Origin: Coffea arabica | Taxonomy: Eukaryota; Streptophyta; Magnoliopsida; Gentianales; Rubiaceae | Reading direction: 5' to 3' | Assembly: GCF_036785885.1 (NCBI RefSeq) | Contig: NC_092317.1 | Location: 8,744,501-8,808,500 of the forward strand | Length of the DNA: 64,000 bases | Shown here: piece by piece, positions 1-64,000 of the stretch | Layout of the letters: every line of letters starts with the position of its first letter | Numbering within the stretch: position 1 is the stretch's first letter | Program-made: the position numbers and the translations under genes | Notes under the pieces: generated by a model | The model's database searches: none | Told to the model about the DNA's origin: nothing | Seen by the model: the letters and a program-made list of their open reading frames with translations, nothing else

Positions 1-68
1 TCATATGGAATTTATCCGTGTACTATATGCTGCCAAGTTTAATTATTGTGATGCATGAATCAAAGCAC

Positions 69-1970
<1,902 letters not shown>

Positions 1971-2245
1971 TATTGCACTATTGCTTTCGTAATGCCCAGA
2001 AAAGTTGAAACTACTAGCAACCTCCCTTCTAAATCTTATCCTTTGTCGTAGTTATATGCATCAAGCACGCGGATGGAACAAAGGTGAATAAGTAGTAGGA
2101 TCCTCGGCATAATAAACTAAGGCAGAGTATTAACTGTCTGTTCTTTTTGTTTTTAAGCAATATGATCGTGATGAATAATACTTCTACTTGAACAAGTACT
2201 GTCCACAAGATTGGGCTTCTTAACAATTGCTCTGATCATGGATAC
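1971..2245 (+). other. 3' flank of subtilase copy A
   Basis: Non-coding. It is recognisably similar to the 3' flank of the second subtilase (19886-20230): both contain a run like gatgaataat followed by cttgaacaagta and then a gggctt(t)ctt stretch. This shows that the duplication which made the two genes extended past the stop codon. Confidence 0.55.
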
Positions 2246-2586
2246 TAGATAGGGACAGGGACAATTTCGTAATAATTCTTCAAAATGATGTACAAAGTAT
2301 TAGGAGAAGGGAGGGGGAAGCAATCGGCGGGGGAGAGGGGAGAGGGAGAGGGAGAGGAAGGAGGAAGAGGAGAGGAGAGAGGAAGAGGGGAGGAGGAAAG
2401 GGAAAGGGGAAAGAAAGAAAGAAAGAAAGAAAGGCGTTGGTGCTGGCGCCGCCGGCGGAGATGGTGATGGATTAAGGTAGGGAAAAAAGAAGAAGAAATA
2501 ATTGAAGGGAATTTTTTTGTGTGTTTTGAGATATTTTGAAATGTGTAGTTTAAAATTTTTAAGAAATTTTTTGAAATTATTGTAAC
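2246..2586. repeat. purine-rich tract and flanking AT-rich sequence
   Basis: An almost pure A/G tract runs from about 2299 to 2440 and ends in a GAAA microsatellite. It is followed by a GC-rich stretch and then AT-rich sequence. The part after the tract resembles, in inverted orientation, the AT-rich shoulder of the element at 2587-3364, so this is probably a broken relative of it. The low-complexity open frames here are not genes. Confidence 0.5.
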
Positions 2587-3364
2587 TCTATTTGGATTTC
2601 TCAATTTTTGAGAAACAAATTTTTTATATACAATGCTATAATAATACACAAACAAAAGCAACTCCAAAAACATCATATCTATACAAGATATCAAAAATAA
2701 TTTCAAATATATATAAAAAAATACACCACCATCCATCACTCTCCACCGCTATCACCACCCTCACGCCTACGACCCTCCTTCCTCCTTCTCTCTCTCCCCC
2801 CATCTTTCTTTCCTCTCTCCTCCTCCTCCTCCTCTCTTCCTCCTCTCTCTCTCTCTCATTCTCCTTCCTCCCTTCTCCCTTCCCTTTCCCTGCTCCCCAA
2901 TCCCCCCTCCCCTCTACTGACCGCAACCTTCTTGGTCACGACCAAATCTGATGGCGACTAGAAGGTCGCGGCCAAAAGCCACGACTCATGGCTTCTACTC
3001 TCGACCTTTTTGGTAGCAACCAAGAAGGTCACGATTAGAGTCGCAACCACCACCTGCGAATGAGAAGGGTTTGGAGTTAGGGAAAAGGAGGGGAGGGGAG
3101 AAGGGAGTTGAAAGAGGGAGTAGGAGGATGAGGGGGAGGAAAGATTGGCGAGGAGGGAGGGGGTGGTGGTGGTGGGTGGTATAAAATTAAAAAAAAAAAA
3201 ACCTTAAAAAAGTTACAAAATATAAAAATATCTTAAAATATTTTTAAAAATTCCTAAAAAAATATCTTAGAACAATTCAAAAAATATTTACAATAAAAGT
3301 TTTTTATATATATAGTTATAGTAAAATTTTTAAAAAATATTCTCAAAAATAGCTAATTCAAACA
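2587..3364. mobile_element. MITE-like inverted-repeat element with CT/AG tracts
   Basis: The ends form imperfect inverted repeats: the left begins ctatttggatttctcaattt, and the reverse complement of the right end begins ctgtttgaattagctatttt, both followed by TTGAGAA. Inside are a long C/T tract (about 2770-2910), a GC-richer core with repeats of the type GGTCGCGGCC/GGTCACGACC, and an A/G tract (about 3060-3175) that can pair with the C/T tract. No coding capacity. No clean target duplication was found. Non-autonomous DNA element of uncertain superfamily. Confidence 0.5.
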
Positions 3365-3399
3365 GAAAGGTGGCGGCAGCGGTACAATAATTGGGTTAT

Positions 3400-3735
3400 T
3401 GTTTTTAAAAGCGGGATGTTGCTGCGGTATGTTTAGTAATCAGAGAAGAGGTATGGAAAGTAAAACATATGGTAAACAAGGCGGCACGTTGCAACCTGAC
3501 ATGTATGGATCAAGAAGAGAATATTTCTACAAAAGTAAGTGGTGAGTCTGGTGACCTATAACCGGGGTTTGGAAATGTTGCGTACTGCAGAAGCTAAAAA
3601 TGTGTTGGGATGTCACGAAATTAATATAAATATAAAGGGCCTAAGAATAAAACATTTGTGAGGAAGCGTAAGCCGTAATAATTACTAAACAAAGCCATCC
3701 TGGGACCACTGATTATGGGCATTACATCAACAAAA
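3400..3735 (+). repeat. outer left inverted-repeat arm
   Basis: Pairs with 11535-11870 in reverse complement across most of its length, with a gap near 3490 where the right arm has about 12 extra bases. The outermost detectable match is a TTTTAAA block near 3402. Ends at the start of the 216-bp monomer (gcattacatcaacaaaatac). Confidence 0.6.
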
Positions 3736-3900
3736 TACTATCTATTTATGGGTTTTTTATTCTGAATCATTGCATTTATGTAAAATACATAAATATTTTG
3801 GATAGCACGGATATTCACACTAGTTGTCCTTGTACTAAGTTTTATGGGCATTTTACTCTGAATCATTACATTTTGGATACTACTTTGATTAGAATTTAGT
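3711..3900 (-). repeat. interrupted 216-bp monomer (left arm)
   Basis: The stretch containing ATTACATCAACAAAATAC, then CTATTTATGGG, then CTGAATCATTGCATTTATG is the reverse complement of the monomers at 10860-11535. It is broken near 3800 by a short Helitron-terminus-like sequence and then partly repeated (tgggcattttactctgaatc at about 3844). Confidence 0.55.
3803..3834 (+). mobile_element. Helitron 3'-end-like fragment (partial)
   Basis: Contains AGCACGGATATTCACACTAG followed by TTGTCCTTGTA. It matches the fuller Helitron-like terminus ending at 5795, including the bases after CTAG, but lacks the left half of the hairpin. Non-coding relic. Confidence 0.35.
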
Positions 3901-4124
3901 TTAAAGACATTCACTGGAGTTTGGACGTATCCAGAAAGCACCGATCGATGTATGTTCAAGCGTAAATTGAAATAAATATGCAACTTAAAATTTTTAAAAA
4001 TAAATTACTACTGCATATCCGAAATTTACTTTTTGGAGAGTAGGTTTAGTTCACACTATTTTTCATAGTATTTTAAAATATATAAGTACAAAAAATTTTA
4101 AATTATACCTATAATCATGTATTA

Positions 4125-4640
4125 TACGAGTATATTATGAGTACTTACTAACTAAGGTACTAAACTTTAATCATTAATAAAACATCTTATCGTTATTTCA
4201 AATAAACTTTCTAATACTAGTTTGAGATAAGTTTTAAAGTAAAATAGTGCATGCGTCCCATAAATCAATAAATCTTGATTATTAATCAAATTTGCCATGT
4301 TATCAGTAATAATTACTATTTATGTATAAAAACTTACTATTACTTGAATTAAACTTACTAAGGTATATTATGAGTGCTTACTAACTAAGGTACTAAGTTT
4401 TAATCATTAAAAAAAACATCTAAGTTTTAATCATTAATAAAAACATCTTATCATTATTTCAAATAAACTTCCTAATACTACTTTGAGATAAGGTTTTAAT
4501 GTAAAAATTGTACATGCATTCCAAAAAATGGTAAATTTTGATCCTTAATCATTTTTATTGCCATGTTATTAGTAAGAATTACTATTTATGTATAAAAACT
4601 TACTGTTATTTGAACTAAACTTACTCTTTTAAAAGTAAGT
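4125..4640 (+). repeat. two direct copies of a ~240-bp unit
   Basis: The run from about 4127 (tatattatgagtacttacta) recurs from about 4362 with small changes. Both copies go on to AAACATCTTATC, TTGAGATAAG, GCCATGTTAT and ACTATTTATGTATAAAAACT. The second copy has an extra short duplication of CTAAGTTTTAATCATTAA near 4390-4435. Non-coding. Confidence 0.65.
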
Positions 4641-5760
4641 TTGGGATATCAAGTAGTAATCTATTTATTTAAAAATTAAGTTTAATATTTATTCCAATTT
4701 ACCTTTGAGGTATAAAAGTTACTAATCTATTACACTTAACTTACTATTTTAGATAGGAAACTTGCTTCCATAATTTTAGGTGTTATTTTATTTAGGTGAA
4801 CAGGTCCAACAATAAATCAAATGATCGCTAAAAGTGCAACAATATGTTATATCAAGTAAAAACTATTTCGCTATCATAACTATCGTTTAGTATCTATATC
4901 TATATGTATTGCTGAGGGGGTTTTGGATAAGGAGTTTCCAAAATTATCAAAAGTCTGAATGCTATTTTAATAGAATTTTACATTTTTATAATTAAAAAAT
5001 ATTTATCTCTTAACTAATCATGTAACCGGCCCTACAAATCCTATAATCATGCTTATATTTTTTTCCACATTTCCCTCATGTTTTTTCCACTACCCCATAA
5101 AATTCAAACTCCTAAACTTTAACTAACGGATAATAACCACCCCTGTAAAATGATATCTGCAAATTCCAATTCACATCTCACATTTATTACTGACACTTAT
5201 CATATCACTTAGAGTAATAACTAACCGTTAATTTAAGAAATTCGTAACTACGAAAGTCAAATATCCAAAATTTGGGAGCCTGTTTAAATTACAATTTTCA
5301 CAATTCAACGTATCTTATTGTCATAATATATTTTACTCTCACAATCATTCACAAATTATAAAGGCATTAAAAATAAATAATTTTTTTAATAAAAATTAAT
5401 TCAAAGGTAGTTAATTCACACACATACACACACATATACATATATATATATATATTCTCATAATGCATATATATATAAGATTATCAAATCGAATGCATAA
5501 TATTGGTAAGTATTTCATTTTAAAATAAAAAACATGCAATTACATTTATTTCTATCCATAAATCATTCATTTTCTAATATAAATTATTATTATTAATTTA
5601 AGATCCATCTTTTGCAAAAACACAATTCTTGAATCATTTACAGTTTTTTTTCATACTTTGAACTATTGTTAGATAAATCTTAAATTTTAATTATGTTGGT
5701 ATAATTTTTTAAAATTTTTTCAAATTAAAATGGTATAATCTTTTGATTTATTTTAATAAT

Positions 5761-5806
5761 GTAAGCACCGTGTGTAGCACGGATATTCACACTAGCTGTC
5801 CTTGTA
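5761..5806 (+). mobile_element. Helitron-like 3' terminus
   Basis: A perfect 5-bp hairpin (CCGTG at 5768-5772, loop TGTAG, CACGG at 5778-5782) is followed by nine bases and CTAG (5792-5795). This is the layout of plant Helitron 3' ends. The base after CTAG is C rather than the expected T. No matching 5' TC terminus or Rep/helicase coding was found. Confidence 0.4.
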
Positions 5807-6059
5807 TGACCGAGCCTGAGAGTTTGAGCATGTTTTGGTTGAATGTTATAATTCAAAATTTGGGGTTTGGAGGGAATAGCTTATATCCATTCTAATCAAA
5901 ACTCAAACAAATGTGGGGACAAACCTGATTGTCACAACAAACTATACAAATGTGGGGATAAATCTTAGTTAGTAAGTACTCATAATATACCTGTATAATA
6001 AATGATTATAGGTATAATTTAATATTTTTTGTATTTATATATTTTAAAATACTATGAAA

Positions 6060-6694
6060 AGTAACCTTGTAAAATATATAATAAAATTGTAATAAACCCG
6101 TTTTCCAATAAAAAAATCAATTCTTTATCGCTTTCCTCCATTATAAGAACAAAGTACCCCTTTTCCTAAAAAAAAATTATTTATCGGATAAAATAAAAAT
6201 AAATCTGTTTTTCAATAAAATTTGAACTCTTTATGCCTTTCCTCTATTATAAGAATTGTGCACCTATTTTGGCATAAACAAATTTATTTATCAAATAAAA
6301 AAATTTATTTATCGAAAAAATAAAAATAAGCCCGTTTCTCAATAAAACATCAGCTCTTTATGGCTTTCTTCCCTTATAAGAAAACAGTATTCATTTTGCC
6401 ATAAACAAATTTGTTTATCAAATAAAATAAAAATAAACTCTTTTTTCAATAAAAAACTAGTTCTTTATGACTTTCCTCCGTTATAAGAATATAGTACCCA
6501 TTTTTCTAAAAAAATATTATTTATCGAATAAAATAAAAATGAACCCATTTTTTCAATAAAACACCAACTCTTTATAGTTTTCCTCTATTATAAGAACAAA
6601 GTACCCATTTTTTCATAAATAAATTTATTTATTGGTTGAAAAAATAAATATATTTTTCAATAAAACACCAATTCTTTATAGTTTTCCTTCGTTC
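6060..6694 (-). repeat. ~108-bp tandem array, left arm (about 5.5 copies)
   Basis: Each unit contains a block like CCTCCATTATAAGAACAAAGTACCC, then TTATTTATCGRATAAAATAAAAATAAA and TTTTTCAATAAAAC. The ATTATAAGAA block recurs near 6150, 6246, 6372, 6481 and 6588. Units are the reverse complement of the array at 9725-10125. AT-rich and non-coding. Confidence 0.75.
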
Positions 6695-6790
6695 ACTACA
6701 ACAAAAAAGGGTATTAGCGACAACAACTTTAGCAAGAAGTAGAAAGGTTGACGCTATTAAGAGGCTTATAGCAAGGAAAAGGACAATACT
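6695..6790 (+). mobile_element. CACTA-type transposon terminus
   Basis: Begins CACTACAACAAAAAAGGG followed by TATTAGCGACAAC. A CACTA terminus with a subterminal (T)TAGCGAC motif is characteristic of plant CACTA (En/Spm-like) elements. It sits exactly where the 108-bp array stops and HDS upstream sequence begins. I found no matching TAGTG end to the right, so the element is incomplete or its other end is lost. Confidence 0.45.
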
Positions 6791-9446
6791 TCACCAAAAA
6801 TTGGATCCATCATATACTCTGCAAGGGCAAGGACTTTTTTCGGTTAAAATTCTTGCCAAATGCCAAAAGAAGTGCGGGAAAACTTCCCTCCAAATACTGA
6901 TTCTTGCCAAAAGAAGTGCGGCTCCAACTCTACTGAATAATATAAGTACAGTCCAAGCCTCCAAATTTGTCTGAAACCCGTTGCTGATTTTTCCTCCTCT
7001 CAAAACTCCTCCAACCACCAAACTTTATTGTCCTTTTTCCCCCTCTTGATTCTTCCATCTCCAACGGAATCAAGCTTCATAATAAGAGGGGTTTTGTCTT
7101 AAAATCATACATTTTTTTGATTAGCTATTTAGCACAGTTTTTTCAGATTCTGGTAAGTTTTTTCTCAGCAGTTGTCCTTTGCTGAATTCTACTGCTGAAG
7201 TTATTTTTGATGCAAGCTTCTTTTGTGGGGTTGAAGGTTTCTGTGAATTTGATTGTTTTAAGCTTGATTTTAAGTTTCAAATAAAAACCATTTTACAGAA
7301 TTTAATGGGTTTTACATGTTTAATTGAGCGCAAGGTAAATTTTTGGGCTAAAAGTAATGGAGTTCCTTTGTTTTGATGGTTTAGGAGGGGAAAAGGTTCA
7401 GACTTTGGAGATAAAATGGCGACTGGAGCAGTTCCGGCTTCTTTTACAGGTCTAAAGAGCAGGGAAAATGGACTGGGTTTTGCAAAAAGCATGGAGTTTG
7501 TTAGAGTTTCCAACACTCAAAGGGTTAAATTTCGTCGAACCAAGGTTTCCGTAATAAAAAATTCAAATCCTGGACAGGAAATTGTTGAGCTTCAGCCTGC
7601 ATCAGAAGGGAGTCCACTATTAGGTATAATTTTTCAAAATGGACTATGCTAAGATGGAGTTTTGTGAAAATTTATATTCGCAGTTTACTTGCTTAATTAA
7701 TTTAGATGTCCCTATCCCTAAACAGACCCAGTAAATTGTTTGGTTTTAATTGCTGGGACCTACAATAATTTGCTTGAGAACTAAGAAATTTTTGGGTAGC
7801 TACATGAAAATTAAATCGCTCATCAAGATTTGATTTTCTTTTGAATGTTTTCTTGATGGTGGGAAAGCAGAAAGTTTGGTTGACTGTAATTGTGCTTGCC
7901 TGCATCGAAGTCTGATAACAAATTTCTTATTGTAGTTCCTAGACAAAAATATTGTGAGTCTGTGCACAAAACTATCAGGAGAAAAACTCGCACGGTGATG
8001 GTTGGCAACGTGGCTCTCGGTAGTGAGCATCCTATACGAGTTCAAACCATGACTACAATAGACACTAAAGATGTTGCTGGAACAGTTGAACAGGTGCTAT
8101 TTATTTCTGCTTCCATGATGGTTTTCTGTAATACATTTTTATTCAGTGATACGTCTTGATATGGAGAGCAAGTCCTATGTTTGTTTATTGAAAGATTTCC
8201 CTGGTTGAATGTTGGTAGCAGGTGGTGGGCGTGGACGTGGCTTGTAGTTCTTTAGCTAGCTGCAGAATCAACTTCCTTGGAGCAGAGTTGCCGATTTTAT
8301 ATGGCATTTTATAGTATTTGTTAAGGTACAGGATTGAAGAAAAATGACTGCTTTCTTGTAAAAGGACCGAGGTGTAAGGAAACTGTTTGTGTCCAATCAA
8401 CAAGCAAGCAATGTATTTTATAGTTCCATACATTATTTTGTTGGTACTTCTTTTGGCTGAACGAAATGTAAGTATTATGGAATCGTTATCTTTTCTTTCT
8501 ATCTCGAGTAATTTTCAGTTTTTGATGGACTTCTAATCCTTATAAGAAATTACATCGTGAGAACTTCTTGACTGCAATCCTATCAATTACTCAGGTATCA
8601 CATGGTTAGACTGTGGAAGCCTGCAACTTTCCTCTTGCTGGATTCTACAGAATCTGGCTGGTGAGGTTTTTACTTGGTGTGCTATATATTTGGCGTATTT
8701 AAAAGTTCATTCATCTTATGGGCCCATTCCCCCTCAGCCAAACAAACAAAGTGGGAATGAAGAAGACGAAGAAGAATCTGGTTGATGCCTGTGTATAGAT
8801 GGCCATGTTCCATTTTGGATTTGCTTTGATTGAGTCTTGACTTGCATTGTTTACTAGGTGTGATTGGGGGTACTTAAACTTATAGGGGTTTTTATAGGGT
8901 TTATCAAGCAATAAAACTTTGCGGGAGAAAAAAGAAAACTTGCTGGATGTTAACAACTTTTCTCTGTTCTCGACAATGGGATTTGGAAATGAAACCAGAC
9001 AGCAGAACTAATGTGAATTAAGAACACATCTTTTTCTTAAAGTAGAGACAATTTGTAAAATGAAGCATGAGTGTAATCACCTATTGTACTTTTCGCATCT
9101 CCTCTAAAAGTTTGTGTGCATCTAAGCTTAACATTTCTAGAATGAAGAATGCTGCAGTTTGAATTGCAATTGATTTTTTGAACTGTTTATATAAGCTGAA
9201 ACTTTTTAGAACATAAATTTGGCCATAAACTAGGAGTGACAAACAATTCAAGCAGTTAACTTGTTTTTGATAGTTTGGAAGCAATGGCATGCTTGTCATC
9301 CTTTAATGATGTCCACTGAAGCACTTATCCTCAGGGTTAAGTGTTACTTGTTGTAGGTGATGGGGTTAGCTGATAAAGGAGCAGACTTAGTTCGAATAAC
9401 TCTTCAAGGGAAGAGAGAGGCAGATGCATGTTATGATTTGATTTGA
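6791..9446 (+). pseudogene. HDS: truncated HDS (4-hydroxy-3-methylbut-2-enyl diphosphate synthase), 5' portion
   Basis: HDS (ispG/GcpE) is the plastid iron-sulfur enzyme of the MEP pathway that converts MEcPP to HMBPP. Here only the 5' part exists: a TATA-like TATAAGTA at 6941, a probable 5'-UTR intron (about 7152-7384), and coding exons 7416-7623, 7936-8093 and 9357-9446, all with GT-AG junctions and an unbroken frame. The product would be 151 aa: a Ser/Lys/Arg-rich plastid transit region, then the start of the TIM barrel ([58 protein letters not shown]). At about residue 147 it leaves the family sequence and stops (DACYDLI). Full plant HDS is about 740 aa, so most of the barrel and all cluster-binding cysteines are absent. 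It cannot be a working enzyme, but the open frame means a short plastid-targeted product or regulatory transcript is possible. Confidence 0.8.
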
Positions 9447-9724
9447 GTATCTTTGTGCTTTGTACTGTTGATAGTATTGGTTGTAATATATTGTTGCTCG
9501 TTTTGTATTTGTAATGACAAATTGGTTTGTTATTTCATATAAAATTTTTGCTATATCTCAATATTGACATTAATGATACCTCTTGCTAAATAAATGGTTG
9601 AAAAAAAAAAGTAGCAACTACAGTCACAAAGCTACTTTTGGCAACTTTCTTGCAAAAAAATCATCTTGCTGCATTTGATCATCTTTGCTATGGGGTCGAT
9701 GGTTTCTAATTAAAGAAGTTACTT
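9447..9724. other. junction between HDS fragment and right repeat arm
   Basis: HDS similarity stops near 9435. The following AT-rich stretch has no coding sign. It contains GTAGCAACTACAG and AGCTACTTTTGGCAAC (9611-9650), weakly reminiscent of a CACTA subterminal region in reverse, but no CACTA end. Confidence 0.35.
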
Positions 9725-10125
9725 GTTTATGACAAAATGGGCACTCTTTTCTTATAATGCAGAAAAGTCATAAAGAGTTGATGTTTTATTGAAAAATGAG
9801 TTTATTTTTATTTTATCCGATAAACAAATTTCTTTTTGCCTTCAAAATGGGTACTCTGTTCTTATAATGGAGGAAAGTCATAAAGAGCTGGTGTTTTATT
9901 GAAAAAAAGGGTTTATTTTTATTTTATTTGATAAATAAATTTGTTTATGGAAAAATGGGTACTCTGTTCTTATAATATAGAAAAGCCATAAAGAGCTGAT
10001 TTTTTATTAGAAAATGGATTTATTTTTATTTTATTCGATAAATAAATTTAGTTATGAAAAAATGGGTACTCTGTTCTTATAATGGAGGAAAGCCATAAAG
10101 AGCTGGTCTTTTTTGGGAAAGTGAT
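9725..10125 (+). repeat. ~108-bp tandem array, right arm (about 4 copies)
   Basis: Units contain AAAATGGGTACTCTGTTCTTATAATGGAGGAAAGTCATAAAGAGCTGG-type sequence. The GGGYACTC block starts at 9739, 9849, 9957 and 10064, giving spacings of 107-110 bp. Orientation is opposite to the array at 6060-6694. Confidence 0.75.
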
Positions 10126-10859
10126 ACTTTACACAAAGTGACCGCGATTTGGTTTATGAAATAATCCCAAATAAAAATTTAGAATGAATTTATTTGTTTT
10201 GAAATTTGTATAACGGTTGTTAAAATTTTAAAGATTGGCAAAAAAATTTTGGGGTTACAGAAAGGCAGAGCGAAGAAGGAGAAGAATTGAGTTTTTTGTC
10301 CGTTGCAATTGTTCTATTAAAAATGGCTCTATTCGATTTTACCCATTTTTTGTTGGGTAAAATCGTTGGTTCTAACGATTAATTCTTCATTTCCCGTCAA
10401 TTGTCCTTAATTGGCCAAAATTACGAAACTTTGAGGATGCAATATGTTTGGGGTGAAATTTTGAGGATGAAAAGTGCATTTTTTCGTATAAGATATTTAA
10501 TCAAATGTTATTTCTTGTCTTAATTTTAGTTATGACTATGCTACATATTTATTAAATAGACATACCTTTATAATTAAAGTTAATATTTGATATTTTTGGA
10601 TGTCATATATTTAAATAGATGAAAATTATTTTGAACATAACATATTAAAATAATTTTATTTATCAATCATTTTGGCCCTTCCATCAAGGAAAAAATCTTG
10701 GTTTCGTCACTGCCTAGGAGGAAATTGGGGTCTATTGCTAACAAAAGACTGTGAAAATTTACCTTTATATCCTAATTATTTGAAAAAAAAAATCTAATGA
10801 ACAAATTTTGCAAAAGAAACCTTGTTTCTTACCAACAAATTAAGTAACTAATAAAATCA
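10126..10859. other. AT-rich spacer between the right-arm arrays
   Basis: No open frame of note and no recognised gene. It contains a small inverted repeat (TTTTACCCA...TGGGTAAAA at about 10340-10365). It probably holds one or more unrecognised transposon remnants. Confidence 0.4.
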
Positions 10860-11535
10860 CCTTTAATATTGCTTTAACATATTTAATTTATGTTAAATAC
10901 AAATTTTACCAGTTTCTCTTTTGTAAAAATATAAGTATATTACTTTTTCAATTTTAGTTACAAACATTTATGTATTTTATGTAAATGTAGTGATTCAGAG
11001 TAAAATGCCCATAAATAGCTAGTATTTTGTTGATGTAATGCAAAAAAATCCATAAAGAGCTGGTATATTATGGGCGCAATCTTTTTTACTTTCAAATATT
11101 TAAAATTTGTTAAATGCAAAATCTACTAGTTTTCCTTTCGTAAAAGTATAAGTATAATACTTTTTCAATTTTAGTTACAAACATATATGTATTTTATATA
11201 AATGTAATAATTCAGAGTAAAATACCCATAAATAGTTAGTATTTTGTTGATGTAATGCAAAAAACTCATAAAGAGCTGGTATGTTATGGGCAAAAATTTT
11301 TTACTTTCACATATTTAAAATTTGTTTAATATAAAATTTACTAGTTTCCCTTTCGTAAAAATATTAGTGTAACACTTTTTCAATTTTAGTTACAAATATT
11401 TATGTATTTTATATAAATGTAATGATTCAGAATAAAATACCCGTAAATAGCTAGTGTTTTGTTGATGTAATGCAAAAAAAAAAAATTATAAAGAATAGGT
11501 ATGTTATGGGCAATATATTTTTTACTTTCATAAAA
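10860..11535 (+). repeat. ~216-bp tandem array, right arm (3 copies)
   Basis: The marker AGTRTTTTGTTGATGTAATG starts at 11021, 11238 and 11453 (spacings 217 and 215). Each unit also has ATTTTAGTTACAAAYAT, ATTCAGARTAAAATRCCC and a CTGGTATGTTATGGGC-like end. One interrupted unit lies inverted at 3711-3900. Confidence 0.75.
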
Positions 11536-11870
11536 ATCAGTTTATGTACCAAGCATGGCTGTGTTTAGTACTGCTTACCCTTTCTCTTTGGTGTTTTATT
11601 TCTAGACCCATTATATATATGTTAATTCCGTGACACCCCAATACATTTTCAACTTCTGCCATACACAACATTTCCAAACCGGCCCGTGCCTGTTATAAGT
11701 CACTATTTGCTTTTGTAAACATATTCCTTTCATCATCCGTACATGTCAGTTTCTTTGACATATTTTTTACCTTTCCACGTGCCTGCTTCTTTGCCATATA
11801 ATTTACTTTCCACACCTGTCTTTGAAATATGTGAATACACTACAGAATTTACCTTTAAAAGCGTATCACA
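11535..11870 (-). repeat. outer right inverted-repeat arm
   Basis: Reverse complement of 3400-3735 with scattered substitutions; includes TTAATTCCGTGACA (11622-11635), CATTTCCAAACC (11669-11680) and ATCCGTACATGTCAG (11735-11749). Apparent open frames here are incidental. Confidence 0.6.
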
Positions 11871-12392
11871 AAAGATTTGTGTTGGTGGATTTTGGGTCAT
11901 GGATTCTCGGATTTATGGTGTGTTGTGTCACGATTTAGAATCATTTTTTTATAGGTGGACCCGGGAAAATAATTAACAATTCTAAATATGTCAAGGCTCA
12001 AATCCTCAAAATAAATGAAATAAACGAGTCTTCTATCATCGACTCTATCGTTATGTGGACGGACTCGCAAGAGAGAAACCAGCCACATCTGTGATCTGAC
12101 ACCATGACAAGTCACAATTTGAACTGTGACCAATAATTTAATGCTAAGACCATTGAACTTTTAGCAACTCTAAAAGTCATAGTTGGGGGACTCGAAGCTA
12201 TAAAATTTTTTTTTTTTTTGGATTTCCCATTGATCCCTTGCATTTACCCCTTCCTTTTAACGTAGAATAAGATTAGAAGACTCGAAACTATAAAGATTTA
12301 TCGTGATTATAGAAATGCCTGCTAACTCGATTGATAACCATGTACTAATATAGTAATGTTGTGTTGTGATTTTCAACAAACATAATCTAAGG

Positions 12393-12537
12393 TTGTGTTT
12401 GGATTGCATTTTCTAAGATTTTTTGTAGAAAAATTACTGTAACGATTTGATATATGTAAGAAAAAAAAGTAATAAGAAAATATGATCACGAAAAACGATG
12501 CAATTTTTCGGCGAAAAATGGGTGTCTAAACAAGGCC
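12393..12537. mobile_element. short MITE
   Basis: Starts ggttgtgtttggattgcatt; the reverse complement of its right end starts ggccttgtttagacacccat. Together these give imperfect terminal inverted repeats of about 14 bp around an AT-rich interior with ATTACTGTAACGATT. About 145 bp, non-coding. The same TGTTTGGAT end type recurs at 33112-33464. Confidence 0.5.
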
Positions 12538-13905
12538 AAACTTCAGCACCCCAAAAAAAAAAAAAACATTTACTAATGCACCTGCATTTCAAATAGACAT
12601 CTGTATGACCAAGTACTTAATACAGAATGGGAATTTTTTTCTAGAGAGGGTAGGTGCTCTTGAAAATTTAATCTTAAAGCTTGTAGAGTAATATATTGGT
12701 GTCTTTGAGCCGCCTGCTAAGGAAACAAATAGAATGGGGTAAGTTATATGCTTAGTGAGTAATTAGGGGTATAAATGTAAACTCACATCCAAATAACAAG
12801 TAATCAAGTTATTTTACCTCAATAACAAAAAGGTAACAACACAATGGTAGGATACAGGTGGCTCCAAAGCCAGTTCAATTCCCCGAGCTTGAACGCCTGT
12901 TGACACTCCGTCAACCAAAGTACTCATAGACCGTAGACTCCACTTAACTTTTCCCTTATTAACCCCCGCTGATCAATCAACAGCACACAGCAGCTCGAGT
13001 GAAACAAAATAACTTAGATTTCATCAAAGCTTTAACAAAGAACGAAATCCCAAGGTTAGCATGGAACTAACTTCGACCAAGCCCCGGCTGGGTCGAATAG
13101 TTCGTCTACCCTTGGAACCAGGTTGGAACCAAGCCGTGAGATATCTAATCTCTCAATAGATGGTATCTCTAAAACGGTACACAACAAAGTACTTACCCCA
13201 ACAGCACACAGCGTCGGCCATTATATTGACTAGGTTCAAATTTCCGCACTTAAGACGTGTCTTTGCTTTATGAATACAAATATTGCAATGTGGGACTCAC
13301 AATAATTAAGTTTATGGTTGGTTTGGGAATAAAGTAGTTTAAGATGATTTGAAAGAAAATAATTGCAATGTAGGGCTCACAATAATGAGAATGGATAAGG
13401 GAATACGTGGGATGGGCAGGTGGTGTCATGACTTGAGGCAACCCCTATCTAAGGTTGATGGCATGTTGGTCGATGGTAATGTGTCATTATTGGGGGCAAC
13501 GGATGAAGAAAAAAGAAAGGAACTAATTAAACTGTTACGGTAAAGGGGTAGGAAACAATTGTAAATCGAAGTACTTTTAAACAATGTAAGAAATTTAATA
13601 CCTAAGTTGTAACGTATTGTCAATTGTTTGTATACTTTCGTAATAGAAACGTTATATTTAAATTTCTTGACACTAAGAGAGTTTTAAAACTCTATTTAGG
13701 TGTACATCTAAAAATCAAATATCTTGACCTGCATTTTAAATCTTTTTGGGCTCCCTTCCTCCCTCTAATATAACATAAGAATAGGTGTAGAATACAATTT
13801 ATTATGTCCAGAAAAAAAAAAAAGAAAATGAGGAAAGTGAGAATACTGTCGGTGGCATGTCTTTGGACAAAGTTTCATGTAGTAATATTGAAGGTCTCAA
13901 ATGGC

Positions 13906-13913
13906 TATATAAA
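13906..13913 (+). promoter_or_regulatory. TATA box of subtilase copy B
   Basis: TATATAAA lies about 165 bp before the ATG at 14077, a normal spacing for a plant promoter with a short 5' UTR. Confidence 0.55.
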
Positions 13914-14076
13914 GGAATGTACTGTGTACCAGGTTTGTGTACCAATTTTATTGAACTAAAAGAAGCCTCTTGTTCAATAACTCTCTTTCTCCCTGCATGT
14001 TAAAATTTTCATCAAACTCACTTATATATGTAGACAACCTAAACAAACAATAAAATCCATAAGATATCATCTACAT

Positions 14077-19885
<5,809 letters not shown>

Positions 19886-19939
19886 GTATTGAGGGTACCA
19901 TTGTTTAAGAACTACTACATCCATCCTAAATCTTCTACT

Positions 19940-19945
19940 AAATAA
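19940..19945 (+). terminator. candidate polyadenylation signal, subtilase copy B
   Basis: AATAAA lies 55 bp after the stop codon at 19885. Confidence 0.4.
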
Positions 19946-21102
19946 AAATATGGTAGCAGTAATATCATACATGCATGTGCAGAGAGAACAAAATTGAATG
20001 GCTAGTAGTTTATGTAAGAGGGGCACAAAGTGTCCATACATGAAGACATAAAAAATTGTTCTCCATCTATGAATACCATGATTTTGGGTCTTTCTTGGCA
20101 AAGCAATGAACCAGGACTCAATGTGTAGTACCTATCATAGCTGGTTGTGATGAATAATATTTGAACTTGAACAAGTAGAGTCCAATAATGAATTTCATAT
20201 TTAGGGCTTTCTTGATGAATAATCAGATAACCGTTATTGTTAATAATCTGACATTTTAAAGTGAAAAAAAAAAATCAGTGCAATGGATTCTTGCAGAATT
20301 GAGACCTTCTAAACCCAATTGGAAAACATATTTTTTTCAACAAACGTCAATATTGGTATATATATTTTAGCACTTGAAAGTACAAGAGTTAATTACAAAA
20401 AGGGACCTCAACCCTCCTATTGTATTCTGCAGCTGCTTCTGTTAGCTAAACTGGGAAGTATTTTTCCCATTCTATATCATTAACTAGTTTTGGCAAATGT
20501 CCTTTTCCATTTAAATTATATAAAAACTACAAATATTGCTTTTGAACCAAATTATTTTATTTGCTTTTCATTGATTTTCTAATTATGCTTTCTAATTCTA
20601 TTTGCAGTAAACCAAAAGTCCTTCATATGCATTTTTAAGGCATTCTGTTTATAACCTTTTTCTCCCTCTCTCTTTAAAAGCTAATGAGTATCTATCTATT
20701 CACTACAGAACACAAAAGTTTAACAATTTCACCAAAACCTGCTCCATTCATGAAGAATTTTATCAAAATAATCAAATAACTAATGTTTCTAAATTACTTA
20801 TTCTTTTCTATGCAAACGGTAAGAACTTTAATCGGAGAGATAAGCTTCGTATTATTTAATTTTAAATCCATGTTCAAGTGAGAAATACTATAACTTATTT
20901 TGACTCTTGGGACATGATGATCTTAAGTCAACATAATTATTTATGTGAACCCATAACTATTTTATTGTTACTTCTGTAAATTGATTAAAGTCACTACTTT
21001 TAGTATCATTGGAAACTTATATAATGGTATTCAACTTCTAATACCCTTCAACTTATTACTCATGATGCGGATATGTTAAGGAACTTGCTTTGATTTAAGA
21101 TT

Positions 21103-21642
21103 AAGCCCTATTTGATAATCCAATTCAATGGATTCAAATTTTAAGATGTTCAAATATGTTTGATAATCAAAAAATAGAACATCTGAATTAATTAAGATCC
21201 TCTTTGATAATCAATTCACCATTTAAATTTAATAGGTTCAGATCTTGATATATTCAGATACATTTGATAACAAACAAATAGAACATCTGAATTAATTAAG
21301 TGGCAATGAATTCCCTAGACAAAACTTGTTCCAAAAAATAAGTAATAAGCTAACCACTTATCACTTGATGTGATATATATTCAAATCATTTAGTAGTAAA
21401 CAACTCAGTCACTTAATGGATTCATACTTTGGATTTCAATTTTTAGACTTCAATTTTATCAAACGCACACTAAGTGGCATTGAATTTTCTAAACAAAAGT
21501 TGATCCAAAAAATAAGTACTAATAAGCTATTCACTTATTGTTTAATGTGATACACACTCAAATATATTATATTTATTACTTAACAATTTAGTAACTTAAC
21601 AGATTCAGATTTCAATTTTCAATTTTATCAAATGCATCCTAA
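21103..21642. mobile_element. hAT-like non-autonomous element with internal repeats
   Basis: The left end is TAAGCCCTATTTGATAATCC and the reverse complement of the right end is TTAGGATGCATTTGATAAAA, an imperfect terminal inverted repeat. Internal units are repeated (for example AGAACATCTGAATTAATTAAG at about 21177 and 21280, and AAAAAATAAGTA at about 21334 and 21507). No clear 8-bp target duplication. Non-coding. Confidence 0.4.
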
Positions 21643-22183
21643 GACTAAATTATAGCACAAATACAATTCTCCAATTATGTTTTCTTCTCTAAGCTGCAAT
21701 TGCTAAATGTATTCACTATGATACATTTAGTTAGAGGAAAAATTCAGCCACAACTTGATATGTTAAGATTCGTGTTTTGATAGGAGAGTAACATAATATA
21801 AGTCCTTTATTTTAGAATGTTTATTGAATATGAAATTAGGTCCATTACGGTTATAATTAGTGTGGGCATATTAAGAAGATAAAATGAAAAAAACGAAGTA
21901 AACGACACCAAAATATAAATCATCCAAGATTGATTTCTCAATTCTTATCAGCCTTTTAAAAACACCAGAGTTTGGACTTTTCAACACTAAAGAATTTGAA
22001 GCAATAATCAAAAAATCAATTTTGTTTTTAATTAGCACTCTTGGCACCTTGAGGTCAATACTAGTCTATAGTCAAATAATTGAACAACCTGAAATTGCCC
22101 AAAAAGTTCATCCGTATTGATGCCATGCTTTTGGTACTAGAAGAATTTTGCTCCCATTCCCATTGTTCCCTCACCTCACCATC

Positions 22184-24734
22184 ATGGCAGCATTGTCATC
22201 CCTCCTAAAATCCCTCTCTTTCCTTTCCCTCTCAGATCAAAATCCATCCCTTTCCCTTAAACCCCACCAAAACCCCTGCTCTCCACAACTCCCTTTTTCT
22301 TCATCCTCGTCTTTCCCTCCCCAATTTCTTCTTTCCACTGCAAACCCATCACCCGACCAGCAATCCCTTTTGAACCCACTTCCCAAAACTCCCATAAATC
22401 CCCAATTTTACCCTGCTGCTGATTATTCTCCTTCTCCCTCTTTTGAGTCCCTGATCATATGCCCGTCACTTGCCTATGCGAATGTATACTTCTTCAAAGA
22501 TAACTTCCGCATTGTCTGCGGCGAAAATGAATCTGAGCATCAGATTGCTGACCGCTTCATGAGAGCTACGGCGAGGTCTGGCGTCTTTTATGAAATGAAG
22601 CGCAGGAGATTCTTCCAAACCCCTAGGGAGGAGAAGAAAATGAAGTCTCAGCTCGCTGCCAAACGTCTGAAAAGGTTCTTTGGAGTTAGGACCTTTCTCT
22701 CTCTCATATTTTTTTTGGGTGTTTTTTGGGATAATCAATGATAGCCCAGATGTTGGATTTTTTTGTTATTAGGTCAAAGATGAGGGCTGCCAGGTTCCGA
22801 GAAGCTGAGCCAAAGAAACCAAGAATCTTGATGAACCCAATTGAAGAGATGAAGAGGAATGCTCGAATTGCTGCCAAACGACGCTCCTCCAAAAAGTTAG
22901 TTTAAAACTCAACTAGTCTGTCTTTGGATTGGCGTGGGTGTGCTTGTTTGTTTGTTCTTTGGGATAATAAATGCTGAAATGTCTGTTTGGACGTAATAGA
23001 TGCCTGTAAATGTTGATGATTGTCTTTTCCAATTGTAATTTCTGAGCTTGAAATTATGGTTTCTAATTGAGCCTTAGTGATGTTTATTTAAGGAGAATGA
23101 TTTTTGCATTGCCCCTATTTGCTCGGATAACAAAAATTTACCCACATTTCTCCTTGTATTGTTATTAGAATGCTAGATGATTCAATTGAGTGTTCTTTCC
23201 TCTGTTTTTTCAGATTTCTTTGGGGAGAGGGATTGAGTTAATGGAATGGGAAACCGATGGGAAGCTAAAAGGGAAGGGCGAGAATTATTAGCAGCAATTA
23301 TTTGTGTTTGGAATACAGGGAGAAAAGAAAAGAAAGGAATTAGGTCGAAATTTCCTGTTCTAAGAGAGTTGTCAAAATACTCAAAATGTTCTGTAGAGAC
23401 CTTGAAAGAGTGCCCATCAAGCTCATGGAGAAGTTTCTATTTTCCTGAAACATTTTGATATACTAACAAATGAATCAGCCGAAGGATGTTTTAGTTTCCA
23501 GAAAATTGATCAGAACCATCATATGATGTTTGATTTCTTTTCTTTCTCTTCTTGCTTGAATATCTGGACCCTCAAATTTTGTCTATTTAGTTATGTGTTT
23601 AAGGGGAATGTGCATAAACTGACTATGATTATTATCTGATGATGTTTCAAAAATATATGAAAACCTCTTTTGACTGGAACTGTTGGCATCTGTTTATGAA
23701 TTACCGAAAAGAAAAAAAACTGCTTTAACGAGGTAAGGATTATACATGGCCGGTTACAGTTCCTTGACGAAAGATTAGTATAGCATAAACTAGGCCGTGG
23801 ATATAAAACAGCTTTATAGTTGATATGTTGAGTTAAGCTCGATCTACTATGCATTCAGCACATGGAATTGTTACTTTATCTGTACTACCAGGAACTTATA
23901 GGCGTTGTATATGCCCAACCTTTATTTGTGTGGGTGCATCTTGTTATGGAATGAGGAGATACATTAACATCTTCTTTTTGGAATTTTTATTGTTTTTGTT
24001 TGTTTGGGGAGGAGGGGGGGGGGGGGGTGGGGTGGACATAAAATTTGATCAGACTTGGGTGACAATTCTATAGCAGCAAACATGAGGAGATACAACTTTA
24101 GTTCTCTACATTTTCTTTTCAGTTTTGTTAATGATTGTGGCCATGTAGGAGAGTATATGAATAACAACTAACCACCTGCCTCAGAGTTTCATTACTGATA
24201 CATAACCTCTTCTACTTGTGGAAAGTCAGACAGTGGATCCATGTTTGAATTGGTACCTCAAGTTATAATCTTGATGAAGAGTCGAAGTACTAATGACGTC
24301 CCTTTATCATACAGCATTTTGAATCAATTAGAGCTGGTTTAATCAGAGCACTGTTTCAAAAGTATTTTGTGATGGACATAGCTTTTGCGGAAGGAAGTTC
24401 TAATAGAAGAAGAGAATGTTATAATTTCATCTGTTGTTATTTTAGCAGAACAGGACCACCTGCAGGTCCTTCGAGTGGACATATATATATATATATTTAT
24501 ATATATGAAAGTTTCTTGTTTAGTGTTTGCTTAACCATTTGATTGTTAAATTTAATGCCTGCATACAAACTGCCTGATGTGTATTGCCTGCTTCTTGAGT
24601 AAATTTGCTAAGCCTTTTATTCCAACTGGATCAGGTGCTTACTGAGGAAGGACGCCGAAGAGAAAAAGGAGCTGATTGCGAAGAAGGAAAGCTACATCTC
24701 AGACGATGATAATTGGGAGTTTGTCGACGTATAA
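22184..24734 (+). CDS. plastid-type 30S ribosomal protein bS21
   Basis: Small-subunit ribosomal protein of the bS21 family, most likely chloroplast-targeted. Three exons, 22184-22674, 22773-22895 and 24635-24734, join in frame to 714 nt (237 aa). The first ATG at 22184 gives a long Ser/Pro-rich N-terminus of transit-peptide type. The bS21 core lies at about residues 103-165 (NVYFFKDNFRIVCGENESEH ... DRFMRATARSGV, then KRRRFFQTPREEKK), with the family's KRRRFF signature. Exons 2 and 3 add about 70 Lys/Arg-rich residues that end acidic (DDDNWEFVDV), longer than bacterial S21 (about 70 aa in total). The last intron is 1.74 kb. Whether the C-terminal extension is normal for this paralogue needs a comparison. 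Organelle (plastid rather than mitochondrion) is inferred. Confidence 0.85.
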
Positions 24735-25435
24735 GTTCCCTATACCTGACCACCTTGGTCCAATTGCCAAAAATCTGGCAGTGGTCAGAATTGATACCTG
24801 TAGTTTTGGATACAGATCCTTAGGAGAATGGATTGCTTGATACCAAATTAAACTACAGCTGGGTAGCTGTTTATGATTTATCAAAGCCCTCAAAATATAT
24901 GTAACTCTATCCATCTTTAGGATCAACTAGTTTGTAAGCTAACGCTCTTACATGTCCTTGGCATGCATTCTGCACCTTTAGATCTCCAAGTATGAAGTCC
25001 ACCATGTTTTTGCTGCAGGGTGAATATTATCTTGTTTATCTTGTAGTCTGTACACAATCAGGTGTTTTAGATTTTGTTAAGATATATTTGCCTTTAGTAG
25101 TTTTTTTTTTAGTAGTTAAGGTATATGGTTGCCTTTAGTAGTTATGAAGTCCACCTTGGGTAGTTTTTTTTTTAGCCAATAAGACATTTATCTAGTAATG
25201 GAAAATGTCCAAAATTTATATCTAGCATCTAGTTTGATCATCCCTATAAACTTGAGGCTACGAAATGAAAGTCGTCCATCATAATTTCTAGTTTACTAGT
25301 TTAAGTTTAGGAGTAGAGGGGTTAATGCCCCCAATTCTTTCTTCGTTTGACTTTCATGCACTCCTGTAAAATAGAAAAAGCATTTGTCTAGCAATTGTCC
25401 AGGGGTACTGAATATAAAGGCTTTAACCTACGTGT

Positions 25436-25470
<35 letters not shown>

Positions 25471-26287
25471 GAGGTGAAACTGTCATCAAATAGATTAAAA
25501 GAATGGGGACAAATATTAGGTGGTTTGAAAAATTAACTGAAGATAGCTCGTAGTTGAGTTAAAACTCCAAATTCAGAGATGAGTGATAAATTTAAGTTTT
25601 ATTGTGGCTTGTGGGTATATTTGTTCACATTTCTACAAAAAAAAAAAAAAAAGACTTGTTAATATAAGTTAAATTAAATAGATATTCCGATTACTCATAT
25701 GCTAGAAAATATTTGATAAGATAACGGTTTGAATCCATTACATTCAGATCCAAACCTATTAATTTTAGATAAATTCAGACCCAAACCGTTATGGTTCTGA
25801 AAATGTAAATCAAAATCCGAACCCTCATGAATTTGGATATTCAATGGGTATTTGTGAATTTTTTTTTTCTGAACATACAAAACTAAAGCAAAAATTTTTT
25901 CAAAACAGATAGACTTTAAAAATAATATAAATAGTGTCCAAGTTTTATTGTGATGCTTCACCCCCTAAAATACTCTACGAGATGTATATTGTGATGCTTG
26001 CATAATTTTGTCAGTCACTTTTCCAAGAATTTCTTCGTGCTAAAAATCAAGAAGTTGGAGGGAGATTTGGCAAGCTTGATTTCCATATACTCAGTGAGCA
26101 CCTATTGATAATGGACTTGCAAATATTAGTAAATTTGGGATTTGCCGTTAATTCATTACATAGCCATAACCATAGGCTTAATTACTAATTAAGTGACAAG
26201 ATGCAGCCTGTTACTAATGCTTTTATGGTGTAGTAACTTTTCCTCTCTAGTCTAAGCACAGGCTAAATGGTAAAGGGTAGCAGACGG
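24735..26287. other. intergenic, bS21 to hAT element
   Basis: No gene recognised. Contains the probable 3' UTR of bS21, a T tract of about 28 bases (25439-25466), an A tract near 25637 and AT-rich DNA with a few short repeats of the ATCCGAACC type (about 25745-25850) that may be transposon remnants. Confidence 0.5.
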
Positions 26288-26295
26288 GTAGGAAT

Positions 26296-26699
26296 TAGTG
26301 TTGTTAATCGAGTCGAGTATTTGGTTGCCGAGCTCGCACGACTAGGCGGACGAGCTGTGAAATGTGTTCGAACTCGGCTCGCCAAATGGGACATGCGGTT
26401 GGAACTTGACTCGTTTATCACAAACGAGCCTCGAGCTCGTGCAAATTGAACGCAATAAAAACTTATAATTTTTAATTTTTATATTTTTAAATTGCGAAAT
26501 AATATATATATCCTTCCTTATCAAGCCTAATCGAGCTACTCGGATAACAAAAGAGTCGAGCTTACTCGGCTTATTAATTAAACGAGTCGAGCTCGAGCTC
26601 GAGCTCGACTTATTTACCACAATTAACGACCCGAGCTCGAGTCTTATCGAATCAAGTTCAATCGAGCTTTCGAGCTGCTTGTTCCATTTAACAGCTCTA
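26296..26699. mobile_element. hAT-type MITE (404 bp)
   Basis: Ends TAGTGTTGTTAA (left) and, reverse-complemented, TAGAGCTGTTAA (right), matching at 9 of 12 bases. Flanked by the near-perfect 8-bp duplication GTAGGAAT (26288-26295) / CTAGGAAT (26700-26707). An 8-bp duplication and TAG.G.TG termini are hAT hallmarks. The interior is rich in GAGCTCGAG-type palindromes shared with the element at 34259-35115. No transposase. Confidence 0.75.
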
Positions 26700-26707
26700 C
26701 TAGGAAT

Positions 26708-27698
26708 ACATCAACTCATCGTTCTTTTAGACAGCATACAATAATATCTGAAACACTAAACTAGATTAAAGAAAACCAAATGCACTTAGAAAATGTTGAA
26801 ACACCTTCTGTATTAATTGGATTATCAGGATACAGCTATATTTAACATCCCAAGCTATCTAACACAAAAGGATGCTCGACTTTACAAAAGCACCTACCAG
26901 AAAAATTCTTCACTAATCATCTCATCAGTAACTAATTTATCGAGTAACATGAATTGGCTGTGACACAAACCCATTCGTCTATGGTTCCATGGGAGAATCA
27001 GGGAAAGAATACCAACTGGTACAAGTTTGTACAGGGTCAAACTAATTGCCAGAGCTTTGTCAATCTTTCTCCTCAGCCTTTCCTCTCAGCAACCTAAAGT
27101 TCAGAAGGCAAATGCAGCACCACTTCAAATATGCTCAGCAACACAGAGTTTCGTCATATTCTTTCAAGGGCCATTCATTTGTTTAGGCAGCCAATTCATT
27201 CAATATAGCATAATCTATATGCTATCAATCCCAAGGAATGATAGTTTTCAAGGGAAGTGAAGAGTAAATCATGGTGTCAGAAACAACAAAAAATAGCTCT
27301 CCAGTAAATGCCTGATATGTCAATTGCTCCAGCATTTCACTTTTTAGCAGGGTGCAAATTCAATTTAAAAGGATTAAATCAATGTAACTGCAACACGATT
27401 ACAAAAGGTGATGCATCAGTAATACAAGTTTTCTAAAAAAAAAATTTGAGAGTTACCTTTTTGCTGGCAATATTCATGGAAAGACTGTAAAAGAATGTGA
27501 TTTTCTCCAATGGAGTAGTTAGAGTTGCCACAATACAAGGATTACAAAACTTAGCAAATAGAAAAGGTCATTTATCAGAAAACGACATTAAACTGTCTAT
27601 ATGTATTTAAGGAACTTCAGAGACGGAAAGGAGGAGGGTAAGTCAGCTACTTCAGAAAAGAGGAATAAATTTGAAGGTTGTGTGTGTGCATTTCCAAT
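26708..27698. other. 3' region downstream of mTERF copy 1
   Basis: No coding features. The minus-strand mTERF gene ends at 27699, so part of this is its 3' UTR. No repeat clearly identified. Confidence 0.45.
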
Positions 27699-28943
27699 TT
27701 ACACATCAAGAATGCCTATCTTACCCTGATAGACACCCCGTAGTTCTGGCACTTGCTCCTCATAAAGAGTGACAAAGTTTCGCAAGAAGTTCTTCTCCCT
27801 AACAGAAAATATAGAATATAAACTTAAGTTCTTCTTAATCAAGCCTTTCGAATGCAAGAGATGAATAACAGAGCCTCTAGGAATAATCCTTTTCTCCACA
27901 CTCAAAGTGACAACGTGGGGATACCTTGCAACCACCTGGGAATTCCATCCCATTTTATTCACCATAAAGTCCATTAACTTGGTAAGCTTCTTCTCTGACA
28001 CGAGCATACAGAAAGGTTGCCCTCTGTATGCCGAACGAATTTCATCTTCAGACCAACCCCAACTACTATAGATTTCATAATTGCGTGCCCATCTCGATTT
28101 ATTACCCTTACCTGATCGAGCAAGTAAGGCAATCATAAACATTGATTTCGAAGGATCAAATCCCATTTCCTCAACCTGGGATAAAGCTTCTGCAAACTGA
28201 TCATTGTCTTGCATCATTGCGAGAGAGAAATGAGCCAATGACATTCTAATATGCTTTTCTGGCACTCCAAGTTCCCGTAGCATAGCAATATTTGAAGTAA
28301 GGTTCTTTATCGGATTTTTACAAAAAAAGGCATTACGCCACATAGCAGCACTGGCAATCCTAGCGTCCGTTAAAAATATGCTCTTGAAGCAATTAAACAT
28401 AGGTAAAATTGTATTCTTCAAGCTGTATGTCAATAGATGGTGGTTCGCTGAAAGATAGTTGGTCAGGACAGTTCTAGAAACCCACATAGACCTGAAAAAC
28501 TCAATCTTGGGCAAAAGTGTCTTCTCAGGATTGTATAAAAGAATCTTAGGCGCAGATATCACAATTCTAGTTATGTGGATACTGCTGAATCCTTGGTCCC
28601 TGAGAAAGCTTAAAACAGCATTTGGCTTCTCAGGGGATTCAAATTTCACTCTTTTAGAAAGCAAAATGGCCTTTTCTTCTGACAACCCACATGAGTTCAC
28701 AAGGTAAGAGACAGTAAAAGAATCTGATTTACCACCATTCTTATTTCTTGTTTTCAGACCATACCCAGAATCAATTCCCTCAACAAGACTACTGTAATTG
28801 ATAGAGCACTGGTTGTCAAACATTCTTGGACCAACTGGGTTTGAAAGTAATCTACTTTTCTGAAGCAACGTAAAGCATGGAATTGTCTTTTTAGCCAAAC
28901 TTCTGATTGAAAAGTGTTTGCGAAACAAATATGCAGACCACAT
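27699..28943 (-). CDS. mTERF-family organelle transcription factor, copy 1
   Basis: Single-exon gene, 414 aa. mTERF proteins bind nucleic acid in mitochondria or chloroplasts and act in organellar transcription, termination or intron splicing. The N-terminus (MWSAYLFRKHFSIRSLAKK) is basic and free of acidic residues, suiting mitochondrial import. The body shows the tandem helical mTERF repeats: YLVNSCGLSEEKAILLSKRV, NAVLSFLRDQGFSSIHITRI and WNSQVVARYPHVVTLSVEKR, with the late motif RIIPRGSVIHLL typical of the large plant mTERF clade. The family commonly occurs in intronless tandem clusters, as here with the copy at 31555-32807. The specific target is unknown. Confidence 0.92.
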   Translation of the reverse strand: MWSAYLFRKHFSIRSLAKKTIPCFTLLQKSRLLSNPVGPRMFDNQCSINYSSLVEGIDSGYGLKTRNKNGGKSDSFTVSYLVNSCGLSEEKAILLSKRVKFESPEKPNAVLSFLRDQGFSSIHITRIVISAPKILLYNPEKTLLPKIEFFRSMWVSRTVLTNYLSANHHLLTYSLKNTILPMFNCFKSIFLTDARIASAAMWRNAFFCKNPIKNLTSNIAMLRELGVPEKHIRMSLAHFSLAMMQDNDQFAEALSQVEEMGFDPSKSMFMIALLARSGKGNKSRWARNYEIYSSWGWSEDEIRSAYRGQPFCMLVSEKKLTKLMDFMVNKMGWNSQVVARYPHVVTLSVEKRIIPRGSVIHLLHSKGLIKKNLSLYSIFSVREKNFLRNFVTLYEEQVPELRGVYQGKIGILDV

Positions 28944-31554
28944 GTTTGATGCATTTACTGTAAGAGTAACTCACTTTCTTTTTGGAGCTACGAATAACAA
29001 GTTGAGCAGAAAGGGATATCCGGGGTGTTCTGAAATTTGATTCCTCCGGATTGCCACCAGCCTTACGCCTGCCTGGTGCTAGCCTGCTAGGTTACTGGGT
29101 TACAGCCATAGAGGAAGTAGAAGAATAGCGCAATCATTTTGTCTTCGACAGCCAAACAGGGTCAAATTGAGAGATGAACTAACCCGTCATGTAATAGGTT
29201 TGCAATTGGAAAAGAAAATTCAAGTAGGGTTAATTACATTTTACCCCCTTAAAGCACCACTATTGCACTTTTTCCCCTAAACCCCAAATATACATACTTT
29301 TATCTTTAACTATGATTAAAAAAAAATCAATAGTCATTCTCTACTTACTTAATAAAATGTCCTATAAAAAAGGCCATGTTTCTTTGTCCCAAAAAATACA
29401 TATTTTAGTATTTTACCGCCTTAAAATCGGTCAAAACAAATATATATATAATAATTGATAATTTAGTTATGAAATGACAAGCAAAACTGTCACCAAATTA
29501 TGCAGAGATCTTTTTATCTTTTGGTGCAAAAAAAAAAAATCCAAGATACAACTTGGTCGATGCAATTCAAATTCTTCACCACCAATTGAGCAATGTCATT
29601 AAATCCGTTTTTTTTTTTTTGCACCATTTTTAAGAGATCTATTTTTGAAAAACTTGCCAATATTGGCATTATCGTAAAATTTCCTTAAATATACCCCAAA
29701 AGAGCAACTTTCCAAATAGAGCCATAAAAAAAGTGCACGTAGAAGACGACAAATAAGAATAAAAAATAAGAAAACAAAGAGTTGGTTCGGGAGTTCTGAA
29801 TGTAAAGTTAATCAATTTTTTTTTTGTTTAAAATTTTCTATTTTGTTATCATATTTTGTAAGTTTTGGACATTATGGCATCCGCTACATTAATTAATACC
29901 TTTTCTTTTTTATTTGGATGAATAAGTATTAACCTTTTAACTAAGTTAATAAGGAAAATAATAAGATACATTTTGACTATAATTCACCTCTGATTTTTAG
30001 ACACTTTCTGAACTTTTAAAATCCTTAGCCAAAGTTATGCAAATAGAATCTTTTTTTTTTTACCCAAAAAAAAAAAAGAATCCTTTTTTACAACATATTT
30101 CATCACTTCAGCTTCTTTCGTATTATTCTTCATTTGATTGATCCTGCCATTTTCTGAACATCTGCATAGCGAGACAAAAAAGTCCATTTGGATTGCAAAA
30201 AAGTGCTCGTAGCAGAGATTTACCAAACAGTAAGCCATGACAAAATGAGGCAAACATCTCTCCAAAAAAAAAAAAAAAAAGATTCTGAAATACACAAGCT
30301 CTAGTTCATGCAAATTCCAGAGAAAGGTCCATCAATTTTGTCAAACGTCAAAGACTGATCAAATGTTCATTCCCTTGAAATCCCATGAAGGAGACGGAGA
30401 AAAAAAAATGCAGCAATATCTCCTTAGTACAAGTTTATTTAAACATAATCGGAAGTTGAGAGTAAGGCACCTCAATTGTGAGGAGGCTCACCATAGATAA
30501 GACTTGGACAAGCCTGCCGAATAAAACTTTGGCCAGGGGATGTTTTGCTTGATCCAACATTTGGCTTCATTACATAGTCGCTGGTCTTTTCTTGTTTCTT
30601 GATTTTAATTTGTTTATTTTTTTTTTTAACTTAAGTTGGGTAATGATTACCTAACACAAATACCCAAACCGTCTAAAATATATGGATTCAGTGAAAAGGA
30701 TCAATTCAACGCAAGCACAACACATACAAAAGGTAGCACATCAGCACTTTGTCCAGAAATGTTGAACTTTTCCTTTTTCAGGCATATTTCAACAACAAAA
30801 AGGAACAACTCGCAATACCTTTACCTAGAAATACAGATGAAGAAATCCAATTCCTGCAGTAAAAGTTACCAAAGGCACCCTTGAAAACTCTCTTAGATTT
30901 TATAAAGTTTCTGATCCTAAGATTTCAGCCTCTAATATGTTAGCAATGCTTGAAGAAAATTCGTTTTGCAGAATTTGTTGTCCCAAATAATCTTGAGCTG
31001 CAATTCTGTATCAATCATCCTGAGCATTTTGAACCATGGTAGCGTCGAACTTTCCTTCAAAAGCATTTACTGGGTTTGCTTCAAGTAAACCAGAAGGAGA
31101 TTCCAATGACAATTTGCCCTTAATCTAAGATTTCTCAAAATCTGATTGTGGACTCATATGAAGTCTCCAACCCATTATCTCTAAGGGTTCCCTTTTCCAG
31201 GTGCAAACCCAAGCATTCAACATCCCTCCTAGAGTGTTTGTAGGTAGTGCCAGTAATATGTTATCATCAAAAGTTCATTGAAACTATCAATGGTTTTATC
31301 AAGCAAAAACTCATACTATCAAGTAAATCAAATGAACTTATTGGATAAACCAAACAATGCCACCATCAATTCTAGTAAGACATGCTCAAAGGAAAAGTCA
31401 CCATTGAAATTTTACTGGGTAATTACATGAATATACTGGAACTACATTAGGAGTTCTAAGCTAAAAAAGAAGAAAAAGGGGGCCTGAGGGGAGACTCAGA
31501 TGATCTTTAAAGAATATTAATTGCTTCAAAATCTTTCCTCTATGCATCTCCAAA
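28944..31554. other. intergenic between the two mTERF copies
   Basis: Upstream region of copy 1 and downstream region of copy 2. AT-rich. Contains a stretch starting GGGTTAATTACATTTTACCC (29227) that resembles common transposon-derived spacer, several A and T homopolymers and no gene I can support. Confidence 0.45.
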
Positions 31555-32807
31555 TCATACATCAAAAATCCCCATCTTTCCCTGATAAACATCACGGAGC
31601 TGTGGTACTTGCTTCTCATATGGAATGACAAATTTGCTCAAGAAGTACTTCTCACCAGGAATGAATATAGAATATAAACGCGTGTACCATCTAATGAAGC
31701 CCTTCAAGCGCAAAAGATGAATAACAGATCCCCTGGGGATAATCCTCTTGTCCAAACTCAAATGGAGAATAACAGGATATCGTGCAACTGTCTGCGAATT
31801 CAGACCCATTTTGTTAACAAGAAAGTCCATCATCCTACTGAGTTTTTGCTCTGAAATAAGCATACAGTTAGGATCCTTTCCATATGCATTTCGCACCAAA
31901 TCTTCAGACCAACCCCAACTCCTATACACTTCACAACACCGTTCCCAGTTTAATCTATTACGCATCCCAAACCGAGCATATAAAGCTAGCACAAAAGTTG
32001 ATTTCAGATGATCAAATCCCATATTCTTAACCTCATATACAACTTCCCTGAAACGATTATCATTTACCATTACGGCAGCGGGATGACGAGTCATTAATAA
32101 TCTAATGCATGATTCTCGAACTCCAAGTTCTCTTAGAACAGCAATATTGGAAGCAGGATTCTTTGTGGGGTCTTTAGAGAAGTAAACAGCACGCCATATT
32201 CTAGGAGAGGTAAGCCTATCATCTGTTCCATACATGCTCTTAAGGCAATGATAAAGAGGCAATATTTTATTCTTCAAGCTGCTTCTCAGTAGATTGTGAT
32301 TTGCTGAAAGATTTTTGGTTAACTCACTTCTTGAAACCCATATAGAGCTGAAAAATTCAATCTTGGGCAAAAGGATCTTCTCAGGATTGTAAAAGAGAAT
32401 CTGTGGTGCTGCTCCAACAAGTTTTGCTATGTGGGCTTTGCTGAATCCTTGATCTCTGAGGAACGCCAAAACTGCATTGGGCTTCTCAAGGGATTTGAAC
32501 GTTACTCTTTTAGATAGAAAATTAGCCCTTCTGCTGGCAACCCACATGAGTTAACAAGGTAAGGGACAATATAAGAATGTGAATATTCATCCAATGCAGA
32601 GTTTGCAGTTCTTGATTTCACACCATAACCTGAATCAATTGCTTCAGCAAGACTACAGAAGTTAGCACAACAATCATTTCTAGACCCCCTGGCAAAAATT
32701 GAGCTAGAAAGCAAATGACCTTTCTGAAGCAAAATAAAGCAGGCCGTAGGGATTTTAGCTGAAATCTTGATAGGAGAGAGCTTGTAGAACAGGTATGCAG
32801 ATAACAT
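31555..32807 (-). pseudogene. mTERF-family gene, copy 2, with one frameshift
   Basis: Closely related tandem paralogue of copy 1, alignable from the start codon at 32807 (MLSAYLFYKLSPIKISAKI) to the stop at 31555 (QLRDVYQGKMGIFDV versus ELRGVYQGKIGILDV in copy 1). One base is missing near 32530-32540: copy 1 has TTGTCAGAAGAAAAGGCC, copy 2 has TTGCCAGCAGAAGGGCT. The first 90 or so codons therefore run out of frame and stop after LPAEGLIFYLKE, while the remaining 330-codon frame is otherwise open with all mTERF repeats. Either a recent pseudogene or a sequence/assembly error. A downstream start would lack the import peptide. Confidence 0.8.
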
Positions 32808-33111
32808 GTTTGATGAATTTACGCATACAGCAACATGACCTCCGATGGGGCGATCAACAACATTAAATGCTGCAGGATATGAGGGTTACAGATTAGCCCT
32901 TCAAAACTCGTTTTCTGAAATTTCGATTCGTGAGGGCTCTAACAAATTTGCTTTCTTCGTCACAGCCAAATGGGAAGTGGAAAACAAATTTTGAAATGAA
33001 TAAACAAAACACAAACAGAGTAATACTTTGACATATAGTAATGGTATTGTCAAACATAAGCTAACGCTAGTGGTTTAAGCCACCCCCGATGTACGTGCAA
33101 TTATTACAAAA
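32808..33111. other. upstream region of mTERF copy 2
   Basis: Probable promoter/5' UTR of the minus-strand mTERF copy. Nothing else seen. Confidence 0.4.
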
Positions 33112-33300
33112 CATCCACTTGGATTAGCTGTTTTTGGAGGTATTTTTAAAAAATTTTATTACAACAGTGTATATAAAATTAATAAAATTTTTTTAAAATA
33201 TTTGATATATTAAATAGATGAGATGTTTTTTGAGTTACTGTATATTACTGTAATATTGTATTTGAAAAACTTATTTTTGAAAAAATGGCCAATCCAAACG
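33112..33300. mobile_element. MITE (TTTGGATTAGC type)
   Basis: Left ACTTGGATTAGCTGTTTTTG and right, reverse-complemented, CCGTTTGGATTGGCCATTTT are inverted repeats around an AT-rich core with ACTGTATATTACTGTAA. About 190 bp, non-coding. Directly abuts a second MITE. Confidence 0.55.
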
Positions 33301-33465
33301 GAGTGTTTGGATAAAGTATTATTTGAAATGTTATTTTAAATAATTACTGTAACACATTTTTGTAATGTGATGTATGTGAAATAAAAAAATAATTGAAAAT
33401 ATAAAATTATGAATTGAAAAATGTGTTTATGATATGTTTTGTGAAATAATTCAGCTATCCAAACA
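33301..33465. mobile_element. MITE (GTGTTTGGATA type)
   Basis: Left end GTGTTTGGATAAAG; reverse-complemented right end GTGTTTGGATAGCTG. Interior has TTACTGTAACACATTT and GTATGTGAAATAAAAAAATA. A relic of the same family lies near 61820-61900. Confidence 0.6.
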
Positions 33466-33975
33466 CTATTTTGGAAGTAAAAAAAAAAAGACAAAAAAAA
33501 TGATTTTTTGTTTTTGATGTAAATGAGAGGGTTTGAAACCCAAATCTCTCACTTAACACTCCTTTCCCCGGACTATTCAACCCATCATTTCCAAAAACAA
33601 AAAACAAAATGGGGGAGAAAGAAATGGTTATGAAGAGTAAAGCACCAAGAATCGAAAAAAGCAATCGAGATAATAAAGCTCTTTTTATGAATAATTAGAA
33701 AAAAAAAATATAGCCTCAATTTTATATACACTGTCAGCGCATACAGTTTATACACTATCATAGTTAAAAAATTAAATTTTAAATTTTAAATTAAAATTAA
33801 TTGTCATATATCGGAGAGTGATAGTGTCTACAGTGTCAATGCATAGAATATTAATCTAAAAATATAATGGTTTGCAGGTGTGAAAGGAGTAGTAAAAGTT
33901 GTTTAGATACCTGTATTAAATTTTAAGACTTATTGTTTTGGTGTTTTTAGGAATGTTATGCCCTTATAATTGACA
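33466..33975. other. AT-rich spacer before the NBS-LRR relic
   Basis: No gene seen. Contains short inverted repeats (TAAATTTTAAATTTTAAATT near 33772) and a CACTATCA/TGATAGTG-like pair (33745, 33819) that could be a decayed MITE. Confidence 0.35.
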
Positions 33976-34258
33976 GTATAAAAGAAAATTCAGAAAGCAA
34001 CCCCGATTGCTAACACCATAGCAAGTTTGCCACTGCATAGATTGAATTCAGGGAGAGATTCAACTGTCGTGCTTGGGTCTGCGTCTCTTCAAGCTACCAT
34101 CACAAAAAGATGCTAAGATCAATCATAAAGGAATTAAATACAATGGATCACAAGCTACTTGAAATGTTGGAAAAGATGGAAGAGGAAGACTTGGAACGAA
34201 GGCTCTATCAAGATCTACAAGACAAGTGTTATCTTGTGGTACTTGATGATGTGTGGAA

Positions 34259-35115
34259 TAGGGATGTAATCGAGCCAAATCAATACTCGAGCTCGACTCG
34301 ACTCATATGTACCTAGGTTCGAACTCGACTCGAGCTCGACCGAGTTCAAAAAATCAATACTCGAGGCTTGACCAAAGTTTGTAAAATCGGGATCCTACAT
34401 AGGATCGATTTTAGTTTCACAGGATCGGATCGTAGGATCGGATCGTAGAATCGTAAGATCCTACCAAAAGCTCTTAATTGCAATTAAAGGTTGCAATTCT
34501 TTGATAAATTACAAATATACCACAAATATTTTCATTTACTTGCAAAATGGAGCTTCGTATTTCACAAATTTACAAAAAAATTGTAGAATCGTACGATCCT
34601 ACCGATCCTGCTACGATTCTATGCGATCCTATAAAGATTAATATGATTTGCGACTCTGCATACGATCCGGATCGATTTTGGTTATCCGGATCGTAGGATC
34701 GTACGATCCTACGATCCGGATCGCGATTTTGACAACTATGGGCTTGACTAGAGGAACTCCCTTTAAGCTCGAAACTCGACTCGATAAGACTCGACCTTTA
34801 GGAAAGCCTTATCAAGTCGAATCTAATCAAGCTTCTTGACTCGACTCGGAAAATGTACACTTCTGCCCTTATGCAATTTTATTATAAAGAAGAGTATATT
34901 GTAAATTCAATATAAATTATACTCATAACGGTCATTTTATAATTATAATATATATATTATTTAAATACACCCCGACTCGACGAATAGCTTGACAAGCCAC
35001 GAGCCTCAAAATATTGGCTCGAAACTCGACTCAAATAACAATCGAGTAGCTCGAACTCGGTCAAACCGAGTTCAAGCCAAGCCACTCGCGAGTAGTTCGG
35101 CTCGCGTACATCCTA
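34259..35115. mobile_element. hAT element (857 bp including nested insert)
   Basis: Flanked by a perfect 8-bp duplication GTGTGGAA (34251-34258 and 35116-35123). Ends TAGGGATGTAATCGAGCC and, reverse-complemented, TAGGATGTACGCGAGCC. TAGGGATG-type ends and an 8-bp duplication are typical of Ac-like hAT transposons. The interior is full of CTCGACTCGAGCTCGA-type palindromes. No transposase, so non-autonomous. Inserted into the kinase-2 region of the NBS-LRR relic. Confidence 0.85.
34373..34740. mobile_element. second hAT-type MITE nested inside the first (368 bp)
   Basis: Flanked by a perfect 8-bp duplication GGCTTGAC (34365-34372 and 34741-34748). Ends CAAAGTTTGTAAAATCGGGA and, reverse-complemented, CATAGTTGTCAAAATCGCGA. 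The interior has many GGATCGTAGGATCG units and their complements and could fold into long hairpins. Non-coding. Its duplication lies wholly inside the outer element, so it arrived later. Confidence 0.85.
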
Positions 35116-35245
35116 GTGTGGAATGAAGAAGCGTGGGATTGTCTTGCCCACATCAAGTAGAGTGCTACTTACAAGTAGCATATTTCATCATCTGGTACTC
35201 CTTTACCATTATGCTACCTTATCCCCTGATTTTGCAACAACCATC

Positions 35246-36277
35246 ATATTGTCCTTTTTTTTTCCTTTTCTTTTTTATCCCTTTAGTGATCATGCTATTT
35301 TATGTGAGTGTCTATCTGATAGTATGACATCTTTTAGCAAAAGGGCTGTATAGCACCCAAAACATACTTGGAAAAAGCATACCAACCACCAACATACTGA
35401 GGCTATATATATAGCTAATATTATCAAGACATCAACAAGCCATGAAAAAGGTTGTGGTGAAACAAATCTCCATGTTACTATAAGAGTCCATTTTTAGAAT
35501 ACATCAATGTTACTGTTAGAGTACACAGAAAAATCATTTGAAAGGCTTAACAAACTAACAGAAAGGATTACAATTTTATCTGTAAGAGGCCTCTTTTACA
35601 AATCTTGATGTTCAATACTAACTGGCAAAACTGTTGAGAGAGCCTTTATGAAAAAACCAATACAAAGAATGGAGCCAGTTTCCAGGAATCGATTTCATTG
35701 GATATGCTGGCAAGAGTCTAACATACAGGCAAATCGAAACATGTCGGAAGGGGAAATTGCATTGTATTCGATAGCAAGTTCTGGTGATCCCCCATGCTTC
35801 ATTTTTGTCCAGCGATGGAAGAGGTTGACCTACATTAGTACACTTAGGGTATGAATGAATCATCACTATTAACAATGAAACATGACAATTTACATCAACA
35901 GATTGGAGCTAGTTACAAGGCAGATTACTAAGACAAGCACATCTAGATCATTATCAGTGTTGCAAACGGATGGCAGATGAGAAAATAATGAAATCTTAGT
36001 GAAAAAAAAACCAGCACTTAAAGTAGTCCCCATTTCCTGAAAACTATATACACTCTCTTACAGGTCAGCGGGTGAAAAGCCATTATGTAAATGATCCCAA
36101 ACATTCACTCATTCCTAGGCTCATAACCACTTTTCATCAAATTAAGCACCCCACAAGTTTTCAAAACAATATCGCAGACAGGTAAGACGCAAATAAACAA
36201 ACAAATAAGATAAATAACAAAGCACTGTATAAAAGCCTCAAGAGTCAAACAACCAAGGCAAACATAAGATATTACCA
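35246..36277. other. intergenic, NLR relic to zinc-finger gene
   Basis: Contains the 3' flank of the minus-strand zinc-finger gene (stop at 36278). No other gene or repeat recognised. Confidence 0.45.
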
Positions 36278-39200
36278 TTACGACGGCTTTGTTTTTCGTC
36301 CAATTTTTGAGATGCGCTTAAGTTCTTGGGTGCCCTTTCGCATTTCTCTGCAGAAAAAAGGTAACAATGTTTATGTAAATTGGAAATTCAGAGACATTTG
36401 GAAGTCAGAGGCTAGAAAGTGCACCTTTGGTACAAATAGACAATAAGGTAGAATATAGGGAGCAGCATCATTGTCAAGATCGAAATTGCTAAATAAAACA
36501 CGTTTGTGTGCTTCTGTACATAAAACATAGGAAAAAGTGTCACTGCAGGGGAAAGCAAAAGAATTGACACAAAATGATTAAAAAGATAAGCACTTCATGG
36601 AAAATGTTGTAACAAATTGCCAGTTACTATGAGTTGAAAGTAACACAATTCAATCCATGCAGATCTAACAACTAATAAAAATTCAAGTAACTAAGATAAC
36701 AGTCATTCAAAGGAATGTTCAGCTATCCTGGTTTGGCTTCTGAGCCTGTTTAAGGGCATGTCACACTAAGCAAAGGAGATCAACTCTATTTACAAATTAG
36801 CAGGAACTCTGAGCTCCACTCATTTAATCTAAGCTAGATAAATACCAATAAAAGCTTACCCTGCCCCCTCTAGAAAATGGCTTTTTTCCTCCAGAGCAGG
36901 TGTGAGCATCACAAAACTGGCGCAAAAATAAATCTACCAGAAAAACGAAATCAAGTTTGATGTCAAGAAAGAGTAAGCATACCAAATATTTTTTGCTTTC
37001 AACAAAGTACAGGATACGTACCATGAAGACGAGTTGCTGAGTGACCCTGATTTACCGGAAAACAACTGTCCGCAATACTCTGACATTAGAAACAACCAGA
37101 GGTCAAAAAGAGAGAACCACAGAAAGTAGAGCATAAGAGATGAGATACAAAAGCAACCTCACACAAATGACGATTCTTAGCAGCAGCTGCAGGATTGCAT
37201 TTGCTTTTACGGGGTTTTGAGTCCATCATGAGGTCACAATGCAATGCTCCACATACATCTGCCAAGCACTTTCCATTACTCTGAAATAGTTGGAAGCATA
37301 AGTTAAGAATTTTACCAGCCCTACCAAATACATATAGTAATTTGACATTGAAACTTAAACAACTAAATATAAGTGTGATAAAAGCGAACCACAAAAACTT
37401 AAGGATGGAATGGCAAAAATAGCATGATAGCTTCTGAATCACAAAATCTAATGTTACTTTCCTAGTCATGCTGCATCAAGTTGATGCCTAAATGAAAGAG
37501 GAAAAAGCAAAACCAAAGGCACAAGCTATAACACACCATAGGAACTGTAGCCATTTTTAATCAGGTAACTAGCATCTCCAGTGTAAGCATTATGTGAGCA
37601 AAATCACAAAAGAAATTTAATATATCTCTCGAAATGTTACAATCAAGCAACCTATCTTTAAAACTGTCAACCATATGGGTGAATAGAAAACTAAACAGCT
37701 CATTCAGAATACTGGGGGTCCTTACTCAAATATCATTGCATTTTATATTAACACATATTTAGTCAAATATCAACAAATTCAAACGCACACAAATATTACA
37801 ACTATGCCATTAGTGGCACTTTATCCTAAAAAAGTGGAAGAGCTTCTCCAAAATCAAGACGCAGGATGCAAAATTTCTCTCTTAAATTTTCCCCAAGAGA
37901 AAGTTGCCTTACTGCTTAATATAGCAGTTGAAATTTAATCAGTATAAGAGAGGTTGCAACCATTGGAATGCCAAACATGTAGTCCAAAATTTACAGAAAT
38001 GCAGATCGGAGTTTGTGGGAAGATGCTTGATGTAGGTACAAACCGATCAATGTGGACTGAAGTAATTGTTTTACCATGGCACTTACTTAAAGCAAATCAT
38101 AAAAACCAGCAAGAAAAAACTAAATGTAAATACAACTTTATTTTCATTTTATTTCTTACACGGATTTGTACACCGTTTGTTTGTTTCTTGAATATATCAC
38201 TTTTTGAAAGTTTACCTTTTGGCCACATACACACATTTTCAAAAACTTATACTTCTCCCCAGTTAAACTAACTTAGCACCCAAAAAAATCACTAAATGAC
38301 AGATTTGAGCAGTTGAGTTTGATAAATAAATGGCACATAAGAAGGACAAAGAACTGGAAGATAATTTTGAGACTCCAATGAAACCTGCAACTGGAATACA
38401 AATAATTAATAGAAGATTTTCAGAAACAAAGCATTTTTCTATGCAAATGTAAAATGCTAAACAATTTCTCTATTCAAATGTAAAATGGGTGCTAAGAATT
38501 CTACTTATTGAATTTGGTGTATTTTTTAACTCCGCAAACTCATTATGCTAACAGAAAGGTATATGCCCCAAGACTTCTAAATCAGAAAGACAGGATTATA
38601 ACTCAAAAACTAATAAATTTTAGAACTGTTACTGTAAGAACTATAGGGTAACAAAAAATTAGCTAATTCATCAATTAGCAGTCTGTAAAGTTGAGGTCTT
38701 GATGATTTAATTGAATATTTGCATTATGGATAACAGAAAGCACTTTGGCATACATTTAAAAGGTTGGAGTGCCTGTTGTCAAAATGCTGATCTAGATACT
38801 TTTCAGCTCGGAAGATTTTCTTACAGTACCCACAACGCCATTCATTTGCATCATAGTGTATCTTATGCTCCTCTTGATCTCTGAAAAGGTCATTGCTTGC
38901 ATTAAGTCTACACTGGCTTGACAGCTGGTACTTTTCTTTTTCCACAAATGGCATCAGATACTGCATAATAAAAGCAAGATAGTTATATCTAATGCTATCA
39001 GAATCGAGTATTTGATAAGGCAGAGTAACCTGGGTCAATCTACAATAAATATACCTGGTCAATAATATTCCATGCAGCACGACTTCTCTCTCTGGAACAA
39101 TGAACTTCATGGACAGGGGGGTCTTCTTGTTTAAGAGTTCTAAGTAACAAAAAGGGGGAAAACTGATAACCGCTATTATAACAGGAAAACCAATAAATAA

Positions 39201-40293
39201 TAAACTTAGCCTAAAACAAATGCCTAGAAGATATCTTGGGTGCAGGCCCCGGGGGGGAGGGGGGGGGGAATTCAAGTTGAATTCCTTCTTTCTGAAAAAT
39301 CATTCATATCACCAAATGCCAGCTTTTAACCTTTGAAAATAGCCGCAACACGAAGTAAACACATTATAATGTAAGTCTACTCAAGTAACTGAACAGCTTA
39401 CCTTGAACCAGGATTATCAGTGCCCTGTATCAGAAGTAACAAAAAGTTAATGAAGATGAATTGCACATTAAAAAAAAGGGACGTCTAAAATAAAGATTGA
39501 CTTAATGAATTAGAGCTATAGATGGATCAACGAATCCCTGATAAGTAAGATCAGCTACAAGAGAAAACTCAGTGCAAGAGGTTTCTCGTCCAAGGTTGGT
39601 TTACCGTTAGATCCAAAGAGGCTCTACTACAGCTTTACATGAATTCAAGATATATATAGACGAGGATACAAATATTACAGCCGCAATTGAGAAGTGAGGT
39701 ACTGAAAGAACAGCAAAAATCGAATCTTTTTCAGGCAAAGTTGAATTCTCAGCGTCTTAACCATAAAAGAAAACCTGGGGTTCCACCATTTGTTTCAAAT
39801 GAATATAAAAAACCATTGAATTTTCAACGCTACTTGTTCAAGTCAGTATACATGGTTGTTTTGCAAAATTCTTGCCAAAGAATTCAAAGAAAAACTAAAA
39901 AATCAAAAGGAAAACACCAATCCCTGATCATATTTCTTAAAAAACAGAACAGAAACGATGAGTTTTACGAAATTCAGAATCATGGAATTAAAAAACACAA
40001 TCAAGATTCAATTTTTCCTGCCATACTACCATTCTTGAGTGAGAGAAACAGCAGAACAAGTACCCCAACTTCAAATTCTTTGATACTCACTACCTTTATC
40101 AACTGAAACTGATAAAAAAAAATAATAATAAGAACTTGAAAGCGATGAAGCAAACCTGAAGATTTGGCTGAGAAAAAGCTGAGGAAACTGAACTGAGCCC
40201 AGATAACATTAGTAAATAAATGAATGGAATTACCAAGTGGGTAATTCTCTCATTATTAGTATATACCATTCCTGTTATTTTCTTCTTCCCCAT
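36278..40293 (-). CDS. secreted/membrane C2H2 zinc-finger protein of unknown function
   Basis: Nine exons join in frame (867 nt, 288 aa): 40156-40293, 39402-39424, 39055-39139, 38754-38960, 37158-37280, 37022-37079, 36860-36933, 36425-36513, 36278-36347. The ATG at 40293 is followed by a hydrophobic signal-anchor or signal peptide (LVIPFIYLLMLSGLSSVSSA). A single C2H2 finger follows: CGYCKKIFRAEKYLDQHFDN followed by RH, spaced C-x2-C-x12-H-x4-H. Then comes a conserved Cys-rich block (KCLADVCGALHCD, KCNPAAAAKNRHLCE, DSCFPVNQ, FCDAHTCSGGKKPFSRGG). A transmembrane segment (FYLAISILTMMLLPIFYLIV) precedes a basic tail (REMRKGTQELKRISKIGRKT). I know this as a conserved single-copy type of plant protein without an assigned role. 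A finger on the lumenal side of a membrane is unusual, and it may serve folding rather than DNA binding. Confidence 0.85.
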
Positions 40294-43007
40294 GTCTGGA
40301 TTCTTTCTCCCACTTTTCCAGACGCTGTAATGGGAATTTCTTGGTCTAATTGTACAAATTTCTTGAAAAGTTGTATTTATTTCGATTTTCAAATATTTTT
40401 ATTTAGACCCAGAAACGTCGTTAATTATGTTAGAGCTACTTTCCTAACTGCTGGTACTTTGGCCGTGAAGTACAAGTTCGGATCGAGGAAGCTTTTATTA
40501 GAGGGTCAAAGATATATATTTGGAAACTGGATTTTCTTTTCCCCCTAAGTTTTAGGATTTATATGCCTAAAATCAGGTACCAATGTGTTTATAAAAATAT
40601 TGACGTTTTTGGAATTTTCTAAAAAAAATGTTTTTGTAAGAAACTTGCACGCCAAATAAATCTTTGTGTTTCGAGTTTCTCAAAACACGTTTTTCACGAT
40701 CAGTTCCATCCAAGCGGGCGCAAGTTTTTGCAATTATACTATTTTCAAAATATGTTTGCTTTTATTATTGTAGCGTATATAGTTGTTGCGTTAGTGCTTA
40801 TAATATAGAGTGCAATTGAAACGAGTAAATTGCACGACCTTGAATTGATTAAATTACAATTTAAGTTAATAATAAGGCATAAAAATAGAGAAAATTGATA
40901 TTTTGAAGAAATTACATCAAATTGATGGAAGCACAAGTTGTAAATCTTTGTAAAGAAAAACAGGAGAGCTTAATGTGTGGTTTGTGATTTGTCCAACCAA
41001 TTGTCCTCTAGAGTAAGTAGCAAACAACTTTATTCATAATTATTTTGTGAAAGCTTTGTCTATAAAAACTTATGTTGAAGTTAAGGGCTCCTTTTTTAAA
41101 AGTCAATTTTCATCTTTGAATTATTTTTTTCTTAAAACGTCAATAAAATAGTTCTGCAATAGTAGGTATATATTTATATCTTTATTTAATTTTTAAATTT
41201 TCTTTTCGCACATGCGGTATGAAGTCAAGCCAACTCAAGTAAGTAAAAAATAAAAATAAAAATCTCACGCTTATTATAATATATGAAAGATTAATCCATC
41301 ATCTTTTGCAAAATTAATTTAGAAGCTATTTTTCTATATGCACTTGTTTAGGCTATAGAAATTAATTATCTACGTAACAATTGTAAATTCATTGTTGAAA
41401 CTTTATTTCTTGATTGGTTTGCGTTATTCGTGAGTCTACCATCATCATGTTTAATGTAAAACCCAAATTATTTGTTAAGTGTCGATTTGTTTCAAGTAAT
41501 TTAAGTTAGTAGTTGCTATTTAACAATGCTTATGCTGTTGAATGCTTTTGATACAGATATTCTGCATATTATCTGAATTTTAGGTCCTAAAATATATAAA
41601 CCAAAAAAAAAAAAAATCTGGAAAAATAATAAGTTCCTTCCGTCCCAAAAGCAATAAACAAAAAGAAATTCTGGAAAAGTAATAAATTCCTTCACGTAGA
41701 GCAAGAATAATTTGGATGTACGAAAAGGTTATAGCCACTAATTTAAATAAAGACCCCTTCAAATTTCAATATACTGTGGGAAAAAAAAAATAAAGATCAC
41801 ATTCTCTTGAAAATACCTAAACAATTACCTAAACAATGACGGGTACAAAACCAGTCCAACAAATACAACAGTTATGATTTTCATCACTGGATTGATAAAT
41901 CAGTAACATGGCTTCCATGGTTCCAAGCTTCAACAGCTGAAGCCATATAAGTTCACTAGTAACGCATGCTATGGAGTTTCTTTCATTACTGTTTTTTGTT
42001 AGACACTTGAAAATTTGACCTTCAAAAACTTGCCTTAGTTTTGGAGGTAAATTAAAAGCGCATTCCAACGTAGTGGAAATCAGAAACAACAGCAAAACGA
42101 GATGGTTTCCATTAAACTCTAGACATGTCTCCTCCTAAGAGTAGAAGAATAACATCATAACAACATATGCCACCAACTCTACTGTTTACGCAAGTCTAAA
42201 GCAAACTATTAGTCATCTGTCTTTTTTTTTTGGTTCATTTTTGAATCCGCTAAATCAAAACAATACACAACTGTGAATCCTGAACTAAAACTATACATAT
42301 ATATAAATTGTATCCGAGACATACAATGTAATTCCTGCATTCTCCACTCCCTATTTCTCTAGCACAAAACAAATGGAACACCAAACCCCAAGAAAACTAC
42401 ACTCCAGCGCACATCAAATTGCATTTGCTTCTTTACTGTTTGATACTCCTATGAGGAGCGCACATCAAATTGCTGTGTCACTGCATGGATGAAGATGAAC
42501 AACTGCAAGAACAAAAAACAAACCTAACTCTAAATAACCATCATGGGTCGCATTGGGACTCTACGGTCTTTATGAGGGGAAAAGGGGACCCTATACTTCA
42601 CTAAAAAACCAAAATATTTCGTTGCACTCAAGAAGTTCATCACGATAGCATTGTAGTATTTAATTGGCTTAGGAACTGGAAAGTAACTTCAGCTAAGGGC
42701 GGCTTGCTGTGCACAGCACACTAATGAAAAAGACCAGCATTCATTTTGTGTCTATCTTAGACCATAAGTTTATAAAGAAAAGTTGGTCGATCAGCAGACC
42801 ATGAGCAGATTGTCAAATATCACCCCTCAATCAAGCAATTACTTACAGAGGATGACACAAACTTCAATGATAAAAAGAAAATTAAGATGCTGACACATGT
42901 GAAGCACCTTCAGAAGTCAAGGAAGAGAGACTTGACTAATATAGATCATGAGATAAAAAAATTTCCATGCATGACTTGATAAGTTGTTAGAACTTACCCA
43001 TTTTCAT
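40294..43007. other. intergenic, zinc-finger gene to gamma-tubulin
   Basis: Promoter region of the zinc-finger gene and 3' region of gamma-tubulin. AT-rich with a MITE-like fragment around 40560-40735 (TTTTGTAAGAAACTTGCACG ... CATCCAAGCGGG). No gene seen. Confidence 0.45.
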
Positions 43008-46000
43008 TTATACTGCTAATTTAGGATCGACAGTTCCAGCAGCATTTCCATCCCCTGTTAGGAGATGGTCGGGATCCTAGACAGGCACAAACACCATAAG
43101 TAACAGGAAATAAGAGAGTGAATAAAGGAACAAGTTCTCTAAATTAGATTATCGGTGCTTACCTCCATTCCCCACTTGATGTAGTCTGGTGATTCACAAG
43201 CCTTGTACTCATCCACAAGACTCTCAATTATATCTCTAGATTCATCAAATTCTGAAAGATCATTGTCCTGCTCATGCCCCACAGTTTAGGTTGAGCAACT
43301 CAGATGCATAAACAAGGGTAGAATAACAAGGATACAAGTTCGTATAGTTGAATCAACAAAAGAATATGTCAAATGCTCCCACAGTTCCACTGCTTGCTTA
43401 ACTACAGAATCTCTCTTTTCTTTTAGCTTAAGCTGCCTTGGTGTATATGCAAGTACACATCTTTTTCCTTTTTTTTCCGTGGTGGGGCCAAAGAGGGAGA
43501 GATGCTTTACATTATTCAAGAAGATCCTCACAAAAAAATTAAGGTAAATAAATATCTACACATTTGGAAGCTTTTCTCACATCCAAGAATCAAGCCTTGC
43601 AAAGGTTTCATAGAACTCAAGCATGACACTCGTTCATCTTATGCAGTTGGTGCATTTCTTCCAGGAAGATGTTTTTATTCTCAAAACTTCAGAAACAGTT
43701 TTCCACCAACTGATGTGGTAACTGTTAATTTCACATTGTTAAGTGAGCAACTTGACAATAAAATAAGCAAGCTCGTGCTAGCCTTATTCACAAGTCACAA
43801 AAATTTCAAAAGACTGAACATAGAGCATTTATATCTCATACATGAAGCTTATCCAGACCACATCCAAACTATGCAAACAGAAACCACAAAGGTTTTACTT
43901 TGGCAGTTTTTGCTTTACTAGAAGGCAGAAGATGGAAATGAAACTCAACTTGGATATTTCAAAAAAATTCCCACAGAAAAGAGAGGGACATTTATTTTCC
44001 ATTTATTCAAAAGACAAAGCAACCCCAAAGGTGTGGCCCATTTAACTTGAGTTTAACTAGGAGTTTGGAATCCATCATTAGGCTGACCAACATAATTGAT
44101 AAAGATCTCCAAGAATACAACAATTTTAACTAAAAATGGAGAGAGAAGATAACTTAAACTTGCAAACTATGACGTCATGGTGGTAAACAAAGGAGAAAAG
44201 GAAACACAGGTTTATTAACGAGTACAAAATATTATTAGCAGATTATTTCATTTTCCCAATAGTTGAATTCAATTAGTTCATAGTGAATGAGAAGCTGCTA
44301 GTGAAATCAGTTCAACTCCTTCTCTAATACCTCATACCTCAGTAGATATAGCGACTAATGGTGCATTAGAGGTGGAAGGCATGATTCACTCATGGTAGTA
44401 ATGCCAAACATTCCCTTGGACTATTATAAATTATCTAACTAAAATCTCTATGCGATCAATTATCAGTATGATATTATAGATCCAACAACTAAGAACACTG
44501 AGACATAATCAACAAGCAACTTACAGCAAACATTGGGTGATTCCTATAATTGTCAAGAAAGGCTTGCCTCTTCCTCAACTTCTCATACTGGCTCAAACAT
44601 TTGGCAAATAAGTGGCGTATGCCAGTATGACTGGCTAACATTAAACCACTGACCTGAAAATTTTCAAAGCTAAAAGTCAGTTCCTCTGTTTGATTTTTGC
44701 AAGCATCAATCCTGAAATGCAACTTCACATATCCAATTATTCCAAAAACAGAACATTATACCAAAGTGAAAAACTTTAAATTGAGTAAGGCTAATCATTC
44801 CATTATTGACAAAAACCATATGATGACCTATTTAAACAAAAAGTATAAATTGTATCTATTGAGTAAAAAGACAGTCTAGCATCGAGGTTAGGGTGAAGAC
44901 AAGCTGAGCAGAACTGAAAACAGCACTGCTGGGGCTCAGATTTGTTAATCTCAATATACAGCTCGACCTTAACAGAACCTTTAGGTTCCACTTGGACATG
45001 TACCATCTCTCTCTCTCTCTCTCTCTCTCACTCACTCACACACACACACACACACAGCATGAGCCAATTCATGTTGGTTTGAAATGACCAAACCCAGAAC
45101 AAAGGTAAAGGTTATGATGAGGCAAGTAACAGAAAGCTCTTCTGCTCTTAAGCTCATTTGGAGGTCAGTAAGAACTCAAAAAAGATAATCTTAGATTAAA
45201 AATCTCACCCTATGAGCAGTCTGAACATAAGGAGACTTCCTTGAGAGAGCAACCTGCCAAAAAGAATAAGTTCAAATAAGCCTAGAAAAAGGAAAACATC
45301 AAACCCAATGTTGAGTTCAAGTAGGTTCTCAGTCATGCCTGGATGCTTGCAGGTCCCCATTCAATGAAGTTAACTAGCTTTCTTTCACGAATTCTCTGTA
45401 AGCTTTCATGAACCTGAGTTTTGGAAACATCCAAAATATCAAATAGCATTAGACTCAAGAAAACTAAGAACAACAATAGGCAGCAAAGCGACATGATTGA
45501 TAAACCACAGCTTCACAATTTTATGATCGTAGGATCTATCCCAAGGACACAGTCAAATTCCGCATTACATTGTAAAATTCTAAAACTAATTATTTAAGCA
45601 AACAGCTAAGTTTAAATGAAAACGATAAATAACGCAAACTAAAAGAAAAATCTTGCACCAATTTTTCTCCTCTTACAATGAGCCAAAGACATAATCACAT
45701 ATAAAGCACTTAAAAAATAGAAAATCTCATTTAATACAGGTTACTTGTCGAAGGAAAAGTCTTCAGGGTGACTGACATGAACGGAATCAAGTTATCCATC
45801 ACCATGCCCTTTGTTTCGGAAACAAATTAAGTGGCAATTTGACCAAGTTATAAAAGTTCTAACGCTCAAGAATTGTTAATGCTCCAAAGCTTCAATATCC
45901 ACAGAAAGGATTAAAATTCAGCAGTGTTATGCTATCCTAATTTAAAACCGTCAAAGGGGGATAAAAGGAAATGAAATAGCCTAAATGATTTTAACAGAAG

Positions 46001-49000
46001 ATGCTGAGCAAGTAGATTTTACATGAGCATATCATAAAGATATCCACAAGTCTTTAACAAAAATTATTACTACCCAACTTGAATAACCATGTGCTTGCAG
46101 TGTAAACAAATTCATCACAAAGTCACACTTACTGAAGTATGCAAATCCTGCACCATGCTAATCTCTGTGCAACTTCTTATGAAATTAATCAGCTGAAGAA
46201 ACTTAGAAGTATACTTACCTGAGTAGGATCAACTTCTCCTTGTATAATGTTTAGAATAGATATATATTTTGCCTGACTGGCCTCTTTTGTTCGAGCACAA
46301 GAGGAAACCATAATGTTCTTTGTCTGTGACAGAAAATTTGTGTCAAATTCTCACATATCCAGCAGTCCTTAAAATGCCAGCGATGGCTTTTACACTTACC
46401 TGAAGAAGCCTTCTCATAACATCCAATACTGTTGTCTTACGAATCACATTAGCCTGTAAAATAGATTGACGCGCATTAGGCTGCTGTTTTGGGTGATTCT
46501 GCTCTCTCTCTCTCTCTCTCTCAAGGAGATAAACATTAAAAATTTAACTGTTATAACCCACAGTTAATCTACCAATTACCCAAATTCTTGTCAAAAGATC
46601 AAGACTATCACTCATTTCATCAATACAGATGTATGCTTAGAACAAGTTGTGTCGTTTATACCAATATTATTTACATTACTCTAAAAATTTAACAAAGAAA
46701 GTTCAGGAGCTTTTCTGCAGTATACCAAAGAATAAGTCTATTGCTGTTCCCAATGTCTGAAGATAGAAACTTGATCTAACAGAGAAGCATTAAGTGCAGA
46801 ACGAAGGAAGAAATCTAACCTGACGTTCAACAGTAAGCGGTGTGTATCCTGTCATCAGGAAATGGCATCTTGGAGTTGGGATCAAAGAAGCAAGGAGTCC
46901 AACCAAGTCATTGTTCATGTATCCTGGATAACGCAAAGTTGTAGTACTTGCTGACATGACAGTGGAAACTAAAGAGTTCGTTTGTGCAAAAGTAGGAGTT
47001 GTAATATGAAGGCGCTCCACAGCAATTCTATTAAGTGCAGTATTATCAAGAACAACGACACAATCAGTATTCAGCGTGAGACGCTTAAGTGTCAAGAGGG
47101 AGTTGTAAGGCTGCACCACCACATCACTTGTCTCATTTTGGTTAGGAAATACACTGTATGTCTGGACAAGTTTCTTGCTGTAGCGATCATTCAAAGTTTC
47201 CAACAGGTACGAACCCATACCTACACCGAACAAAGCAGTTGTTGGCCAAATAATCCAGCAAGTAAAACTGTTTTGACTTGTAGGCAATGAATTTCTTTGA
47301 AACAAATGTTGCACAAAGCCTAAAAAATCAAATATTGATACAGGACTCTCAGTTCATTAAAGTACCTAACTATAAACATGTCACCGGAATATGCACAATG
47401 ATTATGTGTGCCATAAAAAACAGTTAAGTTCATGGAGCAAGGAAGCAAAAAGTAAAACAGCACAATGAAAAACATCTTAAGGAACAAACCAACATAACAA
47501 CCTTGTGCTCTGAATTGAAGTCAACAACTAGAGCAATTCAAACTACAAGAACACCTCAAAATGGAGAAACTTTAGAACTTCAGCACACATAGTGAAAGGT
47601 GTCAGACCTGAGCCTGTTCCTCCAGCAATTGAGTGGCACAAAACAAACCCCTCAAGGCTATCGCTTCCATCTGCCTCTCTATCAATCATGTCCATCAGAT
47701 CCTCCTCATATTGCTTACCCTGATCAAATACATTTTTCTTAAAAGCATTAATAGACTCCCATTATTTAAACTGTAAGAACGAACAGTCAGATTAACCAAA
47801 AAATCTGTCATGTTTCTTTCATTATGCCTTCAGGTTCCCTTATTTCTTTCAAAATATGTAGCAATTCAATATAGTTGACAGTACAGTTGTTATACAGTAG
47901 GTATTCAATATCCATGCACATCCCAAAAAAAAAAAATTCTTCTTCCATTTGGTTGTGCAGCAACAAGATTTACACAGGCAATTTCTTTTTTTTTTTTAAT
48001 GATGTGAAACTCCAACTACCAATTATTCACCTGATCATGTTAGGCTATAGAAAATGTCATATTGGCGACAAATTATTTGTATATGCAACTACATGACAAA
48101 TAACTGGAGGAAAACCAAAAGCAATAGATGAAAATTTGCTGTAGGAAAACCAATATCAATTATAAGGGGAACTTCTGGAAGTTATTTCAGATTCAACGTT
48201 ACTTTCTATTTCGAGCTTTAGATCATTGAACAGCCCATACATATCATCAACTTTATAAGCGAAATCAAGTTTCATCTGAAAATTATGATTACTAGGCAAT
48301 ATAAAGGGGAATACACACAAAATGGCTTGCGAGATGAAGCAGAGGTTTAAGCCTCTAACTCGGGGATGATTATCAAATAAGAGTCATGCATATGTTATCA
48401 CATAAATCTGATGATCAGGAAAAGTCCCATAACTAAAGTACTAGATATTTTTATACAGTTTGTTTCAAAAGTAAGTTGCTAATCAATGATTATATTACGC
48501 ACTAACATTCCTGTGATCTGAAGCTGGCAGAAACAGGGAAAACTAGGGGAAGCACAATAAATAGAGTCTGCACTCTTAAAAAACATATTGTTTGCACCAA
48601 TTTCCAAACAAACTATTCAAAAAACATGAACAAAAATTCTTTGGTGCACTATCATCGTAAAGAATTTAAGTCAATAAAAACTATTAGAGGTCCGTGCTGA
48701 CCTGATGATATCCACTTGCCCAATTATTCCCAGCTCCTCCTCCATGATCAGCTATAAATACATTCTCGTGATTGTAAAGATTTCTGTATTCGCCATTTTG
48801 AATACCATTAATCACTCTGGGCTCCAAATCCATCAGTAAAGCACGTGGTACATAGTGTTGATCATCAGCTTGATAGAAGAATACATCTTTCCTGTCACCA
48901 CCCTACATAATTGCACATCAAAATTAAACATGGAGTGCCATGTTCAAATGCAATGATGATTTAGAGTTGATGACTGAAGAAAATTGTAAATTTGTTTTAG

Positions 49001-49224
49001 TTAAGCTGAAAGAAAATTTGTAAATTTGGAATCGCTTTCCAAGAGAAAAGTCGTACACAAAGCCATATTGCTATAAAGATAACAATCCCAACAACCAAAC
49101 ACAACCTTACTCTAAAACCTCCCAGAAATTGCCCTGCTTGACATCTAAAGCACCAAGTACAACACCACACCACAACCCCAACAGTCTTAGCTCAAAAACT
49201 CTTCAATCCATTTCTTTCCCATTC

Positions 49225-49267
<43 letters not shown>

Positions 49268-49503
49268 CAACTCAAAACATAAAAATCCGCAATTCAGTAA
49301 AACAAAAAACAAATTAACGAAGAGAAAATAATTAAAAAAAAGAAAAGAAAATACAGTACAAAATTGAAGTAAACCTGAGTAGCGAAGTCTTCAAGAATTC
49401 CGTCCTTACTAATGCCATGCTCGAGACAGAGCTGCTTCCAAAACTCCATACCGATCTGATTCCCGCATTGCCCTACTTGGAGCGTGATAATTTCCCTCGG
49501 CAT
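43008..49503 (-). CDS. TUBG1: gamma-tubulin
   Basis: Gamma-tubulin nucleates microtubules as part of the gamma-tubulin complex with GCP proteins. Eleven exons join in frame (1425 nt, 474 aa, the standard plant length): 49375-49503, 48702-48902, 47608-47719, 46820-47220, 46400-46453, 46219-46323, 45339-45413, 45209-45253, 44525-44653, 43163-43267, 43008-43076. It starts [20 protein letters not shown] (GTP-binding N-terminus). The tubulin signature AGGTGSGMGS is split across exons 3 and 4. The helical core includes [20 protein letters not shown], and the C-terminus is [15 protein letters not shown]. All introns are GT-AG except the one after exon 7, which has a GC donor (45338-45337, CAG|GCATGA). 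Divergent from the kelch gene at 49968, with 464 bp between the start codons. The paralogue number in the symbol is a guess. Confidence 0.95.
45006..45055. repeat. (CT)n(CA)n microsatellite
   Basis: About 12 CT units run into CACT and then about 10 CA units, within the gamma-tubulin intron between exons 8 and 9 (minus-strand order). A likely polymorphic marker. Confidence 0.9.
49228..49265. repeat. (TA)n microsatellite
   Basis: About 18 perfect TA units in gamma-tubulin intron 1. Confidence 0.9.
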
Positions 49504-49967
49504 TTTTCCCTTTAATCGGAGGATAAAAACCTAAAAACAACCAAAAACAGAAAAGAAATTCTGGCGTTTTCGTTGAGATTTGGTAATTAGGGAGAAACGG
49601 AAATGGAAATGGAAAAAGAAAAAGACGAAAGTGTTTCTTTTTCCTGATGAGAAAATAATGAGAGTGAGTGAGTGAGTGAGTGAGTGTGGCGGGGAGTGGG
49701 GTTTTGAAATAAGTTTTTTTCCTTTATATTTTTTGCCGGCCTTTAATGATTTTGCGCTCAGTGCTAAGATGCGACGTGGGTGTTTATATTTTGAAGAAAG
49801 ATTTTTTTGTGGTTAATTTCATTTGGGCCCCTAAATTTTCTCGTTATTTTATTTTGACCAGTGACCGCAGTCTAAAGCCAATTCTAATCCCTGCAGTAGA
49901 AGAGCGGGCCGCCTGAGCTGTGAGAAAGGAGAGGCAAGAGCAGGAGGAAAAGAAGAAGGGAAGGAAA
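49504..49967. promoter_or_regulatory. divergent promoter region, gamma-tubulin / KLHDC4
   Basis: Start codons of two head-to-head genes lie 464 bp apart, so both 5' UTRs and both core promoters must fit here. It includes a GTGA/GAGT short tandem repeat (49657-49686). No obvious shared TATA box was seen. Co-regulation is an inference only. Confidence 0.6.
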
Positions 49968-51769
49968 ATGGGAAAGAAGAATAAGAAGCCAGGAAAAGGG
50001 AAAGAGAAAACCGAGAGGAAAACTGCTAAAGCTGAGGAGAAAAGGTCCCGGAGAGAATCCAAGAAACTTTCACCTGAAGATGATATTGATGCTATTTTGG
50101 TAGTGTTTATATCATTATGTTTAAAATCAATCAATGGCTCTACTTTTTCTCTTAATTGAAATAATGGGTTGGTTTTTTTTTATTCCTTTTCTTTGTGAAA
50201 TTTTGAGTTCAGTTGAGTATACAAAAAGAGGAAGCCAAGAAGAAGGAAGTTCATGTTGAGGAGAATGTTCCTAGGCCATCTCCCAGATCGAATTGCTCTG
50301 TAATTGGTGTTAAAAGCTCTGTGTTTGTCGTCTTTTCTTCAGCGGAAGTTTATAGTTCTGATTTTTGTGTATATTTGGTGTTAATTTGTCTCTGTAGTTG
50401 AATATTAATCCATTAAAGGAGACAGAATTGATTCTTTACGGTGGTGAATTCTACAATGGCCAAAAGGTTTGATCTCTGCTTGGAACTCCTATTAATGCCA
50501 ATCAGCTTTCAATTGACAGTTAGTTAAGGTACACCTAAATCAGCATAGAGCACTACCTTTGATGCTGTGCTGCTCCAGCTATGATATTGCAATGCTTTGC
50601 TGAGGCATGGTGAATGTAATTCAATGGTTTTGTTGCAGATTGTTGATATTACTTATTGCTCGTTTGTATGATTTAGTATGTGTTTGTGCCCAAGTGCATG
50701 TGCATATGAATGTGGGTAATTTTCAAAAAAGCTAATTGGTGGAAGTGTATCGGATTGGAAACATGCAGACATTTGTATATGGTGATCTATATCGATATGA
50801 TGTGGAAAAGCAAGAGTGGAAACTTGTCTCCAGCCCTAATAGCCCCCCGCCTCGTAGTGCACATCAAGCTGTTGCTTGGAAGAATTATTTATACATTTAT
50901 GGTAAAAGCTCATTGAGCATGGATTAATTGGTGTTCAGTTTCTTTTTTTGTCTTTTTTTAAATTATGGGTTGTATTATACTAATCTTTGATACTCAGCTT
51001 CTTTATCTGTAACATTCTGAATAAGTTGATGTAGTTTGCTTTTTGTGCAATTCTAGGTGGTGAATTTACATCTCCTAATCAAGAGCGGTTCCATCACTAC
51101 AAAGTACAGTATTTACTGGTTCCACCAGTTGCATTGTTTGTCCCTCATTACTTACTTTCTGCATCTTTATGATGTATTACATGATAATGGTTTATCTTTT
51201 GAGTTTGTTTATTACAGGACTTTTGGATGTTGGATTTGAAAACAAATCAATGGGAACAACTAAATTATAAAGGCTGCCCTAGCCCACGTTCCGGACATCG
51301 GATGGTATGCTCCAGGCTCTTTCCTTGATGGTTTCATTGCTGAAATAACGTTAGGCAATGCAGCATTTACCTCCCCAATGACTTCTTGAGTCACAACAAA
51401 CAAAGACAAATGGGTATCCAAATTTTTCACTAAATTGTGGACTTAAAATAGTATGACTAACTTTAAACGTGGTATTAGAAGATTAAGGGCATGCTTCAGT
51501 GTAAGACACGGCTGGCCGCCTAAAATTGTATTATTGCTTCATGGTATACAAGACATGTTACCTTTTTTTCCTACACATGGTGTGCCAGCATATGGTATGA
51601 AAACTTCAACCATGGAAATCTTTTTAACTTGATTCCGTTCATTTCATGCTTTGTCATTATTTTGTGGGGGTTGCATTTGTTCTTTCTCTCTCTATCATGC
51701 ACCCATGACTTGTATAGGCGCATATTCCATATGGATTTTCATGCAATTGCCTTTAGCTTCGAAAAGATG

Positions 51770-51802
<33 letters not shown>

Positions 51803-54800
51803 GCATGCCTTAAGTTTGTTTTCAGCATTAAGTTGGTGGGTAAGTTGGAAGGACTAATGCTTCAATTTTTTGTGTATTGCAGGTTTTGTACAAGCACAAG
51901 ATTGTAGTTTTTGGAGGTTTTTATGACACTCTTAGAGAAGTGAGGTTGTAGTGCTAAAATTACTTTTGGACATGTTTTTGAGTTTTTGAATGCCTTGAAT
52001 ACGAGGCATGTCCTTGCTTAATGTTGTTAATTTTGGCTACAAGATTATTTTTTGGACTTCTTGAGCAAGAAAAGACAAACTAGTATTCTCTTTATTTTCC
52101 GTGTTACATTCTTTTTTGGTGCTTGTTGACCATATATGAACTTTTGGGATTTCAACTGAAGACTGTATCCTTTTGCCTATTTGATATCAGGAAACTAGGC
52201 TACCTTGAAATACTCTTCGTATTTTCTTTAGTTGTTTGATTCGATGCCTTATGATGGGTTATTCATTTTTTATGCATTGATCCAGTGGTGCTTGGTAATT
52301 GGGCTTTCGCAGTCAAACTAGAAGATGATAACTTGTTTCATTTACAAATTTTTTTTGTGCAGGTACTTCAATGATCTGCATGTGTTTGATCTGGATCAGT
52401 TTAAGGTGGATTGGTGAACATGGTTTTCATTTATCTTTTTGTAACTTGTTAGGTATGCCTAAACTAACTGACTTGTTGCTTTTGTAGTGGCAAGAGATAA
52501 AACCTAGTCCTGGATGCATGTGGCCAAGTGCTCGAAGTGGCTTTCAGTTTTTTGTTTATCAAGATGATGTGAGTCAATCTATTGCATGGCATGTAAAAGA
52601 ATTATTTACTTCAATTTTCTTCTTTCACTGTTATGCATTTGAAGTCAATATTTCCAAATATTAATTGATATTTATGAATTATCTTTATGGGTCTTTTATT
52701 GTATGGTTCATTTTAATTTGAAAATTTCCATCAGATAGGATTATTTGCAAGAAAAGTGGCAAGATCAGGATTTACTCTCGAAACTTATAAGGTTTTTGTT
52801 GTTATAGATATACTTGTATGGTGGCTACTCAAAAGAAGTTTCATCCGATAAGCTCGGCTCTGAGAAAGGTATTATTCATGCTGATATGTGGTCCCTTAAT
52901 CCCAAGACTTGGGAATGGAATAAGGTTAGCATGCTTATAATTTTTTTGTTCCTATATCTTTCCACACACAGTTATATGGGCTTGAAAATCCCGTATTTCT
53001 GTTCTCTCTCTTGAGGGTATAATGGCTTTTCCTTGCTTCCAGCTCAGAACATAATTAGACATTTTAGACTGCTACTTGTTGAAAATAAATATAATAGACG
53101 TGGAGCAATTGCACTTCTGTTCTATATTTGGGTTTAGGGCTTAATCCTGATTCAAATGCTAGTGTATATTAGCATAGACAGTTGTCAGTTCTTTGTAGGA
53201 TACTCCGTATTAAAGATGTCAGTATTATGTACTCGCATAATTTGTGCGATTGCCATACTTGTTGTCAGAACTTGCTTAGAATTCTGGTTTTTGGGTGCTT
53301 GCTTCTGCTTAGAAATTTGTGATTTTTGTGCTCAATCATATTGTAACAACTTGTAATTTGTCAGAATTTGCTTTGGATAACTCAATCCATCTACCCAATT
53401 AGTTGCTGTATCCAATATAGCCTTCATGCTTGTTTATCAACTTGATTGATGTTCTTAAGCTAGGAATGCATGTTAAAAGGGTATTAATTTATCAATCTGC
53501 TGCAATTAAGTTTTCCACATTTGAGTTAAGAGGCTCTCTTTCTTGTTATTTTTGTAAATAATGATCCTCTTTTTTCAGCATTACGTACTTGTGATTTAAC
53601 CAGTGCCCTGGCTGTTGTTTAAACTTGTTTGGAAGTTTTATATTTCTAGTTCACTTTTGCCACACATTTGCTATTTGATTTCAGGTCACAGACCGAATTT
53701 TCCTAAAAAATAATTTTATCTGGATTATTCTATCCATTTGCATTGAAGCATATATGCATGTCGGACACGCTCTTTACTCATTTCCCTTGTGGATGTGGAA
53801 TAATAAAAAATGCTTATAAAGAATAAATGAACATTGTCAAGTCCTGTCCCATAAGTTCACTGCATGACAAGTTTATGTATATGTTAATTAATGTCAGTGG
53901 TCAACTTCCCACTTTCAGATTCTATTGCTCTGCTCACCCAGCTATGCATGTCTTATACTCCTTTTCATTGTGTTTGAATTGATAAAGGTGAAGAAAAGCG
54001 GGATGCCTCCTGGGCCTCGTGCTGGTTTTTCCATGTGTGTCCACAAAAAGAGGGCTTTACTATTTGGGGGTGTTGTGGATATGGAAATGGAAGGTTGGTT
54101 TCTTCTTATAAGTTCATCTCTGATTCCTTCAGCTTCTTTTCGCGTAGAGCTAGTTATTAAACTTCTACCTGATTTTGAAGAAGTTGTTAGATTGCGTGTC
54201 TGTATTTCAACATATACCAAATTTGAAAAAGCCATACTTTCAGTGTTAGTGCCTTGCTTGTGCATGAATAAATTCGTTTAAGCTGGGTAATATGTTCTGC
54301 TTTACAAATGAATCACTTCCAATAAAACTTGTTGTTTTTGATGGACTTAATTTCAGAAGATCACTTAGGCAGAATGGAACTTTAGTTTATATTTGTCTTC
54401 ACAGTTTCTTCAAAATGGCAACAAAATGTTTCAATCTGATAGTGTGAACTGATTTAGAACGATCAAAATTGAATGTTGATATAAAGCCAGTTGGAAGTGT
54501 TTTCTACCTTGCCAGTTTTTAACGAGACATGCATGTAAAATTACATGTTATTGTTATTATTTTTGTTAACATTATTAGTTCAAACCTCTAGGATGAAAAG
54601 TTATCAGTAGAAGATCCAATCCGTCCTTGCAGTATTTGTTGTGTGCCTCTATCTCTGATTGCTTATAGATTTTACTTAAAGAACTGAAAAAAATGGTTTT
54701 CTTCTATTTGTGCTTTATGCTGTGATAACCATTCCAGCTCACTTCTCTCTGCAGGTGATGCCATGATGAGCTTGTTTCTGAATGAACTTTATGGTTTCCA

Positions 54801-57800
54801 GTTAGACACTCAGCGCTGGTAATTTATAACATTTTTAGAATGTCCAATTTTCGACGTTAAGGCACATATGTATTCAAACCATCTCATGAAGCACAATGAG
54901 TTAGTTCTTTGTAATTTAGCTATTTGTTGCTTTGAAATTTGTTGGTGAGCATAAACTTTGGGACAATTGGTGAAAATGTCATTCTCATTTTTCATACAGT
55001 ACTGATAATATTGACCACCTCTGTCAGTCATATGAAACAAACATTAACATAATACATTCATCTTTTGAATGTAGGAATGTTTGCCAATTCTTTCATTTCT
55101 TTTGCTTTTGGGAGGAGTCTCACTTATATATGGATAGATTTGCTTAGTCTTGTTTTTGCCTTGATAACCATGATTACTCATCAGGGATATAAAAATATTT
55201 CCTTGCAGGTACCCTTTGGAGCTGCGAAAGGATAAGTCAACAAAGGGGAAGGTACATACCTTTCCTTGATATTATGCTAGCTGAGACTAATTAGTATACA
55301 CTAGTTGATTTCTGTTTGCCCTGTGCAAATTTTACTGCTGTTTGTTTCAGTGTACCTTCAACTGGAATGCAACCTTCATGGAAGATTACTTTTCTACTTT
55401 TTTTTTAATATCTTTCGGAAGAGTCCGATAATGTTGGTCAGCCTTGTTTGTGCTTTACATTGACTTGAATCTTGTGGCTTCAAATTGAAAATTCATGTAC
55501 AGGTGGTCATTTATGGTATTCTTCTACAACCAAAACAGTATATTTACGGCCATTGTATAAACTGTTACATTTCCCCTGATTTTTTCCTTTCAGTTCAATT
55601 TTGTTTAATAACCTAACATGAAGATCTTTTTTTAATATTCAACCTATGTATTCTCTCCACCAATTCTCATTCAGACAAAAAAAGAGGATGAGTCTGGACG
55701 TTGAATAGATAAATGTAGATTAATCCCCTCCACTTTCCTGCTTAGATATTTTAAAGCATCTCAAAGTAAGTCTTTTTTGAATAGGATTCTAATATTCTAT
55801 GATTTCGTTGTTCATATGGGATTGCAGTTAAAGAAAAATCAAGATGAGAAATGTAATGGAGTGGCTCTTCAAAATGAGGCGAGTGAGATGGAATCTGAGA
55901 AATTTGCTGCAAGTAATGAAGATGAGGATTTGGATAGTGATGAAGCTAATGATTTGGAAAGTGACATGAGTGACATTTCTTCTCGTATGAAAAGAAATGT
56001 GAACGTTGATAACAGCGGAATGACTACTCCATCTGATGAAAAGAGTCTTCAATCTAGCTCTAAATCTGTTGTGCAAAATTCTGAATTACCTGAGGTTTGT
56101 TACAGCTGAAGAAAATCAATTTGTGATGCTTTTGTTTTCATTTGTTGTTTCTGTCTGTAACATGAACCTCCATATCCAGATAGTGAAGCCCTGTGGACGC
56201 ATCAATTCCTGCATGGTTGTGGCACGAGACACGTTGTATATTTATGGTGGGATGATGGAAGTTAGAGATCAAGAAATCACCCTAGATGATTTATACCTAC
56301 TCAATCTCAGCAAACTTGATGAATGGAAGTGCATAATTCCGGTCAGTCATGTTCTCCTTTTAGATGCTCACTGTTTTGTGTTTGTTTTCCTCTTCTTATC
56401 TTATAGTTTAACTCATGGATTATATAATCATTTTTTTTTGTGTTTTTTTTTGTGTTTGGGGTTGGGGGGGGGGGGGGTTGGGGGAATTATCACATACTTG
56501 TATCTTAATCATCCTATTGTATATATACAATGTTAGATGTGCATTAATTAACCTCAATTAGATTTTGGTTATACAAGATTAAAGCAAACATTTCCATCTA
56601 GAACTTACTAGACCTGATATTTTCGGTTTCCAGAATATCTTTTATCCAGTTGTGAAGAACAATCTATTATTACACGATGTCAGCAGTGTCATTAAACTTC
56701 TTTTATCAATGAATCAGGCTGATCCATCAAACTTGTGGACTGTGGATTTGCATACGTAAATTCTAGCAATCAATTATTCCTCTTTTATAATTTGAAGATT
56801 GAATATACATCCTCCATCAGTCACTTGAAATTTCTTAGAGATTGTGCGATTTGCAGTTGTTTTAAATTCTGTACAAGTGAAAAGTTTTTGCAGGATTTAT
56901 TATTTATGTTTCTGTTGCGAAATGTTTTCATTAAGTGCAAAACATTGCAATGACCTAAGGATGTAATATGTGGTTGTTCTTTCTCTCCCAGGCAGGTGTT
57001 GACTTTAGTTTTGTTTATCTTATACAGGCATCTGAATCTGAATGGGTTGAAGATTCAGAGAATGAAGATGAGGACGAAGATGAAGATAATCCTGAAGATG
57101 AAGAAGATGAGAGCGGGGATGATAGTGGTGAGAATGATGATGAAGATGATGAAGAGGTCTGTCGCTCTTTACTAAATCCATATTGCTAACTATAACTGTA
57201 AATCTATTGTCTTTCTGTTCAACTATTCTGTAAAAGGCTATTGGTTGATGGAAGCGAGCCTCATTTGTGTGTAAAGGCTAGCACTGGTGGTGCTACATCA
57301 ATTCAAATGGGAGATGCTGTAGCTATAATTAAGGGTGAAGGGAAGAGTCTGCGTAGAAAGGAGAAAAGAGCTAGAATAGAGCAGATTAGAGCAAGTCTTG
57401 GCCTTTCTGATGCACAGCGAACGCCAATGGTACTTTTCTCTTTGCACTTGTGATGCAAAATGAGAATAACTCCAACACCTAAATTTAAGTTTAATATATT
57501 GTGCTCTACTTATATAATCATTAAATCAATGGTTGTGGAGATCATTCTACAGTTATCACTTGCAGCTCAGTGCATCTTTTGACTTCTTTCTGAATTCCTT
57601 TGTTTGTGCTGACTAATGTGCTCTTCTTAATTATTTCTTAAAGCCTGGAGAATCTCTGAAGGACTTCTACAAGCGTACGAACATGTACTGGCAAATGGCT
57701 GCATATGAGCATACTCAGCACACTGGAAAGGTTTGTTTCTTGCTTGGTTGAATCTTTGTCTTTTAATAGCATATTTGATGTTTGCCTTATTCCTTTTATA

Positions 57801-58556
57801 TTTATGGTATGTTCATTTGGTAACCTGCTTGTGTGATATGGCATGCTTTTATTCCCCACTCTTTGTTTTGCCCTTTCTTCCTCCCTAGCTGTGTAAAAAG
57901 AGAGCTAATGGAAGGAAGGCAAAGGAGAATATTAAATTTGTTTTGCTTTGGATGTGTCAAAAGCTGTCTGAGTTGAAAGGTCTTTCTGTAACTCTCGAAA
58001 TAGAAACTCTTGTTATCCAATCTGCGTTTTGTATCTCCTTTACATCTTTGCATGATCAGAAACTTAAAAGAAAGAAATGCGACAGAAGATAACTGAACAA
58101 TATTCAAGAGATAAGACTCTAGAAAACAAACAAGTGGTTAAGACAATACAATTGGTGAAACTGGGCTTTTTTATGTTTATTGTTTCTTTATGGACCTCTT
58201 TTTTCTCGCTTAAATGGGTTCTGTAGTCTGTTTATTTCCCCATGAATCTGTGTGGTTCTGATTTACTGTAATATGGCACTCTAGGAGCTCCGTAAGGATG
58301 GTTTTGATCTTGCTGAAGCTCGGTACAAGGAGCTTAAACCAATCCTTGATGAGGTATTCTCGCCTCTACTGTGTGTTATCATATTCTGCTGCTATTGTGA
58401 ATTAATTGCTCGAGCAAAGTAATATTTACTCGTCATGCAAACTTCCGGCAGCTGGCCATCTTAGAGGCAGAGCAAAAGGCTGAAGAAGAAGCAGCAGCTG
58501 AAGCTAGCAGTTCAAAAAAGAGAGGCAACAAGAAGAAGTCCTTAACATCCAAGTAG
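49968..58556 (+). CDS. kelch-repeat protein, KLHDC4-like
   Basis: About 680 aa from 20 exons. The first are 49968-50099, 50213-50299, 50398-50466 and 50769-50901; the last is about 58452-58556. The lysine-rich start (MGKKNKKPGKGKEKTERKTA) is followed by a six-bladed kelch propeller: LILYGGEFYNGQK, NYLYIYGGEF, IVVFGGFYD, IYLYGGYS, ALLFGGVVDME and LYIYGGMMEV. Between the fifth and sixth blades is a Ser/Asp/Glu-rich insert of about 90 residues (exon 55828-56093). After the propeller comes an almost pure acidic stretch (exon about 57028-57156). It ends with the conserved MGDAVAIIKGEGKSLRRKEK and LKDFYKRTNMYWQMAAYEHT modules and a Lys-rich tail. The acceptor at 57277 (GTAAAG|GCTAGC) is chosen because the one at 57238 would bring an immediate stop. 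Eukaryote-wide family (human KLHDC4, yeast Kel3p-like), probably scaffold or nucleolar/ribosome-related; molecular role not settled. Confidence 0.88.
51779..51802. repeat. (CT)n microsatellite
   Basis: Twelve CT units inside a KLHDC4 intron. Confidence 0.85.
56461..56486 (+). repeat. G-run in a KLHDC4 intron
   Basis: A run of about 14 Gs flanked by GGGGTT and TTGGGGG. Four G blocks make a G-quadruplex possible. Similar G-rich runs are at 24008-24032 (bS21 intron 2) and 39249-39269 (C-rich on the sense strand of the zinc-finger gene intron). Confidence 0.6.
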
Positions 58557-61500
58557 TCTGAACTTAACTTCTGTAGCCAAAAGAAGCCAAACAGGATAAA
58601 AGATCATAATATATGCCTGTTGGAAAATTTTGTAGCCCAACTTTTAGTTACACTTTTGTTTGTGAAAAATTAACAATAAAAGTTTGTAGTGTCTTAACTC
58701 TTAATGCTTGAAAACACAAGCAATTCTTTGAGGAACAATGGTGGTAATTAAATTAAGTATACAATTTGTAGCTAAAGCAACAAAGATTACGGTCCTATTA
58801 TGAGATTATCCGAATTGATTTAGTATCTGTGAGATACAGAGAAAATATTCAAAGGAAAAGAAGTAGCAAGAAAAGGAACTTTATAGCAAGTGCAAGGATT
58901 TTTCTAGTTTTTTATTGGCAAATGCCTACAAAGTAGGGAGCAAATGAACTCGTTAATCAACTGAAAAGGTTAAACTGCAAAATGGGATTAGTTAGAATAG
59001 AAGTGTTGCAGAAGACAATAAAAAGTTCTGTTCATCTTTAGTCCTTTTCATCCTGAAAGTGAAGAGGACAGATGGCAGCTGGGATCAAAATTGGCTACTT
59101 TCGGCCAAAGGGCCTTAGATCAATTGATAAAGAATTGTGCCAAGGAATGAATGATTCAATCTTTTAGTGAAGAGTAGTGCCAATTGCTTGCTGGCGTATC
59201 ATCATTTGCTTGATAGTACTAAAGGCAGCAAAGGATCTCTCCATACAAAGGGGTCGAAAGCTGAGGACTTCTACTATGATCTGTTCTTTGCAAGATTTCA
59301 AGAATAATGATAGACAATCTGAAATCTGATAAATAATTTGTTATAACATAAACATGACCCTGCTCGAAAAAGAAAAAAAAAAACATAATCATAATCCCTA
59401 TATAACAAGAAAAAATAAAACTTGAGCGATGAAGACTTTTATTGTTGGAGTTTCTGAGCTGAAATTGTATATCACCACTTGAATCTTAAATGTTGTCTAA
59501 GTTTTTTGTGTTGCTAATCCAGTTCTGATATGAATGAGACGGAATTCTGAATTTGGACTTTGAACTGGTTTTCCATGTTAAACAGGTTCACTTGAATCCC
59601 ACGAATTAAAGGTCCTACGAGATAGAGGTTTTAGATTCTAATTCCGTATTCCTTCTCCGCTTCTTAAATTTCATCCTTTGCGGCTTCTTCTACTAAATTT
59701 TTTTTTTTTTTTAAAAAAAAGTGTTATTATATGTGATGTACCAATCTCAATAGTCAATAGCGTTCTACAAAATAATTACAGTAGATTTTTCAAGTGTATT
59801 ATTTAACCTTATTTATTTAGCAGGATATGTTTGATGGTGATTCATCATGTTGCATTGCAATTTAACTGACGTTGCAATATCTTCATCACATTAAACATAC
59901 TTTTTTTTTTTTTGGGTTCTTTTGTGACAAGTGAGAACTTTAAATAGAAAGTGAAAGTTGATTTAGAATTCTCTTTTGGGTTTTGGACGTGACCTAAAAC
60001 GAGTTGAAACAGTAACTTGATTAAGCACTATATTAATCAAACACAAAAGGCATTCTTGGCAAAGGTCAATATCAAAAGTCTGCTTTAGGTAAACAACTTT
60101 TTGAAATACATGAAACACGCCACCACTCATTTTCACATAAATTGGAAATGGTGGAACTCCTCATCCTTCCCCATGAACTTGAATCCAGCTGTTAGGTTCA
60201 ATCATGAAGTACTAATTTATAGTGCAGACAGTAAAGCAGTTTATTGGCCTGAGGAAAAATATGATAGTGACCTCAATTAGTAAAGCTGGTTGAGCAATCA
60301 GATGTCTAAAGGAACGGCGGTATTAACGTTTAAACCTTTAATTACTGTATAAAGTATAAACTACTGCTTCAAGTTGATTAAGAAACTCAGACCTAGAAGT
60401 AGACATGGTCATGATTCCAAAACAGCCGGTTCCACTTTAAAAATCGACGGTTTTGGTTCTTTTAAAAGGTGGAACCTAAACTGACCCTTATAGAGACCGT
60501 TACGGTTACGGTTACTGTTCTTCAATTGGTTCCAATTTCTTTTAATTACGGTTCAAGTCTTTAACTTATATTTAAACACTTGTTGTTATAAAATTAATTC
60601 TAAGAAAATATGACACTGAATGTTAAAAAAAACTTTATTGTATTATCATGCATGTGTAAGGAAAAAGAAAAAATGACGCAAATTTTATGAAAAAATATCT
60701 CATTACTGATTATGTTAGATTGGTTTTGGATTTAGATTAGTCATGGGGTATAGACAACTAATAGACTTGAGCAATAGGTTGTTAGGCTAGGATTGGAGTT
60801 ACTCGTATCAGATGCTAACTATTGATATTGAACTTTAGACTAGCTGAATAAGTTTAGATGGCAAATTTTTTTTTAAACAGTTTGAACGTTTTGTAAATTG
60901 TCAATTTCGGGTCAAAATTTTGATGAACCTGAACCTGAATCTTTAGTCAAGACTACGGTTTCGATTCTAGTTTTCAAAATCCAGTTTCGATTCTAGTTTT
61001 TTTATGATGCTTAAATCAAGCTGAGTTAAATTTAGGTCCTTTATTATTTTGAACGGTTTCCTTTTAGGCTTTAGGTAATTTTTGAGTTGTAAGAAATTAG
61101 TTTTGGAGTAAAAATTTTTTCTTTGGACAAGAAAAATGCTTTTCAAAAATTTTTAATTATTCTTTTCTAAATTTAAAGTTCAAACAATCTAAAGACAAAT
61201 TTAATTTTAATTGAACTCAAGATTTGTCTAACGGTTGCTCAATATACATCCGTTAAGAGAAGTTTTATGTGCTAGTTTTTTTGAAAATTTGAAATTAAAA
61301 TTTAAAAAAGTATTTAAATGCAAGAAAGACAATGAATGATAAGTTTGATATAAATTAGGCGATTTGGAGGAGGGAATGCAAATAAGAGATTTCAAACTCG
61401 AACCCTACCACTTACCTTAAAAAAAAAAAAGATGTTTTTAACGGATATCTAACAACATCGGAGAAAACCCTTTAGGATAAAACACAAATTATTTGACTCC

Positions 61501-64000
61501 CCCACGCAATCAACACTAATAATACATGTCAGATGGCTCGACCAAAATAGCGATGGATAAAAAGAGATCAGCAACTCCTCATTCCTCACGGCAAACAAAA
61601 GATATAAAGCCAATAACTTTGGAGTACTTGCATGCTTCATGCGTTTCCTTGCAAACAAGTCTTATCTTCTATGCTTATCATTTTCCCAACTGGACCCAGT
61701 TAGCAATTTGTTTGTTTGTATCTATTTGTGTGTTTGTTATTGTTCTACATGCATAACTTGCTATGCTTGCTTACGTTCCTTTCGAGTTCATTTTTCTTGT
61801 TTGGATAGCTTTTTTTTTTTTTTTGAGCTTTTGTAAAAATATTAACTATAGCAATTTAATATACGTGAGATAAAAAAATAATTCAAAAAATGGCTTTCCA
61901 AATAAGGTTGAAAACCTTGAATGAAATGATCATTAGTTAGGAAAAGGCGAAAAGTGGAATATGAGGGAAGGCAAAATCGAATAAAGAAAACCGAATCACC
62001 GTGTAGGCCAGAGGATATAACAAGAAATACAAGGAAAATCACCATAATACAAATATCAAAATGATAAACTTTTTGTTTTGTCAGAAAAATGAGTCCTAGT
62101 TAAATTAGTTTATTCTCAAGAATGGATGCATGCAAGAATAGATGGAAATTGGCCCTTGAGTCATTTTTGCTTATTTAAAATCTCAAAAGGATAACAAGTG
62201 CAGCTTTTAATAAAAAAAAAATTGTTTTGAATTATCACGCATGCAATAAACAAATATGTTTAACAAGCTTGCTAGTTTGAATTAGAATAATACACTTAAT
62301 TAATATTATTGTATGTCATTTCTAGTTGTTTATATGATGTACATGTCCCTATAAAGATGTGTCAACCGCCTTGAAGCTAATTACAGAGGACAAAGCACGC
62401 GTTGCGCGCCATATTATTTGATTAAGAGCTCCCCTCTAACTCTAAACATTCTGCTGTTGCTTATTTTAATTGGTAGTTTAGATTCCTTCAAGTAACGAGG
62501 AGATTAAAAGTGCAAATGGCGCACTTGGTTGTTCATAGTACAAATAATATATATAAATTTCTACCGTCTTAGAATATTGAGCTAAAACTTAGAAGGGCTT
62601 CAAATTTTTTAAAAAAATTTCTAATAGGGAAAGGGTGGAATTTAAGAAACAGAAAGGAGGAAAGGGATAGAAGACTTCAAACTTCTATTGCAAAAATAAT
62701 GTACCTAAATCTTTAGTTTCGGAGGCGATTTCTTGGAATGAAACAGCACAACTGGAAAATAAGTTAGGCCACCATCTTTTATTTATTTTTATTTATAAAA
62801 AGTTTAGATGAATTCGACTCTAATTACAAGAATTCTTATAAAATCACCCCTTAATACAATTCTCACGTTGGACTTGAATCCACTATCTTTATGGAGGAAG
62901 TGATTCGTCTTATCAATCAAAACAACTTGTGCTGGCGAGGCCAGTATCTATAATAAGACTATCATCTATTTTTATTAATAATTAATTCCTGTTCAAGTGG
63001 GCGATTTAATTACGTGCATGAATTGAGAATTAGCCACTAATTTGATCAAAGCAACTAACACAAAATGTATAGTTAAGCTACTTGCAATAATGTAGCTTGT
63101 CCCGACTTGCTTAACCAAGCAATTGATACACTTCTGTTTTAGTTGAAAAAACTTCCTTGCGATACATTTATTGAGCCAAGTTACTATACAACCCATCATC
63201 TCACATAAATGGGTGGTTGAGGTGAAGGTAATCTTAGTCATTTGACTAAGTACAACATAGTATGGAGTGTGTTAAAAGTAAAGCAGATAAATAATTTTCT
63301 TCGTTGAAACTAATGTAAAATTACTTCAAAGAATAGTCATTTCTCAACAATCTGCTGAAAAAAAAAAAAAAGCTGAAGAAACTTGCAAGAGTAATTTTAT
63401 CTTGCGAGGTTTGAAAAGAAAAGGCTATTCTAAATCTTCTCTCTTGGTCCTTAGGTAAAGTAAATACAAAGAAAATCTCTGCACAAAGCTCTGTTTAAAA
63501 ATAAAACTGTATAAACTATTAAGACAGAAAATATCCCTGAAAAGCTTTTTATTTCAAATAAAAGTGCAATTAATTATTTTAAGCAAAGAAGCATTGTTCA
63601 TATATATTGGAATCAATATTGCAATCGTCTATTGGGCAACCTTGGACTTGTTCACCAATGCCACTCACAAGTCCAAGCAAAACAACTAAATAAAAAGAAT
63701 TTGGTATGAATGATGACAAAATTGAATGCTGTTTAGTTTCTGGTTGGCAAGTGACAACCAAAGAACCCAAAAGTCTAAAGGACAACTTGAGCATATGTTT
63801 GAAGTGGTGAAACATTTTGTACCAAAAAAAAAAAAAAACACAGAAGTGGTGAAACATGAAATGATACCGAACTCACATCATCATCTACGGCCAGCATATT
63901 TTTCTGTAATTCGTTTGCAATCATAGGTGAAAAAGGTGGGGAAAAATCACACCAAATAATTGCATATCTACTCATTGGTCGGCCAAGGGAGGACATTGCA
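58557..64000. other. gene-poor 3' region with transposon debris
   Basis: No gene supported on either strand. About 60405-61005 has repeated GGTTCCA, GGTTACGGTTAC and TTTCGATTCTAG motifs, typical of decayed hAT-type non-autonomous elements, but I could not fix ends or a target duplication. About 61820-61900 is a fragment of the MITE family at 33301-33465 (TTTGTAAAAATATTAACTATAGCAATTT...AAAAAATAATTCAAAAAATG). The remainder is AT-rich with homopolymer tracts (59698, 61810, 63358, 63822). Short open frames look random. Confidence 0.5.
58675..58680 (+). terminator. polyadenylation signal of the kelch gene
   Basis: AATAAA lies 119 bp after the stop codon at 58556. Confidence 0.5.

What the first reader, a model, noticed from the sequence alone, without database searches (positions are those of the whole stretch)
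3400..11870. An 8.5-kb diverged inverted-repeat structure with an HDS promoter and first exons at its centre
The outer arms (3400-3735 and 11535-11870) are reverse complements, and the 108-bp arrays next to the centre are also mirrored. The middle is the 5' part of a real MEP-pathway gene. No transposase is visible. This looks like a gene-capturing foldback or Mutator-type element, or an inverted duplication, and I do not know it as a described family. A hairpin transcript over the arms could feed small-RNA production.
Basis: partly seen in the sequence, partly recalled or inferred. Interest (0 to 1): 0.75.

Follow-up and report, generated by a model that had tools for sequence, protein, structure and literature searches.

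The report
Plant transposon carrying HDS gene fragment
This looks like an old plant jumping gene of the Mutator type, with long repeat-filled ends, that carries a copied front part of an isoprenoid-pathway gene; it is a well-formed example of a known kind of element rather than something new.

Summary
The interval is bounded by diverged inverted arms (207 of 258 ungapped positions alike; 0 of 300 shuffles reach the score) and two mirrored ~107-bp arrays. TTTAAAAGCG stands in direct orientation just outside both arm ends and nowhere else in 64 kb, as a Mutator-type (MULE) target-site duplication would; its TTTTAAAA core is self-complementary, which weakens this. With no transposase match in 39 of 41 ORFs, the best reading is a non-autonomous Pack-MULE (3414-11853) with foldback-type TIRs. 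Its cargo is the 5' part of HDS (GcpE) with introns: 151 codons, then a stop. The rest of HDS is not in the window, so it is a fragment, not the gene. A CACTA-type terminus starts at 6694, exactly where the left array is cut, so HDS may have come in with a CACTA element; no right CACTA end was found. A Helitron-type 3' end lies in the left arm. No arm carries HDS sequence, so arm-derived siRNAs would not directly target HDS. MULEs with tandem TIRs and gene cargo are published. No plant genome was available for sister copies, parent gene or empty site.

The parts
3404..3413 (+). left copy of the target-site duplication TTTAAAAGCG (9 or 10 bp)
   Evidence: two exact occurrences in the window, both strands searched; the only direct match of 7 bp or more between 3360-3460 and 11810-11910
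3414..3718 (+). left outer terminal inverted repeat
   Evidence: 207/258 ungapped identity to the right end, 0/300 shuffles
3719..3873 (+). left-arm parts of the 215-bp repeat (3719-3798, 3841-3873) with a Helitron-end-like piece between them
3874..6074 (.). left-arm spacer: 94% inverted pair 4057-4156/5964-6063, internal duplications between 4079 and 4625, Helitron-type 3' end; not matched overall by the right arm
5768..5795 (+). Helitron-type 3' end: hairpin CCGTG-TGTAG-CACGG, 9 nt, CTAG
   Evidence: only such hairpin in the window, 0.00 expected; last 20 nt repeated at 3804-3823
6075..6693 (+). left inner array of ~107-bp units, cut by the CACTA-type terminus
6694..6960 (+). CACTA-type left terminus CACTACAACAAAAAAGGG... 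with a cluster of GCAAG words; inner limit not determined
   Evidence: only zero-mismatch match of 14 to the terminal pattern; 6 GCAAG words in 6695-6960
7416..7623 (+). HDS exon 1 copy
   Evidence: tblastn E 2.4e-17 to a recalled Arabidopsis HDS; reading
7936..8093 (+). HDS exon 2 copy
   Evidence: tblastn E 6.7e-26; GT/AG sites
9357..9446 (+). HDS exon 3 copy, homology to about 9440, TGA at 9444-9446
   Evidence: tblastn E 3.0e-8; joined reading of 151 aa matches GcpE profile positions 1-62 of 343
9447..9703 (.). stretch without HDS homology, possible CACTA subterminal remnant; no CACTA right terminus
   Evidence: 3 GCAAG words in 9441-9735; weak alignment; no right terminus
9704..10123 (-). 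right inner array of ~107-bp units, mirrored to the left one
10865..11530 (-). right-arm 215-bp array, 3 copies
11535..11853 (-). right outer terminal inverted repeat
11854..11863 (+). right copy of the target-site duplication TTTAAAAGCG

Best explanation
A non-autonomous Mutator-like transposon (Pack-MULE) of 8.4 kb, about 3414-11853, with composite foldback-type TIRs: an outer ~300-bp repeat, then 215-bp units, then ~107-bp units. It was moved in trans by a MULE transposase encoded elsewhere and duplicated 9-10 bp of target on insertion (end structure and direct repeat shown; transposition and trans-acting transposase inferred). Its cargo is a DNA-level copy of the HDS promoter-side region to exon 3 (exons and introns shown; promoter content inferred). 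The CACTA-type terminus that cuts the left array suggests that HDS came in with a CACTA element whose right end was lost (inferred, about 45%); otherwise the MULE took up HDS itself and the CACTA end is a separate fragment. Later insertions, one of them Helitron-like, lengthened the left arm (inferred). The element now looks old and probably immobile (inferred).
For: Arms far above chance. TTTAAAAGCG occurs twice in the window, in direct orientation, at the two arm ends, and is the only direct match of 7 bp or more between the two 101-bp end regions; 564 of 198,805 random pairs of 40-bp places share 10 bp or more. Both termini then read GG. Array units do not cluster by arm: with all ten, 163 of 210 labelings have a within-minus-between difference as high or higher; with L6 and R1 left out the observed value is the lowest of 56, so the arms probably shared an array before they diverged. 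HDS residues up to ~148 only, introns kept; elsewhere in 64 kb only hits with E of 3.7 or more. No transposase match in 39 of 41 ORFs of 50 aa or more.
Against: TTTTAAA at the ends also matches in inverted orientation (3403/11860), being nearly self-complementary. If it belongs to the TIR, only the next GCG speaks for a duplication; 24 of 820 pairs of TTTAAAA sites on the + strand agree in their next three bases, so the coincidence is then about 3%. Sister copies, a MULE transposase and the empty site could not be sought. Arms differ by 20% while the duplication is 10 of 10 alike, so the arms would have differed already at insertion. The arm spacers are not alike overall.
Confidence: 0.75

Rival explanations
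1. An inverted segmental duplication or foldback structure made by replication or repair, not by transposition.
For: Arms are composite, diverged and not collinear throughout; the end 10-mer has a self-complementary core that also matches in inverted orientation.
Against: Direct 10-bp match at both ends, with GCG following TTTAAAA at only 2 of 41 sites in the window; the outer arms end abruptly on both sides.
Confidence: 0.15
2. The gene-capturing unit is a CACTA element (Pack-CACTA, 6694 to about 9703) that brought HDS and lies inside a MULE without gene cargo of its own. This is a variant of the best explanation, not exclusive of it.
For: CACTACAACAAAAA terminus with no mismatch exactly at the array break; GCAAG words on both sides of HDS, 9 in 561 bp against 0.6 in shuffles and about 1.2 at the rate of the whole window (132 in 64 kb); Pack-CACTAs, found with the terminus CACTACAA, are described in Arabidopsis.
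Against: No right terminus found, so no 3-bp duplication can be shown. The inverted left-right alignment is weak (2 of 300 shuffles reach it) and the direct one does nearly as well (6 of 300). Three GCAAG words, as on the right, are seen in 40 of 1275 sliding windows.
Confidence: 0.45
3. A real HDS gene into which the repeats inserted.
For: Exons 1-3 keep an open reading and GT/AG sites.
Against: No hit to residues beyond ~150 of a recalled HDS sequence of roughly 740 residues in the 64 kb except E of 4.9 and 7.6; the copy lies inside the TIRs; exon 3 differs from the recalled Arabidopsis sequence at 8 of 28 residues.
Confidence: 0.03

Closest known systems
MULEs with multiple/tandem TIRs, including the tomato Pack-MULE family PM-ZIBP (Ferguson and Jiang 2012, PMC3310237; seen: abstract, Results part 1 of 2, Discussion)
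   Same: Non-autonomous, long TIRs with internal duplication, target-site duplication, gene-fragment cargo
   Different: There an almost whole TIR is duplicated; here the TIR holds arrays of ~107- and 215-bp units, unequal between the arms; copy number here unknown
Tm1 Mutator/Foldback family of root-knot nematodes (PMC3169594; passages seen); plant foldback elements FARE and Tnr8 (seen only in its reference list)
   Same: Composite TIRs with tandem repeats, 8-10-bp duplications
   Different: Tm1 repeats are ~14 bp and the host is an animal; no sequence comparison was made
Pack-CACTA elements (PMC8903248; passages seen)
   Same: CACTACAA-type terminus next to gene-fragment cargo
   Different: Right terminus not found here, so no duplication can be shown

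Membership tests
Mutator-like element (MULE) | long terminal inverted repeats | tested here: met
   outer TIR of ~300 bp, 207/258 ungapped positions alike
Mutator-like element (MULE) | 8-11-bp target-site duplication | tested here: met
   TTTAAAAGCG at both ends only; caveat: self-complementary core
Mutator-like element (MULE) | TIR sequence shared with elements that encode a MULE transposase | not testable with these tools
   no genome is held for the window
Pack-MULE | fragment of a host gene between the TIRs, with the parent gene elsewhere | tested here: inconclusive
   fragment present and truncated; the parent gene could not be sought
Foldback element | TIRs made up of tandem repeats | tested here: met
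   mirrored ~107-bp arrays; the 215-bp array is mostly right-sided
CACTA element (6694 onward) | CACTA terminal inverted repeat at both ends | tested here: not met
   left end exact, no right end
CACTA element (6694 onward) | 3-bp target-site duplication | tested here: inconclusive
   cannot be assessed without the right end
Helitron (left arm) | 3' hairpin shortly before a CTRR end | tested here: met
   hairpin 5768-5782, CTAG 5792-5795
Helitron (left arm) | 5' TC end and insertion between A and T | tested here: inconclusive
   base 5796 after CTAG is C, base 3824 after the second CTAG is T; no search for a 5' end was made

The most novel reading that the evidence does not exclude
A gene-capturing MULE whose TIRs grow by satellite-like unit expansion kept in step between both arms, built in two steps (CACTA with HDS, then MULE), and whose HDS copy is still expressed, as a 151-residue truncated HDS protein or as a long hairpin RNA over the arms.
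Probability: 0.06. Interest if true: 0.6.

Novelty: new member of a known kind. Interest (0 to 1): 0.3.

Why it matters
It shows marks of three transposon types (MULE, CACTA, Helitron) layered around one captured gene front with its first exons and splice sites still open. Such pieces can seed chimeric genes. The kind of event is well known; the specific interest is the possible two-step capture (CACTA inside MULE) and the likeness of array units between the arms.

Tried and rejected
Rejected or disfavoured: intact HDS gene split by insertions; a known RNA family (no gathering-score match in 3000-12500); other copies of the element within the window (only one 60-bp flank match); separate growth of the two arrays after the arms diverged (units do not cluster by arm); direct silencing of HDS by an arm hairpin (none of the 49 repeat pairs touches the HDS part).

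Led nowhere: whole-genome search; a duplication flanking the 94% inverted pair 4057-4156/5964-6063 (by eye, none seen); papers on HDS fragments in transposons (117 papers hold three of the five terms, ten listed, 0 of those ten hold the HDS term). Seven literature searches were made; I make no claim that this family is absent from print. The prokaryote, phage, plasmid and viral collections were not searched, since the gene content is plant-like (inferred). The host species was not identified. Two of the 41 ORFs, both across the right end (11733-11912, 11759-11938), were not scanned.

Full report
What was checked. The outer arms agree at 207 of 258 ungapped positions (3413-3720 against the reverse complement of 11535-11853), score 116 against a shuffle maximum of 21.0 in 300. 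The inner arrays, ~107-bp units at 6075-6693 and 9704-10123, are mirrored with 70-86% complementarity. A 215-bp array stands in the right arm (three copies, about 10865-11530) and only in parts in the left. The 107-bp and 215-bp arrays are distantly alike (62% over 280 columns).

Ends. Where the arms stop being alike, TTTAAAAGCG stands in direct orientation on both sides, at 3404-3413 and 11854-11863, and nowhere else in the window. It is the only direct match of 7 bp or more between the two 101-bp end regions. Among 198,805 random pairs of 40-bp places, 564 share 10 bp or more anywhere. The element then reads GGATGTTGCTG... on the left and GGTAAATTCTG... on the right. Long TIRs with an 8-11-bp duplication are the marks of Mutator-like elements (established knowledge; compare). 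The weak point: the core TTTTAAA is nearly self-complementary and also matches in inverted orientation (3403/11860). If it is counted as TIR, only the following GCG is independent evidence; 24 of 820 pairs of TTTAAAA sites on the + strand agree in their next three bases. The alignment then needs a 3-base gap at exactly this place, which a duplication explains without a gap.

Arms. If the arrays had grown separately in each arm, units would be more alike within arms. Mean identity is 73% within the left, 79% within the right and 76% between. With all ten units the within-minus-between difference is -0.012, and 163 of 210 labelings are as high or higher; without L6 and R1 it is -0.027, the lowest of 56. 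I chose to leave these two out after seeing the matrix (L6 is a 63-bp partial unit, R1 the outermost one on the right). The arms therefore probably shared an array before they diverged, or were homogenised. The spacers are not alike overall (15 of 300 shuffles reach the score); two short AT-rich pieces (4030-4200 against 10480-10660 inverted, 5960-6080 against 10540-10670 direct) just exceed all 300 shuffles (scores 34 and 31 against maxima 31 and 29) and count as marginal.

Centre. tblastn with an HDS protein recalled from memory finds 7416-7622, 7899-8108 and 9357-9440; for the rest of the protein only hits with E of 4.9 and 7.6 appear in the 64 kb (one further hit, E 3.7, concerns residues 92-111). 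With GT/AG sites the copy reads 151 residues to a TGA at 9444-9446. Pfam gives GcpE, E 5.1e-16, profile positions 1-62 of 343; four distinct solved HDS/IspG sequences match within residues 82-150. Introns are retained, so the copy is DNA-level. It holds only the start of the catalytic domain and should not be an active enzyme (inference).

CACTA and Helitron marks. At 6694 the left array is cut by CACTACAACAAAAAAGGGTATTAGCGACAAC. Of 14 matches to the CACTA end pattern with up to two mismatches (8.2 expected by chance) it is the only exact one; no right terminus was found. GCAAG words: 6 in 6695-6960 and 3 in 9441-9735, against 0.6 in shuffles of both; 9 in the 2.4 kb between, 132 in the whole window. 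The left-right alignment of the flanks is weak in inverted orientation (2 of 300 shuffles reach it) and hardly worse in direct orientation (6 of 300), so it gives little support. I hold CACTA delivery of the HDS piece at about even odds. In the left arm, 5768-5795 has the hairpin and CTAG of a Helitron 3' end, with a copy of the last 20 nt at 3804-3823.

Transposase and surroundings. Of 41 stop-to-stop ORFs of at least 50 aa that overlap 3400-11870, 39 were scanned against Pfam. The only match above a curated cut-off is GcpE in the HDS exon 2 ORF. Five sub-threshold matches (Reductase_C, BACON, SFTA2, TP6A_N, Herpes_UL6; E 0.01 to 0.085) are taken as chance; none is a transposase. Ten ORFs outside were scanned, of 88 listed at 80 aa or more in the window: an fn3_6 domain at 1383-1967, and Peptidase_S8 (15821-16534) and fn3_6 (19265-19882) downstream, suggest that the element lies between two subtilase genes (inference).

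RNA. The two arrays could form a strong duplex if transcribed together (-378 kcal/mol; 20 shuffles: mean -102, lowest -124), with the HDS copy in a ~3-kb loop. None of the 49 repeat pairs touches the HDS part, so siRNAs cut from such a hairpin would match the arrays, not HDS. Expression was not testable.

Conclusion. A non-autonomous Pack-MULE with foldback-type, repeat-filled TIRs, perhaps with a CACTA piece inside. Published MULEs with tandem TIRs and gene cargo (PMC3310237: abstract, Results part 1 of 2 and Discussion seen) and Mutator/foldback elements (PMC3169594: passages seen) make it a new member of a known kind. The main gap is the missing plant genome.

Noticed in passing
window 4057-4156 and 5964-6063: A 100-bp inverted pair, 94% identical (closer than the element's own arms), enclosing 1.8 kb with the Helitron-type end; no target-site duplication seen by eye. 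Possibly a further nested element.
   Followed up: partly
window 3804-3823 and 5776-5795: The last 20 nt of a Helitron-type 3' end occur twice, 1,972 bp apart, and the likeness runs about 11 bp beyond CTAG; the first copy lacks the first half of the hairpin and lies between pieces of the 215-bp repeat.
   Followed up: partly
window 1383-1967 and 15821-19882: Subtilase-type domains (fn3_6; Peptidase_S8 and fn3_6) in the same direction on either side of the element, suggesting tandem subtilase genes.
   Followed up: no
window 3302-3361 and 33119-33178: A 60-bp inverted match (80%) between the left flank of the element and a repeat at 33 kb.
   Followed up: no
window 34421-34453 and 34592-34630: Two short tandem repeats with GGATCGGATC-like words in opposite orientation, perhaps a small inverted-repeat element.
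   Followed up: no
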